The translations under genes were made by a program, and so were the position numbers. The notes beneath the pieces were generated by a model. The model searched no databases. It was not told the DNA's origin and was given only the letters and a program-made list of their open reading frames with translations. A DNA stretch of 64,000 nucleotides from Desulfosudis oleivorans Hxd3 (GTDB lineage: Bacteria; Desulfobacterota; Desulfobacteria; Desulfobacterales; Desulfosudaceae): assembly GCF_000018405.1 (NCBI RefSeq), contig NC_009943.1, positions 3,661,001 through 3,725,000 of the forward strand, written 5' to 3'. Positions 1-64,000 of this stretch are shown one piece after another. Within the stretch, counting starts at the first letter, position 1. Every line of letters starts with the position of its first letter.

Positions 1-210
1 CACGTCCCCGGTCTCTTCAAACACCTTGACCTTTTCTTCAGGGGCGATCTCGTAAAGCATGGCCCGAAGGTCGTCGTTTTCCAGGACTTTGTACTTGACC
101 CGCTCGATATCGCCCCGAACCCTGAGAGCGGGCTGCAAACCGCTGAGCAGGTGAAGGTCTGACGCGCCCTGCTCGTGCATCAGCCTGAAAAATGCATCAA
201 TTTTTGCCAT
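1..210 (-). CDS. PilT-like type IV pilus retraction ATPase, N-terminal part
   Basis: Only the first 70 codons are in the window; the gene runs off the left edge. The reverse-strand reading starts at an ATG preceded by GGAGGCGGTC and gives MAKIDAFFRLMHEQGASDLH, followed by a segment with PALRVRGDIERV. The GASDLHL...P..R..G pattern is the N-terminal PAS-like domain of PilT/PilU secretion-superfamily ATPases. The Walker motifs lie outside the window, so PilT cannot be separated from PilU or a PilB-like relative. The family retracts type IV pili at the inner-membrane base. YggT lies just upstream in transcription order, and pilT-yggT proximity is common in Proteobacteria, which supports the call. 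Confidence 0.8.
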   Translation of the reverse strand, partial: MAKIDAFFRLMHEQGASDLHLLSGLQPALRVRGDIERVKYKVLENDDLRAMLYEIAPEEKVKVFEETGDV

Positions 211-283
211 GACCGCCTCCGACGGGCCGGCATAAATGCCTGCCGGAATCTATTAAGTTATTTCCATCCAGACGTGATGGTCT

Positions 284-583
284 CTATCCCATGCGCTGGG
301 CCATCATAAACAGGCTGTTGACTACAAAGGCCTGCAGAAAAACAATTCCCAGAATCACCACAATGGGTGAAAAATCAAATCCTCCGAACACCGTGGGCAG
401 GAGCCTGCGAACCCGGTACAGCACCGGTTCGGTGAGGTTGTGAATAAATCGGACAATGGGGTTGTAGGGATCCGGGCTGACCCAGGAAAGGACCGCCTGT
501 GCAATGATCACATACATATAAAGGGTCAACACGATGTCGAGTACCCTGGCCACTGCCATCAGAAAATTTGCCAGTACGAACAT
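284..583 (-). CDS. YggT family membrane protein
   Basis: About 99 residues with two hydrophobic segments separated by the family signature WVSPDPYNPIVRF and the following LTEPVLYRVRRLLP stretch. YggT proteins are small two-helix-bundle inner-membrane proteins; roles in osmotic stress and cell division/plastid nucleoid organisation have been proposed, but none is secure. I chose the ATG at 583 because GGCGGA precedes it; a TTG at 601 would add six residues. The gene is co-oriented with the pilT-like gene, 73 bp from its start, so a shared transcript is plausible. Confidence 0.9.
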   Translation of the reverse strand: MFVLANFLMAVARVLDIVLTLYMYVIIAQAVLSWVSPDPYNPIVRFIHNLTEPVLYRVRRLLPTVFGGFDFSPIVVILGIVFLQAFVVNSLFMMAQRMG

Positions 584-737
584 GAATTCCGCCGTTTTCA
601 ATCAAATGCGATGCCGCGGTTGTTTTTTTACCAGCCATTAATGTAGATGGATCGCCCCAAATAGTCAAGATCAAAGCCATAGGGCGGGAAACAGACGGAG
701 CAGCAGGGCCGGCGCCGGCAGGTTTATTCAAGGCCGA

Positions 738-1076
738 TCAGGAACCCTTTTTCTTTTTTGCCTTTGGCTTCTTTTTCTTCATCTTTGCGATTTCTTCTTC
801 CACCTCCTCGGCCCCTTCGGCGTAAAAAGCCGCCTCATCCGGATCCAGCTCGTGCAGCAGCCGCAGAAACTCGCCCGCGTGCACCCGCTCCTCATCGGCG
901 ATGTCCTTTAACACCTCAATGGCCATTTTGTTGTCCGTGGATTCAGCCAGCTGCATGTAAAGCTGAATGGCCTCATATTCGGCGGCCACCATGAAACGAA
1001 TGGCCCTCACCAGTTCGGCATGGGTCAGCTTGCGATTGTTCTTCAGTCCTGAAAATGGTGATCCAAACTCCGGCAT
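738..1076 (-). CDS. Small ferritin-like / rubrerythrin-type protein
   Basis: 112 residues; the ATG follows a strong AGGAGG. Two helices carry carboxylate and histidine ligands typical of ferritin-like di-iron proteins: AAEYEAIQLYMQLAES near residues 32-47 and DIADEERVHAGEFLRLL near 58-74 (E-x2-H). The chain stops after this two-helix unit and ends in a Lys-rich tail (KKKKPKAKKKK). A single helix hairpin plus tail resembles encapsulin-cargo ferritin-like proteins, which build the iron site between subunits, but no encapsulin gene is in the window. A role in iron storage or peroxide protection is inference from the family. The basic tail might contact nucleic acid or a shell. Confidence 0.75.
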   Translation of the reverse strand: MPEFGSPFSGLKNNRKLTHAELVRAIRFMVAAEYEAIQLYMQLAESTDNKMAIEVLKDIADEERVHAGEFLRLLHELDPDEAAFYAEGAEEVEEEIAKMKKKKPKAKKKKGS

Positions 1077-1193
1077 GTGATCCTCCTTTTCTGTTGACAG
1101 GTTTAATTGGTTTTTTCAAAACCCCGGTTTACCGGGGATTACAATCAATACGGGCAAACTCAAACTTCTGCCCGGCTATGGCCGTCTCGTACA

Positions 1194-1436
1194 TCATCCC
1201 ACAAGATACAAAACAATCAGGGGCACCAGGTTGAAAACAAGGATATTGATCTTGTAAAGCGCCATGGCCCCGTAGTGGATGGCATCAAACTGCTGAACCG
1301 ACAGTTGGAACCATCGACCGTGAAACCGGTACATCCAGTCGTGGGTAAACATGAAAAAAAGAAACCACCACAGCAGAAAGCCATAGTTGATGAGGGTGGA
1401 CCACAGAAGAATGTTGCGAACCATTGCCATGTCCAT
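1194..1436 (-). CDS. DUF6868-like small membrane protein
   Basis: About 80 residues with two strongly hydrophobic helices (LLWSTLINYGFLLWWFLFFMF near the N-terminus and INILVFNLVPLIVLYLVG at the C-terminus). Between them is an amphipathic segment with HDWMYRFHGRWFQLS and QQFDAIHYGAMALYK. I recognise the DUF6868 pattern of small proteins seen in marine and anaerobic bacteria; function unknown. The start was placed at the ATG preceded by GGAGGCGCCA, which skips an upstream in-frame extension. No clear operon partner; the ferritin-like gene is downstream by about 120 bp on the same strand. Confidence 0.7.
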   Translation of the reverse strand: MDMAMVRNILLWSTLINYGFLLWWFLFFMFTHDWMYRFHGRWFQLSVQQFDAIHYGAMALYKINILVFNLVPLIVLYLVG

Positions 1437-1544
1437 TGGCGCCTCCATGGCATAGGGGTTTTTTGGAAGCATTCAGCCGTAAAAAAGGCGATCCTGACGG
1501 ACAAGGCCACAATACTGCCGATTCCCTGTAAATGTCAAACACTC

Positions 1545-1829
1545 TCAAACCGGCAGGGGGTGGCCGTTGAGAAAAATCCGCAATACGCCGTTGCCATCCG
1601 CTGCCAGTACCACGTTAGCTTCCCTGCCCCCGGCCAGTTCCGGATAAGCGGCCCGAAGCGCGGCAAAATCCCATGTTTCCAGGGCCTGTTGCAGCAGCTC
1701 CAGTTGCTGTTCCATCATGGGGTCCGGGCTGGTTCCCGGCTTCAGACAGGTCGACAGCAGCCGGTTGTAGACCCGCTTTGTTTCGGTCTGAATACAGTGT
1801 TTTGAAAGGTCTAAGGGAATGCGTACCAT
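1545..1829 (-). CDS. Conserved-type hypothetical protein, 94 aa
   Basis: Starts at MVRIPLDLSKHCIQTETKRV; an upstream in-frame extension runs into an intergenic repeat and is unlikely to be coding. The middle (residues 37-61) is a predicted helix with MMEQQLELLQQALETWDF followed by AALRAAYPELAGG. The end, NVVLAADGNGVLRIFLNGHPLPV, looks like a beta-hairpin. No signal peptide or membrane segment. I do not recognise a family. Codon use matches its neighbours. Confidence 0.55.
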   Translation of the reverse strand: MVRIPLDLSKHCIQTETKRVYNRLLSTCLKPGTSPDPMMEQQLELLQQALETWDFAALRAAYPELAGGREANVVLAADGNGVLRIFLNGHPLPV

Positions 1830-1882
1830 CTGGTCCACTCTTGATCTGGTTGCGGTGATTACCAAAGACCCTCGGCCTCTGC

Positions 1883-2057
1883 CCCGTTGTAGCGCAGCCG
1901 AAACGAAAATGATTTTTCGGAAAAAGCGAAAATGCTGTTTGAGTACCGCGAAAGCGGGCGAGTTCATTTTCGCGCCGAAAAATTATTTGAGTGAGGGAAG
2001 CCGAAGGCCAAGCTACCGGGGCGATTCTTTTGGTACTTTTCTTTTAAAGAAAAGTAC
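1883..2057. repeat. Intergenic repeat family A, copy 1
   Basis: About 175 bp sharing long blocks with 7742-7923: the start GCGCAGCCGAA, a middle block GGGCGAGTTC, then GAGGGAAGCCGAAGGCCAAG, and the ending TTTTGGTACTTTTCTTT...AAAGAAAAGTAC. The end is itself an inverted repeat (GTACTTTTCTTT / AAAGAAAAGTAC). Both copies lie in intergenic DNA in the same orientation. It resembles dispersed REP/MITE-type palindromic repeats; apparent ORFs through it are not genes. Confidence 0.8.
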
Positions 2058-2069
2058 GCGGGGGAAGAC

Positions 2070-3659
2070 TCAAAGATAGTCCTTCCAGCCCCAGGTGACG
2101 CGGCCGTTTTCAACGGCGCATGCCAGGCTGCCCTTATCCATGGCCCATTTCAGTGCCTGGGTTACCCTGGCGACGCCATAGTCGGTATCGTCGCACACCC
2201 GGCCGGCCAGGTCCGTCAGCAGGGCGTCGGTATCGGCACCGGCACTCTCCACGGACCAGGTCCCTTTTGTCTCCAGGGAGGACTTCATCATCAGGTCATA
2301 GTTGATCACGGTGTTTTCCAGGCTGATGAGCTGCCAGGCCTCCTCCTCGGTGGCGATGTTTTCATCCATCTTTCTTTTCACATCGCCCAGGTATTCGTCA
2401 AATTCGTCCTTCCATTGACCGGCCACACGGTCCATCATGGCCGCGTTCGCCTTTTCGGTTTCCACAATGGCTTTATTGGCATGATAGTCCCGCCAGTCAT
2501 CGGTCAGAATGCGAATGCCGAGCTCGGCGGCCCGGTCCCGAATTTCGGTGCCGGGAAACGGGGCCAGCAGGTGAAATCCGTAGGAGGCGCCCATGGCCTT
2601 GATCTTTTCACCAAAGGTACGGGTCTCTTCAATGGTGTCCGGCGTTTCACCGGGCAGACCCAGGATGAATGACACATGGGGCAGCACCCCGGCATCGGCG
2701 CAGGCCTTTACCGCGGCCTCCACCTGCTCCAGGGTAATCCCTTTTTTAATGGTTTTCAGAATCTCCGGGTTGGCGGTCTCCACGCCGAAGCTCACGGCCA
2801 CGCACCCGGCCTCTCTCATTTTTTTGAGCAGATCGTAACTGACCAGGTCCACCCGGGCAAAGGAGGACCACTGAATGTTCATGCCCCGCCTCAGTATCTC
2901 GTCACACACGCCGAAGCAGTGGGGCCGGCTTGCGGTAAACAGATCATCGGCAATGTTAACCTGGGAAAAACTCAGGCTTTTGAGGTATTCCATCTCATCT
3001 ACCACCGACACCGGGTCCCGGTACCGCACCTTTGCGCCCACCATTTTCCGGCCCACGCAGAAGATACATTTAAAAGGACAGCCCCGGCTGGTGGTCATGC
3101 TCACCGGCATGTTCAGGGCTCTGTACCGGCCCAGGGGCACCAGGTGACGGGCCGGCAGGGGCAGGGCCTTTACGTCAACGGCATATTCCCGCACCGGCGT
3201 GGAACAAATGCCGGTTTTATCCCTGTAGACGATGCCGTCAATGGTCTCCCACCGCCGGTCGCCGGCCAATTCTTCGGCGATGCGTACCACGGTGTCATCG
3301 CCCTCACCCACCACCACCATGTCCAGCTCGGGCAGGGCGTCAAGGGTCTCGCGGGCGCACATGGAAACATGGGGCCCGCCCATGACGATGAGCAGTTTGG
3401 GGGCGACAGCCCGAAGGTCCCGCACGATTTCGGCGGCATGATCAAAGGTCATGGTGACCGCGGTAATGCCCACAAAATCGGGGGCAAAGGTTTTCACGGT
3501 CTCTTCGATTGCCGCCCGGCTGTAGGGAAACACGACAAAATCGACAAGCAGCACCTCCTCTCCGGCCCGCTCCAGCTCGGCTGCCAGGTAGGCCAGGCCC
3601 AGGGGCGGAGATGGGGTTTCGGAGATGGGATAAAACGGATTGATCAACAGGCATTTCAT
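2070..3659 (-). CDS. B12-binding-domain radical SAM protein
   Basis: 529 residues from MKCLLINPFYP. Residues 1-135 form a cobalamin-binding-like Rossmann domain (SPPLGLAYLAAELERAG; IVMGGPHVSM; VVVGEGDDTVVRIAEEL). The radical SAM core has the [4Fe-4S] motif C194-P-F-K-C198-I-F-C201 (CxxxCxxC), and later VSFGVETANPEILKTIKKG and HVSFILGLPGET, typical of the BchE/B12-rSAM superfamily. The C-terminal ~130 residues are helical and unassigned. The canonical B12-binding DxHxxG is not evident, so cobalamin may bind base-off without a His ligand or not at all. Substrate unknown; the family does methylations, cyclisations and thiomethylations. No biosynthetic neighbours suggest a pathway. Confidence 0.88.
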   Translation of the reverse strand: MKCLLINPFYPISETPSPPLGLAYLAAELERAGEEVLLVDFVVFPYSRAAIEETVKTFAPDFVGITAVTMTFDHAAEIVRDLRAVAPKLLIVMGGPHVSMCARETLDALPELDMVVVGEGDDTVVRIAEELAGDRRWETIDGIVYRDKTGICSTPVREYAVDVKALPLPARHLVPLGRYRALNMPVSMTTSRGCPFKCIFCVGRKMVGAKVRYRDPVSVVDEMEYLKSLSFSQVNIADDLFTASRPHCFGVCDEILRRGMNIQWSSFARVDLVSYDLLKKMREAGCVAVSFGVETANPEILKTIKKGITLEQVEAAVKACADAGVLPHVSFILGLPGETPDTIEETRTFGEKIKAMGASYGFHLLAPFPGTEIRDRAAELGIRILTDDWRDYHANKAIVETEKANAAMMDRVAGQWKDEFDEYLGDVKRKMDENIATEEEAWQLISLENTVINYDLMMKSSLETKGTWSVESAGADTDALLTDLAGRVCDDTDYGVARVTQALKWAMDKGSLACAVENGRVTWGWKDYL

Positions 3660-3835
3660 GGCTTTTTCAACTCTCTTTTGCCCCAGACGGGTTAAACATG
3701 GCAGGGCAGCGATACCTTCGTTTATCCAAATCGCAATTGCTCTCGGGATCGGGATCGAATCGACGTGCTTCCGTACTCCCCAAAAATTTTTTTCTTGTCC
3801 TGTTTTTCTGCGCACTTTTCTCTGGCGCGAAAAAA

Positions 3836-3864
3836 AGCAGGGTCCGGGAAACCCGGACCCTGCT
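3836..3864 (-). terminator. Rho-independent terminator after fhs
   Basis: A perfect 13-bp stem AGCAGGGTCCGGG / CCCGGACCCTGCT with an AAA loop. Read on the minus strand it is followed by a run of seven T, right after the fhs stop codon. Confidence 0.9.
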
Positions 3865-3890
3865 GGTTTGCATCGGAAGGGATCAACCGC

Positions 3891-5654
3891 CTAGAACAGG
3901 CCGGAGACCTTGCCGGTGGCCGGGTCAACGTCGATGCGACGGAAAGCCGGGTTGGAACCGGTACCCGGCATCAGGCTGATGGTGCCTGCGCAGGGGCACA
4001 GGAACTTGGCGCCCGAGTAAATCAGCACGTCGCGGATGGGCAGCCGCCACCCCTTGGGCACACCCTTCTTGACCGGGTCGTGGGTGAGGGAGAGGTGGGT
4101 CTTGACCATCATGGTGGCAAAGTCGGCGTACTTGGGATCGTTCTCCAGCATTTCGGCCTTGGCCGTGGCTTCCGGAGACCAATCAACGCCGTCGGCGCCG
4201 TACACTTCCCTGGCGATCTTATCAACACGGTCGCGCAGTTTCATCTCCAGCGGATACAGGAAGTCAAAGTCATTGCCTTCTTCACAGGCATCAATAACGG
4301 CATCGGCAAATTCCAAAGCGCCTTCGCCGCCTTTTTCCCAGTGCTTGGACTCGGCGCAGCGGGCGCCGGCCGCCTCGGCCGCTTTCTTAACGATAGCGAC
4401 TTCAGCATCGGTGTCGGTGTAGAAGCGGTTGACACAGACCACCGGGTTAATGCCGGATTTACGGATCACGCCGATCATGTGGACCATGTTCTCGACACCC
4501 TTTTCCACCAGGGCCAGATTCTCCTTGGTGTAGGCGTCGTCCAGGGCCTTGCCGGCCACGACCTTGGGGCCGCCGCCGTGCATCTTCAGTGCGCGGATGG
4601 TTGCGGTCAGAACCGACACATGGGGCTTGAGGCCGGAGAAACGGCACTTGACGTTCCAGAATTTTTCAAAACCGATGTCAGCGGCAAACCCGGACTCCGT
4701 GACATGGTAGTCCCACAGCTTGAGGCCCACGCGGTCGGCAATGATGGAGCTCTGGCCCACGGCGATGTTGGCAAAGGGACCCGCATGCACCAGGCAGGGC
4801 TGGTACTCGGCGGTGCTCATGAGGGTGGGGTTGATGGTGTTGCGCATGAAGGCGGCCATGGCGTTGCCCACTTCCAGGTCACGGCAGGTGACCGGTTTGC
4901 CGGACTTGTCAAAGGCCACGGTGATGTTGTTGATGCGCTCCTTCAGGTCGGCCAGGTCGGTGGCCACGGCCAGGATGGCCATGAGCTCGGAGCCCACGGC
5001 AATGCCGAACTTGGACTGCATGGTGTAGCCGTCGGTGCGGCCGCCGAGGCCGATGACGATGTTGCGCAGGGCCTGGGCACAGAAGTCAATGATCCAGCCC
5101 ATCTCAACGCGGGTGGGATCGATGTCCAGGCGGCGCATGCCGGTGAGGCGCTGAAGCTGCTCGTCGTTGTAATTGCGCTCGTGCTGCATGCGGGCGGTCA
5201 TGGCCACCATGCCCAGGTTGTGGGCGTTCATGATGTCGTTGATGTCGCCGGTCAGTCCCAGGGAGAACTCGGTCATGGGAATCAGCAGGGAGTTGCCGCC
5301 GCCGGCCGCCGTGCCCTTGACGTTCATGGTGGGGCCGCCGGAGGGCTGGCGCAGAGCACCGCCCACACTTTTGCCCCGGGCGCCCAGGCCTTCCATCAGG
5401 CCCAGGGAGGTGGTGCTTTTGCCCTCTCCCAGCGGGGTCGGGGTGATGGCAGTCACCTCAATGTACTTGCCGTCGGGTTTGGCTTCCAGCCGTTTGATGA
5501 TCTTCAGAAAGTCCAGCTTGGACAGCCGGCCCATGGCCAGCATCTCTTCCTTTTCAAGTCCCAGCTTCTCACACCACTCTTCGGGCATGGGCATGTTCTT
5601 TTCCGCTTCCTCGGAAATCTGCCAGTCGGCCATTTTTGTTGCATCGTAAGCCAT
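3891..5654 (-). CDS. fhs: Formate-tetrahydrofolate ligase
   Basis: 587 residues. The enzyme condenses formate with tetrahydrofolate using ATP to give 10-formyl-THF, the entry step of the methyl branch of the Wood-Ljungdahl pathway or C1 supply. The ATP-binding loop [12 protein letters not shown] sits near residues 71-82, followed by [19 protein letters not shown] and the [14 protein letters not shown] segment. The C-terminus has [20 protein letters not shown], characteristic of Fhs, and the length is close to the usual ~555-590. The ATG at 5654 follows GGAGG, favouring it over an upstream in-frame ATG. A strong terminator follows the gene, so it is probably monocistronic. Confidence 0.97.
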
Positions 5655-6197
5655 AGTTCCTCCTTCGTTACCTTTTTCCATTCAATCCATGTTGTTTAAA
5701 AAGCTGTGTCCTTCCGCCTGTTTATAAAAACTTTGCACTTGATACCATCGAAACCCGAATCCAGCCTGACCTGTCTGGAATAAAAATAAATTGTGACCCT
5801 ATCATCCAATTTTAATGAAAGCAAGATGTAACAAACTTTTTTTGGGCTTTGCCCCCCTGTGTTCCGACATGGTAAGCCAGTGCCCAGCACTCTTTTGTGA
5901 GGGCATAAAAACCGTTTCCAATCCGTAAAATGCTAATTTTTTTCAAAAAACTATAAAAAATAAGGTCTTACATTGGGGTGTGCCGTTGTACATCGCAAAA
6001 AGAAGCCCGCGGTTTAACGCAGAGATCGCAAAAAAAGGCTGTTTATGGATGGAAACACGCCAGCTCCAGGCCATGGGGCGACGGGCCTGGCCACCTTCTG
6101 AAACTCTTTTCTTTTTCATCGTTTATGATAGGATGACCCATTATTAAATAAACTGAAAACCGTGGAATCTTCCTAATAAGAGGCAGCCGTATCATCC
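5655..6197. other. Intergenic region between divergent fhs and selA
   Basis: 543 bp between divergently transcribed genes, so it should hold both promoters. It is AT-rich near 5930-5975. There is one GC-rich inverted repeat around 6066-6097 (CCAGGCC ... GGGCCTGG) without a T-run. I could not identify a tRNA-Sec, riboswitch or convincing -35/-10 pair. Confidence 0.5.
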
Positions 6198-7673
6198 ATG
6201 AAGCAGAATGACCATCAGGACCCCCCGCAGGACAAGGACCGGCAGCGCCAGCTGCGACTGCTGCCCGGCGTGGACCGGCTTGTGGAACAACTGACCGGAG
6301 CAGCCGGGCTTGAGACCGTTCCTGTGTCGGTACTCACCGATGCGGCCCGGTCAACCGTGGCCGGCCTGCGGCAGGCCATTCTTTCGGCAAAAAAAGGGCT
6401 TGCCGAAACCGAGCTGGCCATCGACGCCGTTGTGATGCGGGCCGCTCAGGCGGCCCGGACCGCCATGGCGCCCAATTTAAAACCGGTGATCAATGCCACG
6501 GGCGTGGTGATTCACACCAACCTGGGCCGGTCCCCGCTGTCCAGAGAGGCCATCGACCACCTGGTGGCTGTGGCCTCGGGTTATTCCAACCTTGAATTTG
6601 ACCTTTCAAAAGGCGAGCGGGGCATTCGGTACGCCGCCATCGAAGACCTGCTGTGCCGACTGACCGGGGCACCGGCCGCCATGGCGGTAAACAACAATGC
6701 CGGGGCCGTGCTGCTGGCCGTGGAGACCTTTGCCAGGGACCGGGAGGTGATTGTCTCCCGGGGCGAGCTGGTGGAGATCGGCGGGTCGTTTCGCATTCCC
6801 GACGTGATTCGAAAAAGCGGCGCCATCTTAAAAGAGGTGGGCACCACCAACCGGACCCACCTGAAAGATTACGAGAATGCCGTTTCGGAAAAAACCGGCC
6901 TGCTGCTCAAGGTCCACACCAGCAACTACGGCATGGTTGGATTTACCGCCGAAGTCGACCTTGCGGGCCTGGTGGAGCTGGGCCGGCACCGCAACATTCC
7001 GGTGATGCACGACCTGGGCAGCGGCACCCTGATCGATTTTAAGGAGTTCGGCTTTCCCCACGAGCCCACGGTGCCCGAGATTGTTGCCACCGGCGCGGAC
7101 GTGGTCACCTTCAGCGGAGACAAGCTGCTGGGCGGGCCCCAGGCCGGCATGATCGTGGGCAAAAATGAGGCCGTGGCCGCCATACGCGCCAATCCGATTA
7201 CCCGTGCCCTGCGCATCGACAAGCTGACCCTGGCGGCCCTTGAAATGACGCTGCGGGCCTACCGGGACAAACCCGCGGCCATCAGAAACATACCCACCCT
7301 GCGCATGCTGACCGAGCCGTTGGCGGTGGTGGAACAGAAGGCCGCGGCCCTGGCCGATGAACTGAAAAACCTGGATGGTACCCGCCTGGCCGTTGAGCAG
7401 GTACCCCTGGTGTCAAAGGCCGGGGGCGGCTCCCTGCCGTTTCTTGAAATTCCCAGCAGCGGCGTGGCGGTGTCCGTGGAGGGGATTTCAGCCAACCGGC
7501 TGGAAAACCTCTTGCGCGCCGGGAATCCGCCCCTGATCGGCCGGATCGAGCAGGACCGGTTTATCATGGACCTGCGCACCGTTGCGCAATCCGAAATTTC
7601 TGTTATAAAGGAAATTTTTGCCGCCCTGGCAGCGGCGGCAAACGGCTCCGATGGCCATACAAAGGATTGCTGA
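6198..7673 (+). CDS. selA: L-seryl-tRNA(Sec) selenium transferase
   Basis: 491 residues. SelA is a PLP enzyme that converts Ser-tRNA(Sec) to Sec-tRNA(Sec) using selenophosphate. Evidence: an N-terminal helical region with LRLLPGVDRLVEQL, the VINATGVVIHTNLGRSPLS block, SNLEFDLSKGERGIRY, NNNAGAVLLAVETFA, and the PLP-lysine motif TFSGDKLLGGPQAG with Lys309. The length is slightly above the usual ~460-470 because of the N- and C-terminal tails. selB, selC and selD are not in the window. Its presence is directly relevant because a selenocysteine-containing flavoprotein is encoded at 18948-20300. Confidence 0.97.
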   Translation: MKQNDHQDPPQDKDRQRQLRLLPGVDRLVEQLTGAAGLETVPVSVLTDAARSTVAGLRQAILSAKKGLAETELAIDAVVMRAAQAARTAMAPNLKPVINATGVVIHTNLGRSPLSREAIDHLVAVASGYSNLEFDLSKGERGIRYAAIEDLLCRLTGAPAAMAVNNNAGAVLLAVETFARDREVIVSRGELVEIGGSFRIPDVIRKSGAILKEVGTTNRTHLKDYENAVSEKTGLLLKVHTSNYGMVGFTAEVDLAGLVELGRHRNIPVMHDLGSGTLIDFKEFGFPHEPTVPEIVATGADVVTFSGDKLLGGPQAGMIVGKNEAVAAIRANPITRALRIDKLTLAALEMTLRAYRDKPAAIRNIPTLRMLTEPLAVVEQKAAALADELKNLDGTRLAVEQVPLVSKAGGGSLPFLEIPSSGVAVSVEGISANRLENLLRAGNPPLIGRIEQDRFIMDLRTVAQSEISVIKEIFAALAAAANGSDGHTKDC

Positions 7674-7741
7674 AAAGCCTTGAGAATGTATTTTCTTTGT
7701 CCGTTCAGGGTGTACGGTAACCGGGCATAAAGCTGATTCCG

Positions 7742-7923
7742 CCCGTTGCAGCGCAGCCGAACGCAAACGATTTTTTCGGAAACAGCGGGCAGGCTGTTTG
7801 AGCCCCGCCGCAGGCGGGCGAGTTCCTGCCCGCGCCGAAAAAAGCGTTTGCGCGAGGGAAGCCGAAGGCCAAGCTGCAGGGCATGTTTCTTTTGGTACTT
7901 TTCTTTGCGCCAAAGAAAAGTAC
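7742..7923. repeat. Intergenic repeat family A, copy 2
   Basis: Second copy of the element at 1883-2057, in the same orientation, between selA and the fmdB-like gene. It shares GCGCAGCCGAA, GGGCGAGTTC, GAGGGAAGCCGAAGGCCAAG and the terminal palindrome, here TACTTTTCTTTGCGCCAAAG followed by AAAAGTA. The GCGC spacer makes the terminal hairpin more complete than in copy 1. Confidence 0.8.
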
Positions 7924-8011
7924 ACAGATAAAGGAAAGAAAGAGAATAATTTTTTAAAAATTCATCGTACATTAAATTCGATTTCGCTTTGGATAAAAAG
8001 GAAAAGGACAG

Positions 8012-8242
8012 ATGCCGATTTACGAGTATCAGTGCGACGCCTGCGGAAAGTGTTTTGAAACCCTTGTGATGGGCGGAAAAGCGCCCAAAACCTGCGAGAT
8101 CTGCGGCGCGAAAAAAATTCACCGGGTGATGTCGGCCTGCGGGTTTCAGACAAAAGACAGGTCCGGCCTGGTGACCAAAAGCGCGGCCGGCAGCTCGGCC
8201 TGCGCGGGATGCACCTCTTCTTCCTGCGCAAGCTGCAAATGA
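8012..8242 (+). CDS. FmdB-family zinc-ribbon protein
   Basis: 76 residues. The N-terminus MPIYEYQCDACGKCFETL with CEICGAKK at residues 30-37 gives the two CxxC knuckles of the FmdB/CxxC_CXXC_SSSS zinc ribbon. The C-terminal tail is Ser/Cys/Ala-rich (SACAGCTSSSCASCK) and may bind additional metal or be redox-active. FmdB was proposed as a regulator of formamidase/amidase genes, but most homologues have no proven role. It stands between a repeat element and the cobA-hemD gene. Confidence 0.9.
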   Translation: MPIYEYQCDACGKCFETLVMGGKAPKTCEICGAKKIHRVMSACGFQTKDRSGLVTKSAAGSSACAGCTSSSCASCK

Positions 8243-8402
8243 TCATGCCGCCGGCCGGGACGCCCGGCCGGCCGAGAACCTGGGGCAACCGGTTGCAAAG
8301 CGGGTTCTGGAAAACGCTTGAAAGTAAGATTCAAGCTCTTGAGTGGGGCGAAACCCCCGTTTTAAGAGACCCCATTTAGACACATTAACAGAACAGGACA
8401 GG

Positions 8403-9941
8403 ATGGCGCATAGCATGAAAGGAAAAGTTTACCTGGTGGGGGCGGGCCCCGGTGATCCGGCACTGATAACCCTTCGCGGACTCGAGTGCATTCGCATGGC
8501 CGATGTGGTGGTCTACGACTACCTGGCCGCCGACCAGCTCCTGCACCACCGGTCGGAAAACGCCGAAGTCATCTACGTGGGAAAAAAAGGCGGGGACCAT
8601 ACCCTTTCCCAGAACAAGATCAACGATCTGATAGTGGAGAAGGCGGAACAGGGGCTGGTGGTGACCCGGCTCAAGGGCGGGGACCCCTTTATATTCGGTC
8701 GCGGCGGTGAAGAGGCGGAAATCCTGGCCGCCCGCAACATTCCCTTTGAAATCGTGCCCGGCGTGACCTCGGCCATCGCGGCCCCGGCCTATGCCGGTAT
8801 TCCCCTGACCCACCGGGAGCATACCACGTCGGTTTCCTTTATCACCGGCCATGAAGATCCCACCAAGGAACAGTCCACCATTCACTGGCAGGCCCTGGCC
8901 GAGACCGGCGGCACCCTGGTGTTCCTGATGGGGGTAAAGAACCTCTCTTTTATCGTGGACCGGTTGATGGAACACGGCCGGCCGGGAACCACACCCGCGG
9001 CCCTGGTACGATGGGGCACCACGCCCATGCAGCAGACCGTGACCGGCACCCTTGACACCATCGTGGACAGGGTAAAGGCCGCCGGGCTTCAGGCCCCGTG
9101 CATCATTGTCATCGGCGGGGTGGTGAACCTGAGAGAGACCATTGCCTGGTTTGAAGCCTCCCGGCCCCTTCTGGGAAAGACCATTGTGGTGACCCGAGCC
9201 CGGGCCCAGGCCAGTGATTTTATCGCGGCGCTTTCGCGCCTGGGCGCGGCCTGTATTGAGTGTCCCACCATTCGAGTGGCCCCGCCCGACGATACCGCAC
9301 CTCTGGACACGGCCATCGACAACCTGGCCGCCTATGACTGGCTGGTCTTTACCAGCGTCAACGGGGTGGACCGTTTCTTTGCCCGGCTGTTTGAAAAAGG
9401 TGGAGATGTGCGACGCCTGGGGCATCTTAAAACCGCGGTCATCGGACCGGCCACGGAACAGCGGCTTCTGGATTTCGGCGTAAAAAGCGATATCGTGCCG
9501 GAAAGCTTTCGGGCCGAATCGGTGGTGGAGGCATTTACCCGGCAGGACGTGAAAGGCAAAAGCGTACTGCTGCCCAGGGCCGCCGAGGCCCGGCCCATTC
9601 TTCCCGAAGAACTGACGAAGATGGGGGCACGGGTGGACGAGGTGGCAGCCTATGTGACACGGCAGGACGATTCCGCGGCCAAAACCCTTACAGAAGCTCT
9701 GGAGAGCGGGGCCGTCGACATGGTCACCTTTACCAGCTCCTCTACGGTTAAAAACTTCAAGGCCCTGCTGCCAAAGGACAAGTCCACGGCAGACCGGCTG
9801 ATAAAGAATGTGGCGGTGGCTTCCATCGGCCCCATCACCACGGAAACCGCGAAAGACGAGGGCTTTGCGGTTCATGTCACCGCGGACGCTTATACGATAG
9901 AAGGCCTGACCCGGGCCATCATCGACTATTTTAAGGCATAA
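8403..9941 (+). CDS. Fused uroporphyrinogen-III C-methyltransferase / uroporphyrinogen-III synthase
   Basis: 512 residues in two domains. Residues 1-250 are the SAM-dependent C-methyltransferase (CobA/SumT): VYLVGAGPGDPALITLRG, TRLKGGDPFIFGRGGEEAE, EIVPGVTSAIAAPAYAGIPLT. Residues ~265-512 are HemD (KTIVVTRARAQASDFIAAL, VFTSVNGVDRFF, VTFTSSSTVKNF). Together they cyclise hydroxymethylbilane to uroporphyrinogen III and methylate it to precorrin-2, feeding sirohaem, cobalamin and the alternative haem pathway. This fusion is common in anaerobes. I chose the ATG at 8403; ATG 8415 is also possible. Sirohaem supply suits a sulfite-reducing organism. Confidence 0.95.
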   Translation: MAHSMKGKVYLVGAGPGDPALITLRGLECIRMADVVVYDYLAADQLLHHRSENAEVIYVGKKGGDHTLSQNKINDLIVEKAEQGLVVTRLKGGDPFIFGRGGEEAEILAARNIPFEIVPGVTSAIAAPAYAGIPLTHREHTTSVSFITGHEDPTKEQSTIHWQALAETGGTLVFLMGVKNLSFIVDRLMEHGRPGTTPAALVRWGTTPMQQTVTGTLDTIVDRVKAAGLQAPCIIVIGGVVNLRETIAWFEASRPLLGKTIVVTRARAQASDFIAALSRLGAACIECPTIRVAPPDDTAPLDTAIDNLAAYDWLVFTSVNGVDRFFARLFEKGGDVRRLGHLKTAVIGPATEQRLLDFGVKSDIVPESFRAESVVEAFTRQDVKGKSVLLPRAAEARPILPEELTKMGARVDEVAAYVTRQDDSAAKTLTEALESGAVDMVTFTSSSTVKNFKALLPKDKSTADRLIKNVAVASIGPITTETAKDEGFAVHVTADAYTIEGLTRAIIDYFKA

Positions 9942-9963
9942 CCCCATTTTGCAGGAGAAGACC

Positions 9964-12099
9964 ATGAACCAACTGGATGCCATTTTTTCCCCCAAGTCCG
10001 TGGCCGTGCTGGGGGCATCCACCACCCCGGGCAAGGTGGGGCACGATCTGTTTGAAAACATCCTGCGGGGCCGGTTCAACGGCACCCTTTACCCCGTCAA
10101 TCCCAAAGCCGATTCCATTCTCTGCGTCAAGGCCTACCCCAGCCTGCTGGAGGTGCCGGACGCGGTGGACCTGGCCATGATCATCCTGCCGCCCAAAGCC
10201 ACACTGGCCGCCATCCACGACTGCATCGAAAAAAAGGTAAAAGGCGTAGTGATCGTTTCCGCGGGTTTCCGTGAAGTGGGCGGGGAAGGCAAGCAGATCG
10301 AAGAGAGTGTGGCCGCCCTGTGCCGGAAGGCGGGCATCCGGGTGGTGGGGCCCAACTGCCTGGGTGTGATCAATCCCAACAGCAAGGTGCGGCTGAACGC
10401 CAGCTTTTCCCGCCGCATGCCGAGCCAGGGCAACATCTCTTTTATCTCCCAGAGCGGGGCGCTCTGCACCGCGGTGCTGGACTTTGCCTCGGACATGGGG
10501 GTGGGTTTTTCAAAATTCATCTCCACGGGCAACAAAGCAGACGTGGATGAACTGGACCTTCTGACCTACCTTCACAAGGACCCGGCCACCGATGTAATCA
10601 TGATGTATATCGAGGAGCTCAAGCGTGGCGGCCAGGAGTTTGTCGACGCGGTGCGTAAAATCACTTCCTGCAAAAACCCCACCCCCATTCTGGCCATCAA
10701 GTCGGGCCGGACCGGGGCCGGGGCCGCGGCCGCCTCCTCCCACACCGGATCCATTGCCGGTTCCGAGGGTGTGTATGACGCCATCTTCGCTGAAACCGGC
10801 ATCATCCGGGTCGATTCTGTCAATGAGCTCTTCGATTATGCCGGGGCCTTTGCCACCAAAAAATTTCCCATGGGCAAACGCATCGCCATTGTCACCAATG
10901 CCGGGGGTCCGGGCATTGTGGCCACGGACATGACCGAGGTCAGCGGCCTGGAACTGGCCCGGTTTTCTCCGGAAACCATTGAATCCCTGGCCAGCCACCT
11001 GCCGCCCACGGCCAATATTCACAACCCGGTGGACGTGATCGGCGACGCTGACCCGGAGCGATACCAGGCGGCCTTGGACGCGGTGATCCGGGACGAAAAC
11101 ACCGACAGTGCCCTGGTGATTCTGACCCCCCAGTCCATGACCAACGCCATCAAGGTGGCCCGGGTAATTTCAAAAATCGCCCGGCGTACCCCCAAGCCGG
11201 TGGTATGCGCCTTCATGGGCGTGATCGACGTATCCGAGGGGGTGCGCCACCTGCAGGAAAACCACATTCCGGTCTACCGGTTTCCGGAAAACGCGGCCAA
11301 GGCCATTGCCGCCCTTTACCGGTCCGAGCAGTGGGTTCATCGCCAGTACCTGGCCCAGTTTACCTTTTCGCACGACAAGAAACGGGCCAGACAGATCTTT
11401 GAGACCTGCCGACAAGAGGGCCAGACCTATCTCGGTGAACTGGAAGGCAACGAAGTGCTGTCCTGCTACGGCTTTTCCGTGCTGCCCACAAAACTGGCCG
11501 AAACCCCGGAACAGGCCGTGGCCATTGCAAAGGAGATGGGATATCCGGTGGTCATGAAAATTGTCTCGCCCCAGATCATTCACAAGTCTGAAGCCGACGG
11601 CGTCAGGGTCGGGCTGAAAACAGACAAAGAAGTGAACGCCGCCTTTGACGAAATCGTGGCCGGGGCCCGGGCCTACAACCCGAAGGCCCATATCCGCGGT
11701 GTACTGGTCCAGAAATTCTCGCCGGCCGGCCAGGAGGTGATCCTGGGCGTTAACCGCTATCCCGGGTTCGGCCACCTGCTCATGTTCGGCCTGGGCGGCA
11801 TTTTTGTTGAGCTGTTCAAGGACGTGGTGTTCCGCCTGGCCCCCATCGGCCGGAACAACGCGGTGCGCATGATCAAAAGCATCCGGTCGTTTCCCATGCT
11901 CGACGGTTTTCGGGGAAAGCCCAAAAGCGACATTGCCGTGCTTCAGAAACTTCTGGTCTGCCTGTCCGACATGGTGATGGACAACCCGGAAATCGTGGAG
12001 CTGGACATCAACCCCCTGATCGTCCATGACCAGGGCAAGGGGGCCACAGTGGCCGATGTACGCATTATTATTGATCCACCGGATACATGCAAAAAATGA
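9964..12099 (+). CDS. ADP-forming acyl-/acetyl-CoA synthetase, fused alpha-beta form
   Basis: 711 residues. An N-terminal CoA-binding Rossmann domain (IFSPKSVAVLGASTTPGKVG) is followed by the succinyl-CoA-synthetase-like ligase domains (ISQSGALCTAVLDFA; AASSHTGSIAGSEGVYDA with the phospho-His-type SHTGS). A C-terminal ATP-grasp domain follows (EMGYPVVMKIVSPQIIHKSEADGV; NPLIVHD). The family interconverts acyl-CoA + ADP + Pi with acid + CoA + ATP, giving substrate-level ATP from acyl-CoA, or activates acids. The exact acyl substrate cannot be read from sequence. ATG 9964 follows GGAGAAG. It overlaps the next gene by a few bases, so the two are probably co-translated. Confidence 0.92.
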   Translation: MNQLDAIFSPKSVAVLGASTTPGKVGHDLFENILRGRFNGTLYPVNPKADSILCVKAYPSLLEVPDAVDLAMIILPPKATLAAIHDCIEKKVKGVVIVSAGFREVGGEGKQIEESVAALCRKAGIRVVGPNCLGVINPNSKVRLNASFSRRMPSQGNISFISQSGALCTAVLDFASDMGVGFSKFISTGNKADVDELDLLTYLHKDPATDVIMMYIEELKRGGQEFVDAVRKITSCKNPTPILAIKSGRTGAGAAAASSHTGSIAGSEGVYDAIFAETGIIRVDSVNELFDYAGAFATKKFPMGKRIAIVTNAGGPGIVATDMTEVSGLELARFSPETIESLASHLPPTANIHNPVDVIGDADPERYQAALDAVIRDENTDSALVILTPQSMTNAIKVARVISKIARRTPKPVVCAFMGVIDVSEGVRHLQENHIPVYRFPENAAKAIAALYRSEQWVHRQYLAQFTFSHDKKRARQIFETCRQEGQTYLGELEGNEVLSCYGFSVLPTKLAETPEQAVAIAKEMGYPVVMKIVSPQIIHKSEADGVRVGLKTDKEVNAAFDEIVAGARAYNPKAHIRGVLVQKFSPAGQEVILGVNRYPGFGHLLMFGLGGIFVELFKDVVFRLAPIGRNNAVRMIKSIRSFPMLDGFRGKPKSDIAVLQKLLVCLSDMVMDNPEIVELDINPLIVHDQGKGATVADVRIIIDPPDTCKK

Positions 12100-12704
12100 G
12101 CACGCTGTATCCCGTCATCTGTCCGGTATCCGAGACGTTTAAATCCCTGCCCCTTGGCCGGCGACCGGCGGCCCTGAGCCGAATGGCAAAAAATGCGGTG
12201 ACCCTGTCCGCTGAAAAAATCGGCCTGCCGGTGCCTGTGACCTTCCAAAAAAACGACCGCGGTGCGCCTGTGGCTGAAAAGGGGGTGTGGTGGTCTGCCT
12301 CTCACAAGCCCGATTACGTGGCCGGCGTGGTGTCAACATTCCCCATCGGCATTGATGTGGAAAAGATTCTGCCCCGCTCCGAATCCCTGATTGCCAAGGC
12401 CGTATCCCCGGCGGAAGCCGCCCTGTTTTCCCGGGACCGGTGGACTATTTTTTTCCGGTGCTGGACCGCCAAGGAGGCGGCCTTGAAAAGCAGGGGTGTC
12501 GGCATTGCCGATCTTTCCCGCTGCCGGGTAGTGTCTGTTGTTAATGACACCCGGCTCGTGGTTCGCTTCAACGGGGCCAACCTGTCTGTCGAACAGTTTT
12601 TTTTTGACCACCATGTGGCATCGGTGACACGTCCGGATCAATGCGTGGTTGCGTGGACCGTGAGCGATTGCGAGGCCATGGCGAACCGGTCTTCCACCCT
12701 GTAA
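12087..12704 (+). CDS. 4'-phosphopantetheinyl transferase
   Basis: 205 residues. The family transfers phosphopantetheine from CoA to a carrier-protein serine. Magnesium/CoA motifs: PIGIDVEKIL near residues 88-97 (G-x-D) and RCWTAKEAALKSRGVG near 128-143 (W-x-x-KEA). VWWSASHKPDYVAGVV is the substrate-proximal segment. This is a short Sfp-like arrangement. An alternative ATG at 12096 would overlap the upstream stop as ATGA. Cotranscription with the acyl-CoA synthetase is likely; the target carrier protein is not in the window. Confidence 0.85.
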   Translation: MQKMSTLYPVICPVSETFKSLPLGRRPAALSRMAKNAVTLSAEKIGLPVPVTFQKNDRGAPVAEKGVWWSASHKPDYVAGVVSTFPIGIDVEKILPRSESLIAKAVSPAEAALFSRDRWTIFFRCWTAKEAALKSRGVGIADLSRCRVVSVVNDTRLVVRFNGANLSVEQFFFDHHVASVTRPDQCVVAWTVSDCEAMANRSSTL

Positions 12705-12982
12705 CCCGAATATTTCATGAAGTTTTCCCGAACTTATAAATTTTAATCAAGCTACAGTATGTTGTGATTGATTTTGGACATTTTTTGAAAATACAAACTG
12801 CCATGACCGACGTGAGGCACTTTATTCCAATTTTATGTCGAAAACTTTCACCCTTCGGGCGAGTCGCCTTGATCCCGCCATCGGCGGGACTGTGTTGCGG
12901 GACATTCGCGGTAGATTGACTACAGCTTCATGCCCCGCGCCTTGCATCTGCGGTCAAATCAACTCGTGAAATATCCGGGGTA
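12704..12982. repeat. MITE-like intergenic repeat family B, copy 1 (long)
   Basis: Bounded by imperfect terminal inverted repeats: CCCGAATATTTCATGAAGT on the left, and AACTCGTGAAATATCCGGGG on the right, whose complement begins CCCCGGATATTTCACGAG. It shares with 17726-17877 the blocks TTTTTTGAAAATACAAACTG and CAAATCAACTCGTGAAATAT. Copy 1 carries an extra ~125-bp GC-rich interior segment. No ORF. It lies between the PPTase gene and the csp leader. Confidence 0.6.
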
Positions 12983-13181
12983 AATCTTTTTTTATTTTTT
13001 TTTCAAAACGCAACGAATTTGCTTGTTTTTATGTTTAATCCGGTTTATGGTAACCAACAATCAATGGGTTTCATCATTAGGCGATGGAACCGGTTCGGTC
13101 TGAAGGAAGTACCCGTTTGTCACAAAGGTATCCTCCAGTACACGACGTTGAGAATCATAAAAACAGTAAGGAGGAAGTTTC

Positions 13182-13382
13182 ATGGCAGACGGAATTGTTA
13201 AATGGTTTAACGACAGCAAGGGCTTTGGTTTCATCGAGCAGGACAACGGACCGGATGTGTTCGTACATCACTCAGCGATCAACGCCTCGGGTTTCAAAAC
13301 CCTCAACGAGGGTGACCGCGTCACGTTTGATATCGTGGACGGCAAAAAAGGCCCGGCTGCGGCAAACGTAACCGTCGTGTAA
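13182..13382 (+). CDS. Cold-shock domain protein (CspA family)
   Basis: 66 residues covering a complete cold-shock OB-fold: [18 protein letters not shown] (RNP1 KGFGFI), DVFVHHSAI (RNP2), [21 protein letters not shown]. It binds single-stranded RNA/DNA and acts as an RNA chaperone or antiterminator. The ATG is preceded by AAGGAGGAAG. The ~160 bp upstream has no ORF of its own and may be the long structured leader typical of csp mRNAs. A strong terminator follows, so it is a single-gene transcript. Confidence 0.96.
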
Positions 13383-13403
13383 CCCTATCGGGAAGCACTT
13401 TTA

Positions 13404-13448
13404 AAAGGCACCTTCCGACGTCATTGCGACGGGAGGTGCCTTTTTTTA
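13404..13448 (+). terminator. Rho-independent terminator after csp
   Basis: Stem AAGGCACCT..CCG / CGG.AGGTGCCTT followed by seven T, 22 bp after the csp stop codon. Confidence 0.9.
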
Positions 13449-13488
13449 TTTTCATTTTACGTTGCGTCTGTTTAATAAAAGGACCGCC

Positions 13489-14877
13489 ATGATCACCGAC
13501 ACCTTCACACGGCAGTCGATCATTGATGCCGACGCGCGCACTCTGTTTTTATGGCATGCCCGGCCTGGCGCCATTGAACGGCTCAGCCCGCCCTGGGACC
13601 CCCTGGAGGTGATCTTTCGCACCGGCGGCATTACTGTCGGCGCCCGGGTGGTACTGAAGATGTTTGCCGGCCCGGTGCCCTACCGGTGGCACGCCCGGCA
13701 TACCGTGTATGAAGAAAACCAAAAATTCGTGGACGAGCAGGTCAAAGGGCCCATGGCCTTCTGGCGTCACACCCACGCCTTTGAGCCGGCCGGAGAAAAC
13801 CAATGCCGGCTCATCGACACCATTGATTATCGCCTGCCGCTTTATCCCCTTACCCGTTTTCCCGGCAAGCTCCTGGTGGAGAACAAACTTGCCCGCATCT
13901 TTGCCTGGCGTCACCGGATCACCGCCTTTGACATGGCCCTGCACCGGCGGTTTAACAAAAAGGGGCCCATGACCGTGCTGATCTCCGGGGCCAGCGGAGT
14001 CCTGGCATCAGCCCTGATCCCCCTGCTCACCACCGGTGGCCACAGGGTGGTCAGGCTGGTGCGCCGCAAACCGTCGGCCGAAAACGAGGTGTTCTGGAAC
14101 CCGGCCGACAATGTCATTGACACTGATGCCTTGAAAAACCATACCATTGACGCGGTGATTCACCTGGCCGGCGAGCATGTGGGCACCGGACGGTGGACGG
14201 ACGCCAAGAAAAAAACCATTATCGACAGCCGGCAGCAGGGCACCCGTCTTCTGGCCGAAACTGCGGCCCGGCTCTCCCCCAGGCCCGGGGTTTTTCTCTG
14301 CGCCTCGGCCACCGGATTTTACGGTGAACGGGGAGAGGCCGTGCTGACGGAAAATGACGGGCCGGGAAACGATTTTCTGGCAAAGGTGTGCAAAATATGG
14401 GAAGCCTCGGTCCAGCCGGCAACGGACGCCGGCATTCGCACCGTTCGCATGCGCATCGGTGTGGTGCTTACACCAAAAGGCGGGGCCCTGCAGCGGCTGC
14501 TTCTGCCCTTTCAGCTCGGCATGGGTGGCCGCCTGGGAAACGGCCGCCAGTATTTAAGCTGGATCGGTATTGATGACGCCATCGGCGCCATCTTTTACCT
14601 GCTGATGAATGAGACGGTCAGCGGGCCGGTCAACGTGGTATCCCCTTCCCCGGTCACCAACGCCGAATTTACCCGGACCCTGGCAACGGTGCTTTGCCGT
14701 CCGGCCTTGATGCCGGTGCCGGCAACGGCCATTGACCTTGCCTTTGGCGAAATGGGTACCACCGTGCTGCTCACCAGCACCCGGGTGGCGCCGTCAAAAC
14801 TGACAGAATCCGGCTACTGTTTCGGCTGGCCCGATCTTGAAAGCGCACTGCGCCACATTCTGGGAAAGACACGTTAA
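13489..14877 (+). CDS. SRPBCC domain fused to TIGR01777-type NAD(P)-binding epimerase
   Basis: 462 residues. The first ~155 are a SRPBCC/START-superfamily ligand-binding domain (SIIDADARTLFLWHARPGAIERLSPPW; MAFWRHTHAFEP). From residue ~160 there is an extended-SDR Rossmann fold: MTVLISGASGVLASALIPLL (GASGxL), DAVIHLAGEHVGTGRWT, FLCASATGFYGERGEAVLTE and RIGVVLTPKGGAL, all typical of the TIGR01777/SDR39U1 family. The reaction is unknown; homologues include cell-division-associated YfcH. ATG 13489 follows AAAGGACC. The next gene begins two bases after its stop, so both are co-translated. Confidence 0.88.
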   Translation: MITDTFTRQSIIDADARTLFLWHARPGAIERLSPPWDPLEVIFRTGGITVGARVVLKMFAGPVPYRWHARHTVYEENQKFVDEQVKGPMAFWRHTHAFEPAGENQCRLIDTIDYRLPLYPLTRFPGKLLVENKLARIFAWRHRITAFDMALHRRFNKKGPMTVLISGASGVLASALIPLLTTGGHRVVRLVRRKPSAENEVFWNPADNVIDTDALKNHTIDAVIHLAGEHVGTGRWTDAKKKTIIDSRQQGTRLLAETAARLSPRPGVFLCASATGFYGERGEAVLTENDGPGNDFLAKVCKIWEASVQPATDAGIRTVRMRIGVVLTPKGGALQRLLLPFQLGMGGRLGNGRQYLSWIGIDDAIGAIFYLLMNETVSGPVNVVSPSPVTNAEFTRTLATVLCRPALMPVPATAIDLAFGEMGTTVLLTSTRVAPSKLTESGYCFGWPDLESALRHILGKTR

Positions 14878-14878
14878 G

Positions 14879-15985
14879 ATGAGCATCCGGTTAAAATGGT
14901 TCTTCTTTGTTCTCATGCTTGCGGCCCTGGCCTTCGGCTTTCTTCACCTGTTTGCCGATGCCGGCCCCTATACCTTTGAACGGCTCCACGTGTTTCTGTT
15001 CAACCTCTGCGCCGGCGGATCGGTGATTCTCTTCTTTTCCGAACAGCCGCGGCGCTTTTCTCCACGGGTTTGTCTGTTTATGGCACTGGCCATGGCCTAC
15101 GCGGTGTTTGCCTTTTTAATGATCTACATACCGGCCGTTGTTCTCTCCCTGGTGCTGGCCCTGATCGTGGAAAGCGTGCGCGTTCAGCGCTTTTCCCTTT
15201 TTCCCTGGGGGTTTTTCAAAAAAACAGAGCCGGTGGACCAGAAATTTCACCAGGCGGCCCTGCTATGCCTCTCCCTGGGACTGGCCATTTCCGCGGCCGT
15301 GATTGTGAACAACGAATATCTGAAACTTGTCTCCTTTGCCAAGCTCCAGCTGGATGTCTTTTTCCTGGGGTTTTCCTTTCCGGTCTCCCTGATCACCCTG
15401 TCGTTGATCTTTTCCTTTATGACCGGGCCTGAAACCACCGGCCTGCGTATGCTCAAGGAAATCGGTTTCTGGGCCGTCAACCTGGGGGTGATCATCTTCT
15501 TTCTGTTTATTATTTTTGAAAACCTGCCCAGCCAGGTAGGGGTCACCCTTATCCTTTTCGGGGCCGTGGCCATGATCACCGTGCTCTATTACCGGCTGGG
15601 AAAAGTGGCCCAGCAGAAGCATTTTCTGACGTCGGGCATGGGATTTCTCCTGGTCACCGCCATCACCGGCATCGCCTACATCTTTGCCGAGCTGGGCTCA
15701 GGCTACACCAGTGAAAAATACCACTGGCTGCTGAAACTCCACGCCTTTGCCTCCCTGTACGGCTGGAACCTTTGCGGCCTGGCCGTGATTTTCCGCTACG
15801 ACGATTTTCCCATCGCCCTTCACTCCCGTCCCCTGATCGTGTTTCACTGGATCACGGCCCTGGTACTTGCGCCCCTGGGCATCTATTTTCCCCTATTCTC
15901 CCTTATGGCCCTGGTCTGCTATGCCGTGCTGCTTTACGCCATCCTCTTTGCCGCCCGGGCGCCCTCGCCCTTGGGCGGACAATAA
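14879..15985 (+). CDS. Polytopic membrane protein of unknown function
   Basis: 368 residues with roughly ten hydrophobic segments (for example WFFFVLMLAALAFGFLHLF, VFLFNLCAGGSVILFF, VFFLGFSFPVSLITLSLIF, LGVIIFFLFIIF, LVCYAVLLYAILFAA). Between the helices are LHAFASLYGWNLCGLAVIFRY and HWITALVLAPLGIYF. The HAFASLYGWN motif, with conserved His and Trp in a membrane context, is reminiscent of haem-copper-oxidase-like or YndJ-like proteins. I do not assign a family. Translationally coupled to the TIGR01777 gene. Confidence 0.75.
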   Translation: MSIRLKWFFFVLMLAALAFGFLHLFADAGPYTFERLHVFLFNLCAGGSVILFFSEQPRRFSPRVCLFMALAMAYAVFAFLMIYIPAVVLSLVLALIVESVRVQRFSLFPWGFFKKTEPVDQKFHQAALLCLSLGLAISAAVIVNNEYLKLVSFAKLQLDVFFLGFSFPVSLITLSLIFSFMTGPETTGLRMLKEIGFWAVNLGVIIFFLFIIFENLPSQVGVTLILFGAVAMITVLYYRLGKVAQQKHFLTSGMGFLLVTAITGIAYIFAELGSGYTSEKYHWLLKLHAFASLYGWNLCGLAVIFRYDDFPIALHSRPLIVFHWITALVLAPLGIYFPLFSLMALVCYAVLLYAILFAARAPSPLGGQ

Positions 15986-15990
15986 AAAAA

Positions 15991-16022
15991 CCGGCCCGCG
16001 ATTGAGCGAGATCGCGGGCCGG
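15991..16022 (-). terminator. Strong hairpin between convergent genes
   Basis: A perfect 12-bp stem CCGGCCCGCGAT / ATCGCGGGCCGG with an 8-nt loop, directly after the stop codon at 15985. The T-run (seven T) lies on the minus-strand exit side, so it best terminates leftward transcripts from the sigma-54 activator. The hairpin may also stop rightward transcripts. Confidence 0.7.
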
Positions 16023-16283
16023 CCAAAACAGAAGGTAATCATGGAGGTATGAATGGCATTACCCTCGCCCAAAGGTTCAGCAAGATGCATGCCGAGCTAT
16101 CGCCTGCCTGCCAGTATCCGGCCACACCGGCAGAAATCAAACGGCCCCTTTCCCTCTTTTTAAAAAATATATTTAATTCAATAAATTAAATTTAAAACCA
16201 TCGGCATTCAATAAAATTGACCACACGGCCTTTCGAGCCAGGACCGGACCAGTACATAGAGAACAACCGGCAATGCGTTAACC

Positions 16284-16293
16284 GTAACGTTAC
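16284..16293. promoter_or_regulatory. Palindromic candidate operator GTAACGTTAC, site 1
   Basis: Perfect 10-bp palindrome GTAACGTTAC within GCGTTAACCGTAACGTTACC, just past the stop codon of the sigma-54 activator. The same two elements (GCGTTAACC and GTAACGTTACC) recur at 17875-17905 upstream of the divergent operon. Its function at the 3' side is unclear; binding by the neighbouring activator is inference. Confidence 0.4.
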
Positions 16294-16313
16294 CCTATAT
16301 CCGGACCGGCAAC

Positions 16314-17759
16314 TCATTTTTCAGGCGGCTGAAGGGGAATATTCCACTTTTTCATCTGTTTCCAGATGGCGGTGCGACTCACGCCGGCCCTTCTGGCAAC
16401 TTCGGCCTTGTTCCAGTTGCAGGCAGCCAGCAGCTCCAGCAGGGAGTGGCGGGTCAGGGGACGGGGAGGCGAGACAACGGAAAGCAATCCGGCGTCCCCA
16501 TGACCGGCATAATAATCGGCCTTGCGAATCTCCACCGGCAGATCAAAAGGCGAGATAGTCCCATTTTCCGAGCACAGCACAAAGGCGTGCTCAATGGCGT
16601 TTTCCAATTCCCGCACATTGCCCGGCCAGTTGTAATCCATCAGCAGGCGCATGGTGTTGGCTGTCACGCCCGCAATGTTCTTGGCGGTTTTGCGGTTCTC
16701 CATCGTGATGAAGTGCTCAACCAGCAGGGGAATGTCTTCCCTGCGATCCTTCAGCGGCGGCACCTGGACGGGAAAAACCTTGAGCCGGTAATAAAGGTCC
16801 TGCCTGAATTCGCCGCTGTTGACAAGGGCCAGCAGGTTTTTATTGGTGGCGGTAAGAATGCGAATGTCCACGAACCGTTTCTGGGACTCGCCCACCCGCT
16901 CCACGGTTCTTTCCTGAAGCACCCGCAGCAGCTTGACCTGGATGAAAGGGCTAATTTCACCGATTTCGTCGAGGAACACGGTACCGCCGTCAGCCTCTTC
17001 AAAACGGCCTTTTCTGTCCCGATGGGCCCCGGTGAACGATCCCCTGGCATGGCCGAAAAGCTCGCTCTCCAGCAGGGATTCGGACAGGGCGCTGCAGTTC
17101 ACCGTGATCATCGGTCCCTGGGAACGGGCGCTGTTGTGATGAATGGCGCCGGCCACCAGCTCCTTGCCGGTGCCGCTCTCCCCCTGGATCAAAACCGTGG
17201 CATCGCTGGCCGCGGCCGCCTCCACCGCGGCAAAGACCCTGTTCATGGCGTTGCTTTTGCCGATGATGTTGTCCAGCCGGTGAATCTCTCCCAGCTTGCG
17301 GCCAGCCTCGGCCAGCTGCTGACGGGCCTCTTGCAGTTCGGTAAGATCGGAAACCGTCTCGACAACACCGATCACCTCGCCGGTGTCGTCGGTAACCACC
17401 CGCGCGCTTTTCATCACCGGCACATGGCGGCCGTCTTTGTGCCGCAGCCGGCACTCTTTTGAGTTGACCCGGCCGTGCTTGAAAATGCCGCATTCGCTCA
17501 TGCCGGCCGGGCAGGTTTTGCCAAAGCACTCGGTAAATTTCAAAAGCGAGCAATTTTGGCCCAAAGCCTCGCCGGCCGGATATCCGCTGATTTTTTCCAT
17601 GGCCGGATTCCACGAAAGAATGCGGCCATTTTTATCCAAAGCAAAAACCCCTTCCGCCATGGCGTCAAACAGCATCACGGCAAACTCAGGAGTAATGGAT
17701 GTGCGGTTGCTGGTATTGATGCCCATCGAACCCGGACCTTTCATGAAATTTTTCGACAT
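16314..17759 (-). CDS. PAS-domain sigma-54-dependent transcriptional activator
   Basis: 481 residues. A PAS domain (~25-140) contains an unusual cysteine cluster (C70, C78, C83, C90, C103). The AAA+ domain has Walker A GESGTGKE (193-200), the sigma-54-contact loop GSFTGA (240-245; the usual form is GAFTGA), Walker [14 protein letters not shown] and [19 protein letters not shown] Fis-type HTH ends the protein ([25 protein letters not shown]). It hydrolyses ATP to open sigma-54 promoters. The promoter at 18042 and the shared GTAACGTTAC sites point to the divergent operon as target. Cysteines in the PAS suggest redox or metal sensing (inference). The start is uncertain: no good RBS at 17759, and ATGs at 17744 and 17726 are alternatives. 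Confidence 0.93.
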
Positions 17760-17877
17760 TGGTTAATTTTTATATAAGACACAGTGTGTTGAAATTGTTT
17801 TCAGGCGTTTTTTGAAAATACAAACTGTCATAAACGATTTGAGGCCAAATCAACTCGTGAAATATCCGGGCTAAGCG
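17726..17877. repeat. MITE-like intergenic repeat family B, copy 2 (short)
   Basis: About 150 bp matching the outer parts of 12704-12982: left end CCCGGACCTTTCATGAAATT, then TTTTTTGAAAATACAAACTG and CAAATCAACTCGTGAAATAT with CCGGG at the right end. It overlaps the proposed start of the sigma-54 activator, which suggests that its longest start may be wrong or that the insertion created the current 5' end. Confidence 0.55.
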
Positions 17878-17894
17878 TTAACCTTTAACACAAA

Positions 17895-17904
17895 GTAACG
17901 TTAC
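17895..17904. promoter_or_regulatory. Palindromic candidate operator GTAACGTTAC, site 2
   Basis: Second perfect GTAACGTTAC, with GCGTTAACC 11 bp to its left, about 140 bp upstream of the -24 element at 18043. That distance suits an enhancer site for a sigma-54 activator. Compare 16284-16293. Confidence 0.5.
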
Positions 17905-18041
17905 CATTAACAGTTTACAGTGCTTTTTTCTGGAGTCAACAGAGAATTTAAAAAGGATACGGCGGGTGCCTGGTTGGATGAAATTATTTAACTGCTTCAA
18001 ATTACTTTTAATTTAATTTTAAAAGGCCGGCTAAAAGTATT

Positions 18042-18057
18042 TTGGCACAAAACTTGT
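18042..18057 (+). promoter_or_regulatory. Sigma-54 (-24/-12) promoter
   Basis: TTGGCACAAAACTTGT matches the consensus TGGCAC-N5-TTGC except for the last base, with exact GG/TTG spacing. It lies ~85 bp before the ATG at 18142 and faces the thioredoxin/selenoprotein operon. The adjacent divergent gene encodes a sigma-54 activator. Confidence 0.75.
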
Positions 18058-18141
18058 TTTAGAACAGGTAACGGCTGTGGACAGGTATTTGGTGATAATG
18101 CCGTTTTCAAGCAAGCACCACGAAACAAAAGGAGGCTGCAA

Positions 18142-18456
18142 ATGGCAAAAGCAACAAAATTCATGGTTGTCCACAACGACCCCGGCGTAACGTGTGAAGC
18201 GGTTCAGGCCAACTGGCGAAAGCTGGCCAACCACGAATCCGCCAGCTGGATCCGAACCTACTACAATCAGGCAAAGGGTCTGCGCTACTGTGTATGGATG
18301 GCCCAAAGCGAAAAGGAGCTGAAAAAGATCTTTACCGAGATCGGAATCGGCTGGGAATCGATTACCCCGGTGATGGAGGTCTCTCCCGACCTGTGGGGAG
18401 AAAAATGGACGCAACACCTGGCCCAGGAGCAGGTAGCCGCCACCCTGGGCAACTGA
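18142..18456 (+). CDS. DUF4242-like small protein, first gene of redox operon
   Basis: 104 residues from an ATG after AAAGGAGG. A ferredoxin-like alpha/beta pattern: KFMVVHNDPGVTCEAVQANW, then WIRTYYNQAKGLRYCVWMAQSEKELKKIF and WESITPVMEVSPDLW. The central W-x-R-x-Y-Y plus R-Y-C-V-W-A resembles DUF4242 (SCO4226-like nickel-binding) proteins. No signal peptide, so probably cytoplasmic. As first gene behind the sigma-54 promoter, ahead of thioredoxin and the Sec flavoprotein, it may take part in thiol or metal redox handling; that is inference from context. Confidence 0.7.
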   Translation: MAKATKFMVVHNDPGVTCEAVQANWRKLANHESASWIRTYYNQAKGLRYCVWMAQSEKELKKIFTEIGIGWESITPVMEVSPDLWGEKWTQHLAQEQVAATLGN

Positions 18457-18526
18457 CCGGACACTCGGGCCGGTCAACCACCGGCCCGGGTTTTGACAAT
18501 TCAATTCTCAACGGAAGACCCATGAT

Positions 18527-18844
18527 ATGGCCACGATCAAAATTGCCAACCGGCACCAGTTTCAAGAGGCGATTCAACAGGGCGTTGCCCTGATCGATTT
18601 TAACGCGGCCTGGTGTGCCCCCTGCCGGGCCCAGGCACCGATTATTGAAAAGATCGCGGCGGAACTTCAGGGGAAAGCCCTTGTTGCCGAGGCCAACGTG
18701 GATGACAACATCGACTCGGCAAAAGAATATGGCATTCAGAGTATTCCCACCCTTATTCTTTTCAAGGACGGAAAAGAGATTCAACGGTTTGTGGGCCTTC
18801 AACCCGAGGCCCTGCTGACACAGACGATTCTGCAGACACTCTGA
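18527..18844 (+). CDS. Thioredoxin
   Basis: 105 residues with one thioredoxin fold. The active site W29-C30-A-P-C33 differs from the classic WCGPC by Ala for Gly, which usually shifts redox potential. VALIDFNAAWCAPCRAQAPI, the cis-Pro loop GIQSIPTLILFKDGKEIQRFVG and the C-terminal helix are intact. No signal peptide, so cytosolic. It lies in the sigma-54-controlled operon ~100 bp ahead of the Sec-containing flavoprotein; the two could exchange reducing equivalents (inference). Confidence 0.95.
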   Translation: MATIKIANRHQFQEAIQQGVALIDFNAAWCAPCRAQAPIIEKIAAELQGKALVAEANVDDNIDSAKEYGIQSIPTLILFKDGKEIQRFVGLQPEALLTQTILQTL

Positions 18845-18947
18845 TACAGACCAGGCTGAATGTATCGGTTCATATAATGCCGGCGGCCCTGCTGACAGGA
18901 TCGCCGATCAGTTTAGACATATTAAAAACATTAAAGAAAGGAACACC

Positions 18948-20300
18948 ATGAAAAAAGGAGAAAAGCTGGTTATTGTAGGATGCAGCGGCTCCGGCGGGCC
19001 GGCCGCCATGCTGTCGAAAAAACTGATGCCGGAAATTGACATCACCGTGATCCGCAAGGAGCCGTTTTTCATTGTTCGCTGAGCGCTTCCTCACGTGGTG
19101 GCCGGTCTGGCCGCCGATACATCCATTGTGGTGCCGGATAAAAAACTGGAAGACGCCGGCATAAAAGTGCTCCAGGACGAAGTGGTCCAGGTGGATGCCG
19201 CCGGCAAAACGGTGACCCTGGCCGGGGGAAACACAGTCCCCTACGACAAGCTCTACCTGGCCACCGGGTCCCGGTCCTTTGTGCCGCCCATTGAAGGCAA
19301 AGACCTGGAAGGGGTGATGACCCTGCGGGGCATTGAGGACGCAAGACGCATCCGGACATTCCTGACGGAAAAAACACCTCGCCACATTGTTTTTGTGGGT
19401 GCGGGGTTTATCAGCATGGAGACCGCCACCCTGCTGGCCGAGCACATGCCAGGACAGTTTGATATCTCCGTTGTGGAGCTCATCGACCGGCCCCTGCCCC
19501 TGATGCTGGATAAAGACATGGCAGACATGGTCACGGCCTACCTCACGGAAAAAGGGCTAAACCTGCTCACCGGCGAAAAGGTGGAAAAGCTGGCAGGTGA
19601 AAACGGAAAGGTCACGGGCGTGGCCCTGGCATCGGGAAAAACCCTGGACGCGGACATGGTATTCATCAATGTCGGTGTAAGGCCAAACATCGAGCTGGCC
19701 CAGGCCGTCGGCCTGGAAATGGGCCGGTTCGGCATCAAGGTCAACCCGTTTCAGGAGACGTCAAACCCCGATATTCTGGCCGGCGGAGACTGCGTTGAAA
19801 AAATCAACTTCATCACCAAAGCCCCCTGCCCCGGCCAGCTTCGGGGACCGGCGGTGATGCAGGGCCGGGTGGCGGCTAAACGCCTGGCCGGTCTGGATGT
19901 GCCCTTTCCCGGTGTGGTGGATGCCGGGGGATGCAAGATGTTTGACATGACCATCACCGCCACCGGTCTGTCTGAGTCGGCCGCGGCCCGTGAAGGAATC
20001 GAAACCGTCTGCGCCTCGGTGGATTCCCGAAGCAAGCATGCCATGATTCCAGGGGCAAAGGAGAGCCGCATCAAGCTGGTGTTTGAGAAAAAGACAAAAA
20101 AACTCATCGGCGGTCAGATCGTCAGTCACGACATTGCCCCGGCCCGGGCCATTGACACGGTCACGGCCTTTATTCTGGGAGGTAAAACCGTTGCCGACCT
20201 GACCACTTTTACCTCGGCCTGCAACCCGGACATCTCCTCCGAGCCCAGCGCTGAATTTATAACCGTGGCGGCCGAGCAGGCCCTTCAGAAACTGCGGTAA
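18948..20300 (+). CDS. Selenocysteine-containing CoA-disulfide reductase/NADH oxidase-like flavoprotein (TGA read as Sec45)
   Basis: 450 residues if TGA at 19080-19082 is read as selenocysteine. The part before the TGA (MKKGEKLVIVGCSGSGGPAA...) is the FAD-binding Rossmann segment, which a truncated GTG-started reading at 19095 would lack. Downstream are the second GxGxxS/A block HIVFVGAGFISMETATLLAEH for NAD(P)H, VFINVGVRPNIELAQAVGL, ILAGGDCVEKINFI and a C-terminal dimerisation domain. In CoADR/NADH-oxidase/peroxidase relatives a single redox Cys sits at about residue 42-44, in a (S/N)-C-x-x-P context. Here U45-A-L-P occupies that position exactly. A SECIS-like hairpin follows and selA is 11 kb away. 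Likely reaction: NAD(P)H-dependent reduction of a disulfide, persulfide or peroxide; substrate unknown. Confidence 0.93.
19080..19116 (+). promoter_or_regulatory. Bacterial SECIS element after UGA codon 45
   Basis: After TGA (19080-19082), bases 19097-19103 (GGTGGCC) pair with 19109-19115 (GGCCGCC): 7 bp with one G-U pair, closing the loop GGTCT (19104-19108). The GGUCU loop matches the SelB-recognised loop of E. coli fdhF, and the spacing of 21 nt from the UGA is within the bacterial range. Confidence 0.88.
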
Positions 20301-20364
20301 AACCAACCGAACCAGCGTCACCCGGCCTTTTCCGGCCGGGTGCCGACACATAAAGGAAGCTGCC

Positions 20365-21015
20365 ATGGAAACTGTTTCATTTGAGGATATCGCCATTGTC
20401 TCCTGCGGGACCATGAGCCTGGAGTTAAACGCCCTGCGGGACGAAGGGTTTTTAAACACCGACACGATCTACTTTACCACGCCGGGCCTTCACCAGGACA
20501 TTCCGGCCCTTGAAACCCAGCTGGTGGAAAAAATTCACAAGGCAAAGGAGCATAAAGACAAGGTGATCGTGGTCTACGGCGGCAAATTCTGCTATGTCAA
20601 CGTGGATAACCCCCTGCGCAAAATGAGCAACATCATCGAAGAGCAGGGGCCGGGCGTGGGCCGGGTCAACGCCACCCACTGCATGGACATGATCGCCGAC
20701 GAGGCCACCCGGAAACAGCTCGCCCTGGAGCTGGCCGGTGATGAAAATGTCTGGTGGATGACGCCGGGGTGGGTGAAGTTCAAGGACCTGGTGTTCAAGG
20801 GATGGGACAAGGGCATTGCCAACGAGAACTTTCCCAAGCACACCGGCGGCGCCATCGTGCTGGACGGCATCGGGTTCATGGACAAATACATGACGGACAA
20901 TCCGGAGGCGTTTCTCGACTACTGCGACTGGATGGGCATTCCCATGCAGGCCGCGCCGGTAACCCTTGACCGGTTCAAGTCATTGCTGGTAGAACAGGCC
21001 AACGCCCTGGCTTAA
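20365..21015 (+). CDS. DUF1638 family protein
   Basis: 216 residues. It has the DUF1638 pattern: IAIVSCGTMSLELNALRDEGFL, TTPGLHQDIPALETQL, VIVVYGGKFCYV, HCMDMIADEATRKQL, WWMTPGWVKF, and VLDGIGFMDKYM. Conserved Cys (SCG, KFC, HC) and His residues could bind metal. DUF1638 proteins occur in methanogens and anaerobic bacteria, often near corrinoid methyltransferases, but no activity is established. It is probably the last gene of the sigma-54 operon; the 64-bp gap from the flavoprotein shows no terminator. Confidence 0.88.
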   Translation: METVSFEDIAIVSCGTMSLELNALRDEGFLNTDTIYFTTPGLHQDIPALETQLVEKIHKAKEHKDKVIVVYGGKFCYVNVDNPLRKMSNIIEEQGPGVGRVNATHCMDMIADEATRKQLALELAGDENVWWMTPGWVKFKDLVFKGWDKGIANENFPKHTGGAIVLDGIGFMDKYMTDNPEAFLDYCDWMGIPMQAAPVTLDRFKSLLVEQANALA

Positions 21016-21060
21016 TTCCTGTGCCCGGGGCAATCCTGAAAACTGTCTGCAAAACGGTAC

Positions 21061-22176
21061 ATGACAGAAGCAAGCCACCACACATTCACAGAGACCGACT
21101 GCCCCGAGGGGTGCCCGGGGTGTGCGCGTCAGAGGATGACCACCGGCCAGTGTCTGGCGGAAAAGCTGGGTTTCGCGCAAAAGACCCTTGCCCCATGGCA
21201 GCCGGCCCTGGCAGCGCCGGAAACCGCGCCGGAACAGCGGCAGTGGGAATACAGAAACAAGGTCTGTCTTTCCGCCATCCATGACGGACGGGTCTGGCGC
21301 ATCGGCTTAAAACGCCGGGATGCCGTGATAGCCGTTGGCCGTTGCCGTATTCACAGCGCCGGGGTGCGGAAGGCCATGGCCCTGTTTGCCGGCATACTGC
21401 CGCCGGCCCCTTCCTTTCCCCTGGTGTTTTATGTCCAATCCAACGCTCAGATCACGCTGGTGATAAAATCGGCCCGCATACCGGACATGGAGTGGCTGAC
21501 CGATGACGTAAAAAACCGGTTGCAGAACATGGGTATTGAAGGGCTTTGGCTCTGCCTGCACCCAAGTGCCGGGCATCGTGTGTTTGCCAAAAACGGGTGG
21601 CGCCTGGTGTGGGGCAGGCCCCGGTCCATGGACACCCGGGGCCTGGTCTACGGGCCCACCACTTTTGGTCAGCCGATTGTTGAACTGGCCGAAGCCTCGC
21701 TGGACAGGGCGGAGCACTTTTTAAACCCGGTTTCCGGGGACCAGGTGATGGACCTCTATTGCGGCATCGGCGCCGGGCTGGCCCGGTGGAAAAAAAAGAC
21801 CGCGCCCGTGACCGGTGTGGAATTAAGCGGCGAAAGTGTTGCATGCGCCCGGCAGAACGCGCCCGGCGCAACCGTCCTTCGGGGAATGTGCAGGCTTCGC
21901 CTTCCCCAGTTGACAGCGGCCCTGGAACCCAAAGCTCCCCGATGCCTGGTCTATGCCAACCCGCCGCGTACCGGCATGGAGCCGGAAGTGACCCAATGGC
22001 TGGCAGACACCTGCAGGCCTGAAAAAATGGCCTGCCTCTCCTGCAACGCGGTCACGCTGAAAAGGGACCTGACCCTGCTTGAAAACAAAGGATATAAAAT
22101 AGAACGGTTGATTCCCTTTGACTTTTTTCCCAACACCCGGCACCTGGAAATTCTGGCCCTGCTGCACCGGGTGTAA
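21061..22176 (+). CDS. TrmA/RlmC/RlmD-family RNA (uracil-5-)-methyltransferase
   Basis: 371 residues. A Cys cluster near the N-terminus (DCPEGCPGCARQRMTTGQC) may bind an [4Fe-4S] centre, as in RlmD. The methyltransferase core has QPIVELAEASLDRAEHFL, SAM motif I MDLYCGIGAGLARW, VTGVELSGESVACARQNA, YANPPRTGMEP, and the catalytic nucleophile in LSCNAVTLKRDL, followed by DFFPNTRHLEILALL. It methylates C5 of a uridine in tRNA or 23S rRNA using SAM; the target cannot be read from sequence. The TRAM domain is absent. It follows DUF1638 by 45 bp, so readthrough is possible. Confidence 0.9.
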   Translation: MTEASHHTFTETDCPEGCPGCARQRMTTGQCLAEKLGFAQKTLAPWQPALAAPETAPEQRQWEYRNKVCLSAIHDGRVWRIGLKRRDAVIAVGRCRIHSAGVRKAMALFAGILPPAPSFPLVFYVQSNAQITLVIKSARIPDMEWLTDDVKNRLQNMGIEGLWLCLHPSAGHRVFAKNGWRLVWGRPRSMDTRGLVYGPTTFGQPIVELAEASLDRAEHFLNPVSGDQVMDLYCGIGAGLARWKKKTAPVTGVELSGESVACARQNAPGATVLRGMCRLRLPQLTAALEPKAPRCLVYANPPRTGMEPEVTQWLADTCRPEKMACLSCNAVTLKRDLTLLENKGYKIERLIPFDFFPNTRHLEILALLHRV

Positions 22177-22216
22177 TGCCAATCTCACCGCACAGCCTTC
22201 TTGCTGCACCCAAAAT

Positions 22217-22247
22217 AAAAGGCCACTGCTTTTCGCAATGGCCTTTT
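22217..22247. terminator. Bidirectional terminator between convergent genes
   Basis: AAAAGGCCACTGC / GCAATGGCCTTTT stem with one mismatch and a TTTTC loop. A- and T-runs on both sides serve both the methyltransferase (+) and the TRAP operon (-). Confidence 0.8.
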
Positions 22248-22275
22248 AAACCCTCTGTTTTTAAACCGCCCCGGC

Positions 22276-23670
22276 TTACGGGTGCGATTTCCGGAACTCC
22301 TCCAGGGCCGCCAGGATCTCGTTAAGCAGGTCCGCCGGATAAGCTTTGCCGGCCAGCTTTTCCCGAACCGCGATACCCGCCTGCTCAATAAGCTTCTGAT
22401 CTTCGGCGGAAAAGGTCATGGCCTTCATACCGCACTTGGTTTCAAAAGCTTTCAGGCTTTTGGCGTCATAAACCCGAATCTGACGCCGCCACTCCCCCTC
22501 AATGAGATTGAACTCGGAAACAATGATCTCCTGGAAGTTCTGGGCGTAGTTGTCCGAGACCCCCACCTGCTTCTGAATCCGGTCCTTCGTTTTGGTGCTG
22601 ACCACAATGGCCGCCGGGGAATACATCAGAGCCGGGGTCAGATAGTAGTTGGCGTACTGGTAGGCCTGCATGCCCAGCATCCAGGCGGCCGGCGCCAGGT
22701 TGGTGTTGGCCAGGCCCGTGCTCAAGGCGGACACCACCTCGGGCACGGCCACGGGCGTGGGGTTGATGCCCAGCTCGTTATACAGGGTGGTCTCCATGAT
22801 GCCAAACCAGGTCAGCATCTTCTGCTTTTTCACATCCTCCAGCCCGGCGATCCTGTTTTTTGAAAAGATGTGGAAAAAACCGGTGTCGATCAGGGCTGCC
22901 AGAATATATCCCTTTTCTTCAAAGGCCCGGTCCAGGCGCTTGCGAAACTTTTCATAGACATAATCCACTTCGTCATAGCTCTTGAACAGGCCGGGCACCA
23001 GAAAAACAGAGGTTTCCGGGGAAGCGGCCAGCACGCCCAGGGAGGTGCAGCCGCAGCCGTCGAGCTGGCCGATATCCATCTTTCTTAAAATATCGGTATC
23101 CTCGCCCATGACGCCGCCGCCGTATATCTTGACGGTCACCCTTCCCTCAGTCATTTTTTCGATCTCGGGAATGGTAATGGTCTCGGGAACGCTCAGCCAC
23201 GGTGTTCCCGGCGGCGCCAGTGTGCCGATTTTAATCAACACCTGGTCCCCCTTCTTTACCACCGACGTGCTGACCCGCCACATCATTTCGCGCCCATCCT
23301 CCCATGTCATGTGGGGCGCGAAAACGGCGTCAAAATCCCTGGCCATGGCTTTCAGGATATACCGGGACGTGACGGCCCGGTCCAGCATGGGAAGAAACGC
23401 GGTTTCCATCATGCTTACCAGGTCGGCCCGGGTTACGGCTCCATTCTGCAGCAACGTTTTCATGGCCTGCTGCCGCTGCTGCAGCTCCGGGCTGAACGTC
23501 CTGCCGGTCCAGAGGGCTTCCAGGCTCTCCGCCACTGTTTGCTGCACTCCGTTTGTATCGGCATCCGCCGCAATTCCGCTTTCCGGCTTTCCTGCCAGCA
23601 TCAGCATCAACGTCAACACCACCAGCACACACAACCCCGCACCTCTGGAACGACCATCCCGCATGAACAT
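22276..23670 (-). CDS. TRAP transporter substrate-binding protein (TatP-type), paralogue 1
   Basis: 464 residues. Signal peptide (GAGLCVLVVLTLMLMLAG), a ~100-residue helical N-terminal extension (TVAESLEALWTGRTFSPELQ ... SRYILKAMARDFDAVFAPHM), then the DctP-like fold: IGTLAPPGTPWLSVPETI, KIYGGGVMGEDTDILRKMDI, QLDGCGCTSLGVLAASPE, and PVAVPEVVSALSTGLANTNL. The CGC motif is shared by all three paralogues here. DctP proteins deliver ligand to DctQM; versions beside TatT bind hydrophobic ligands in the treponemal precedent. Last gene of the leftward cluster after TatT, DctQ and DctM. ATG 23670 has GGAGG at a suitable distance. Confidence 0.93.
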   Translation of the reverse strand: MFMRDGRSRGAGLCVLVVLTLMLMLAGKPESGIAADADTNGVQQTVAESLEALWTGRTFSPELQQRQQAMKTLLQNGAVTRADLVSMMETAFLPMLDRAVTSRYILKAMARDFDAVFAPHMTWEDGREMMWRVSTSVVKKGDQVLIKIGTLAPPGTPWLSVPETITIPEIEKMTEGRVTVKIYGGGVMGEDTDILRKMDIGQLDGCGCTSLGVLAASPETSVFLVPGLFKSYDEVDYVYEKFRKRLDRAFEEKGYILAALIDTGFFHIFSKNRIAGLEDVKKQKMLTWFGIMETTLYNELGINPTPVAVPEVVSALSTGLANTNLAPAAWMLGMQAYQYANYYLTPALMYSPAAIVVSTKTKDRIQKQVGVSDNYAQNFQEIIVSEFNLIEGEWRRQIRVYDAKSLKAFETKCGMKAMTFSAEDQKLIEQAGIAVREKLAGKAYPADLLNEILAALEEFRKSHP

Positions 23671-23706
23671 AACCACGCCTCCTTAAAAAATAAATACGCC
23701 GGGTCT

Positions 23707-25017
23707 TTATAAAAGATCCATCGGATCAATCAAATTCTTTTTTGCGGTAAACCGAAGCAGAAAAAGCGACAGCTCCGGCACATAGGTTATCAAAAGCAGT
23801 CCGATCAACAGAATAATAAAAAACGGAACCACCGATCGCAAGATGGTGGGAAAAGACTTGTTAAACTTGATGGAGGAGATAAACAGGCTCATGCCGATGG
23901 GCGGAGTGACAAAACCGAGCTCCAGGTTGGCCAGAAAAATGATGCCCAGGTGAACCGGATCGACGCCGTATTTGAGGGCAATGGGCACCACGATGGGCAC
24001 CACGATGGCGCAGGCTGAAAAAATATCCATGCTCATGCCCACAAACAGCAGGAAGAAGTTGAGCAGAAGCAGGAAGACATACTTGTTGGTCACATAGTTG
24101 CAGATGAAAGCAAATATCTTGTCCGGAACGGCCAGGGTGACGAACACGTCGGTCAGCCCCAGGGCCATGCCCACGATGATCAGGATGGAGCCGTTCATGA
24201 TCATGCTGCGCCGAATAACGCCGATCAGCTTGATCGCGGTCATGTCCCGCGTAATAAACATCTCCACCAGCAGCACATAGATGGCGGCCACGGCCGCGGC
24301 CTCGGGGGCGGAAAAGAGGCCGGCCAGAATGCCGCCGATAATAAAAAAGGGCAGGGGCAGTTCCCAGATGATGTCCACGGTAGCGACCATCAGCTCTTTG
24401 AATGCAAACCCCTGGCGCCGGGTGTATTTCAGGCCAAAGGGAAAGGAGTATATCCACATGAGTACCAGCAGCAGAACTCCGGGCAGAAGACCGGCGATAA
24501 ACATGTCTTCCACGTTCAGCGGCGTCTGCTGGCTGGCGATGACACCGTAAAGAATCAGGGGCAGGCAGGGCATGAACAGGGTGCCCAGGCTACCGCTGGT
24601 GGTGATCAGGCCCAGGGCAAAGTTTTCCGGATAATTGTCCTTGAGAAACGCCGGGTACAGAAGGGTGCCGATGGCCACAATGGTGATGGCGCTGGCGCCG
24701 GTAAAAGCGGTGAATATGGAGCAGGCGATCAGGGCCACCAGGCAGAGGCCCCCGGGGATCCACCCGAGCAGGGCGTTGGTAAACCGCAGCATCTTTTCCG
24801 GCACCCGGCTTTCGGCCAGCAGGTATCCGGAAAAGATAAACAGCGGAATGGCCACAAACACCGGCATGGTGGTGAGCCGGTAAAAATCAGTGAACAGGGT
24901 GGCCGGGTGAATGTCGAGAGCAAAATAAAAACTCGCGAATGCCGCGCCGCCGATAATAATAAAGAGCGGCTCTCCAAACACCGCCAGCAGGATCAGCCCA
25001 AATATAATGAAGCCCAC
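23707..25017 (-). CDS. dctM: TRAP transporter large permease DctM
   Basis: 436 residues with about 12 hydrophobic helices. Family signatures: FVAIPLFIFSGYLLAESRVPEKMLRFTNALLG split across two segments, GASAITIVAIGTLLYPAF, LGTLFMPCLPLILYG, PEAAAVAAIYVLLVEMFITR, MDIFSACAIVVPIVVPIA, and ANLELGFVTPPIGMSLF. It is the Na+-coupled transport subunit in the inner membrane. It starts at GTG after GGAGGGTGGC. Between dctQ and the binding-protein gene in one operon. Confidence 0.97.
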   Translation of the reverse strand: MGFIIFGLILLAVFGEPLFIIIGGAAFASFYFALDIHPATLFTDFYRLTTMPVFVAIPLFIFSGYLLAESRVPEKMLRFTNALLGWIPGGLCLVALIACSIFTAFTGASAITIVAIGTLLYPAFLKDNYPENFALGLITTSGSLGTLFMPCLPLILYGVIASQQTPLNVEDMFIAGLLPGVLLLVLMWIYSFPFGLKYTRRQGFAFKELMVATVDIIWELPLPFFIIGGILAGLFSAPEAAAVAAIYVLLVEMFITRDMTAIKLIGVIRRSMIMNGSILIIVGMALGLTDVFVTLAVPDKIFAFICNYVTNKYVFLLLLNFFLLFVGMSMDIFSACAIVVPIVVPIALKYGVDPVHLGIIFLANLELGFVTPPIGMSLFISSIKFNKSFPTILRSVVPFFIILLIGLLLITYVPELSLFLLRFTAKKNLIDPMDLL

Positions 25018-25042
25018 GCCACCCTCCGTTTCTAAAGCCCGG

Positions 25043-25549
25043 TTACCGCTGTTTTCTTCTGGCCCGAATATCTTTTACATCCGTAAGAAAGCACAGAAAA
25101 AACTTGTAGCTCATGGAAAGAAAACAGACCGGAAAAATAAGCGCCACCACCCACTCCGGTGTATGAATGGCATGTTCCACCTTGCCGACCTCCCTGGCCA
25201 CGTCCACATAGTGCGCGGCAAAAAAGAAAAACAGAAGGCAGGCGATACTGGCCACAAAGGTGAGAATCGCGTTGAGGTACTTGTTGTATGGAAACTTCAG
25301 GATTCCCTGAAACAGGTCCACGTTGATGTGGCTTCTTTCAAAACTGGAGGTGGCGATGCTGGCGCCCAGCATCGCCAGCACCAGCAGGGCCATGTTGTTG
25401 TAGACCGCCATCCAGATGATCGAATAGTCGAAAAAATTACGCAGGATCACCTGGCTGAAGGCAAACACCGACAGCGAAAGCAGAAGCAGCACGACGGCTG
25501 TCAGCTCAATGTTGTAGATGATTTTTTCGATCTTATACAGAATCTTCAT
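25043..25549 (-). CDS. dctQ: TRAP transporter small permease DctQ
   Basis: 168 residues with four predicted transmembrane helices: ELTAVVLLLLSLSVFAFSQV, IIWMAVYNNMALLVLAMLG, AILTFVASIACLLFFFFAA and WVVALIFPVCFLSMSYKFF. RSHINVDLF and the N-terminal ILYKIEKIIYNIE helix fit DctQ. It forms the membrane complex with DctM. ATG 25549 was preferred over GTG 25555. 25 bp upstream of dctM. Confidence 0.93.
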   Translation of the reverse strand: MKILYKIEKIIYNIELTAVVLLLLSLSVFAFSQVILRNFFDYSIIWMAVYNNMALLVLAMLGASIATSSFERSHINVDLFQGILKFPYNKYLNAILTFVASIACLLFFFFAAHYVDVAREVGKVEHAIHTPEWVVALIFPVCFLSMSYKFFLCFLTDVKDIRARRKQR

Positions 25550-25567
25550 CAACACAGTGTCCTTATG

Positions 25568-26425
25568 CTATTGATTGAGATAGTAACCGGCTTTTGCCTT
25601 GGCGATCTGGTTCATCAGTTCAATCTCGGGAATCAGGCCGTCCGGCGCCTCCACCACGCCGTTTAATGTCTGATTGATGAGCTTGTCGTCGGTCAGGTAG
25701 AACCGGGCGTAAAACACCTTGGAAAGAAGGAACTTGCCGTTATTCAAGGCCGAGATGGTTTCAAACGCCCCCAGAGCCTTTCCCTTGTCGCCGCCGAACG
25801 CCGCGGGCAGCATGCTGTTGGCCGTTCCGATGAACATGTGGGCAAAGCCGTAAAAATACCGCGGGTCAATTGTAATTGCCTGGCCGGCCATGGCATTGAC
25901 TGCGCCCAGGTCAATGGCGATCATGGGGTCGCCCACGTTGAGCAGCACGTTGGATCCCATGCTGGCCGCGGTCCACAAAAGGGCCGGCACAAACTTTTTG
26001 CTTTTTATCTCCCGGACCGCCTCGTTCATGTTCTTGCCCTGTTCAAGGGCTTTGCGAAAACCGCCATGCTGCTTTAAGGCCGCAATGCCCCATTCGGTAC
26101 CCCGCGTATAAAGCGCCGTGGCCTCTTCCGGAGATTCGTCTTCCACCAACATGCCGAGCCCGGCATAGGCCTTGACTGCCATGACCTGAAGCAGCATGTC
26201 ATTGGGAGCGGTTTCCAGCATACCCTCCAGCAGCATGATGGTGCCGGGGAGCCCCTTTTCCGCCAGATCCAGGTTGTGCTGCTTAAACAGGGATGCTTCG
26301 ATATTCTCCAGAGCCGGATGCGCGATACTGATGCCCGTTCGCATCATGGACATGCAGCCCGCCATCGTTACGCAAAGAACGGCAATAGCAAACAGATACA
26401 CTGTTTTGTGTTTTAAAAAAGCCAT
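25568..26425 (-). CDS. TatT family TRAP-associated TPR lipoprotein
   Basis: 285 residues. Lipoprotein signal peptide FAIAVLCVTMAGC (lipobox MAGC), then helical TPR-like repeats (GTIMLLEGMLETAPNDMLLQVMAVKAYAGLGMLVEDES; LYTRGTEWGIAALKQHGGF; PALLWTAASMGSNVLL). YFYGFAHMFIGTANSMLPAAFGGDKGKALGAF matches the TatT C-terminal half. In Treponema, TatT (Tp0956) is a trimeric lipoprotein that associates with its TRAP binding protein, and a ligand tunnel is proposed. Here it is immediately upstream of dctQ. It is probably anchored in the outer or inner membrane facing the periplasm. Confidence 0.9.
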   Translation of the reverse strand: MAFLKHKTVYLFAIAVLCVTMAGCMSMMRTGISIAHPALENIEASLFKQHNLDLAEKGLPGTIMLLEGMLETAPNDMLLQVMAVKAYAGLGMLVEDESPEEATALYTRGTEWGIAALKQHGGFRKALEQGKNMNEAVREIKSKKFVPALLWTAASMGSNVLLNVGDPMIAIDLGAVNAMAGQAITIDPRYFYGFAHMFIGTANSMLPAAFGGDKGKALGAFETISALNNGKFLLSKVFYARFYLTDDKLINQTLNGVVEAPDGLIPEIELMNQIAKAKAGYYLNQ

Positions 26426-26712
26426 GTCATTTTTCCTTATCCATATTCATGGTATTAAAAACGCATATGTCCGGCAGCACGAAGCCCCGGTACTCCCCAT
26501 CCTTTTAACGCGCTTTGACAAAGACAACACGGACTGGTCAATCTGGTTTATACAAACAACAACATATTGTATTTTATTATAAAAATTTTTATTCCAAACC
26601 AAAACGTTAAACTTTTAACTTTATTACATATGAGCCTTTGCCGGCGTTGTCAACAGGTTTTTTTGGCGGGTTCGCCTCCACAAAACCGGTAGAAACCCCG
26701 GCGGTCGTGCCT

Positions 26713-28110
26713 TTACCGACCCGTCCCCCCGGCCCGGTAATCCTCAAGGGCCTTGATTATCTCGTTCATGAGATCTTCGGGAAACGCCTTGCCCGCCAGC
26801 TTGGCCTGGACCCCTTTGGCGGCCTTTTCCAGAGCCTGCCGGTCCGCCTGAGAAAGGACCACCGGCTTCATGCCGCACTTGGCCTCAAACGCCTTCAGGC
26901 TTTTTGCATCGTAATCGCGAATCTGCTTACGCCACTCGGTTTCCAGGGTGGAGACCTCATAGACAAGCAGTTCCGTGATATTGTCGGCAAACAGTTCGGA
27001 CATGCCGAACTGCTTGCGGAACCGGTCCTTGGTCTGGGTGCTGACCACCACGGCCGCCGGCGAGTACAGCAGGGCCGGCGTCGTGTAGTAATTGGCATAC
27101 TGGTAGGCCTGCATGCCCAGCATCCATGCCGCCGGCGCCAGGTTGGCGTTGGCCAGCCCCGTGCTTAACGCCGATACCACCTCGGGCACGGCCACGGGCG
27201 TGGCATCAATGCCCAGCTCCCGGAAAAGCGTGGTCTCCATGATACCGAACCAGGTGAGCACCTTCTGCTTTTTCAGGTCCGCCAGGCCGGTTATTTTGTT
27301 TTTTGTAAACACGTGAAAAAAACCGGTGTCGATCAGGGCGGCCAGGATATATCCTTTTTCCTCAAAGGCCCGGTCCAGCCGCCTGCGAAACTTTTCATAG
27401 ATATAGTCGATCTCATCATAGTTGTTGAACAGGCCCGGCAGAAGAAGAACAGCGGTTTCCGGGGAGGCGGCCAGAATGCCAAGGGCCGTGCAGCCGCACC
27501 CCTCCAGCTGGCCGATATCCATCTTTCTCAGGATATCGGTGTCTTCCCCCATGGTACCACCGCCGTATATCTTGATCACCACCTTGTTGTTGGAAAGCTT
27601 TGCCATCTGGGGCACCAGCAGGGTTTCGGGAACGTTGAGCCAGGGCGTACCCGGAGGGGCCAGGGTGCCAATCTTGAGCATCAGCTGCTCGCCGTCCGGA
27701 ATAAGGGCGGAGCAGGCCTTCCAGACAACGGCCTTTACCTCCTCCCACTCCATGTAAGGCGCCACCAGCTTGTCAAACTTTGCCGGAAGGTCTTTCAGGA
27801 TATAACGTGACGTGCGGTGTTTTTCGAGGATGGGAACAATGCTCTCTTCCAGCATGGCCGACAGTTCGGCCCGCTTGATGGCGCCGGACTGCAACGTCTC
27901 TCTTAATGCCTGCTGTTTTTCTTCCAGAGCCGGCGAAAAGGCGCTTCCGGACAGCAGGGCCTGGGTGCTTTCTTGCAGTACGCTCCGGACCTCCTCCTTG
28001 GCAAGCGTTGCCGCGCAGACGGATGGAACCACGCCGGTCAGGAGCAACAGCGCCAGGGAAAGGGCAAAAAAAGCACGCCCCAGGAACAGTCGATGCAAAA
28101 TACCTCCCAT
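26713..28110 (-). CDS. TRAP transporter substrate-binding protein (TatP-type), paralogue 2
   Basis: 465 residues, starting at an ATG after AAAGGAGGTTGG. Signal peptide (ALSLALLLLTGVVPSVCA), then the same helical extension (VLQESTQALLSGSAFSPALE; SRYILKDLPAKFDKLVAPYM) and DctP domain (IGTLAPPGTPWLNVPETL, KIYGGGTMGEDTDILRKMDI, LEGCGCTALGILAASPETAV, PVAVPEVVSALSTGLANANL) as at 22276-23670. The two are highly similar and probably bind related ligands. It is first in the leftward TRAP cluster, ~290 bp upstream of tatT, and divergent from a START-domain gene. Confidence 0.93.
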   Translation of the reverse strand: MGGILHRLFLGRAFFALSLALLLLTGVVPSVCAATLAKEEVRSVLQESTQALLSGSAFSPALEEKQQALRETLQSGAIKRAELSAMLEESIVPILEKHRTSRYILKDLPAKFDKLVAPYMEWEEVKAVVWKACSALIPDGEQLMLKIGTLAPPGTPWLNVPETLLVPQMAKLSNNKVVIKIYGGGTMGEDTDILRKMDIGQLEGCGCTALGILAASPETAVLLLPGLFNNYDEIDYIYEKFRRRLDRAFEEKGYILAALIDTGFFHVFTKNKITGLADLKKQKVLTWFGIMETTLFRELGIDATPVAVPEVVSALSTGLANANLAPAAWMLGMQAYQYANYYTTPALLYSPAAVVVSTQTKDRFRKQFGMSELFADNITELLVYEVSTLETEWRKQIRDYDAKSLKAFEAKCGMKPVVLSQADRQALEKAAKGVQAKLAGKAFPEDLMNEIIKALEDYRAGGTGR

Positions 28111-28336
28111 GTCCAACCTCCTTTGCTTGATGAGATGTTTCTTTGGGTTCCGGCAACCGGAACCGGTCACATAAACATCAAAACCGGCGGCTGCCGCCGG
28201 ATGATCAATGACAGGGGACATCTATATTTACACAAACCTTTACACCTGCTCGAGCCGAACAGGGCCTTTTCCAAGGCCATGGAATGGCGAACGCGACTTA
28301 TAGATACATGTGTACAAAATAAACCGAAACGCAAAC

Positions 28337-28365
28337 CTTGTACTACGTTTAACGGAAACTGTCAA
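28337..28365 (-). promoter_or_regulatory. Candidate sigma-70 promoter for TRAP cluster
   Basis: Minus strand: TTGACA (28365-28360), 17-bp spacer, TACAAG (28342-28337), ~225 bp upstream of the binding-protein start. The -35 is perfect and the -10 matches 4 of 6. Confidence 0.45.
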
Positions 28366-28415
28366 AGCTTTGTCAATTTTTGTCATCAACCCTTACCGGT
28401 CTTGTAAAAGTTTTA

Positions 28416-28444
28416 TTGATCGCCCCCTCTAAAGCCTGTATATT
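28416..28444 (+). promoter_or_regulatory. Candidate sigma-70 promoter for START gene
   Basis: TTGATC (28416-28421), exact 17-bp spacer, TATATT (28439-28444), 110 bp before the START-gene ATG. It is back-to-back with the leftward candidate, so one regulator could control both directions. Confidence 0.5.
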
Positions 28445-28554
28445 ACCCCTTTTTATAATGACGAAGCTGGAATGCTCCAGGCGTACGTGGGATTTTAAAC
28501 CTGAGGACCAGAACCATGGCGCAGAAGGCGCCTTCTTTTTTGCGCGAGGTTTTT

Positions 28555-29595
28555 ATGAGAACAAAAGCGGTAAATCAGTTTGGCCGGGCTTTTTTTATCT
28601 GCCTGGCAATTCTTTGGGCGTGGCCCGGGCAGACGATGGCGGAAACCACATGGCAGTTTGAAGGCGAAATCGACGGCATTCCCACCTACTCGCGGCCGGT
28701 GGAGGGGTCGGATGTTAAGATGTACAAAGCCACAGCCATGGTTGAGGCATCCATGGAGCAGATCGGCCACCTGCTCCGGGACGTGCCGGCCACTCCCCTG
28801 TGGATGAAAAATGTGCTGCACACCGAAACCATCAAGGTGCATACCCCCAACGACATCGACCTTTACCTGGTGCTGGATTTCCCCTGGCCCACCAACGACC
28901 GGGACGGTGTTGCCGCGGCACGGGCGGTTTTTGATCCGGCCGCCTGCGGCACCGTCACCACCACCACGCTCATCACCCACCCCGACTACCCCGCAAAAGA
29001 GGGGCTGGTGCGGCTGCCCGGCATGTTTCAGCAGTACCTGCTGAACTTCAAGGGCGACCACCTGTGTGAACTGACCCTGGTCCTTCACATGGACCCCGGC
29101 GGCAACCTGCCGGCATGGGCCATCAACCGGGAGCTTGTCTCCACCCCCGCAAAGTCGTTGAAAACCCTTCAGGCCCTGGTGAAAAAGGATAAATACCAGG
29201 AGGCCGACGACCCCTTTAACCGGGACAACCTGGGGTTTTCCCGCGGCATCGCCCGTACGGTCACGGCACGTTACATGGATGACACGGCGATCATTGAAAT
29301 GGTGGCCGCCGATACCCGGCTGATGCACATCATCATGCGGCAGTGCTGTTCACCGGGATGGGAAGAAGATCTGATCACCGCCATACTGCAAGCCTATTTC
29401 AAGACCCTGCCCTTTGCCGAAAAAATCGCCCGGTCTTCTGACCAGTCGGTGCTGGCGCATCTGGCCACGGATGAGAAGCTGGCAAAAGAGATCGCTGAAG
29501 AAGACGACCTTGTGGAAATGGTCCTGCTGCACCGGGGTGTCACCTACCCGGTGCTTGAAAAAATGGCGGCCCTGGTCAAAGATGAGCTGGACTGA
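28555..29595 (+). CDS. Exported START-domain lipid-binding-type protein, copy 1
   Basis: 346 residues. A signal peptide (FFICLAILWAWPGQTMA) is followed by a START domain (~25-220): WQFEGEIDGIPTYSRPVEGSDVKMYKA, DVPATPLWMKNVLHTE, YLVLDFPWPTNDRDGVAAAR, LVLHMDPGGNLPAWAINRE. The last ~130 residues are helical with no family I can name. START folds bind single hydrophobic molecules such as sterols, phospholipids or polyketides. It is divergent from a TRAP binding-protein gene; the same pairing occurs at 60-63 kb. I chose the ATG after GCGCGAGG; an in-frame ATG at 28516 precedes a small hairpin (GGCGC/GCGCC + T-run) and is less likely. Confidence 0.88.
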   Translation: MRTKAVNQFGRAFFICLAILWAWPGQTMAETTWQFEGEIDGIPTYSRPVEGSDVKMYKATAMVEASMEQIGHLLRDVPATPLWMKNVLHTETIKVHTPNDIDLYLVLDFPWPTNDRDGVAAARAVFDPAACGTVTTTTLITHPDYPAKEGLVRLPGMFQQYLLNFKGDHLCELTLVLHMDPGGNLPAWAINRELVSTPAKSLKTLQALVKKDKYQEADDPFNRDNLGFSRGIARTVTARYMDDTAIIEMVAADTRLMHIIMRQCCSPGWEEDLITAILQAYFKTLPFAEKIARSSDQSVLAHLATDEKLAKEIAEEDDLVEMVLLHRGVTYPVLEKMAALVKDELD

Positions 29596-29601
29596 TCCGG
29601 G

Positions 29602-30342
29602 CTACCGGTCCTTTTTCCATACCAGTCTGAACTGCCCCAGGCCGATATCGATGGCGTTGTCCAGAATATAAAGGTTGGGAAGCTGATCGGCAACGGCCCC
29701 TTCCAGGGCAACGTTTGCCTGGATTGTATCCTGAAATGGAATCGCAAGTTCGGTTTCCACAGGAACCGTCGCGGTAAACCGGGTGGTAATGGGGATGGTG
29801 AAGGTATCCTGGATATCCACTGTTACCGGCGTGCGCAGCGCCAGCTGAAAATCCTCTTTTACCGTAACCGTCTGGTCCACCGGAATGGTGGCACGCACCG
29901 GCACATATCCCTTGATGGGTACGGTGAGCGGTACGCCCAGCACTGACGTGCGAACCTCTGTCTCCAGAAAAACCTGTGTGTCGATGGGGATGTCGGACTT
30001 GAAGGGCACCGTCATGTAGACCGGGATGGTGGTGTTGATCTCCACCGGTACATCAAAGGTCTTGTGCAGGGGGACGGACAGCTCCTGGCTGAAGGGAACG
30101 CTCACGGGAATGTCGGCCTTCAGGGGAACGCGGAGCATCTGGTCGATGTCCGCCGTCACCGGAAAGGAGGCGGCCATGCGGGCCTTGATCTGCTGCTGTT
30201 GAAGATTCACCCGCAACTGGATGTTGTTCAGGGGATCAAGCATCACAAACAGCCAGGCCGCACCAACCACTCCCGCCACCACCAGACCGCCCAGAAACAG
30301 CAGAAGCCGGCGGCTGATCTTGATCGTGATGGCATATTCCAT
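29602..30342 (-). CDS. Membrane-anchored beta-repeat protein of unknown function
   Basis: 246 residues. One N-terminal transmembrane helix (LLLFLGGLVVAGVVGAAWLFV) is followed by ~200 residues of irregular repeats of the form V/I-P-hydrophobic spaced every 8-14 residues (LRVPLKADIPVSVPF, DVPVEINTTIPVYMTVPF, GVPLTVPIKGYVPVRATIPV, TIPITTRFTATVPVETELAIPF). Such regularity predicts an elongated beta structure in the periplasm. No family recognised. Converges tail-to-tail with the START gene, 6 bp apart. Confidence 0.7.
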   Translation of the reverse strand: MEYAITIKISRRLLLFLGGLVVAGVVGAAWLFVMLDPLNNIQLRVNLQQQQIKARMAASFPVTADIDQMLRVPLKADIPVSVPFSQELSVPLHKTFDVPVEINTTIPVYMTVPFKSDIPIDTQVFLETEVRTSVLGVPLTVPIKGYVPVRATIPVDQTVTVKEDFQLALRTPVTVDIQDTFTIPITTRFTATVPVETELAIPFQDTIQANVALEGAVADQLPNLYILDNAIDIGLGQFRLVWKKDR

Positions 30343-30434
30343 GGATTTTCCGGGTGTATCAGAACCGGTTGACCGGAATGACGGGCAGCCTCAGCGACAG
30401 GCAGCCATATTTCAACACACCGACAGCCTTCCGC

Positions 30435-30968
30435 CTAATTTTTTTTGGGCATGGGAATCACCAGGACTGGCACCCTGCTTTTTCGTAGAACACTCTTGGT
30501 GGTAGAGCCCAGCACCGCCTCAGCCAGGGCGTTGTATTTGCCGTGGCCCATGACGATCAGGTCGCATTCGTATTTCCGGGTCGCCGAGACGATCTCGTCC
30601 ACGGTGTCGCCTTTTTTGACAAGAATCTCAGGGTAGGTGTTCTCCTGGGATGTCTGGGGTTTTAAGTCCTCGTAAAACATGCTCAACGCCTCTTTAACGA
30701 TATCGGCCTCCTGACGCTTGCCGATAAGAATGTCCCGGGCGCTTCTGGCGTGCTCCTCCTGTTTCTGCTCAAGCTCCCGCATCTTCTCGCTGCCCAGAAA
30801 CACGGACAGCATGTTGCGGGTGTTGTCCGACGTCTCCTCTTCCAGCACATGAAGAATCACGATCCCCGCCTTGTACAGGGCCGCCACGCTGGCCGCGTAC
30901 TTGAACGCATAGCGGGCATGTTCGGAAAGGTCGGTGGAAAAAAGAATTCGTGTAAATTTGGGTGTCAC
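30435..30968 (-). CDS. Universal stress protein (UspA family)
   Basis: About 177 residues. RILFSTDLSEHARYAFKYAASVAALYKAGIVILHV-type N-terminus (quoted in parts: FSTDLSEHARYAFKYAASVA; GIVILHVLEE). The ATP-binding C-terminal motif is VMGHGKYNALAEAVLGSTTKSVLR (G-x2-G-x9-G-S/T-T). A helical insertion in the middle (~50-100) is longer than in E. coli UspA. It probably binds ATP/AMP and responds to stress. I chose GTG 30968, which has GGAGG at -8, over GTG 30974. Confidence 0.93.
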   Translation of the reverse strand: MTPKFTRILFSTDLSEHARYAFKYAASVAALYKAGIVILHVLEEETSDNTRNMLSVFLGSEKMRELEQKQEEHARSARDILIGKRQEADIVKEALSMFYEDLKPQTSQENTYPEILVKKGDTVDEIVSATRKYECDLIVMGHGKYNALAEAVLGSTTKSVLRKSRVPVLVIPMPKKN

Positions 30969-31098
30969 AGGCACGCCCTCCTCGCATTGTTTTCGTTCTC
31001 AAAAAAATATTTTTGCTATTCTATGAAATGTTCACATGAATAGTCAAGCGCTTATATCACCGGGGCTCTTTATACCGCCGACCCTGAACGGCAACGGA

Positions 31099-31587
31099 CT
31101 ACCGGAACTTGAAAAACCCGATGGAAAGCGGATACCGCCACACCTCCCCTTTTCGGGCCTTGATGGCGCCGATAACAGGAAAAATAATACTCACCACCAC
31201 CAGGGCCGCCATCAGCGGAATGCCGATCAGCACGAAACAGAGCAGGCCGAAAACGACCCCAAGGATGAACGCCGTAAGAATCCAGTTGGTCACCACGATG
31301 CCATGCCTGTCAATGACCGGGGAATCCTCCTTCTTGATCTGCCACAGCACAATGGGAACCACCAGCCCGGCCAGGGGCACCAGGTAACCGCAGAACTGGG
31401 AGAGGTGAATGAAGATCCCCCACATGTTATCGTCCGGCGCAATCCCGTCAATGGCCTGCTTGAGTTTTTCCCCGGCCGGCCGGCTTTGGGCCAGCAGAGC
31501 CGCCTTGGCATCCTGGTACTCCTGCTCGGAAATGGCGCCCTCCAGCCTGAGCCGGTTCAGTCTTTCAATGTCTTCCACAAATCCCAT
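31099..31587 (-). CDS. SHOCT + DUF4870 membrane protein
   Basis: 162 residues. An N-terminal SHOCT motif (IERLNRLRLEGAISEQEYQDA) is followed by a DUF4870 domain with three or four hydrophobic helices (IHLSQFCGYLVPLAGLVVPIVLW; ILTAFILGVVFGLLCFVLIG; LMAALVVVSIIFPVIGAIKA). DUF4870 (Tic20-like) proteins are inner-membrane proteins of unknown role. The start ATG follows GGAGACGCC. Downstream of the alpha/beta hydrolase on the same strand by ~30 bp, probably co-transcribed. Confidence 0.88.
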   Translation of the reverse strand: MGFVEDIERLNRLRLEGAISEQEYQDAKAALLAQSRPAGEKLKQAIDGIAPDDNMWGIFIHLSQFCGYLVPLAGLVVPIVLWQIKKEDSPVIDRHGIVVTNWILTAFILGVVFGLLCFVLIGIPLMAALVVVSIIFPVIGAIKARKGEVWRYPLSIGFFKFR

Positions 31588-31617
31588 GGCGTCTCCTTCA
31601 CAAAACGCTTCCGTCCA

Positions 31618-32550
31618 TTACCCTTTCAGGCGGTCAAGAAACGCCATATAGTCATGGGCCGCCTGCTTCGGCGCCTCCAGCATGGGCAGATGACCAAGCC
31701 CCTTCATGATGATCACCTCGGATACGGGCAGCAGGCCGTGCAGAATCCCGGCGCTCTCCACCCGAATGGCCCGGTCCTGGTCTCCCCATACGATCAGGGC
31801 CGGCACGGCCAGCCCCTGAATGCGCCGTTCCACCGAGTCGCCGGTCAGCTGAATAAAAATTTTTTCCTCCAGGCCCACGTTCTCCACCCGCTCCTTTGCC
31901 ATCACGTGCAGAATCGGCGTGGGGATAAACGGCGGGTCGGTCATCACAAAATCAAAAATCTTTACAAATTCCTCCGGGGTCTTTGCAATCAGGGGGTTTC
32001 TGCCGGTCTCACGAATGATTTGCCGCATTTCGCTTTCCGGCGCAGACCACACGCCGCCCGGATCCAGCAGCCACATGCTTTTCACCTCGTCCGGCCAGAG
32101 CGCGGCATAGGTCATGGCGATATGGCCCCCCATGGAGCTGCCGCCGATATGAATTTTTGAAAGCCCCAGGGCCCGCACAAATCCGCGCAGCCGCACCGCC
32201 TGGGCCGCCGGGGTGTAGTCTGCGCCGGCCGGCCGGTCCGACTCGCCGAACCCGATATGATCCGGCGCAACCACATGATAGCGGGGGGTCAGATACTTTG
32301 CCACAAGCGTGAAATTGTCTTTATTGGCGCCGAACCCGTGGAGCAGCAGGACCGGCTCGCCCGTGCCCCCCTCCAGGTACACATAGGTTTCGCCGGACGG
32401 CAGGGTAATCGTTTTTCGCTCAAGGCCCGCCTCGGCCCGCCGCAGATCCACCGCCACCCGGGTGGCCGTCTCCGGCGCCAGATAAACAAACCCCACCAGC
32501 CCCAGCACAACCAGCACGCCAATGATAACTACCCATTTTACAAGTTTCAT
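31618..32550 (-). CDS. Membrane-anchored alpha/beta hydrolase
   Basis: 310 residues from MKLVKWVVIIGVLVVLGLVG, an N-terminal transmembrane anchor or uncleaved signal. The hydrolase core has PVLLLHGFGANKDNF (oxyanion HGF), VVAPDHIGFGESDRP, the nucleophile elbow GGSSMGGHIAMTYA (G-x-S-x-G with S-M), the acid VIWGDQDRAIR and His in MKGLGHLPMLEAP. It probably hydrolyses an ester or lipid at the periplasmic face. The start ATG follows AGGGGG; a longer upstream reading has no support. Confidence 0.92.
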   Translation of the reverse strand: MKLVKWVVIIGVLVVLGLVGFVYLAPETATRVAVDLRRAEAGLERKTITLPSGETYVYLEGGTGEPVLLLHGFGANKDNFTLVAKYLTPRYHVVAPDHIGFGESDRPAGADYTPAAQAVRLRGFVRALGLSKIHIGGSSMGGHIAMTYAALWPDEVKSMWLLDPGGVWSAPESEMRQIIRETGRNPLIAKTPEEFVKIFDFVMTDPPFIPTPILHVMAKERVENVGLEEKIFIQLTGDSVERRIQGLAVPALIVWGDQDRAIRVESAGILHGLLPVSEVIIMKGLGHLPMLEAPKQAAHDYMAFLDRLKG

Positions 32551-32609
32551 GAGTCCCCCTCTTTCGTGTCTGTTACAGATGATATCCTGTATCTTACTCA
32601 AAGAACCAG

Positions 32610-33596
32610 TTGAGATGCAAAGTAAATTTTCATTCATTACAAGAAAAGGGAGAGCGCACAAAACCCCTGAAAGCACTCCTCAAAAAACAGTTGGTCGTTT
32701 TGATGGTGTTGCTGCTGGCGGCTGCCCCGCTGGCAGCCGGGCCCGCCAAATTCTCGGCCGAGCAGGCCGCTGACCCGGCGCTGTTTGTAAAGAAAAACCT
32801 TTCTATTGACGCCAAGAAGATGAAAAAGCTTGGCGTAAAAAAACTTGTTATCCTTGAGTGCTATGGAGAGTATGTCACCTCAAAGGAAGTAACCGACAGC
32901 GTGGCCTCGCAACGAAGTGCCATGCACACGGCCGCGTCACAGGGCCGCATGTTTTACAATGTCAAAACTCAGGTAGATACCCTTGAGCTTGACAAGGATT
33001 ATTACACCAACACGTCCAACCGGGTCTACCAGGCCATAAAAGAGGTGCTTGAGGCCAACGGCATCGAGGTTATCAGCAAGGAGGCCGTGCAGCAGAACGA
33101 GGCCTACAAGGCCTTCAACCTGGAAGAGGAAAAAGCCGGGCGGGGGGTTTCTTCCGGCGTCTACAAACCCACTGTGGTCGAAAAGTCGCAGAAGATATCC
33201 ACCACCGGGCTTGGCCTTTTTCCCGGGCCGGTTCAGATGATAAAAGTGGTGATGAACCTGGGAGAGATCACCCACAGCCTTGGCGCGGACGGATTTTTGC
33301 AGGTCAACTTCAAGGTGGATAAGGACAAAACGAGCAAACCCGTTTTAGAGGCATTTAACGTGCTGTTAAGCGCCGACCTGCGGGCCCAGGAAGTGGGGTT
33401 CAAGGGCAACAAGAGCATGCGCTACGATTGCTATACCCAGTGGCATCCCGTGGTGAAACTCAAGAATCCCCTGATTGCGACCGACGAGGTGCTGGACGGC
33501 AAAAAAGGACCGTTTAACATCGAAAAGTACGATGCCGCGTTAATGGAAATGCTGTATGCGGTGACCGATGGCATCAAGGCGGAAATATTAAAATAA
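32610..33596 (+). CDS. Exported protein of unknown function
   Basis: Up to 328 residues. A signal peptide LVVLMVLLLAAAPLAAG is clear, but no ATG precedes it: the first in-frame start is TTG 32610 with no RBS, and GGGAGAG lies 13 bp before a CTG at 32667 (LKALLKKQLVVL). The exact start is therefore open. The mature part is alpha/beta: KKLGVKKLVILECYGEYVTSKE, YTNTSNRVYQAIKEVLEANGIEVISKEA, VKVVMNLGEITHSLGADGFLQVNFK in parts, and QEVGFKGNKSMRYDCYTQW. It resembles periplasmic lipoprotein-like families without Cys. Divergent from the hydrolase; a terminator follows it. Confidence 0.75.
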   Translation: MRCKVNFHSLQEKGERTKPLKALLKKQLVVLMVLLLAAAPLAAGPAKFSAEQAADPALFVKKNLSIDAKKMKKLGVKKLVILECYGEYVTSKEVTDSVASQRSAMHTAASQGRMFYNVKTQVDTLELDKDYYTNTSNRVYQAIKEVLEANGIEVISKEAVQQNEAYKAFNLEEEKAGRGVSSGVYKPTVVEKSQKISTTGLGLFPGPVQMIKVVMNLGEITHSLGADGFLQVNFKVDKDKTSKPVLEAFNVLLSADLRAQEVGFKGNKSMRYDCYTQWHPVVKLKNPLIATDEVLDGKKGPFNIEKYDAALMEMLYAVTDGIKAEILK

Positions 33597-33672
33597 TCGA
33601 GATTTAGCCGTGCAGGAGCGGTAAAGGGCTGCCGACCAAAAAAACACTTATACCCGAGAGGACAACCGCGCA

Positions 33673-33703
33673 CCACCCCGGCTTTTTTAAGGAGCCGGGG
33701 TGG
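33673..33703 (+). terminator. Rho-independent terminator
   Basis: Stem CCACCCCGGCT / AGCCGGGGTGG, 11 bp perfect, loop TTTTTAAGG, extended by GCGC/GCGC partial pairing, then TTTA. It marks the left edge of the AT-rich accessory block. The rest of 33704-33909 shows no gene. Confidence 0.75.
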
Positions 33704-33909
33704 CGCTTTACCATCTGCCGGAAGTGTCCGGGAATATCTTAACTTTTACAAATAAATTGATCTGCAAGAAAAAGATGGCAGCGTAATTTAATCTAACATC
33801 CAGAGGAGCTGATCACTGTCAACTCAAATTCTGTTCAGGACAACTAATACAAATAAGTATATTGCTCCCAGAATGTCAGTAAAATCTTGACTCTCTGGGT
33901 CAAAATTCT

Positions 33910-34827
33910 CTACTCTTCCGATTTTAATTGAGCTAACAATTCCTCTCTACCACAAGGTGACTTAAAAAATAGCTCTTCAGCTTCTTTTAGCTTAGCCCTG
34001 ATTTCAGGACCAGGTGGAATGTTTAACACAGCAATAATATCTCTTCCAGTTATTGGGAGGGGAATATTTGAATCTTTAATAATTGTGTGTTCTACAATTT
34101 TTCGAGCCTCCTCTTGTATATTAACTCTGGAGGATAGGATAGAGAGTTGTTTATTCCATTTTTCGAAATGTCTTGAGCGTAAGTTTGATATATCCAAATA
34201 TTCCATTCCTAAATCATTTATGACGTCTCTTACTATTCGATCCCATTCATGGGCATGGAAGAATTTTTCTATACGAGACAAAAGTATTTCGAATGTGTCT
34301 TGCGCCAAAACATCTTTTACAATTTCTTTAGTGGTTTTTGATAAGATATTTAGGAAGTTGTAAGTTTCTGTAAATAAAGAATGTAGTAACTGGCTCCAAA
34401 TTTCACTTTCCGAGGGGGGTATCCATATGCTTGTGTTGCTAAAGTCGTTAATATGGAATCGTATCCATTCAAGGCATCTTGCTTCTTTAGCAATATCTTC
34501 CTTTGATTCTTGTTTAAGATTGTGTTGACAACAAGTTCTGAAATCATGGATACATTTCATGTGTCTCTGGATTGATTCTTCAGAAGCAACCCCTAATTTG
34601 TGTGCTCGCTCCTGAAGAAAATTGAGTGTTGTATTTGGTAACTCAAAGTACATAATATACAACCAAGATATAGTGGTAAAAAATCCGTGTATTGGGATTT
34701 CGACGGTTGGAGTTGGATGGCTATTTCGATGAAATACAATAATTCTACCTTTACTCGCAGAAGCTACCATATCATTGATTTCTTCTATACTTGATACGGT
34801 TTTTTCGACTAGTCGTAGGATATGCAT
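33910..34827 (-). CDS. Partner protein of the SIR2-like/STAND gene; HEPN-like motif and tRNA-nucleotidyltransferase-like tail
   Basis: 305 residues from an ATG with AGGA at -8 (TTG 34848 would add seven). I do not recognise the whole protein. Visible features: an all-helical N-terminal half containing R97-T-C-C-Q-H102, which fits the R-x4-6-H motif of HEPN RNases, in the context IHDFRTCCQHNL. The C-terminal ~50 residues (ITGRDIIAVLNIPPGPEIRAKLKEAEE, quoted in parts: ITGRDIIAVLNIPPGPEI) resemble the C-terminal domain of CCA-adding tRNA nucleotidyltransferases (GxDL...G..PGP). AT-rich like its upstream partner, 26 bp away in the same operon. An RNA-targeting effector or accessory is inference. 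Confidence 0.65.
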   Translation of the reverse strand: MHILRLVEKTVSSIEEINDMVASASKGRIIVFHRNSHPTPTVEIPIHGFFTTISWLYIMYFELPNTTLNFLQERAHKLGVASEESIQRHMKCIHDFRTCCQHNLKQESKEDIAKEARCLEWIRFHINDFSNTSIWIPPSESEIWSQLLHSLFTETYNFLNILSKTTKEIVKDVLAQDTFEILLSRIEKFFHAHEWDRIVRDVINDLGMEYLDISNLRSRHFEKWNKQLSILSSRVNIQEEARKIVEHTIIKDSNIPLPITGRDIIAVLNIPPGPEIRAKLKEAEELFFKSPCGREELLAQLKSEE

Positions 34828-34853
34828 GAAGCGATTCCTAAGTAACAATTTAA

Positions 34854-37800
34854 TTATTCGCGAAAATCAGCAATTAAACCTCTCATATTAAATGCGACCT
34901 TAAATGTAAGGTTGTCGCCTTTTTGCGGATCAGCCTTTTTTGCCTCATGTACTAAAAAGGGTATATTACGTTGAAATTCGTTAACATGAAGACTGCCTTG
35001 CCCCCGTTCATTTATATTTACGATTGTTCCTTCAAATTGCATTGGGGTTCCATTTTCGTCACTAAGCAGATACCACCGAGAGACTCTTTTATTAAAAGAA
35101 AGGGATTCTCTATCTAAGTCAGAGAAAATTTGCATAGCACTTTGGTGGTCCTTTAGGTGTATGCAAGCTACTGCTTCTATGTATCTCATTCTTAAGTTAT
35201 TCTTAATCTCATCATGTGCCTGTAGTCGTGTTACCATCTTTCTGCATTCAAACCAATCATCATGAGTAAATGGTAAACATATCCGTTCACCATAAAACAA
35301 GAGAGTTCCTGTTTTCCATACCCACCAAACTCTAAATAGTAAATATAGGCATTGTAAGTCGCTGAAAACAATATCACCAAAGGAGAGCATATAGTCGTAG
35401 GTTTCCTTGCAGGCCATCTGTTCTTTCTCTGAAAACATAGATTTATCATACAAAAACGTGACCTGCAGAGATGCTCTAAAAAAGATTCCAGAAGCCGAGC
35501 CTTGATCTAAAAGCTTAGCAAAAGCCTTATTAGAAAGTTCAGTATCTTTAATGACTTCAGCAATCTGGAGCTTTCTCTGTTCTATCCGAGCAAGGATTGA
35601 GCCATAAAAATGTTCGGTCTCGGCGATATTAAATGCATGAAATACAGTTTTAATTATTTCTAAACGTTCATCTTCCGTTAACACATTATCTTTAAGTAGA
35701 TCCCTTGAGGTCCAACTAATTACATCAATCGGGTAGTGGTTTTGGCTGTCAAGGGAAAAGGCTTCAAGGCATAAAGTATGGGACATTTGTGCATAATTTA
35801 ATCTTTCAGATGGTGTTGCCTCGTTATTTGATAACTGGCCATAAGTTGCTGCAAGGTCAACAAGTATTGAACTCCTTAATTGTCTGTTAGCTGATTTGTC
35901 TTCAATTATGGAAAGGGCCTGCTTTGAAACAGCTTCAGCCTCAAGTAAAACAACACGTTTTTCTTTATTATTATCTTGCTTTTTAGCATACTCTCTTAAA
36001 AACATTATTTCTTGAAGCATTAACCTGGGATTTGTAATTCCACGAATTTCTCTAAGCTCTTTAAGGGCATCCGAGATATCTCTTAAGTAGTCATCATAAA
36101 ATATTGGGTTTCGCCCATTCGGCCCAATGTTCTGGACTAGTTCGACAGCAAATTGAATTTCTGCATTTTGAAACAATGTGCTACGATCAATGTTACTAAG
36201 AAGCTTGCGGACAAATTCAACTTCATATTTGGCGCCGCCAATTCTTTGCTTTACTATAATTTGAGCTTCTAAAGCTGACCTTGGGCCAATTGAAATGGTT
36301 CCGGAGGAATCTTGAACCCACTGAAAAATATCTACTTGTTTAAGAATATTAACAAAGCTCTGAACCGATCTCTTACCAATGCTACGCATTAAAAGTTCAA
36401 AGGGGCATGAAATATTAAATTGACCCGGTACCATCACTAAACCAAAAAGTACGTTTAATTCGGTCATGTATTCATTCGAAATATCAATAGTCTCATCCTT
36501 CAGAATCGGGTTTTCTTTTATAATCCCTGCCTTGAAAAGAGCATCGGCAAGAATTGTGTTCGAGTCCTCTCCTTGCTGTATATTTCTTTTCTTGACTAGA
36601 TTAGAAATGTATCTTTCAGTGAAATAGACTTCATTTTCTATCCCGTCCCGAATGGCAGTTCTACTTGGTGGCAACATGCGGTATAGGAAGACCAGAAAAC
36701 GATCTGAAAATAACTGTGGATTTACAGTTAGTTTTTTGGCTAAGGCTGGATCAAACCTTGATATATATTTTGGGAAATTTTTCTTTTCATTTTCTGTTAA
36801 CTCCGCTTGCACATCAATCATGTTATTGGTACTGAAAGCTTCATCCCTAATGAGATAGCAACTCCCGAGAAGAAGTGCTTTTCTCCCTCTACTCCGAAGC
36901 AAGTTCAATAATTCTACATAGCCATAGGGATCACGCATGCCATCCCATATAATTAAGGTAGATTTTGCACCCTTCTCTTCCGCCCATTCACAAAATTTAT
37001 CAATGATTATTGAGTCGCGCCTAACATTTCTTACAGCACGTTCAATGAAAATAACCGGATAAGTGCCCTCTTTTTGAATTTTATAGGCTAAATTGCCTAA
37101 AGCTACCGTTTTCCCAATACCAGTCTGGCCCCGAATAATTAACGGTTGAGATCTCATACGATCCGAATTTAAACCTTTTATTACTCTTTCTTTCAGCTTA
37201 TCTTCAAAATCTCTGTTAAACGCAAAATTGCGGGCGTAACCATCCCAGATTGGGCAACAAGATGACTCATACAAAAAATTTCTGAAGTCAGAATAATCCT
37301 GAGATGATTTATTTTCGACAGGCCTAAGGTAAACAGAACGAACAGGTATTCGTGCAATATTCTTGATATCAATCCACAATTCTTTTGGTATTGTTACTGG
37401 AGTACCATTGATTAAAATTTGGTGGCCAAGCTCAAATTCCTCCGGAGACTCTCCTAATTTTATGGCACCAATTTCAGACGAATTCAAAAACCATTGGGCG
37501 AGGCTCTCCGGATGGCATTGTAGCTTACCGTTTTCTCTTAAGGCTTTTAATTCAGGGGGCTCATTATGATCAAAATTATAGCTAAATATGTGTACTTGGT
37601 TTGGTAGTAATGAATTAATAATCGAATAAAGTTGCTGGGGTGTTATCCAGTCGGTGCCTTTGCAGGAATAACCTTCTATTAGCATTGTACCTATTTGGGT
37701 TAATATTTCCGGAATTTTTGTCGACATCAAGGTCGATACTGTTTGTCGTTGCCAAGAGTCCTCAAGTCTTAATGGGGGGTATCCGTCTGTCTCTGGTGCC

Positions 37801-38225
37801 GCTGCTACAGAACCACATAGATGCCAAATATGTAAACGCGAACTATTTCTTGGGTCATGAGGTATATAGTCGGGACTAGAAACTATTTGAATTTCTCGCC
37901 AGGTCGCACGAAATGCTTGATCGATTATCGAATCAATGGCGCTTGTAAAAACACTACTCCATGCGAATTGAGCAATAACTTGAAGTGGTTCAGGGGCCGG
38001 GATGTAACGGCAGCGGTTATACATCCAGGCGATAGACTCGGCCGGGTTAAGGGAAGCGTTAGTGTTAAATATTGAACTGTAATCACTTATATCCTCATGG
38101 CCTTGGCCGTATTTGTCTAGAATCTGACCGAGAAAGGTATCGACTGAATTCTCAAGCTTTAAGTAATCTTGCCCTAAAAATAGTAAGGCAGGTCCAGCTT
38201 TTAGTCTTGATGCTAAATCATCCAT
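34854..38225 (-). CDS. SIR2-like / STAND NTPase / cold-shock-like fusion, probable antiviral protein
   Basis: 1123 residues. 1-250: degenerate SIR2-like domain (PALLFLGQDYLKLE for the GAG loop; VFTSAIDSIIDQAF; LHIWHLCGSV near 131-140 where active SIR2s have HLHG). 350-600: P-loop NTPase with Walker A GQTGIGKT (366-373) and Walker B STLIIWDGM (422-430), typical of STAND ATPases. 650-1050: helical, TPR-like sensor region. Last ~60: GTIVNINERGQGSLHVNEFQ ... GDNLTFKVAFNMRGLIADF, which follows the cold-shock OB-fold pattern. SIR2-STAND proteins (Avs5/related) detect phage proteins and deplete NAD+; the missing residues here question catalysis. Strongly AT-rich versus neighbours, so probably acquired. 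Confidence 0.85.
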   Translation of the reverse strand: MDDLASRLKAGPALLFLGQDYLKLENSVDTFLGQILDKYGQGHEDISDYSSIFNTNASLNPAESIAWMYNRCRYIPAPEPLQVIAQFAWSSVFTSAIDSIIDQAFRATWREIQIVSSPDYIPHDPRNSSRLHIWHLCGSVAAAPETDGYPPLRLEDSWQRQTVSTLMSTKIPEILTQIGTMLIEGYSCKGTDWITPQQLYSIINSLLPNQVHIFSYNFDHNEPPELKALRENGKLQCHPESLAQWFLNSSEIGAIKLGESPEEFELGHQILINGTPVTIPKELWIDIKNIARIPVRSVYLRPVENKSSQDYSDFRNFLYESSCCPIWDGYARNFAFNRDFEDKLKERVIKGLNSDRMRSQPLIIRGQTGIGKTVALGNLAYKIQKEGTYPVIFIERAVRNVRRDSIIIDKFCEWAEEKGAKSTLIIWDGMRDPYGYVELLNLLRSRGRKALLLGSCYLIRDEAFSTNNMIDVQAELTENEKKNFPKYISRFDPALAKKLTVNPQLFSDRFLVFLYRMLPPSRTAIRDGIENEVYFTERYISNLVKKRNIQQGEDSNTILADALFKAGIIKENPILKDETIDISNEYMTELNVLFGLVMVPGQFNISCPFELLMRSIGKRSVQSFVNILKQVDIFQWVQDSSGTISIGPRSALEAQIIVKQRIGGAKYEVEFVRKLLSNIDRSTLFQNAEIQFAVELVQNIGPNGRNPIFYDDYLRDISDALKELREIRGITNPRLMLQEIMFLREYAKKQDNNKEKRVVLLEAEAVSKQALSIIEDKSANRQLRSSILVDLAATYGQLSNNEATPSERLNYAQMSHTLCLEAFSLDSQNHYPIDVISWTSRDLLKDNVLTEDERLEIIKTVFHAFNIAETEHFYGSILARIEQRKLQIAEVIKDTELSNKAFAKLLDQGSASGIFFRASLQVTFLYDKSMFSEKEQMACKETYDYMLSFGDIVFSDLQCLYLLFRVWWVWKTGTLLFYGERICLPFTHDDWFECRKMVTRLQAHDEIKNNLRMRYIEAVACIHLKDHQSAMQIFSDLDRESLSFNKRVSRWYLLSDENGTPMQFEGTIVNINERGQGSLHVNEFQRNIPFLVHEAKKADPQKGDNLTFKVAFNMRGLIADFRE

Positions 38226-38493
38226 ATGAGAGCATCCTTCCTTTAAAAATTAAAATGAGCAAGGGCTATCAAGGATAAGAACTTGCTTTTATGGTTATAA
38301 CTTATAGCAAGGGCTGACTTGTGTGTCAATTTTTTGAGGTCACCATATGTTGATGGGTGTTTTTTAGAAGGGGCAACGGATTGTTTCAGAAGAAAAAGCA
38401 AGAGCAGAAAAAACGTCGGGGAAGCGGAAAACAAAGAAAAACATGGGATTTTGGAGACAGACCTACCGTGCCACGAGGTCAAGAAATCACACA

Positions 38494-39080
38494 TCAATCC
38501 GCCCAGTAGCCATAATCGGAAACCTGAGAAAAGAACCCGTCATCAGGTGGTGCCTGATCAGGCACCACCTGATACGTCAGTTTACGGACGATATTCAGAT
38601 TCGGCGTGGGTGGCGGGCCGGTGTTGCCTATCTCCCACAATCCCAGGTGCTGAAGTATCTGTTTGATGACAGCCTGTTCCTCGATAAAACTAATGATTCT
38701 CATTTGTCCCTGACATTTGGGACAAAGTAGCGGGGCAACCTCATATATCTTCTGTATCAAGCGCCCAGGATTTTCTGAAGGCCTTATTCGACAGGCCGGT
38801 ATCAATAATTTGGGCAATGCCATCATCGCGGCCAGCCTTTATCCGTTGGCCCCGGCTTTTGTTGCTGTAGTGGCCATAATAGCGGACCATGTGTTCCCGG
38901 TGGTTGGGGATGTGGGTGGTCGGTTGGGCCAGCCAGTCTAAAGCCGTGAACACCTTGAGGTCACGGCCGTCTTTGGATTGATAGATGACTTTGGCCTTCC
39001 GTCGGATGCGGTTGATGCCGGAAGATATTGCATCCGCTCTTGGGAAAAGGCCGTCCGGATAATGTAGCGGGCCAGATTTT
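38494..39080 (-). pseudogene. Decayed IS91-family (Y2) transposase, C-terminal half
   Basis: Three reading frames carry consecutive pieces of one protein. About 39080-38990: LARYIIRTAFSQERMQYLP. 38953-38741: FTALDWLAQPTTHIPNHREH then MVRYYGHYSNKSRG. 38826-38494: APLLCPKCQGQMRIISFIEE and QILQHLGLWEIGN. These are the conserved C-terminal segments of IS91-type Y2 transposases. At least two frameshifts and the missing N-terminal half make it non-functional. Confidence 0.8.
38543..38572. repeat. Perfect 30-bp palindrome at transposase 3' end
   Basis: TCAGGTGGTGCCTGA followed immediately by its exact complement, with no spacer. It sits at the 3' end of the decayed IS91-type transposase, where this family carries hairpin-type termini. 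The flanking 38226-38493 has no gene I can support. Confidence 0.75.
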
Positions 39081-39143
39081 TGATGCTATTTGTTTTTTTT
39101 CCGGCAAATTTTCGATCGGTATTGCCCTGTACGTCCTGCCGCC

Positions 39144-40211
39144 TCACTCCCGCGCAATATAACCCCCATGCGACGACTTCTTCTCCTGGATGGGCTTGTG
39201 CAGGGTCACCTTTCGGCCGTCATTGACACCGGCATGATACACACCGGTGGCATGCACGCCGCCCCCGTAACAGGTGCGGATCCTGGGGTTCAAATATCGA
39301 TAATACCCGGTCAGGCGGGGATCGCCCTGCCACACCAGGGCCTGTATCTCCTGGATCGCCCGCTCCTGCTTTTCCAGCTTCCGGTAGAAGCCGTCAAGCA
39401 CCCCCGCGAAATATCGCTGGCGCTGTTGGTGACCCGGAACCTTATTGACCGTCCTGTATTGCGTCCACAGGGCTTCCATCACCATCCACAGGTAGTCATA
39501 CACATAGTGCGCCATTTCAAGGCTGGACGGGGTCCCGTAGACCATCAGAACCGTTCCCGCCTTGTCCTGCAGGGCATCGTAGGTGTGCTGCCACAGCACC
39601 TCCACGAAGAAAAAGCGCCCCAGCAGGGAGGCCATTCTCAGCTCCGCGGAGGTATGCCTGGCCTTTATCGTTCCCAGCGTCCGGGAGAAGAAGTCGCGCT
39701 CACAATCCAGCGCCACCCGGTCGAGGTTATACTTGAGCATGAGTTCACGGGCCTTCTGCATCGCCAGCTGGGCCTCGTTCTCGTTGGGGCTGGCCGCCAA
39801 GGAAAGGACCTTCTTCAGGCGCCGCAAGGCCCGGCCCTCCTCCTGCGGCACGCCCTGGTCAGACGACTTATGCCCGCATCGAAGTTTTTGACAGGCCGCT
39901 TTAAATGCCGGTCCGTGGGCGCTTTCACCCACCGGCCGCAGGACTTCGTCCACGTACTGATGGGCCATCTCGTGGCGCAGGGTGTCCATAACCCGGAACC
40001 AGTCGTCCGCCTCGATATGAAACAGGGACAGCGTCAGTGTCCTGTTGGCCGCGTCCCATTGCCCCAATACGGCCTTAAGCGACGACAACCGGATCACGGG
40101 CCGTTTCAGGCCTCCCTTCAAATAGAGGGAATTGTAGTAGTCCCACCACTGGTAGAGGTGCCTGTTCCATGCCCCGTAGAGCTGATAACGCGTGTCATCC
40201 GAGTTGTTCAT
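39144..40211 (-). CDS. SprT-like metallopeptidase-fold protein with DUF2786-type domain
   Basis: 355 residues from MNNSDDTRYQLYGAWNRHLY. 1-115: SprT-like zinc peptidase fold with H80-E81-M-A-H84 and a third ligand H99 (ESAHGPAFKAAC). 120-170: DUF2786-type segment (LRRLKKVLSLAASPNENEAQ, AMQKARELMLKYNLD). 170-330: the domain usually fused to DUF2786 (FFVEVLWQHTYDAL, YGTPSSLEMAHYVYDYLW). Similar proteins occur on plasmids, phages and islands; a DNA-protein crosslink role as in Spartan is only analogy. The first ATG after a decayed oxidoreductase fragment was chosen, since the upstream in-frame extension derives from that fragment. Confidence 0.85.
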   Translation of the reverse strand: MNNSDDTRYQLYGAWNRHLYQWWDYYNSLYLKGGLKRPVIRLSSLKAVLGQWDAANRTLTLSLFHIEADDWFRVMDTLRHEMAHQYVDEVLRPVGESAHGPAFKAACQKLRCGHKSSDQGVPQEEGRALRRLKKVLSLAASPNENEAQLAMQKARELMLKYNLDRVALDCERDFFSRTLGTIKARHTSAELRMASLLGRFFFVEVLWQHTYDALQDKAGTVLMVYGTPSSLEMAHYVYDYLWMVMEALWTQYRTVNKVPGHQQRQRYFAGVLDGFYRKLEKQERAIQEIQALVWQGDPRLTGYYRYLNPRIRTCYGGGVHATGVYHAGVNDGRKVTLHKPIQEKKSSHGGYIARE

Positions 40212-40356
40212 GCAGGTGTGACCCTGTTTATTGAAGGTATTTATGTATGAAAGAAAAGCCTTATTGTAATTCCACTGGCAGTTTAACAACTTCAATATGA
40301 TAATACAGCAATTAATATACTGTCTCTGTTTTGTGCCGCGTTCGATTTCCAGAAAT

Positions 40357-40516
40357 CTGGAATACAGCTCCACTTTCCCGCTGGGGGGCAAAGCCCCGTT
40401 TTTCTTGCGGGAAGGAAGACAGCACAAAATAATCCCTGAACAGGCGGGCCATACGCTTCATGCCACGGCGTTCAAAAAATTCCCGGGTTTTCTGGTGTTA
40501 GCGGAACAAAGCAATC
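40357..40516 (-). pseudogene. Decayed fragment of acetylene-hydratase-like oxidoreductase gene
   Basis: About 160 bp that match 45043-45203 almost base for base with a few substitutions and small indels, e.g. GGAATACAGCTCCACTTT and the identical block CAGGCGGGCCATACGCTTCA. Minus-strand translation still shows PPSGKVELYS as in the intact gene. The remainder of the copy is gone. It occupies most of the 312-bp gap between the SprT-like and restriction enzyme genes. Confidence 0.88.
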
Positions 40517-40523
40517 AGATCGG

Positions 40524-41477
40524 TTATGATGGGGAATAAGGACCGAGGAAGCGTTCGCCATCAAAATGAATGAGATGCGAGGGGGCATCGGCCACCCACA
40601 CTTCTGTTTCCCATGCGATATCAGCCAGGTAACGGGCCATGACGGCACGGTTTGGAAAAGCAGTTACATACACCAGCCCGGCCTTTGCTCCGGCAAACAG
40701 TCGCGTCAATTCAGCGTGCCGCTTGCCGTCAACCGGTCCGTGACTGGTGACTGATTCAACCATCAACAACCAGTTCTTTTTTGAATAATGCAACACCACG
40801 TCCGGCATTTTCCCATGAGCGTCAACGTCAACGCCCAAAGCGGACAGTAGCGGGGCATCGAAGTAGCCCCACTTGTCGCCGGTGTCACCGGCATATACCA
40901 GTATGCTGCCGGGCGCGAAACGAGAAGCAAAGTCTTCAACGATGGCTCGGATCAATTCGTTGTGTTCCCCGGGGCTCAGGGTTATTCGTTTTCCCGGCGC
41001 GATCTGTACCGGGATGCGGTTTTGTTCCCGCGCCATGGCATAACGCGCGGCCAGCGTTTCCCGTTCATCCAAATAAGACGCCAGATTCCTGTTCCATTTC
41101 CGAGTGCCAAAACTGCGAAGCAAGGCCAACGTAGCCGGCTCTATTTGATAAACGGCTTTGGGGCTGTTTACCGGTCGATCGGGTTGATCGGGGTTGTAAA
41201 GCGCGATTCCGGCATCCACAAACTGATGCATGGACTGCCGTCGGACCGTCTCCCGGGTGTTGGGTGCATAGTCTTTCCCGTAGTGTTTGCGGGCCCAGTC
41301 CATTATCGGCGTGATGCCGATAAGCGGATTTTCCGCCTTGGTCCAGGGCTTGCCCGGCGGAAGATTCAGGAGGGCCAGCAGGCAAAGCGCCGAGCGTTCG
41401 TTTTGTTGTGCCCTTGGCAGACCCAATGAAATTAGAATCTGTCGCGCGGCTTTAATATGGTCTTTTTTTCGTTTCAT
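40524..41477 (-). CDS. Type II restriction endonuclease, BsuBI/PstI family
   Basis: 317 residues. The N-terminal half is a helical winged-helix-like DNA-binding part (ALCLLALLNLPPGKPW ... ARKHYGKDYAPNTRETVRRQ). The C-terminal half has the family nuclease motif: SRFAPGSILVYAGDTGDKW, PDVVLHYSKKNWLLMVESVTSHGPVD in parts (D-x-V..., E-S), KRHAEL. Members cut CTGCAG; the site for this enzyme is inferred. It overlaps the end of the methyltransferase gene by 4 bp, so translation is coupled with methylase first. Confidence 0.93.
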   Translation of the reverse strand: MKRKKDHIKAARQILISLGLPRAQQNERSALCLLALLNLPPGKPWTKAENPLIGITPIMDWARKHYGKDYAPNTRETVRRQSMHQFVDAGIALYNPDQPDRPVNSPKAVYQIEPATLALLRSFGTRKWNRNLASYLDERETLAARYAMAREQNRIPVQIAPGKRITLSPGEHNELIRAIVEDFASRFAPGSILVYAGDTGDKWGYFDAPLLSALGVDVDAHGKMPDVVLHYSKKNWLLMVESVTSHGPVDGKRHAELTRLFAGAKAGLVYVTAFPNRAVMARYLADIAWETEVWVADAPSHLIHFDGERFLGPYSPS

Positions 41478-43078
41478 GTGGTTAAAGTCTCAAAATAATT
41501 ATCAATCTTTTCCTGGGTAAGCGCCGGCTGTCTTATGGCCCATTCTCCGATGACGGTCAGTATTTTACGGCTCGGATACCTGATCGTTTTAAGGTCGGTG
41601 GCATTGACCTGGGTGTGGCCGTTGAAGCATCGGAATTGTTCATCAACGGCGGTGGTGTTCAGGAAAACGGCCAGTCCGTAGGCTAATACTTTTTGTAAGC
41701 CCTGCCTGTTTTCATGAAATACATTAAGATGGTTTTCGATCCCGATCAGCGGAGCATCACCGAACAACGAGGGCTCGATCACGCTGGCGACCACCCGACG
41801 CTTTTCTTCCTTTGATGAAAATCGACGGACCAGACAATAAAACCCGTTGGGATAAAGCCATTTTTTTGTATCTGAATTACAAAGTATGGCATTGGGTTTT
41901 TTCCCGGCCTTCGGCCATTCGGTCCCGCTGTCGGAAAAATGTCCCGGATAAAGCAAGGGCGCCGTACCGACCCCAGGCATCTCACGTAAATGCGCTTTTA
42001 CCCGGAAATCGACTACAGGGCCGGTTGAAACCGTAAGACCGATATCGTCCAGCGACCAGCATACCATCGGGCATCTCTCGACAATATTTTGGTTAAGCGC
42101 CGTCGGCACATGAATAAATCGTTCCTGGTCGTTGACAAAAACAATCCGGTCAAAGGGATGCTCCTGAACAGTCAAATCATTGAAGCTGTGGTCGGTGGAT
42201 GTGGATACTTTGACCGGTCCCTGCATACCACCGCGCTCCAGATGAATAATAATATTCTCCTGGAGAACATTATCATCCTTAAATGCCTTGCTGCGCGATG
42301 TAAACAGATGCAGGTGACGAATGGCGGCCTTCTTCAGCAAATACTCCCGGAAAGGACGATAATAAAGGCCGTTGCAGAAACTGCGCGGGATAATGGCCAC
42401 AAGCTGACCGTGATCATCAAGCAGGGCCAGCGACAGGGCCACAAAAGCCGAATAAAGATTGACCGTTTCAATGCCGACCCTTCTTAAGGCCAGCCGGTGT
42501 TCAGAGTTACTTCGTATCTTTTTGTAAGGCGGATTAAGAATAGCGTGGGTATATTTGGGCAAAGGTCTGGCAAAAAGGTTGTTCTCCAGCCAGTCGCAGG
42601 CGGCAATTATAAAATCGTCGGATCGAATCGTTGAGGTAATAGTCGGTTTTTTTTTGTAGAGTTCAAAGGTCTGCCTTAAATAGGGATGTAGCGTCTCATC
42701 AATTTCAAAAGCATGGAGTTCAATATGTTTATAATCAAACTCACCATCAACCCACCTGTCTAAAAAAGCCGCACTAAGAGAGCCTACACCTGCCCCGGCA
42801 TCAAGCAGAATACAATTTTTTCGCCTGTTAGGAACAAACAACTCCGCCATAAAACAGGCGATTGAAGCCGGAGTGAAAAACTGGCCCAGTCTCGATTTTT
42901 GTTGCGGATCAGCCAACCTCGAAGCCGTCCGCCTGGTGTGTTCGACTTGCGCCAGCAAATGTTTATCTCCGGTATGACGATTTTGGTGATAAAATGAGAA
43001 ACAGAATATTATGAATATCTCTATAGCAGGACATGCCTTTTCAGTCAATTTTTTCATGCGAACCCTATAGGAGGCCAC
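41474..43078 (-). CDS. Type II N6-adenine DNA methyltransferase (PstI/BsuBI-type partner)
   Basis: 534 residues with SAM motif I ILLDAGAGVGSLSAAFLDRW and catalytic motif IV HAILNPPYKKI (NPPY). Preceded by SRLGQFFTPASIACFMAELF, the FTP motif of Eco57I-like methylases. The rest is target recognition (LYPGHFSDSGTEWPKAGKKP). It protects host DNA against the neighbouring endonuclease. The start is uncertain: GTG 43078 or ATG 43057, neither with a good RBS. GC content is lower than the core but higher than the SIR2 module. Confidence 0.92.
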   Translation of the reverse strand: MASYRVRMKKLTEKACPAIEIFIIFCFSFYHQNRHTGDKHLLAQVEHTRRTASRLADPQQKSRLGQFFTPASIACFMAELFVPNRRKNCILLDAGAGVGSLSAAFLDRWVDGEFDYKHIELHAFEIDETLHPYLRQTFELYKKKPTITSTIRSDDFIIAACDWLENNLFARPLPKYTHAILNPPYKKIRSNSEHRLALRRVGIETVNLYSAFVALSLALLDDHGQLVAIIPRSFCNGLYYRPFREYLLKKAAIRHLHLFTSRSKAFKDDNVLQENIIIHLERGGMQGPVKVSTSTDHSFNDLTVQEHPFDRIVFVNDQERFIHVPTALNQNIVERCPMVCWSLDDIGLTVSTGPVVDFRVKAHLREMPGVGTAPLLYPGHFSDSGTEWPKAGKKPNAILCNSDTKKWLYPNGFYCLVRRFSSKEEKRRVVASVIEPSLFGDAPLIGIENHLNVFHENRQGLQKVLAYGLAVFLNTTAVDEQFRCFNGHTQVNATDLKTIRYPSRKILTVIGEWAIRQPALTQEKIDNYFETLTT

Positions 43079-43192
43079 GATAGGAAGCAGACAATGCGGA
43101 TTGTTATTGATTGAAAGACGAATTGTGCATCAGCAATGTGATTCCGGGAGCGGGAGCAGTTATGCAGGCGGGTATATGGCTTTTAGAATGAA

Positions 43193-44480
43193 GGGAACCT
43201 CTAAAAATCCATTTTTTAAAAAAGGCCGTTTGCGGCGGTAAAAAATTTTCAGATTGGGACCTTTCGGGTAAGTAATGAAGCATAAAAGTCATATTTTACA
43301 TCCCATTTTACCGACTTTTTCCACCCCGTCGGCGGGGTCCACCCTCTTGGGACAGACCTTACCCCGTTGCCCCCAGTATACTGTATCGGTTTATGTTGTA
43401 CGCCAGATTCCTCAATCCGATTTTGGCCCTGGCTCGAACAATTCCGATCGTCCGGAGAATCATTTCTCCGGCCATCATCGCCTGCACTCCAAAAACATGT
43501 TCGACTCGCGATCTCGTCTTTGCCCGTGTATGGTTGCCCCGTTGCTCCCGCTTCGTCAGCTTTCGGTGTCGACATCCCTTCCGCTGCAGATGCTCCCGAA
43601 AACCCTCTTCCTTGAGGCGCTTCACCGATTCCTCCGAACGATATGCCGAGTCCGCATACACATCACGACTGCTGTTGCTCTCATCAATTATCTGGTCAAA
43701 CACCTGGCTGTCATGAACCGCCGCATCCGTAACCTCATAATCCCGAATCAGCTTGTGCTTAACGTCCACGCTTATATGGTTTTTGTATCCGTAGTAGTTC
43801 TGTCCGTTCTTCTTTGTCCACCGGGCATCCGTGTCTTTCTGACGTCTCTTGGCCTCTTTCCATTCCTCGGGAATATCTCCCCGTTTGATTCGCTCGTTTT
43901 CTTCCCGGCTGTTCCGTTGACGAGGGGCCGCTACAATACTGGCGTCAATAATCTGCCCTTTTTGCGCCAGAAAACCATTTTCCCGCAAACAGACGTCAAA
44001 CTTCTCAAACAACGGTTTGATCAAACCAGCTTCGGTAATCTGCTCCCGAAACAACCAAATGGTCTTGGCGTCCGGCACCCGATCTCCAAGGCCCAAACCC
44101 AGAAAGCGCATGAACGATATCCGGTCCAGAATCTGAAACTCAATCCGGTCATCGGAAAGATTGTACAACGACTGAATAATGAGAATCTTGAACATCCGTA
44201 TTACATCGTAGGGCCTTGCGCCGGCATTGCTTTTTCGCTCTTTATGACGAATTTTTTCCAGAGGCTGGCGGAACATCTCCCAATCCACCACTTGATTCAA
44301 TTTAAGCAGTGGATCGCCGTTTCTGTCGAGTTTCTCAAATCTCTCATGCCAGTCAAAAAATCCGGTCTGCATCATCGCCATTTCTCCTCAATGCCCGTAT
44401 TTACTGAGTTTGATGAGGATATTTATAACACACGATGATTTTAGAAACCATGATAAAATAATCAATTTTTAGAGAAACCC
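43193..44480. mobile_element. IS5-family insertion sequence, complete
   Basis: 1288 bp bounded by inverted repeats GGGAACCTCTAAAAAT (43193-43208) and, on the other strand from 44480, GGGTTTCTCTAAAAAT. Both flanks carry the 4-bp direct repeat TGAA (43189-43192 and 44481-44484), a target duplication of the size IS5-family elements make. It carries one intact transposase gene. Confidence 0.92.
43359..44381 (-). CDS. IS5-family transposase
   Basis: 340 residues, uninterrupted. N-terminal DUF772-type domain (LKLNQVVDWEMFRQPLEKI; RPYDVIRMFKILIIQSLYNLSDDRIEFQ in parts). The DDE catalytic domain has GQIIDASIVAAPRQ (first D), VYADSAYRSEE (second D) and RSRVEHVFGVQ (E). A full-length protein inside intact ends suggests recent transposition. 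Confidence 0.95.
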   Translation of the reverse strand: MAMMQTGFFDWHERFEKLDRNGDPLLKLNQVVDWEMFRQPLEKIRHKERKSNAGARPYDVIRMFKILIIQSLYNLSDDRIEFQILDRISFMRFLGLGLGDRVPDAKTIWLFREQITEAGLIKPLFEKFDVCLRENGFLAQKGQIIDASIVAAPRQRNSREENERIKRGDIPEEWKEAKRRQKDTDARWTKKNGQNYYGYKNHISVDVKHKLIRDYEVTDAAVHDSQVFDQIIDESNSSRDVYADSAYRSEESVKRLKEEGFREHLQRKGCRHRKLTKREQRGNHTRAKTRSRVEHVFGVQAMMAGEMILRTIGIVRARAKIGLRNLAYNINRYSILGATG

Positions 44481-44547
44481 TGAAATATAGCCGGCTTTTT
44501 CTCCCAGATTTTGCTGTGCCTTTCAGGCAGGATTAGACAGAACATTA

Positions 44548-46923
44548 TCAAAGAGATGAAAATATCGGCATTACCCTGCACTTCCTGGCGCCGCGCAGGT
44601 CGGGCAGGCCCTGTTCCGGGTCAAAAAACACCGGGTCATCGTTTAGCAGGACGCCGTCCGAGTAATCCCAGGCCCCGCAGAGTTCTGGGGTGCCCTGGGG
44701 CATTTCCGGCTTCCACCATCCGTGGCGGACCCCGACCAGGTCCTTTTGTATATCCTCGCTCAACTGTGCTTTCATTTTGATCCTGCCCCAGTCGGTTTCA
44801 ACATATATCCAGTCACCTTCGTTAATCCCCTTTTCACGGGCCGTTTGGGTATGCAGCATGGCCCGTGGTTCCGGGTTGTGTTTACGCAGTTTTTTTACAT
44901 GGCGCCCGGCAGAGATAAAATACCCATCTTCACGCAGGCCGACAAAAAGGCGAAGTGGATATTTTTCTTCGGCCGGGTTTTCGTCCGGGGGATAAATTTC
45001 GTTCCAGTAGGGAAGCGGGTCACAGCCAATGGATTCCATTACACTGGAATACAGCTCCACTTTGCCGCTGGGGGTGGCAAAGCCCCGTTTTTTGTGCGGG
45101 TAGGGAGACAGCACAAAATAATCCCTGAACAGGCGGGCCATACGCTTCATGCCGCGGTGTTCAAAAAACTCCCGGGTTTTCTGGTGTTGGCGCAACATGG
45201 AAGTCATGCCGTTTCTTAATAACGGCAAAAGGCCCATCCCGGCAAAAAGTTTCAGGGTAAGCTTCATTGCGCCGGCAGTAAGCGGGGGGGCGGGCGCTGT
45301 CAGCAACGGGAGATTTTTTGAAAGCGCCTCCCAGGTAAGCCCGGTCCCGGAGATCCGGTATTGGTAAAGTTCTTCCAGGTTTTTCCAGGGAAAATGCGCT
45401 TCCATGCCCATACGCACGGCCAGTTCATGCCAGAAATAATACACATCCCTGCACTCACCGGGCGGTTCAATGGCTTTCTCGACACTCAAATAGGTACTTA
45501 TCCACTCCTGAAAATTGTACAGGACAGGCCGTTCCAGAAAACAGTCGCCCGGCAGCACGTAGTCGGCCAGCTGGGCGGTGGGTGTCATGAAGAGGTCGTT
45601 GACCACAAACAGGTCAAGATTTTTAACGGCCTCGAAAATGCCCTGCTGGTTGGAATAGCACATGAGGGTATTATTGGCGATGGAGAAGAAGGCCCTGACC
45701 GGATAGGGAACGCCTTCCCGCATGGCTTTGAATACAGCCGGCGGGTGGGCCATGTACATGCCTTTCATCAGGTTCCGGTAGGAATGGCCCCATACCTTTC
45801 GCCGGGGCTCGTTTAAGGCCTGCTGCCCCCAATAGGTCATGACCGGATAATCCTTTGCCCCCAGCTGCAGGTCTTTCTTCTCCTGGGGCAGCCGTTCGTG
45901 GAGTTCCAGTTCCGACTCGGATATGATCATCTCATTGGGGTCGACCATGACGTCCCCTCCGGGAACATTCAGGCTGTTGGTCAACGCCCGCAGGATACCC
46001 TGGCAGCGCAGGGCGGAAGTGCTGTTTACCTGCTGGTCGGTAGCACATGTCCAGGGAATAATGGCCGGTGTGTTGGTGGCATACATGATGGCGGCATCAC
46101 GGATTTGACCCGCGGGAACGCCCGTGATTTGAGACACCCGATCCAGCGGGTATTGCCTTGCTCTTTGTTTGAGTTCATCAAACCCCACACACCATCGTGA
46201 TACGAATTTCTTATTGTACAGCTCTTCTTCAATAATAACGTTGATCCAGCCCAGGGACATGGCCGCGTCCGTGCCTGCCCGTAACTGCAGGTGAATGTCG
46301 GCCATTTTAGCGCAATGACTCTTTCTCGGGTCCAGAACAATCAGCTTGGCGCCTCTGGCCCTGGCCGCTTTCAGACGATAGTATTCACCTGCCCAGGAAT
46401 TCGGCCGGAGATTATGCCCGAAAAATACCATACATCGGGTCTGTTCATAATCCGGAAAAGGATAACCGCCGCAGGTCATGCTGTTGACGGCAGCTGTATT
46501 GCCCATGCAAAGGCTTACACCACTGATGTAATTCGGGCTTCCCAGAAGGTTCATGAACCGCCGGGTCATGCCGCTGCCCACCTGGGTGTTATGTTCCGAG
46601 GTGGAGCAGGCAAAGGCTTCCGGTCCGTGTTTATCAACCACCTGTCGGAGTTTTTCTGCGATTTCATCCATGGCCTGTTCCCAGCTGATGCGGGTCCACT
46701 GGCCGCCGCCCCTTTCTCCGGTTCGTTTTAAGGGATATAGCAGGCGATTTTCATTGTAATACCATTCAGAGGCCAGCACAGGTTTGCAGCAACGGACGTT
46801 GGGCATCATAAGCTGGTCCGCATACCCGCTCAGTTTTTCCAACCGCCCGTCCCTGACATGCGCTTCCAGGCTGCAGGCCTGATCACACATGCTGCAGACG
46901 ACGTGTTTTTTTTCTAAAGGCAT
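44548..46923 (-). CDS. Acetylene-hydratase-like tungsten/molybdenum bis-MGD enzyme
   Basis: 791 residues of the DMSO-reductase superfamily. [4Fe-4S] motif C10-S-M-C13-D14-Q-A-C17 and C45, then NLLGSPNYISGVSLC (C139 as metal ligand), ATDQQVNSTSALRCQGIL, PTAQLADYVLPGDCFLERPV and PSGKVELYSSVMES. Compared from memory with Pelobacter acetylene hydratase, the Asp beside the cluster (D14), the Lys after the fourth Cys (K47), the Cys ligand (C139) and overall order agree. Two ring residues that form its hydrophobic pocket differ (Q15 and M140 where that enzyme has Ile). So hydration of acetylene or another non-redox or redox reaction is open. No Tat signal: cytoplasmic. Downstream of a nitroreductase-like gene by 41 bp. 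Confidence 0.88.
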   Translation of the reverse strand: MPLEKKHVVCSMCDQACSLEAHVRDGRLEKLSGYADQLMMPNVRCCKPVLASEWYYNENRLLYPLKRTGERGGGQWTRISWEQAMDEIAEKLRQVVDKHGPEAFACSTSEHNTQVGSGMTRRFMNLLGSPNYISGVSLCMGNTAAVNSMTCGGYPFPDYEQTRCMVFFGHNLRPNSWAGEYYRLKAARARGAKLIVLDPRKSHCAKMADIHLQLRAGTDAAMSLGWINVIIEEELYNKKFVSRWCVGFDELKQRARQYPLDRVSQITGVPAGQIRDAAIMYATNTPAIIPWTCATDQQVNSTSALRCQGILRALTNSLNVPGGDVMVDPNEMIISESELELHERLPQEKKDLQLGAKDYPVMTYWGQQALNEPRRKVWGHSYRNLMKGMYMAHPPAVFKAMREGVPYPVRAFFSIANNTLMCYSNQQGIFEAVKNLDLFVVNDLFMTPTAQLADYVLPGDCFLERPVLYNFQEWISTYLSVEKAIEPPGECRDVYYFWHELAVRMGMEAHFPWKNLEELYQYRISGTGLTWEALSKNLPLLTAPAPPLTAGAMKLTLKLFAGMGLLPLLRNGMTSMLRQHQKTREFFEHRGMKRMARLFRDYFVLSPYPHKKRGFATPSGKVELYSSVMESIGCDPLPYWNEIYPPDENPAEEKYPLRLFVGLREDGYFISAGRHVKKLRKHNPEPRAMLHTQTAREKGINEGDWIYVETDWGRIKMKAQLSEDIQKDLVGVRHGWWKPEMPQGTPELCGAWDYSDGVLLNDDPVFFDPEQGLPDLRGARKCRVMPIFSSL

Positions 46924-46964
46924 TGTTTCTTCCTTCCGACGTTCAGGCATTGTTGCCGTACTGC

Positions 46965-47810
46965 TCAATTTCCCTTCCAGCTCACCAGATATTCACATCT
47001 TTTGGGCAATGCCAAATCCGGTTCTTTTTCGATCCATTCACCCTCAAGCCCCACTTCTTCTGTAGTCAGCTCAAAATGGCACATTGCGATCCCCATATCA
47101 AGGCGCTGCATATCCACACTGCCGGCCAGCTTGTCGTATCCGGGGGAGCGTTGAAGAAAAAAATGAAAGACATTGCCTTGTTTCACGATTCGCCAGGGTT
47201 GCTGGTTGGTTGCCGAGGGTGCCAGCCTGACCATTTCCAGGGGTGTTTGATAGGCACCGGCTGCATCGGGTGTTAACTCTTCTTGCCAGCCTCCTTGAAA
47301 AAACAGTTCCTTCCAGGGCTTTCTTTTAGCAGAACCCGAACTCAGGCGGGCAATCCTGTCAGCCAGGGCACGGCGTTTTGCCGGATAACCCAACGGGCTG
47401 ATGGCAGGTATCATTTCATCAGGTGCCAGGCCGATTTTTTCCGCCACCAGGCCCCTGGCAAATGTCAGCCCCATCCAGCAGGTGGCAAGATTCAGGTCGG
47501 TGGCACATAGGATTATTTTTTCAAAGATATACGCAAAGTCCTCCATATCCCGGTAGCCCGGTTTTATGGCCCCAACCAGAAAAACACCGGCGCCTTTTAT
47601 TATACCGTAAGTCCCTGAAACGCGGCCTTTTCCCGGCAAAGCCATGTCAAGCAGTTTGACCCGGGGCATATTCCCCCATAGCGGTGATTCCAGGGTCTTG
47701 ATAAATTCATCCAGTTTGTTTCTTTTTTCCGTTTCTACGGCCCGGTCCCCAAAACTGCGCCAGGAACAGCGGTTTCTGATAAGGTCTGTTGCCTTTGATT
47801 GATAATCCAT
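46965..47810 (-). CDS. Nitroreductase-superfamily flavoprotein
   Basis: 281 residues, start ATG after GAGGAAACCG. NRCSWRSFGDRAVE near the N-terminus replaces the usual R-x-S-x-R FMN motif. MEDFAYIFEKIILCATDLNLATCWMG and GLAPDEMIPAISPLGYPAKRR (in parts) match the TM1586-like nitroreductase group, and RLAPSATNQQPWRIVKQG is the second FMN segment. It probably binds FMN and uses NAD(P)H or another donor. Probably co-transcribed with the acetylene-hydratase-like gene and may serve it, but no direct link is visible. Confidence 0.85.
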   Translation of the reverse strand: MDYQSKATDLIRNRCSWRSFGDRAVETEKRNKLDEFIKTLESPLWGNMPRVKLLDMALPGKGRVSGTYGIIKGAGVFLVGAIKPGYRDMEDFAYIFEKIILCATDLNLATCWMGLTFARGLVAEKIGLAPDEMIPAISPLGYPAKRRALADRIARLSSGSAKRKPWKELFFQGGWQEELTPDAAGAYQTPLEMVRLAPSATNQQPWRIVKQGNVFHFFLQRSPGYDKLAGSVDMQRLDMGIAMCHFELTTEEVGLEGEWIEKEPDLALPKRCEYLVSWKGN

Positions 47811-47967
47811 CGGTTTCCTCAAAACAGGTTGTAAAGGAAATAGCCCTTGCCAGAAGTTCTCAAGAAGGGGGGAAAAAAGGGCACTTTGAATACATAGCGT
47901 AACCCATACTTAATATCTATGTATTGATCATATGTGAATATGATTTGACATTTTGTGAAAAAATTAA

Positions 47968-47983
47968 GGGTGCCTCTAAAAAT
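47968..47983. mobile_element. Solo IS5-type terminal repeat
   Basis: GGGTGCCTCTAAAAAT matches the ends of the IS5 element at 43193-44480 at 13-14 of 16 positions. No transposase or second end is nearby, so it is a remnant of a related element. The rest of 47811-48083 holds no gene I can support. Confidence 0.5.
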
Positions 47984-48083
47984 GGGGGGTTGGTTCAAGG
48001 TCAAAGCACGGGATTTCTGAGACAACTCTGCTGTAACCGGTACCTGGTAATGAATAGATCCTTCCCCCCTCCTTATACCGGAC

Positions 48084-48659
48084 TCAGCGGGGGATACGCA
48101 CATCATCCTCATCATAAACGCCGCCGGCCGCTGTTGTGTGACAGGCCGCGCAGTTTGCAAAAGTTCCGACTGACGCCCGCTTAAAAACATCCGCCGGAAT
48201 CCCGTGATGCTTTTTCTGAATATAAAAGACATCCGTAATCCGCATCGGAATCTGGCCTTCCAGGCTGTCCATGATTTTACCGGCGATTTTCGCCGAACTG
48301 GTTTCCGCGCTGTGTGACCTCAAGTATGCTACCACGGCCTGCCTGACATCCTCCTCCAGGGCCACCGCCTCGCCGAAATGATCATCCAGGCCGGACAAAA
48401 TTTTTCCCCACGATGCCGCGGGCAGCAGTTCCGGCTGGTAGGCAAAATGGCAGGCCCCGCATGCCTCCAGGTAAACCGGGAAATCCACCGGTTTCAGCCC
48501 GTGCTCCCGGTGCTCGCCCTCCGCGTGCCGGTAATGAGACTCCGTCTTCTCCCGGTGCCCGTCTTCATGGTCATCGTCGGCCACGGCCCGATCACACGGA
48601 ACACCCATCCATATCAGGATTATCACCAGCCCGATCACCGGTTTCAAAGTACCGCTCAT
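48084..48659 (-). CDS. Periplasmic dihaem cytochrome c
   Basis: 191 residues. Signal peptide (VIGLVIILIWMGVPCDRAVA), a His/Glu/Asp-rich stretch (31-53: DDDHEDGHREKTESHYRHAE in part), then haem sites C67-G-A-C70-H71 and C170-A-A-C173-H174. AYQPELLPAASWGKILSGLDDHFGE between them is the signature of the DHC (dihaem cytochrome c) family. It likely transfers electrons in the periplasm. The His-rich segment may bind metal. Near, but not clearly in operon with, the nitroreductase gene. Confidence 0.92.
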   Translation of the reverse strand: MSGTLKPVIGLVIILIWMGVPCDRAVADDDHEDGHREKTESHYRHAEGEHREHGLKPVDFPVYLEACGACHFAYQPELLPAASWGKILSGLDDHFGEAVALEEDVRQAVVAYLRSHSAETSSAKIAGKIMDSLEGQIPMRITDVFYIQKKHHGIPADVFKRASVGTFANCAACHTTAAGGVYDEDDVRIPR

Positions 48660-48724
48660 GCGTATGCCCTTTGGCCGGGTTTTTTGTTGTTTATCCCGGT
48701 TTCAACGGAAAAAATCGCCCGTCC

Positions 48725-49327
48725 CTATGGATGCAGGCAGAGAAAGGCCTGAATGCCCGTCATGATCATCTGCGCGGACAGGGCGGCCAGCACCAGGCCG
48801 GTCAGACGGCTGAGAATGCCGATGCCCATGGCCCCCAGGCGGCGGTAAATAAATGACCCCATCAGCAGGACCACGGTAATGCAGGCCACGGCGGCAAGCA
48901 GGGCCATGCAGCCGGCCATTTTCTCCCTGACGCCTTCCAGTTCCGCGCCCATGACCATCAGAATGCCGATGGTGGCCGGCCCCACGATGATGGGCATGGC
49001 CAGGGGCACCACCGCCAGCTCGCTGCCGGAGGCAACACCGGCGTTTACCGGCTTTCCCTGAACCAGCCCCACCCCGGACAGAAACAGAAGCGCCCCGGCC
49101 CCGATCCGGAACGCGTCAAGGGTGATGCCGAACAGCGAAAAGATCTGCCGGCCCCCGAAAAACAGCAACAGGCACAGCACCGCAACAGCCAGGGACACGG
49201 TCAGGGCCACCCGGCGCCGGCGGGGTTCGTCGTATCCTTCCGTCAGGCTGAGAAACATGGAAAGCCCGAAAAACGGGGTGAACACGAAAAAGAGCTTGAT
49301 CCAGAGACTTAAAAAAAGATGGGTCAT
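48725..49327 (-). CDS. MarC family integral membrane protein
   Basis: 200 residues with six hydrophobic helices. FFVFTPFFGLSMFLSLTEGY, RIGAGALLFLSGVGLVQG, VVPLAMPIIVGPATIGILMV and RLGAMGIGILSRLTGLVLAALSAQMIMTGI (in parts) match MarC/SNARE-associated UPF0056. The family is placed in the inner membrane; a transport role is assumed but unproven, and MarC itself does not give multidrug resistance. GC-rich, core-like gene inside the accessory block. Confidence 0.93.
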   Translation of the reverse strand: MTHLFLSLWIKLFFVFTPFFGLSMFLSLTEGYDEPRRRRVALTVSLAVAVLCLLLFFGGRQIFSLFGITLDAFRIGAGALLFLSGVGLVQGKPVNAGVASGSELAVVPLAMPIIVGPATIGILMVMGAELEGVREKMAGCMALLAAVACITVVLLMGSFIYRRLGAMGIGILSRLTGLVLAALSAQMIMTGIQAFLCLHP

Positions 49328-49345
49328 GGGTCTGCTTTCGAGCTG

Positions 49346-50383
49346 TTATCCTTTTCTTGTTTGAAACGTCTTCAGCCGGGTGCTGTCCACAAGCCGATCC
49401 AGCGTTTTTGCGGTAAACACCTTGCCCCGGGTCGCCAGAATCATCTTTTTCATGTCTTCCCGCCGTACGCCGAATCCCCGGCCCCCGATACATGCAATCA
49501 CTTCATATTTCGGATTGTTCAACGTCCGGCCGGCAAGACTCAATTCTCCCAGGTGCTGAATGCGGGTCACCTTGTCCCTGGCCGTGCCGTCGTCCTCGGT
49601 GATCTTGGCTTCTATGATAATCTGGGGATTAAATTCGCTTGGAACAATAAAATCCGGGGTCTGATCAAATCCCTCGATACGCTCAGCCCGCTTGGTCTTG
49701 CGAAAACTGATGCCGGCCTTTGTCAGCACATCTTCAATAGCAGACTCCAGGCTGTCTCCGATCAGATCACTGACCGAGTCCCGGTGTCCGGCAAAGGGCC
49801 TGCCGAGAAACCGTTCGTAAAGCAACATGGCATAAGGCGCCCCCATGTTCGCCATTCTTTGAAGGCTATTGATCCCCTGCCGGGTGTCGGCCTTGTCCAG
49901 GCGGTGTAACTGCTCTTCCCCCACTCGGGGAACGCTTTTTGACAACAACCGGCCTGCCGTCTGAAGCAGGGCCTCAAGCCGCTCCTTTGTGACGCCGGTT
50001 GCCTTCAGGGCTACCTGAGGCGCCATTCTCACTTTTCGATCCAGAGAGCGCACAAACCCCTGAGTGACCGCTACATCGGTTTTCTGCGTGGCCACGTACG
50101 CCCACTCCGGCGGGGTAAAACCGAGCATGGCTCGCAACACAACAATTACAATGGGTTCGGCAACCGCCAGCGAAAAAAGACGGGCTGTTTTGAATTGCGT
50201 AAAATTCTCAGTGGCCCCCTTCAGTGCTTCATATCCCTGCTCAAAAACCGGGTATTCCACAAAACCGGCGCCTTTGGGCATGATCAGAAACTCAGATTCC
50301 AGACAGGAAAAAACCGCATCCACATAGCTGTCCGTGTTCTGAAAAATCTCTTCCACAGAGGCTTCAAAAGGGTATTTCGGCAT
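49346..50383 (-). CDS. PD-(D/E)xK-type restriction endonuclease, probable
   Basis: 345 residues, ATG 50383 with GGAG at -6. The N-terminal ~200 residues are helical with no known motif. The C-terminal nuclease core shows E214 in a helix, T-P-D244-F-I-V and I-I-I-E258-A-K260, the D...ExK triad of PD-(D/E)xK enzymes, followed by RIQHLGELSLAGRTLNNPKY. It overlaps the end of the methylase gene by 20 bp, an arrangement typical of type II restriction-modification. No family name recognised, so cleavage site unknown. Confidence 0.78.
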   Translation of the reverse strand: MPKYPFEASVEEIFQNTDSYVDAVFSCLESEFLIMPKGAGFVEYPVFEQGYEALKGATENFTQFKTARLFSLAVAEPIVIVVLRAMLGFTPPEWAYVATQKTDVAVTQGFVRSLDRKVRMAPQVALKATGVTKERLEALLQTAGRLLSKSVPRVGEEQLHRLDKADTRQGINSLQRMANMGAPYAMLLYERFLGRPFAGHRDSVSDLIGDSLESAIEDVLTKAGISFRKTKRAERIEGFDQTPDFIVPSEFNPQIIIEAKITEDDGTARDKVTRIQHLGELSLAGRTLNNPKYEVIACIGGRGFGVRREDMKKMILATRGKVFTAKTLDRLVDSTRLKTFQTRKG

Positions 50384-52577
50384 ATTCGACTCCATATTCC
50401 GCGCTGGTTTCTGAAATCGCGAGCAAAGGAACTTCCCGCATGATTGCTTTTCTGTCGTGACCCATGTATTTTTTCACATCGGGCCAGCCGCCAAAATGTA
50501 CGAACCAGCTTGCCACCTTTGCGATACGCAGGGCCGCAGGGGCATCTTGATTCCAATCGGTTCGCAACGACCACACAGCCAGCCGAATCAGGTGGCCATA
50601 AGTGATGCACCGGGTATCGCCGGGAGTGGGGTTCACTTTGCCGGCCCGCAGCAGAGCCAGATCCGCTTCAACGATTTTCGCGACCCCGCCGATTGAATCG
50701 GCCAGCCATTTGCGCTGCATGACGCCGGTGGCCCGACAGACAAACACCGTGTCGATGATGGAAGAGCCGGTTCCGTTGATATGAATAGAGGCCCCCATCT
50801 CCGCCGGGCAGGGCAGTGACGCCGAGCAGGTCAGACCTGCATCCAGCATGGCCACGGCCACGGGATAATATGCCTCAATGGTGTTGTGATGATAGGTGAA
50901 CACCAGCGGGGCTCCCGGCTTTAAAGCCGTTGCCATTCGGCGGAACACTGCTGAAAGCCCCTCGGTGAAATGAGCCAGGTCCCGGCCCATGTCCAGGTTG
51001 CCGGTCAGCTCATGGGGGTTTCGGGTAGATACCGTATCAAAGGGCGCGGCCGTGGAGCCTGCCAGCCGGCGCAACCAGGTGTAACAGAAATCCATCAGTT
51101 CGGCATACTGCACATTGCCGAAATAGGGCGGGTCTGTAAGCACGGCATCCAATGTTCCGCCGGGCAAGGCGGCTGCGGCCGCGTCCCGGCAGGACAGATC
51201 GACCTTTCTTTCCGGTGGGCCGTCATGACCGTTTCTCCTGTCCCCGATCCATTCACCGGCAATGGGCACCACTTTTTTTGCCCGGCCCTGGTGACGAATC
51301 TCAAAGGGGTGGTCGCAATAGGCTTTGGCTTTTTTAAATTTTTCAATGATGTTGGCCCACCCTCCACTGCCAATACACATGCCGCGGCCCTGGGCACGAA
51401 TACCCAGAAAATTGGACTCGCACTGGATCAGCCCCACGGGAAAGCCGTGTACCGAAAAAATGTCCAGCGATTTTAAGGCCCGTGTGTCATACCGGCACAG
51501 CATATTCTGATACCGCAGCAGGTCGGAAAGGTTGGTGGCCAAAGCGTTTCGAACCCGCTCTGCTTCGATGCCCGCAATAATGCGGGCCGACAGTTCCAGG
51601 CCCAGAAGCTGGCGGCTGTTGAACATCTGACGGTAAAACCGGTATCCCCACCGGTGCAGCCTGTCGGTTTCGTCGCCGCCCGGAATCGGATCCGTAGGCA
51701 CATACCGGGGTCGCATTTTTTTCCATCGGGATTCAACTGTCCCCATCCCGGCCAGGTCCCGTGCATCCGGCTTTTTAAAAAACCGGCCCGCATGGGAAGG
51801 CTTGCAGGCCGGGCAGTGATACTCGATGGCAAACAGGCGGTGATCCGGCGGGCCTGCGGCTGCATCGGGGTAGGTGTTATCCACCCCGCAGGCCGGACAC
51901 TTGCACCGGCTTCGCCCGGCAGGGCCGGCCATGGTCAACGCGGCGGAACAGGTGTCGCAATTCCCCGGCGAGGTCCGGCTCTTTGTTTCTGTCAGGTCCC
52001 CACACGCCGGGCACACAAACACATTTAAAGGATGACGAGCGTCGGCGGAAACAAGATAGCCGGGAAACAGGTCTACGGTTTTTCCGCATCCTTGACACGG
52101 AATGGTCTTGACCCAGAGGAAATATTTCACATGGGCATCATCGGAACCGCACACTTCGCACCGGGTCCGGTAAAACGGGCCGACCTCCTTTTCCAGGGTT
52201 TGACAAAGGACGGTCGCGGCCCGTTCATAAGCTTTCAGATCCAGGTGCTCGATCTCCTGCTTGACGATCCAGTAGGACATGGGGTTGATGTCAAACCCGG
52301 TCACATCACACCCCAGCCGGTTGGCCTCCAGCACCGGAATGCCGCCTCCCATGAAGGGGTCTGCCACGGTTTTGCCGTCCAGGTCGTTGGCCCTGTAAAA
52401 CACATCCCGAAGCGGCGAATCGACAAACTCGGAGAGCAGAAGGCCCCGAAACAGGGTTCCCGGGCGCCGGGCAAACCACTTATGCACGGCAATAACAGGC
52501 CGGTAGTTCTGCTGAATCTGCTTCTCCCGCAGGGCCAGGTCGGCGATAAAGGATATGTCAAAACGTTTTTCGATCAT
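50364..52577 (-). CDS. DUF1156-type DNA methylase with zinc ribbons
   Basis: 737 residues. HKWFARRPGTLFRGLLLSEF (DUF1156-like), SAM motif I TVADPFMGGGIPVLEANRLG and catalytic LTDPPYFGNVQYAELMDFCY (DPPY) define an amino-methyltransferase in circularly permuted order. Residues ~140-275 carry four or more CxxC pairs (CEVCGS, CQGCGK, CPACGD, CDTCSA, CPACGV, CPACKP), i.e. a zinc-ribbon array that could recognise DNA. Adenine versus cytosine-N4 target cannot be fixed. It pairs with the overlapping nuclease gene; ATG start clear. Confidence 0.88.
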   Translation of the reverse strand: MIEKRFDISFIADLALREKQIQQNYRPVIAVHKWFARRPGTLFRGLLLSEFVDSPLRDVFYRANDLDGKTVADPFMGGGIPVLEANRLGCDVTGFDINPMSYWIVKQEIEHLDLKAYERAATVLCQTLEKEVGPFYRTRCEVCGSDDAHVKYFLWVKTIPCQGCGKTVDLFPGYLVSADARHPLNVFVCPACGDLTETKSRTSPGNCDTCSAALTMAGPAGRSRCKCPACGVDNTYPDAAAGPPDHRLFAIEYHCPACKPSHAGRFFKKPDARDLAGMGTVESRWKKMRPRYVPTDPIPGGDETDRLHRWGYRFYRQMFNSRQLLGLELSARIIAGIEAERVRNALATNLSDLLRYQNMLCRYDTRALKSLDIFSVHGFPVGLIQCESNFLGIRAQGRGMCIGSGGWANIIEKFKKAKAYCDHPFEIRHQGRAKKVVPIAGEWIGDRRNGHDGPPERKVDLSCRDAAAAALPGGTLDAVLTDPPYFGNVQYAELMDFCYTWLRRLAGSTAAPFDTVSTRNPHELTGNLDMGRDLAHFTEGLSAVFRRMATALKPGAPLVFTYHHNTIEAYYPVAVAMLDAGLTCSASLPCPAEMGASIHINGTGSSIIDTVFVCRATGVMQRKWLADSIGGVAKIVEADLALLRAGKVNPTPGDTRCITYGHLIRLAVWSLRTDWNQDAPAALRIAKVASWFVHFGGWPDVKKYMGHDRKAIMREVPLLAISETSAEYGVEYAEIPF

Positions 52578-52642
52578 AACTTAGTTACAAACTTCGGATG
52601 TTGTTTAGGATCCACTTGGCTTTCTTGATGAAGAGACTAACT

Positions 52643-53212
52643 CTATTTCTGTACTTGATGACAAATACAAACATCCTCTAAACCACAATGAGTGGAACAA
52701 CAACTATTTGTATTATAATGAAAAAATGGGTCATCGCCATCATCCATAATCTTTATATTATAAGTGCCATCTTTTTGAATTGCCCCATCCACCCAACTAT
52801 CCAGAAGCTTAATTGCCGCCTTAAAGCAACATCTTGGTATATTGTGCTCCTGGCACAAGGAAAGAAGCCCTTTATCGCATGTCCATATAGCAGATCCTTC
52901 TGTATAGTAACCCCAGATGAATATTTTCACATCGTTAGGATCTCGGCTGATACGTGCAAAGTTGATTGAATTTGTGTTTGATCCTCTTTGAAGTTGTAAC
53001 GCTTTCTCGTCCAAAAGCATTTCATCCAAATCTTGACATTCGCAAGTATAAAAATTGCATGGGGCTTCATTATATTGGTTCATCTTAACCACACAACTAG
53101 CATTGGAGCATGGGCCAAAAAAGTCTATTAATCCGCAAGTTTTATCCACCTGCATCAGGCGGTTGATAAAACAGGCGTCTAAGAACACATATGTGTAGCT
53201 ACCGCAGCTCAA
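52643..53212 (-). CDS. PIN-like, cysteine-rich protein, putative toxin
   Basis: 189 residues, TTG start overlapping the upstream gene by 14 bp. The pattern FLD12ACFINRL ... DPND94VKIF ... AIWTCD113KGLLSLCQEHNIP follows PIN-domain RNases: an early Asp, a mid-helix acid and the late T-x-D/N-x-x-L. It has 17 cysteines, including a dense C-terminal cluster (CCSTHCGLEDVCICH), unusual for PIN proteins and suggestive of metal binding. AT-rich. Downstream of an XRE-ImmA/IrrE gene, a known context for PIN-like toxins. Toxic RNase activity is inference. Confidence 0.65.
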   Translation of the reverse strand: MSCGSYTYVFLDACFINRLMQVDKTCGLIDFFGPCSNASCVVKMNQYNEAPCNFYTCECQDLDEMLLDEKALQLQRGSNTNSINFARISRDPNDVKIFIWGYYTEGSAIWTCDKGLLSLCQEHNIPRCCFKAAIKLLDSWVDGAIQKDGTYNIKIMDDGDDPFFHYNTNSCCSTHCGLEDVCICHQVQK

Positions 53213-54395
53213 TTTGTAGTGTTTCCTCTATATATTTTAAAACATTTTCGGAATATAAAGCTGTGTCTTGCCTTATGCATTGGATTAATGTCTTTTGACT
53301 TTCCTTTAAAAAACCTTGAACAGCTTGCGCATTTCTACTCGGAGTAATATTTTCTAATATTTTTTTGATTTGCCTAAATGATATGACAGGGCTCCTTCTT
53401 ATGTCTCGATCGATTTGTTCAATCCAATCGGGCTCTCTATTTTCTTCGTAATCCATTCTTCTAAATTGCTCTCCTGAGACTTGATACTCTTCTTCATCAT
53501 CGTCATGCCTTGCTTCTTGATAGAAAAATTCTTGATTCGAGGTTAAGGTGTCAAATATCGAATTAGCAAGAACATCTTTTAAAGTCCTCCCTTCATCGAC
53601 TGCGTTTTGACATGCCGCCAGATCTAGTTCTGGAAATTTTTTTGCTAGGTGGATTGATTCGTCATATGGGATCAGAAAGAATTGAGCAAATTTATAGGCA
53701 AAAAATTCTGGCAACAACTCTTCTGAAATATCTACATTCCAATGAAGGCTTGGTAAAAAAACATCCACAGGGATATCTCGATTACGATCAAACAGCATGT
53801 GACACACTTCATGGGCTAATGAGAAAATAAGTCTGTGCGGAGGGCGTTTATAAGTGTTTACGCAAATTGCTGCCTTGGGACCATGGCTAACAATAAAGGC
53901 ATCAAAATCGGCCTCTATCGACTCCACGGGTATTACGGGTACTTGGTATTGCGTTAAAAAAACTTCAGGGGTGGGATATCGTTTGCGGAATTCAGAAACA
54001 AAGGCTCCCGCTTCCTGTATTACGTCATGTCGCCTATACCCGCTTCTGAGGTTCCGCGAAAATGAAGGGGCATTAATCTTGGGAAGTGAGTTTTCAATCA
54101 ATAAAAACACATCTTCAACTTTAGACGTAAACACCTGTATATCATTCTTTAAATTCCTGAAGGCGAGATTGGTTTCTGGGTATTCTTTATCGAATAGCAA
54201 CCTAACTGCATTAATGCCAAACGATTCAGATATTTTCACAATTTCATCAAACACGATCTCACGTTTACCTGCCAAATAACCACCAATTATATCTGATGGA
54301 ACTTTGGCAAAACTACTTGCCCTAGAGAGAGTTAATCCTCTTCTCCTGAACTCAAAATTCAGACGTTTTGCGATTTCTTGGCGGATTATTTTCAC
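53199..54395 (-). CDS. XRE-family HTH + ImmA/IrrE metallopeptidase
   Basis: 398 residues, GTG start. 1-60: lambda-repressor-like HTH (RGLTLSRASSFAKVPSDIIG; FDEIVKISESFGINAVRLLF). 150-260: ImmA/IrrE peptidase with H195-E196-V-C-H199 in FSLAHEVCHMLF and the following DVFLPSLHWNVDISEELLPEFFAYKFAQFFLIPY (in parts EELLPEFFAYKFAQ). The C-terminal 140 are helical with an acidic stretch. Such proteins act as antitoxins or phage-responsive regulators that cleave or repress partners. Overlap with the PIN-like gene supports a toxin-antitoxin-like unit. AT-rich and probably acquired. Confidence 0.88.
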   Translation of the reverse strand: MKIIRQEIAKRLNFEFRRRGLTLSRASSFAKVPSDIIGGYLAGKREIVFDEIVKISESFGINAVRLLFDKEYPETNLAFRNLKNDIQVFTSKVEDVFLLIENSLPKINAPSFSRNLRSGYRRHDVIQEAGAFVSEFRKRYPTPEVFLTQYQVPVIPVESIEADFDAFIVSHGPKAAICVNTYKRPPHRLIFSLAHEVCHMLFDRNRDIPVDVFLPSLHWNVDISEELLPEFFAYKFAQFFLIPYDESIHLAKKFPELDLAACQNAVDEGRTLKDVLANSIFDTLTSNQEFFYQEARHDDDEEEYQVSGEQFRRMDYEENREPDWIEQIDRDIRRSPVISFRQIKKILENITPSRNAQAVQGFLKESQKTLIQCIRQDTALYSENVLKYIEETLQIELR

Positions 54396-54643
54396 TAATT
54401 CATCACCATCTATGTTAAGTTATCTATCGCATAGCCTATTGGTATGATTACGTTAACACAAAAGCCCGGATATTGCTTTTCCCCGGTATTCCCTAGCAGG
54501 CACCCCCAAAGAGACAGAGGCGTCCTCCGTCGCCAAGGTTATAGGAGACAAGTGGAGCTTTTCCTACATAATCTCAACTGCGCCTTGAATCATTGCAACA
54601 ACACCGCCCAGGCAAAACACTTGTGTCACGCCAGATTCTCTTC

Positions 54644-56602
54644 TCACGCGGCAGCGCCACCTCTTCTGGCCTTCATGCGGTCGCGCAGTCTGGGAAACAG
54701 GTTAATGTCGGTATGGGGCAGAAACAGGGCTGCCATGTAGTGGTCCATGTAGGAGTTGGTTTCGGAAAGCTCGAAGTTGGTCATCTTCTGCACCACCTGG
54801 CCCACGTCCCTGCGAATGCGGTTGGTCAGGGCGCTCATGCGGGCACCCATCAGGGAGCCGTTGCCGATAAAGGTGACCTTTTCCGGCTCGATTTCCGGCA
54901 ACAGGCCGATGGTCATGGCCTTTTCCAAATCGATGTAGCTGCCGAACCCGCCGGAGAGCACGATGCGCGAAATCTGATCAATACCCAGGCCGACCTCGTC
55001 GAGCAGGGTCTGGCTCCCGCTGTAGATGGCGCCCTTGGCCCGAATCAGGTTGTCGATGTCGATCTCGGTGAGCACGATGTCCCGGTCGATGCCGGTGCTC
55101 TCCTTCCACACCACCACGTATTCGTAGATATTGTCCTTATGACGAATGCGCGGATTGTCCAGGTCCTTGTTGATCTGGCCGCCGCTGTCGATGACACCGG
55201 CCTCAAAGAGCTGGGCCACCATGATGATAAGGCCCGACCCGCAGATGCCCACCGGCTTGGTGTTGCCGTGTGTAAGGAGCATGGGCTCCAGGGTTTCCGG
55301 GTCGATGGAAAAATCCTCGATGGCCCCTTTGGCGGCCCGCATGCCGAATGTGATGCCTCCGCCCTCAAAGGCCGGCCCCGCTGAACAGGCGGCGCACACC
55401 AGCCAGTCCCTGTTGCCGATGACGATCTCGGCGTTGGTGCCGATGTCGATGAAAAGGGTCAGCTCTTCGGAACGGTAAAGGCCGGACCCCATGACCCCGG
55501 CCACAATGTCGCCGCCCACGTAACTGGAGATCTGGGGGTAGACCAGGGCCGTGACATGCTCGCCCAGGGCCAGGTCGATATCCCGTGCCCGAATGGGCGG
55601 ATAGAAGGTGGAGGCCGGCACATAGGGCGACCGCCGGATATGCCGGGGATTGACCTCCAGCAGCAGCTGGGTCATGGTGGTGTTGCCGGCCAGGGTGATG
55701 GTGGAGATATTTTCCGGATCCACGCCGGACTGTTTGATCACGGATTTAATGATCTTGTTGATGGTGCCGGTGACCAGGTCGTGGAGTTTTTTCAGCCCGC
55801 CGGGCTTTTCCGCGTGCACGATGCGGGTGATGATGTCCTCGCCAAAGCTGATCTGGGCGTTAAAGTCGCCTTCCCTGGCCAGAATCTCACCGGAGCCCAG
55901 GTCGATGAGCTCGCCGTAGACCGTTGTGGTGCCGATATCCACGGCAATGGCGTAGTTCATGGCCGTGGTATCGCCAGGCTGAATATTGATGACCTGGGTC
56001 TTGCCCCCGTCTTCCCGCACGGGCCGCACCAGGGTGACCGTGACCTTGAAGTCCTGCTCCCGGATCACATCGGGAATCAGACGGATAACAGGCAGCAGAA
56101 ACTCCAGCCGGTGCTCGTCGTGTTTCAGGCGCAGCACATTGACCAGCCGGGTAACGTCCGGCACGTTTTCTCCGGCGTCCGGGGGAGGCAGCTCCAGGTA
56201 CTTCTTTTCCACGGGCGGCACAAACAGGCCCTGGTCCTTGAGCTGCTCGAAATCCATCTGCATGATGCGGGCCGTCTTGCGCGGCACCCGCTGAATGTCC
56301 AGGGCGCTCTTGTCGGACATGGAAGACTCAACGGGAATGCGCACCGTCAGGTCTTCGACCACCTTTGACCGGCAGGCCAGCCGGACCCCGGCGTCAATAT
56401 CTTCCTTGGCCAGTTTTTCCGAAAGCCCGCCTTCCACCGATCCCGACTCTATCACCACCCGGCACTTGCCGCACACGCCTTCGCCGCCGCAGGAGGCATT
56501 AATATGCACGCCCGCCTCCATGGCCGCCTTGATCAGGTTATCGCCTTCGGCTACCTCAACCACCCGCTCGTGGGGCAGAAACTTCACTTTATACGTATTC
56601 AT
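54644..56602 (-). CDS. Reductive activator of corrinoid proteins (RACo-like, 2Fe-2S + ASKHA)
   Basis: 652 residues. 1-85: [2Fe-2S] ferredoxin domain with C38, C44, C47 and C77 (NASCGGEGVCGKC). 90-200: linker/middle domain. 205-650: DUF4445 ASKHA ATPase (NYAIAVDIGTTTVYGELIDL, LAGNTTMTQLLLEVNPRHIR, TLFIDIGTNAEIVIGNRDW, GICGSGLIIMVAQLFEAG, LSGGFGSYIDLEKAM). These proteins use ATP to reduce Co(II) corrinoids back to Co(I) in methyltransferase or acetyl-CoA pathways. No methyltransferase is adjacent, so its target is elsewhere. ATG 56602 has GAGG at -8. Bases 54400-54640 upstream of the island show no gene. Confidence 0.93.
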   Translation of the reverse strand: MNTYKVKFLPHERVVEVAEGDNLIKAAMEAGVHINASCGGEGVCGKCRVVIESGSVEGGLSEKLAKEDIDAGVRLACRSKVVEDLTVRIPVESSMSDKSALDIQRVPRKTARIMQMDFEQLKDQGLFVPPVEKKYLELPPPDAGENVPDVTRLVNVLRLKHDEHRLEFLLPVIRLIPDVIREQDFKVTVTLVRPVREDGGKTQVINIQPGDTTAMNYAIAVDIGTTTVYGELIDLGSGEILAREGDFNAQISFGEDIITRIVHAEKPGGLKKLHDLVTGTINKIIKSVIKQSGVDPENISTITLAGNTTMTQLLLEVNPRHIRRSPYVPASTFYPPIRARDIDLALGEHVTALVYPQISSYVGGDIVAGVMGSGLYRSEELTLFIDIGTNAEIVIGNRDWLVCAACSAGPAFEGGGITFGMRAAKGAIEDFSIDPETLEPMLLTHGNTKPVGICGSGLIIMVAQLFEAGVIDSGGQINKDLDNPRIRHKDNIYEYVVVWKESTGIDRDIVLTEIDIDNLIRAKGAIYSGSQTLLDEVGLGIDQISRIVLSGGFGSYIDLEKAMTIGLLPEIEPEKVTFIGNGSLMGARMSALTNRIRRDVGQVVQKMTNFELSETNSYMDHYMAALFLPHTDINLFPRLRDRMKARRGGAAA

Positions 56603-56748
56603 CAGCACCTCATTTTGTTAATCATAAAGATTGTCCGTGGCTTTTTGCCATGCCGGGTTTTGCCATCCACGATACAACCGGAAAACACAATTTTCAAGCA
56701 AATGCGGGAACAGCGGAATGAGGCCCCGGCCATGTTCCGGAAAAAAAA

Positions 56749-56779
56749 GCGGGAAAGCATGACATGCACGCTTTCCCGC
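56749..56779 (-). terminator. Rho-independent terminator after 3-hydroxyacyl-CoA dehydrogenase
   Basis: Minus-strand stem GCGGGAAAGC / GCTTTCCCGC with an 11-nt loop, followed by eight T, ~30 bp beyond the stop codon at 56810. Confidence 0.9.
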
Positions 56780-56809
56780 CGAAAAACATCCTTTTACCTT
56801 GATACCGGA

Positions 56810-57973
56810 TTATTTTCCCATGGTCTTGAAAGAACCGTCCTGAATCTCGGGCTCAGGCTTGAAAATGTCCAGACCGTACTTGGCATGCAGCTTGTTGAGG
56901 GTATCGGTCAGCTGCTTGGGATCGGTGCCCGCGGCCAGGGTAAAGGGGCCGGCAAAAGCCCGCATGCCGTGGACCATGCCCTGGTCAATATCTTCCACTG
57001 ACTCGGCAATGCCTTCCTTGTATACCCGCACCGCCTCGTTGACCTGGATGGCCAGGAACTCCATGGGGGTGATCTCGGTGGAGGTCTTGGAGGTGTCGAT
57101 CTTGGCCTTGCCGCCCTCCCACTCGTAGATGCCCTTGCCGGTCTTCATGCCCAGGTCGCCCTTGTCCAGCAGGGCCTGAAGCGTCTTGCCCGGGGTAAAG
57201 TCCTTGGAAAGGGTCTCGGAGTAGTATTTCAGGGTGTGATAGAACACGTCGATGCCCACGTAGTCGGCCAGCTCAAAGGGGCCCATGGGCATGCCCATCT
57301 GCTTCATGATGGCGTCGATCTCGTCGGGCTTGATGGCACCTTCATCCAGAATGGCGCTGATCAGAGCCTGATTGGGCGCGCCGATGCGGTTGACGATAAA
57401 GCCGGGGGAGTCCTTGAGGACCTTGACCGGAATCTTGCCGATTTTCTTGGACAGTTCGCACAGCAGGTCCACGTTTTCCGCGGAGGTCTTCTCGCCGAAA
57501 ATCACCTCCACCAGCTTCATCCGGTTGACCGGGTTGAAAAAGTGCATGCCCAGAAACCGCTCGGGCTTGGTCACCGCGGTGGCGATCTCGGTGATGCTCA
57601 TGGTGGAGGTGTTGGAGGCCAGCAGGGCCTCGGCCGGGGCAGCGGACGACACATCGGCAAACACCTTCTTTTTCAGGTCCATGATCTCGGGCACGGCCTC
57701 GATCACCACCTGAACGTCAGCCACCGCCGCCTTGTTGTCCAGGGAGGTGGAGAGCTGGCCCATCATCCGGTCCTTGTCCTCGGCAGAGAGCTTGCCCTTG
57801 CCCACCAGAAAGTCCATGCTCTCTTTGACCTTCTTCATGCCGTTGTCAAGAAACTCCTGCTTCACATCCACCATCACGACTGTGTAGCCGGCCATGATAC
57901 ATACCTGGGCAATACCGTGGCCCATGGCGCCGGATCCGATAACCGCAATTTTTTTAATGTCTTCCAGCTTCAT
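56810..57973 (-). CDS. 3-hydroxyacyl-CoA dehydrogenase
   Basis: 387 residues. The NAD-binding domain IAVIGSGAMGHGIAQVCIMA, NTSTMSITEIATAVTKPERF, the catalytic-His segment MHFFNPVNRMKLVEVIFGEK, SPGFIVNRIGAPNQALISA and the C-terminal dimerisation domain (GMPMGPFELADYVGIDVFYH) are complete. A second HCDH_C-like half (from ~295) makes it longer than the 280-residue single enzyme. It oxidises 3-hydroxyacyl-CoA to 3-ketoacyl-CoA with NAD+. ATG after AGGAGG. Downstream of two acyl-CoA dehydrogenases on the same strand: a beta-oxidation or aromatic-acid module; hydratase and thiolase are not in the window. Confidence 0.95.
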   Translation of the reverse strand: MKLEDIKKIAVIGSGAMGHGIAQVCIMAGYTVVMVDVKQEFLDNGMKKVKESMDFLVGKGKLSAEDKDRMMGQLSTSLDNKAAVADVQVVIEAVPEIMDLKKKVFADVSSAAPAEALLASNTSTMSITEIATAVTKPERFLGMHFFNPVNRMKLVEVIFGEKTSAENVDLLCELSKKIGKIPVKVLKDSPGFIVNRIGAPNQALISAILDEGAIKPDEIDAIMKQMGMPMGPFELADYVGIDVFYHTLKYYSETLSKDFTPGKTLQALLDKGDLGMKTGKGIYEWEGGKAKIDTSKTSTEITPMEFLAIQVNEAVRVYKEGIAESVEDIDQGMVHGMRAFAGPFTLAAGTDPKQLTDTLNKLHAKYGLDIFKPEPEIQDGSFKTMGK

Positions 57974-58057
57974 TGAAAATCCTCCTTGAAAAATTAGTCC
58001 TTATGTTGAAAGAGCTTACACGCAGTCTGTGTTGCTGTAGAAAAAAACAACATTTTT

Positions 58058-59251
58058 TTATTTAAGCTCTTTGCTGGACAAATTCAATATATTTCTTGCG
58101 ATGATCAGGTGCTGAATCTGACCGGTGCCCTCGAAGATGTCGAGAATCTTGCTGTCACGCATCCACTTTTCCGCCAGATTCTCCCGGGAGTAGCCCAGCG
58201 GCCCCATCAATTCGCAGCATTTCTGGGTGATCAGGGTGCCGTATCGGCCGGCCTTTGCCTTGGACATGGAGGCCTCCAGGTTATTGAACTCCTCGTTGTC
58301 GGCCATCCAGGCGGCCCGCAGGGTCAGCAGGCGCATGGCATCCAGATGGGCCTCCATCCAATAGAAATCCTTTTCCACCGCGGACAGGTTGCCGGGGTTC
58401 TTGCTGTAGTCCAGATTATAGCCGGCCTCCTCCAGCTTTTCCCGGGTAAAGTCCACGGCCGCCTTTGCCACGCCGTTGGCCATGGCTGCCACCATGGGCC
58501 GGGTGTTGTCAAAGGTCTTCATGACGCCCTTGAAGCCTTCGGTCTTTTTCACCTCCGAACTGCCCAGCAGGTTCTCCTTGGGAATGCGGCAGTCTTTTAA
58601 CACAAAAGTACCGGTATCAGAGGCCCGGATGCCCAGTTTGTGTTCCAGGTGCTCCAGCTTGAAGCCGGGGGTGCCCTTTTCCACCACAAACGACTTGATG
58701 CCCGCCTTGCCGGCCTCCTTGTCCACCGTGGCCCACACCACCACGGCATCGCACCGATCGGCGCAGGTGACAAATATCTTTTCGCCGTTTAACACCCACT
58801 CGTCCCCATCCAGCACCGCGGTGGTGCAGATCGAACCGGAGTCGGAACCCGATTCGGGTTCGGTGATGGCCATGGCGGCCCACTTGCCACCGAACTTCTC
58901 CAGCTGCTCTTCGGTGGCCACTGCGGAAATGGCCGCGTTGCCCAGGCCGGCATTGGGAATGGACAGCAGCAGGCCCACGTCGCCCCAGCACATCTCCTCA
59001 ACCGTCACGATGGTGCCCAGGTTGGTGCCGGTGTCGCTGGCCACTTTTTCTTTTTTCTTGTCGGTATCACCGTCCTTTTTCTTCTTTTTCCCGCCCATCA
59101 CGGACAGGCCCCTAAACACATCCAGCTCCTTTGGGTATTCATGCTCGGCTTCATCATATTTGCGTGCAATGGGTCGCAGCATGGACTTGGACAGGGTGTT
59201 CATGCTCATGCGGACTTTTTCCAGTTTTTCTGAGTATTCAAGATCTAACAT
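58058..59251 (-). CDS. Acyl-CoA dehydrogenase
   Basis: 397 residues from MLDLEYSEKLEKVRMSMNTL with AAGGAGAG before the ATG. Middle domain MAITEPESGSDSGS and EWVLNGEKIFVTCADR bind FAD and substrate; the C-terminal helical domain ends with ILDIFEGTGQIQHLIIARNI, where FEGT holds the usual catalytic Glu. Odd: the N-terminal domain contains a Lys/Asp-rich insertion GGKKKKKDGDTDKKKEK (~53-69) in place of a normal helix turn. It oxidises acyl-CoA, passing electrons to ETF. The next gene is a second, different ACAD; both are likely co-transcribed. Confidence 0.95.
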   Translation of the reverse strand: MLDLEYSEKLEKVRMSMNTLSKSMLRPIARKYDEAEHEYPKELDVFRGLSVMGGKKKKKDGDTDKKKEKVASDTGTNLGTIVTVEEMCWGDVGLLLSIPNAGLGNAAISAVATEEQLEKFGGKWAAMAITEPESGSDSGSICTTAVLDGDEWVLNGEKIFVTCADRCDAVVVWATVDKEAGKAGIKSFVVEKGTPGFKLEHLEHKLGIRASDTGTFVLKDCRIPKENLLGSSEVKKTEGFKGVMKTFDNTRPMVAAMANGVAKAAVDFTREKLEEAGYNLDYSKNPGNLSAVEKDFYWMEAHLDAMRLLTLRAAWMADNEEFNNLEASMSKAKAGRYGTLITQKCCELMGPLGYSRENLAEKWMRDSKILDIFEGTGQIQHLIIARNILNLSSKELK

Positions 59252-59307
59252 GGGTCTCTCCTTACCTGTTAAAATCGATATCGTTTCATTGTTGAATGCC
59301 AGACACC

Positions 59308-60402
59308 CTAGATGGTGGCCATGGCCTCGAGATTGGAAAACCCTCTGGCGTTTCTGTAGTAACGCTCCACCGGGTATTCGCGGATGTATCCGTGTCCGCC
59401 CATGAGCTGAACACCGTAGTCGCACATCTTCATGGCCATTTCACCGGCATACATCTTTGCCAGGTAGGCTTCCCGTGTCGCGTTTTTGCCGGCCTCAAGG
59501 GCCGATGCGGCTTTCCACGCCATCAGACGAATGGAATCCACCTCGTAGGCCATCTCCGCCAGCATGAAGGCCACGGACTGGCGATATGCAATGGGTTGGC
59601 CGAACTGAACCCGTGTCTTGGCATATTCACGGGCAAACAGGTAGGAGGCGTTGGTCACACCCGCAGCCATGGCGGCCATACCGACCCGGGAGCGCTGAAG
59701 GAAAGCGTCAAAATCACACCCTTCCTCACCGCCCAGCCGGTCTTCGGCCGGCACTTCGCAGTTTTCAAAAACCACCCGGTTCATTTCAAGGGCATACATG
59801 CCCAGGGTCTTTTCCCGGTCTCCCATTTTGACGCCCGGATTTTTCGTATCCACGATAAACAACTGGCTTTTGCCGTCCAGGTTGGCCGCCACCAGCATGT
59901 GAGAGGCGTTGGCCCCCATGGGCACAAAACATTTTTCGCCGTTTAACACATAGGCACCGCCCTTCTTCTCGGCCGTTGTCTTCAGATCCACGGCGTCAAA
60001 ACCAAACCGGGGTTCGTTTAACGCCATGGTGCAGGCGGCATATTCCTCTTTGCAGAACAGGGGCAGGTATTTTTTCTTCTGGTCCTCGGTGCCCATCTTG
60101 GCCACCGGCGTGATAAACAGGGAAGGAGCAGTGACCGCCACGGCAAAAGCCATATCGCCAAAAGCCAGCTCCTCCAGCACCAGGGCGGTCTCCAGGGGAG
60201 AGTCGGCCATGCCGTATCCGCCGTACTCCTCGGGCACCATGGAGATGGAAGCCCCCAGTCCCCATGCCTTGTCAATGGCGTCGGCCGGAATCTGGCCGCT
60301 TTCATCCATGTCGTGGGCGGTGTCGGCCACAATGTTTTTAACTAACTTCGCGACCTCCTTTTTGACCATCTGCTGCTGTTTTGACATCGAAAAATTAATC
60401 AT
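59308..60402 (-). CDS. Acyl-CoA dehydrogenase with atypical short C-terminus
   Basis: 364 residues, ATG after GGAGGCGAC. N-terminal and middle domains are standard (AACTMALNEPRFGFDAVDLK; GAYVLNGEKCFVPMGANASH; RVGMAAMAAGVTNASYLFAREY; LMGGHGYIREYPVERYYRNAR). But it ends FSNLEAMATI, where most relatives read EIGEGT followed by a final ~20-residue helix. The Glu may be kept (NLEAM) with GT replaced by AM. Two adjacent, diverged ACAD genes with one lacking the last helix suggest a heteromeric enzyme; this is inference. Upstream of the other ACAD by 56 bp. Confidence 0.92.
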   Translation of the reverse strand: MINFSMSKQQQMVKKEVAKLVKNIVADTAHDMDESGQIPADAIDKAWGLGASISMVPEEYGGYGMADSPLETALVLEELAFGDMAFAVAVTAPSLFITPVAKMGTEDQKKKYLPLFCKEEYAACTMALNEPRFGFDAVDLKTTAEKKGGAYVLNGEKCFVPMGANASHMLVAANLDGKSQLFIVDTKNPGVKMGDREKTLGMYALEMNRVVFENCEVPAEDRLGGEEGCDFDAFLQRSRVGMAAMAAGVTNASYLFAREYAKTRVQFGQPIAYRQSVAFMLAEMAYEVDSIRLMAWKAASALEAGKNATREAYLAKMYAGEMAMKMCDYGVQLMGGHGYIREYPVERYYRNARGFSNLEAMATI

Positions 60403-60604
60403 GTGTCGCCTCCAGAGTCCTGTATGATTGAAGAAAGTTTCCGGATATCCCGGCATTCCGGGATATAAACCGGTCATTTCCGGTAAAAACTGACATGTCA
60501 GTTCATACTATTCACATGAACCTTCCTTGTCAACCTTTATTTGTTTTCTTTACCCTGTTTTTCGCAAGAACGAAAAACCGCTACAGCATATTAAAAATAG
60601 ATAG

Positions 60605-62269
60605 TTACAAGCCGGCCCGGTACGCCTCAAGCGCCTTTTGCATGTCTGCCATCAATGACCGGGGATAGGCTTTATCCGCCAGCTTTTCATAAACCCGCGA
60701 TGCCGCCTCGGCAATCGTCTTCTGGTCCTCCACGGAAAGCGGCACGGGCTTCATGCCGCACTTGACCTGAAACGCCTTCAGGCTCCTGGCCTCATAATCC
60801 CGCACCTCTTTTTTCCACTCCGGCTCCAGCCTGCTGACCTCGTAAATCAGCATTTCCTGGACATTGTAGGCCAGGGTCTCGGACACACCGAACTGCTTGC
60901 GAAGCTTTTCCTTGGTGGCTACGGAAACCACGATGGCGCCGGGGGAATACAGCAGCGGAGGGGTAAAATAGTAGTCAGCGTACTGGTAGGCCTGCATACC
61001 CAGCATCCAGGCGGCCGGCGCCAGGTTGGCATTGGCCAGGCCTGTACTCAGGGCCGCAATCGTCTCGGGCACCGCCACCGGCGTGGCGTCGATACCGAGC
61101 TCCTTGTAAAATGTGGTCTCCACTTCACCGAACCAGGTCAGCAGTTTCTGTTTTTTCAGGTCAGCCAGGCCGGCCACCGGGTTTTTGAAAAACATGTAGA
61201 AAAAACCGGTGTCGATCAGGGCGCCCAGGATATACCCCCGCTCCTCAAAAGACCGGTCGATCCTTTTTCTGAACTTTTCCATTATAAAGTCCACTTCATC
61301 GTAATTCCTGAAAAACCCGGGCAGCAGAAAGACGGCTGTTTCCGGAGAGGCCGCCAGAATGCCAAGGGCCGTGCACCCGCAGCCGCTGAGCTGGCCGATA
61401 TCCATTTTCCGCAGGATGTCGGTGTCTTCACCCATAACCCCGCCGCCGTATACCTTGATGACGACCTTTTTATTGGAAAGCTTCGCGATCCGGGGCAGCA
61501 GCACCTTTTCTGGCATATTCATCCACGGTGTGCCGGGCGGTGCAAGGGTACCGATGGAAAGGACCATCTGGTCCCCGTCCTTGATCAGGGAGGACCCCAT
61601 CCGCCAGGCCGCCTCCGTAACCTCCTCCCAGCTCATGTAAGGAGAAAGCAGGGCCTCCACCCGATCGGGCATCTCTTTTAAAATATACCGGGAGGTCCTG
61701 TGCTCGTTCAGGATCGGCAGCATCGCCGCCTCCACCATGGCGATACACTCCGGCTTGGTGATCAGGCCGGCTTCAAACATCTTCCTTACAACCAGCTGCT
61801 TTTTCACCAGGTCCGGACTGAAGGGCTGCCCGGTGAGCAGATCCTTGATGCTCTTGTTGATATGGGGGGATGCAATCCGCCAGCCCGCGGCCTTTACCTC
61901 TTCCCAGCTCATATAGGGAGAGAGCAGTGGCTCCACGCGCGCCGGCAGGGTTTTCAGGCTGTCGACCGATATCCGTTCATGGTAGGCATCCAGCATCGGC
62001 ATCATCGATGTTTCCACCATGCCGATCAACTGGTCCTTTGTAACAGCGCCGGCTTCAAAAGATTTTCTTAAGGCCAGCTGTTTTGTCTCCAGGCCCGGGC
62101 CAAAGGGCTGCCCGGTGAGCAGGGCCTCAATGCTCTCATCCAGTATGGTCTGCATTTGTGCCCTGGTCATGTTCGCCGCCCGAACGTTGGAAGCGGCGCA
62201 GGATAAAAAAATCGCGAGACACACGCATGCCACGCGATGTCCGATGTGCCGATGTGTGATGATGAACAT
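60605..62269 (-). CDS. TRAP substrate-binding protein (TatP-type), paralogue 3 with duplicated N-terminal domain
   Basis: 554 residues, ~90 longer than its two paralogues. Signal peptide (ACVCLAIFLSCAASNVRA). The helical extension is present twice: EALLTGQPFGPGLETKQLAL ... SPYMSWEEVKAAGWRIAS (~48-134) and KDLLTGQPFSPDLVKKQLVV ... SPYMSWEEVTEAAWRMGS (~141-231). The DctP domain is then intact (IGTLAPPGTPWMNMPEKVLL, GGGVMGEDTDILRKMDIGQL, SGCGCTALGILAASPE). No membrane subunits are nearby, so it may share the DctQM at 23-25 kb or act as a free carrier. Downstream of a START-domain gene. Confidence 0.92.
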   Translation of the reverse strand: MFIITHRHIGHRVACVCLAIFLSCAASNVRAANMTRAQMQTILDESIEALLTGQPFGPGLETKQLALRKSFEAGAVTKDQLIGMVETSMMPMLDAYHERISVDSLKTLPARVEPLLSPYMSWEEVKAAGWRIASPHINKSIKDLLTGQPFSPDLVKKQLVVRKMFEAGLITKPECIAMVEAAMLPILNEHRTSRYILKEMPDRVEALLSPYMSWEEVTEAAWRMGSSLIKDGDQMVLSIGTLAPPGTPWMNMPEKVLLPRIAKLSNKKVVIKVYGGGVMGEDTDILRKMDIGQLSGCGCTALGILAASPETAVFLLPGFFRNYDEVDFIMEKFRKRIDRSFEERGYILGALIDTGFFYMFFKNPVAGLADLKKQKLLTWFGEVETTFYKELGIDATPVAVPETIAALSTGLANANLAPAAWMLGMQAYQYADYYFTPPLLYSPGAIVVSVATKEKLRKQFGVSETLAYNVQEMLIYEVSRLEPEWKKEVRDYEARSLKAFQVKCGMKPVPLSVEDQKTIAEAASRVYEKLADKAYPRSLMADMQKALEAYRAGL

Positions 62270-62448
62270 ATCCTGCTCCCTGTTTTTTATGAAACGTACC
62301 TGTTCCGACTGTTATCAACCGCAAAAAAGTCCTGCTGTCAAAATCGATTCTCCGGTGTTCCGATCCCGATTTTGATTTGGATCTGGATAAAAAGTGCGTT
62401 ACCCGTTTAATCACGCCCCAAACAGTGCCGCCTAACAATACGGGAAGG

Positions 62449-63720
62449 CTATGATGAATAGCTTTTTACCCGCTCGGCGATAAGATTCTCAAACTCTTTG
62501 GAGGTTTTAAAGGCCCCCAGTTCCTCGGCCAGGCGGTCCCGGAGAACACTGTCTTCCCACAGTTTCCGGCGTAAAAACGGATCCGTCAGAATCCGGTCTG
62601 CCAACTGCCGGTCTTCAATAAAAGATCTTACCGCAACAGGAGAGGTGGCCACTTTTTCAAACACCACCTCGGCCAGCGGACTTTCCCTTTCAAGCAGCCC
62701 GTGGACCAGCCTTTTTTCCTTTGCGATCTCATCCACCAGCCACCGCTCCTCCATCAGCTTTTCCATGGAAAAAAAGGTGTCAAACGGCTTGTCCGACAGG
62801 TAAGCGACAACGGCGTCCACCTCCTGCCGCTGGATGCCGGCAAGCCCCCTGGCCCCCACCACGTTCAACAGGTCCATCATGCCCTGGCGAATGCTTTCAA
62901 AGTCGGATCGGGTAGCATACACATTATCCACGATTTGCCGGGTGGTGGTCATTTCGAACAGCATGTCCAGCAGCACCGGGTCGATGATGTATTCACCTAC
63001 CCGCTTTTTTAAAATGTTTGACACCAGCTTTTTGTCGTCCAGCATGCGTTCAATCATCGCGTATTCCGGCGATGCCAGACCGGCCCGAATGTATTTTTTC
63101 TTTTTCACCATCTCCCGAAGCCCGGCAATATTGATGGCCGGATAGTGCTTGATCTGAAACTCGTTGGCCAGGCCCACCGGCACGTTTCCCCCGGGATCGG
63201 AGCGGTACTGGTAGGTGACCCGGGTCTTGTCTCTGCCGAAATATTCAAAATAGTACTGGCCCTCCAGGTCGGTAAGCCGCAAACAGCAGGACTGTTCGGG
63301 AAAATCAAAATTTCTGGCCAGCCTGAAGGTGAGCTGGGCCGTCCCGTTTTCAAAATTGTAAATGGACTGATTCTCCACCACCATGTCCCTGTCCTTGTAG
63401 GGAAACGGCGCGCTGATTACGGTGTTGATGATGTATGTGTTTCGGTCAATGGTTTTGAGGATGGTGGCTTTTTTGCAGTTGGCCATCCATTCCGGATAGG
63501 CCGGAATATCCCGAAACACCTCGCCGATGATCTCGATCTTGGCATCCACAAAGCCCACGCCCTTGAATGTGCACACCTCGGTTCGCGGGTGGGTCATTCG
63601 ATAGGTGTCGACACCGTCAGCCGACCCAATAAGCTGCCACTGGCCGTCGGTGGCGCCGGCAAAGGAAGCCGCCGCGAATAAGCCACATACAACGACCACG
63701 GCCCTGAGAATCAACCGCAT
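62449..63720 (-). CDS. Exported START-domain lipid-binding-type protein, copy 2
   Basis: 423 residues from the ATG after GGGAGGCTTT. Signal peptide (LRAVVVVCGLFAAASFAGA) then START domain (WQLIGSADGVDTYRMTHPRTEV, FRDIPAYPEWMANCKKA, VISAPFPYKDRDMVVENQSI, YRSDPGGNVPVGLANEFQIK). From ~215 a long helical C-terminal region with repeated helix-hairpin units (KLVSNILKKRVGEYIIDPVL; LMEERWLVDEIAKEKRLVHG; LADRILTDPFLRRKLWEDSV). Same overall plan as 28555-29595, with a longer tail. It is upstream of TRAP binding-protein paralogue 3, ~180 bp away, same strand. Likely carries a hydrophobic ligand in the periplasm. Confidence 0.88.
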   Translation of the reverse strand: MRLILRAVVVVCGLFAAASFAGATDGQWQLIGSADGVDTYRMTHPRTEVCTFKGVGFVDAKIEIIGEVFRDIPAYPEWMANCKKATILKTIDRNTYIINTVISAPFPYKDRDMVVENQSIYNFENGTAQLTFRLARNFDFPEQSCCLRLTDLEGQYYFEYFGRDKTRVTYQYRSDPGGNVPVGLANEFQIKHYPAINIAGLREMVKKKKYIRAGLASPEYAMIERMLDDKKLVSNILKKRVGEYIIDPVLLDMLFEMTTTRQIVDNVYATRSDFESIRQGMMDLLNVVGARGLAGIQRQEVDAVVAYLSDKPFDTFFSMEKLMEERWLVDEIAKEKRLVHGLLERESPLAEVVFEKVATSPVAVRSFIEDRQLADRILTDPFLRRKLWEDSVLRDRLAEELGAFKTSKEFENLIAERVKSYSS

Positions 63721-63785
63721 AAAGCCTCCCTGAAAAGTTTTTCGAATTGAAGCAAATTTCAAACAACCCATTAAAATAAAAGGCC

Positions 63786-64000
63786 CTATTTTTCAGTATG
63801 GACCGCTTTCTTTTTCTTCGGCCGGAACACCCGGTTGAGCCGGTTGACGGTCTCCATGAACCAGGCAATGGACTTGGCATCCCCTTCCAGCAGCAGCACG
63901 CCGTTGACCACGGCACGATAAAGGGCCTTGGGCTTTCCCATCAGCATGTCCATCATGGCCCTGCCCCCGGCCTGGTTGTCTTTCCAGATCAGGCCGAAGT
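63786..64000 (-). CDS. C-terminal end of a possible SCP2-like lipid-binding protein (partial)
   Basis: The gene enters from the right edge; only the last 71 codons are here. They read FGLIWKDNQAGGRAMMDMLM, then GKPKALYRAVVNGVLLLEGD and SIAWFMETVNRLNRVF with a basic end. A G-K/P...G.l.l.GD pattern near the end resembles SCP2/sterol-carrier domains, but the evidence is short. Same strand and directly upstream of the START gene, which would fit a lipid-handling cluster. Confidence 0.5.
   Translation of the reverse strand, partial: FGLIWKDNQAGGRAMMDMLMGKPKALYRAVVNGVLLLEGDAKSIAWFMETVNRLNRVFRPKKKKAVHTEK

Follow-up and report, generated by a model that had tools for sequence, protein, structure and literature searches.

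A putative selenocysteine-containing flavoprotein reductase in Desulfosudis oleivorans Hxd3 and related sulfate-reducing bacteria

The locus analyzed here raises the question whether a TGA triplet inside a flavoprotein gene of Desulfosudis oleivorans Hxd3 ends translation or is read as selenocysteine (Sec), and what kind of enzyme would result in the latter case. The gene is situated in the window, by which we mean the whole stretch of 64,000 nucleotides under analysis, taken from a genome that consists of a single contig of 3.94 Mb. The original prediction regarded it as a hidden selenoprotein of the CoA-disulfide reductase (CoADR) type. The features of the locus are compiled in Table 1.

Table 1. 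Features of the flavoprotein locus and of the surrounding window, with the evidence for each of them.
Feature	Position in the window	Strand	Evidence
selA, L-seryl-tRNA(Sec) selenium transferase, within ORF 6198-7673	6252-7619	+	TIGR00474, 597.3 bits, E 1.7e-179 (contig 3667252-3668619)
Gene for a thioredoxin with WCAPC, its end 103 nt ahead of the flavoprotein start codon; possible partner	18527-18844	+	Pfam Thioredoxin 1.3e-24; TIGR01068 105.3 bits, cut-off 96.8
Predicted selenoprotein gene, 450 residues, FAD/NAD(P)H pyridine nucleotide-disulfide oxidoreductase, NOX/CoADR-like, Sec45	18948-20300	+	ORF; Pfam; TGA in 61/67 genes
In-frame TGA, predicted Sec45, motif R-U-A-L-P-H	19080-19082	+	Cys at the aligned site in Cys homologues
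SECIS-like hairpin in the coding sequence, with GGUCU as its loop (19104-19108)	19096-19116	+	RNA fold; conservation; synonymous-codon and codon-permutation nulls
DUF1638 protein gene, downstream	20365-21015	+	Pfam 1.1e-21

The in-frame TGA and its conservation

The flavoprotein frame extends from the ATG at 18948 to the TAA at 20298-20300 and includes one TGA, at codon 45, which splits the gene as anticipated. Without read-through, the mechanical ORF comprises GTG 19095 to 20300 with 401 amino acids, again in line with the original prediction, and the N-terminal FAD-binding part together with the redox residue is lost. The FAD-binding glycines, G11 and G16, are conserved and are both located in the N-terminal piece ahead of the TGA, where they had been expected. 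The complete protein of 450 residues was matched by the Pfam models Pyr_redox_2 (7.3e-55), Pyr_redox (6.2e-14) and Pyr_redox_dim (6.3e-11), i.e. it shows a layout of two dinucleotide domains and a C-terminal dimerization domain. The features of the NOX/CoADR/Npsr type are thereby present, namely FAD, NAD(P)H and dimerization domains as well as a single redox residue near positions 43-48.

Relatives were collected from 34 loci on genome contigs, by whole-genome searches and from further fetched stretches, and 118 rows were kept after removal of duplicates. A homologue at E <= 0.001 was found in 57 of the 58 relatives' genomes. At E <= 1e-60, 87 of the 389 genomes searched in the order Desulfobacterales gave a match, and at E <= 1e-70, 12 of the 395 searched in the phylum Desulfobacterota did so. 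For the comparison of codon 45, the count was restricted to genes that include the site and are at least 40% identical, the gene of the window among them. Among these 67 genes, 61 have TGA (60 besides that of the window), five have TGT and one has TGC. Cys is also found at this column in all 34 aligned non-Sec rows of less than 40% identity, and in the printed alignments of the solved relatives 6pfz, 3iwa and 6ruz. Hence, the claim that the TGA occupies the position of the redox-active Cys was borne out, both by the six homologues with Cys codons and by the distant rows; a residue other than Cys at this site, which had been named as an argument against Sec, was not encountered in these homologues.

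The near-full-length Sec genes, defined as those spanning at least residues 10-400, number 59 with the window's included, and all of them share F-I-V-R-U-(A/S)-L-P-H around the site, with U-A-L-P in 56 and U-S-L-P in three. Carriers include Desulfosarcina alkanivorans PL12, Desulfoprunum benzoelyticum DSM 28570, Desulfofustis glycolicus DSM 9705 and Desulforhopalus sp. IMCC35007. Judged from these genomes, the predicted flavoenzyme family is common to many sulfate-reducing bacteria. Two loci were left out of the counts, L056, in which the site is not covered, and L154 from the fragmented assembly of genome G379. The latter has the TGA with a frame disruption right after it, and no in-frame N-terminus was recognizable in a three-frame printout; it represents either a pseudogene or an assembly error.

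A SECIS-like hairpin and the machinery for Sec insertion

The loop GGUCU is known from the SECIS element of E. coli fdhF. A SelB-type hairpin with this loop had been proposed to begin at the 14th nucleotide after the TGA, and a hairpin starting at exactly this base is predicted in the window (8-pair stem, arms 19096-19103 and 19109-19116) and conserved across the Sec genes. It resembles the fdhF-type element in its short stem just after the UGA and in its loop, whereas the stem sequence differs. The fold check that had been suggested gave a divided answer, because the hairpin with its GGUCU loop is predicted but the stability of the single fold does not stand out from that of shuffled sequences (z = -0.92), 35 out of 200 of which were at least as stable. 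The case for the hairpin therefore rests on its conservation. The Rfam search of the 64,000-nt window gave no match at gathering thresholds.

Conservation was evaluated with 56 distinct 60-mers out of the 59 Sec genes. The loop reads GGUCU in 51 of them, GGGCU and GGUCA in two each and GGUGU in one. For the Gly in the loop, 54 of the 56 use GGT, a codon that accounts for 484 of the 2504 Gly codons in the remainder of these genes. Base pairing at the five inner positions is seen in 99.3% of the cells versus 76.4% under synonymous recoding (codons drawn from the same genes, 300 draws, sd 1.9, maximum 83.6). When codons were permuted among the sequences, the five inner pairs were formed in 97.2%, and the observed value was reached in none of 500 permutations; for the seven inner pairs it was reached in one of 500. 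Across the Sec genes, conservation is poor for the outermost pairs, for example pair 18-36. In the Cys members L131 and L151, which are nested among the Sec genes, the hairpin is absent from the predicted folds; L131 has lost one and L151 two of the five inner pairs, and both have the loop GGCCU. These comparisons indicate that the hairpin is under selection at synonymous sites.

Collectively, the location of the TGA in the column of the catalytic Cys, its conservation and the conservation of the hairpin at silent sites argue for a selenoprotein, and there is hardly any doubt left that the TGA at 19080 is read as Sec. That the TGA might be a real stop codon, an error of sequencing or the mark of a pseudogene, with a product truncated from GTG 19095, agrees with the start of the mechanical ORF but was rejected as extremely improbable in view of the hairpin nulls and of the TGA shared by 61 of the 67 genes, and such a product would possess neither the N-terminal FAD-binding glycines nor the catalytic residue. 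Since a split selenoprotein gene can easily be taken for a truncated one, database entries for this conserved flavoenzyme may well lack the N-terminus and the active site.

The original prediction also pointed to selA in the window, where it was recovered with a clear match (Table 1), and proposed to look for selB, selC and selD in the genome. All three are present elsewhere on the contig: selB with 373.7 bits, which is over the cut-off, selD with 374.4 bits and an in-frame TGA of its own, and the tRNA-Sec gene (selC) at contig positions 2690342-2690435 with 75.1 bits. As suggested by the conserved sequence, SelB would bind the GGUCU hairpin while the ribosome is at codon 45 and would deliver Sec-tRNA(Sec), which would be made by SelA and SelD, and the UGA would then be read as Sec. 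Since selA is nearly universal in the order (57 of 58 relatives), its presence is a requirement that does not set carriers apart, and co-occurrence with the Sec machinery was dropped as an uninformative test. Among the 54 genomes with a Sec-clade member, a Cys sister or a fragment, 48 have selA; the remaining six (G276, G277, G309, G258, G553 and G725) have assemblies broken into 150-580 contigs.

A second, divergent tRNA-Sec gene was detected on the minus strand at contig positions 3561047-3561140 (L071:1501-1594). It has a UCA anticodon, scores 54.7 bits and carries no encoded CCA. At least two tRNA-Sec matches (E <= 1e-8), of which a single one is strong, were obtained in 8 of the 40 genomes searched, that of D. 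oleivorans included. Upstream of the divergent gene and on the same strand, the ORF L071:1612-1944 looks like a ferredoxin-thioredoxin reductase catalytic chain.

Active-site residues and relation to known Sec flavoproteins

The Sec genes and the two nested Cys members are referred to as the UALP clade in the following, and its sister group comprises L010, L132, L133 and L135, all with Cys. The invariant set of the clade reads R44-U45-x-L47-P48-H49, R299 and K363-H364, with Arg44, Pro48, His49, Arg299, Lys363 and His364 aligned in all 59 Sec members. The residue Trp at position 373 is shared by 58 Sec members, while the window protein has Ser373. Position 49 is occupied by Tyr in the six Cys relatives, i.e. 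the two in the clade and the four sisters, and by Tyr (28) or Phe (6) in the other 34 rows. Tyr49 also occurs in the three rows of other Sec forms with the motif UGxP, hence His49 tracks Sec within the UALP clade and not Sec in general. The 59 Sec, two nested Cys and four Cys sister proteins thus differ jointly at U45/C45 and H49/Y49, which represents a natural experiment. Genome G341 possesses both forms, L141 with Sec and L151 with Cys, which are 55.7% identical, and this pair allows a direct test of the role of Sec; the Cys copy has Tyr49. A cross-subunit pair of Sec with Cys425 was considered as a general mechanism and rejected, because Cys425 is present in 32 of the 57 Sec rows that are ungapped at this position and Gly in the other 25.

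The CoADR of Staphylococcus aureus provides the reference for the class named in the original prediction, and its residues Y361, Y419 and C43 are the mutated ones according to the PDB titles 4eqr, 4eqs, 4eqw and 4eqx. CoADR Cys43 corresponds to Sec45, and the proteins 1yqz (S. aureus) and 4fx9/5l1n (Pyrococcus horikoshii) are near-full-length fold matches. In contrast, Y361 and Y419 have no Tyr counterpart in the UALP clade, with the correspondence inferred from motif alignment and chain offsets rather than by aligning the S. aureus protein itself. No Tyr was found at the aligned positions 366, 367 or 425 in the 59 Sec rows (two of them gapped at 425), the two Cys rows and the four sister rows, whereas Tyr425 is present in 20 of the 34 other Cys rows and in all three UGxP Sec rows. 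TIGR03385 is the best NCBIfam model for the window protein, which scores 252.3 bits and thereby less than half the cut-off of 578.8. Two orthologues of the UALP clade reach 256.2 and 263.8 bits, two UGxP Sec forms 386-448 and a CoADR-like Cys neighbour 404; none of the eight proteins scored for this comparison attained the cut-off (best 447.6). Since CoADR-like proteins with higher scores also stay below it, missing the cut-off is not peculiar to the UALP clade. The lacking CoADR tyrosines and the own invariant set nevertheless indicate, at the level of aligned residues, that the clade is not CoADR proper. The name CoA-disulfide reductase is unsuitable as a functional label, given also the low score and the position of the clade outside the UGxP branch.

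Sec-containing flavoproteins of this superfamily are not new. For Geobacter metallireducens, a Sec "NADH oxidase" appears in the literature from 2006 onwards (PMC1794560), and a count for the Global Ocean Sampling set includes one such protein (PMC2398784). Tables list an "FAD-dependent oxidoreductase (CoA-disulfide reductase, NADH oxidase)" under COG0446/TIGR03385 with the entry WP_011365774.1 (PMC13188914, PMC9312934), which we infer to be the G. metallireducens protein. The known Sec form has the motif UGxP and is filed under TIGR03385 in the same tables (PMC13188914). Hence, the term hidden needs qualification: the protein is most probably a selenoprotein as claimed, but a Sec form of its superfamily had already been published. 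Like the UALP clade, this published oxidoreductase belongs to the superfamily, carries Sec at the site of the catalytic Cys and occurs in Deltaproteobacteria; it differs by UGxP versus U(A/S)LPH. Five other in-frame TGA forms were also observed among our relatives (L089, L090, L091, L092 and L093, at about 1500-1640 in each and in varying orientation), with the TGA at most one residue away from the catalytic column; four of these Sec forms read S-A-U-G-x-P-Y and one S-U-P-T-P-Y.

The relation between these groups was analyzed in a tree of 104 rows, which was built by a quick method, has long branches, retains columns 45 and 49 with Sec entered as X, and does not have the published protein among its rows. 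In this tree, the five UGxP/UPTP-like Sec forms group with Cys forms, and a branch with an SH-aLRT of 100 separates them from the UALP clade. The Sec/Cys label changes five times, at least four of these changes being forced by well-supported branches, with the directions of gain and loss indistinguishable. The separate branches and the all-Cys sister group point to an own Cys-to-Sec event for the UALP clade, so that its Sec apparently originated separately from that of the UGxP-type forms. A single Sec origin of UALP and UGxP forms, followed by losses, appears less likely. L131 and L151 reflect either a reversal from Sec to Cys or a twofold gain of Sec.

Regarding its classification, it is unlikely that the protein is an ordinary Sec CoA-disulfide reductase/NADH oxidase and thus a plain member of the published UGxP family. 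Such a membership would fit the common superfamily and catalytic position as well as TIGR03385 as the best model, which is also used for the known Sec form (PMC13188914), and the cut-off of this model is missed by two UGxP Sec forms and by the CoADR-like Cys neighbour as well. However, the three UALP members remain at 252-264 bits when two UGxP Sec forms score 386-448, and the strongly supported branch between the groups, the motif UALPH and the absence of Tyr at the aligned positions speak against it. In the literature listings and passages searched, we came across no Sec clade that combines UALPH with the absence of the CoADR tyrosines. An earlier listing of the clade under "FAD-dependent oxidoreductase" is quite possible, and whole selenoproteomes were predicted with deep-Sep for several Desulfosarcina genomes (PMC12013277). 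A Sec flavoprotein of the superfamily was already known, and the UALP branch looks separate from it on the basis of the tree. With a probability somewhat short of an even chance, the UALPH clade represents a distinct, so far unnamed selenoenzyme family of sulfate reducers. On this view, an NADH-dependent flavoreductase with a single-Sec site would have evolved independently from enzymes with Cys, an obligate pair of Sec45 and His49 would take the place of the tyrosines of CoADR, and the family would act on a sulfur substrate distinct from those of its relatives.

Possible function and gene neighbourhood

An AlphaFold2 model was calculated from an alignment of 22 sequences, 14 of which belong to the UALP clade. 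Its mean pLDDT is 90.2, with values below 50 at residues 363-365 and 424-433, and these stretches take in the regions of the missing CoADR tyrosines. The best VIA-align match is the persulfide reductase 6pfz_D (Z 47.1, 435 residues, 1.8 A), followed by CoADR 5l1n_A (Z 46.5), NADH oxidase 5vn0_F (45.7) and others within about 2 Z. With top matches that close together, the fold does not choose the substrate. The persulfide reductase Npsr (NoxA-3 of Archaeoglobus fulgidus, 6pfz) is the closest enzyme both by sequence (2.5e-61) and by fold, and it likewise has its active-site residue beside the FAD. It differs in having Cys instead of Sec, 551 instead of 450 residues and an aligned Tyr in a C-terminal AYAPP that is absent here. 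According to PMC7969121, Npsr ends in a rhodanese domain with a sulfur-accepting Cys; no Pfam match to a rhodanese domain was obtained for the window flavoprotein.

By homology, the folded enzyme would be a dimer, in which NADH reduces the FAD and FAD in turn reduces Sec45. No second partner Cys in a CxxxxC arrangement exists for Sec45, so that it would act alone like CoADR Cys43 and form a Se-S selenenylsulfide with the substrate. Likely substrates in an anaerobic sulfate reducer would be a low-molecular-weight or protein disulfide, a persulfide or a polysulfide. From the strict coupling of Sec45 and His49, one may speculate that His49 modulates the selenolate or the leaving thiol, or supplies it with a proton. 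We estimate a probability of roughly 60% that the flavoenzyme is such an NADH-dependent single-Sec disulfide or persulfide reductase; this explanation and its alternatives partly overlap, and their probabilities need not sum to one. If it applies, selenium would be tied to sulfur redox handling in anaerobic sediments.

Quite unlikely appears a role as peroxidase or NADH oxidase, with Sec45 cycling via Se-OH and scavenging peroxide or oxygen. The folds of NADH peroxidase and NOX proteins match with Z of 44-46, and Sec favours peroxide chemistry. However, His10 of NADH peroxidase is catalytic, and at the position that we take to be its equivalent all 59 Sec members have Gly14.

The preferred reading as a disulfide or persulfide reductase overlaps with a further assignment, namely an NADH-dependent reductase of the adjacent thioredoxin or Trx-like protein, i.e. 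an alternative thioredoxin reductase. It would agree with the WCAPC thioredoxin located just upstream in the window and with Trx-like genes nearby in 5 of 65 loci, the window included, but it seems quite unlikely, because no Trx-like gene was detected within the flanks examined in the other 60 loci and two of the five Trx-like neighbours have Ser for the first active-site Cys. These two proteins are encoded upstream of the flavoprotein at L042:3482-3850 and L048:3344-3658 (WSSPC and WSYPC, respectively).

The gene neighbourhoods were compared for the 65 loci, the flanks of which are unequal in length. Recurring neighbours are PAS/sigma-54-type regulators in 15 loci (a single-linkage cluster that may mix families), NifU_N-like proteins in nine, DsrE in six, thioredoxin in five and CGGC in five, where one member each of the latter four families was checked in Pfam. 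No conserved operon was found among the 65 loci and no neighbour is constant. Given these varying neighbourhoods and unequal flanks, the substrate is not fixed by gene context. Nevertheless, the sulfate-reducing hosts and the thioredoxin, DsrE, NifU_N and CGGC neighbours give hints towards a sulfur substrate.

Homologues of the DUF1638 protein are also encoded near the flavoprotein in L039 and L050. In L039, the genes for thioredoxin and DUF1638 adjoin each other 2.4-3.4 kb upstream of the flavoprotein, and in the window they flank it, which hints at a link between thioredoxin and DUF1638. Finally, at 54644-56608 on the minus strand the window contains a match to the AcsV family of corrinoid activation/regeneration proteins (689 bits versus a cut-off of 800), which is located near genes for acyl-CoA dehydrogenase and TRAP transporters.
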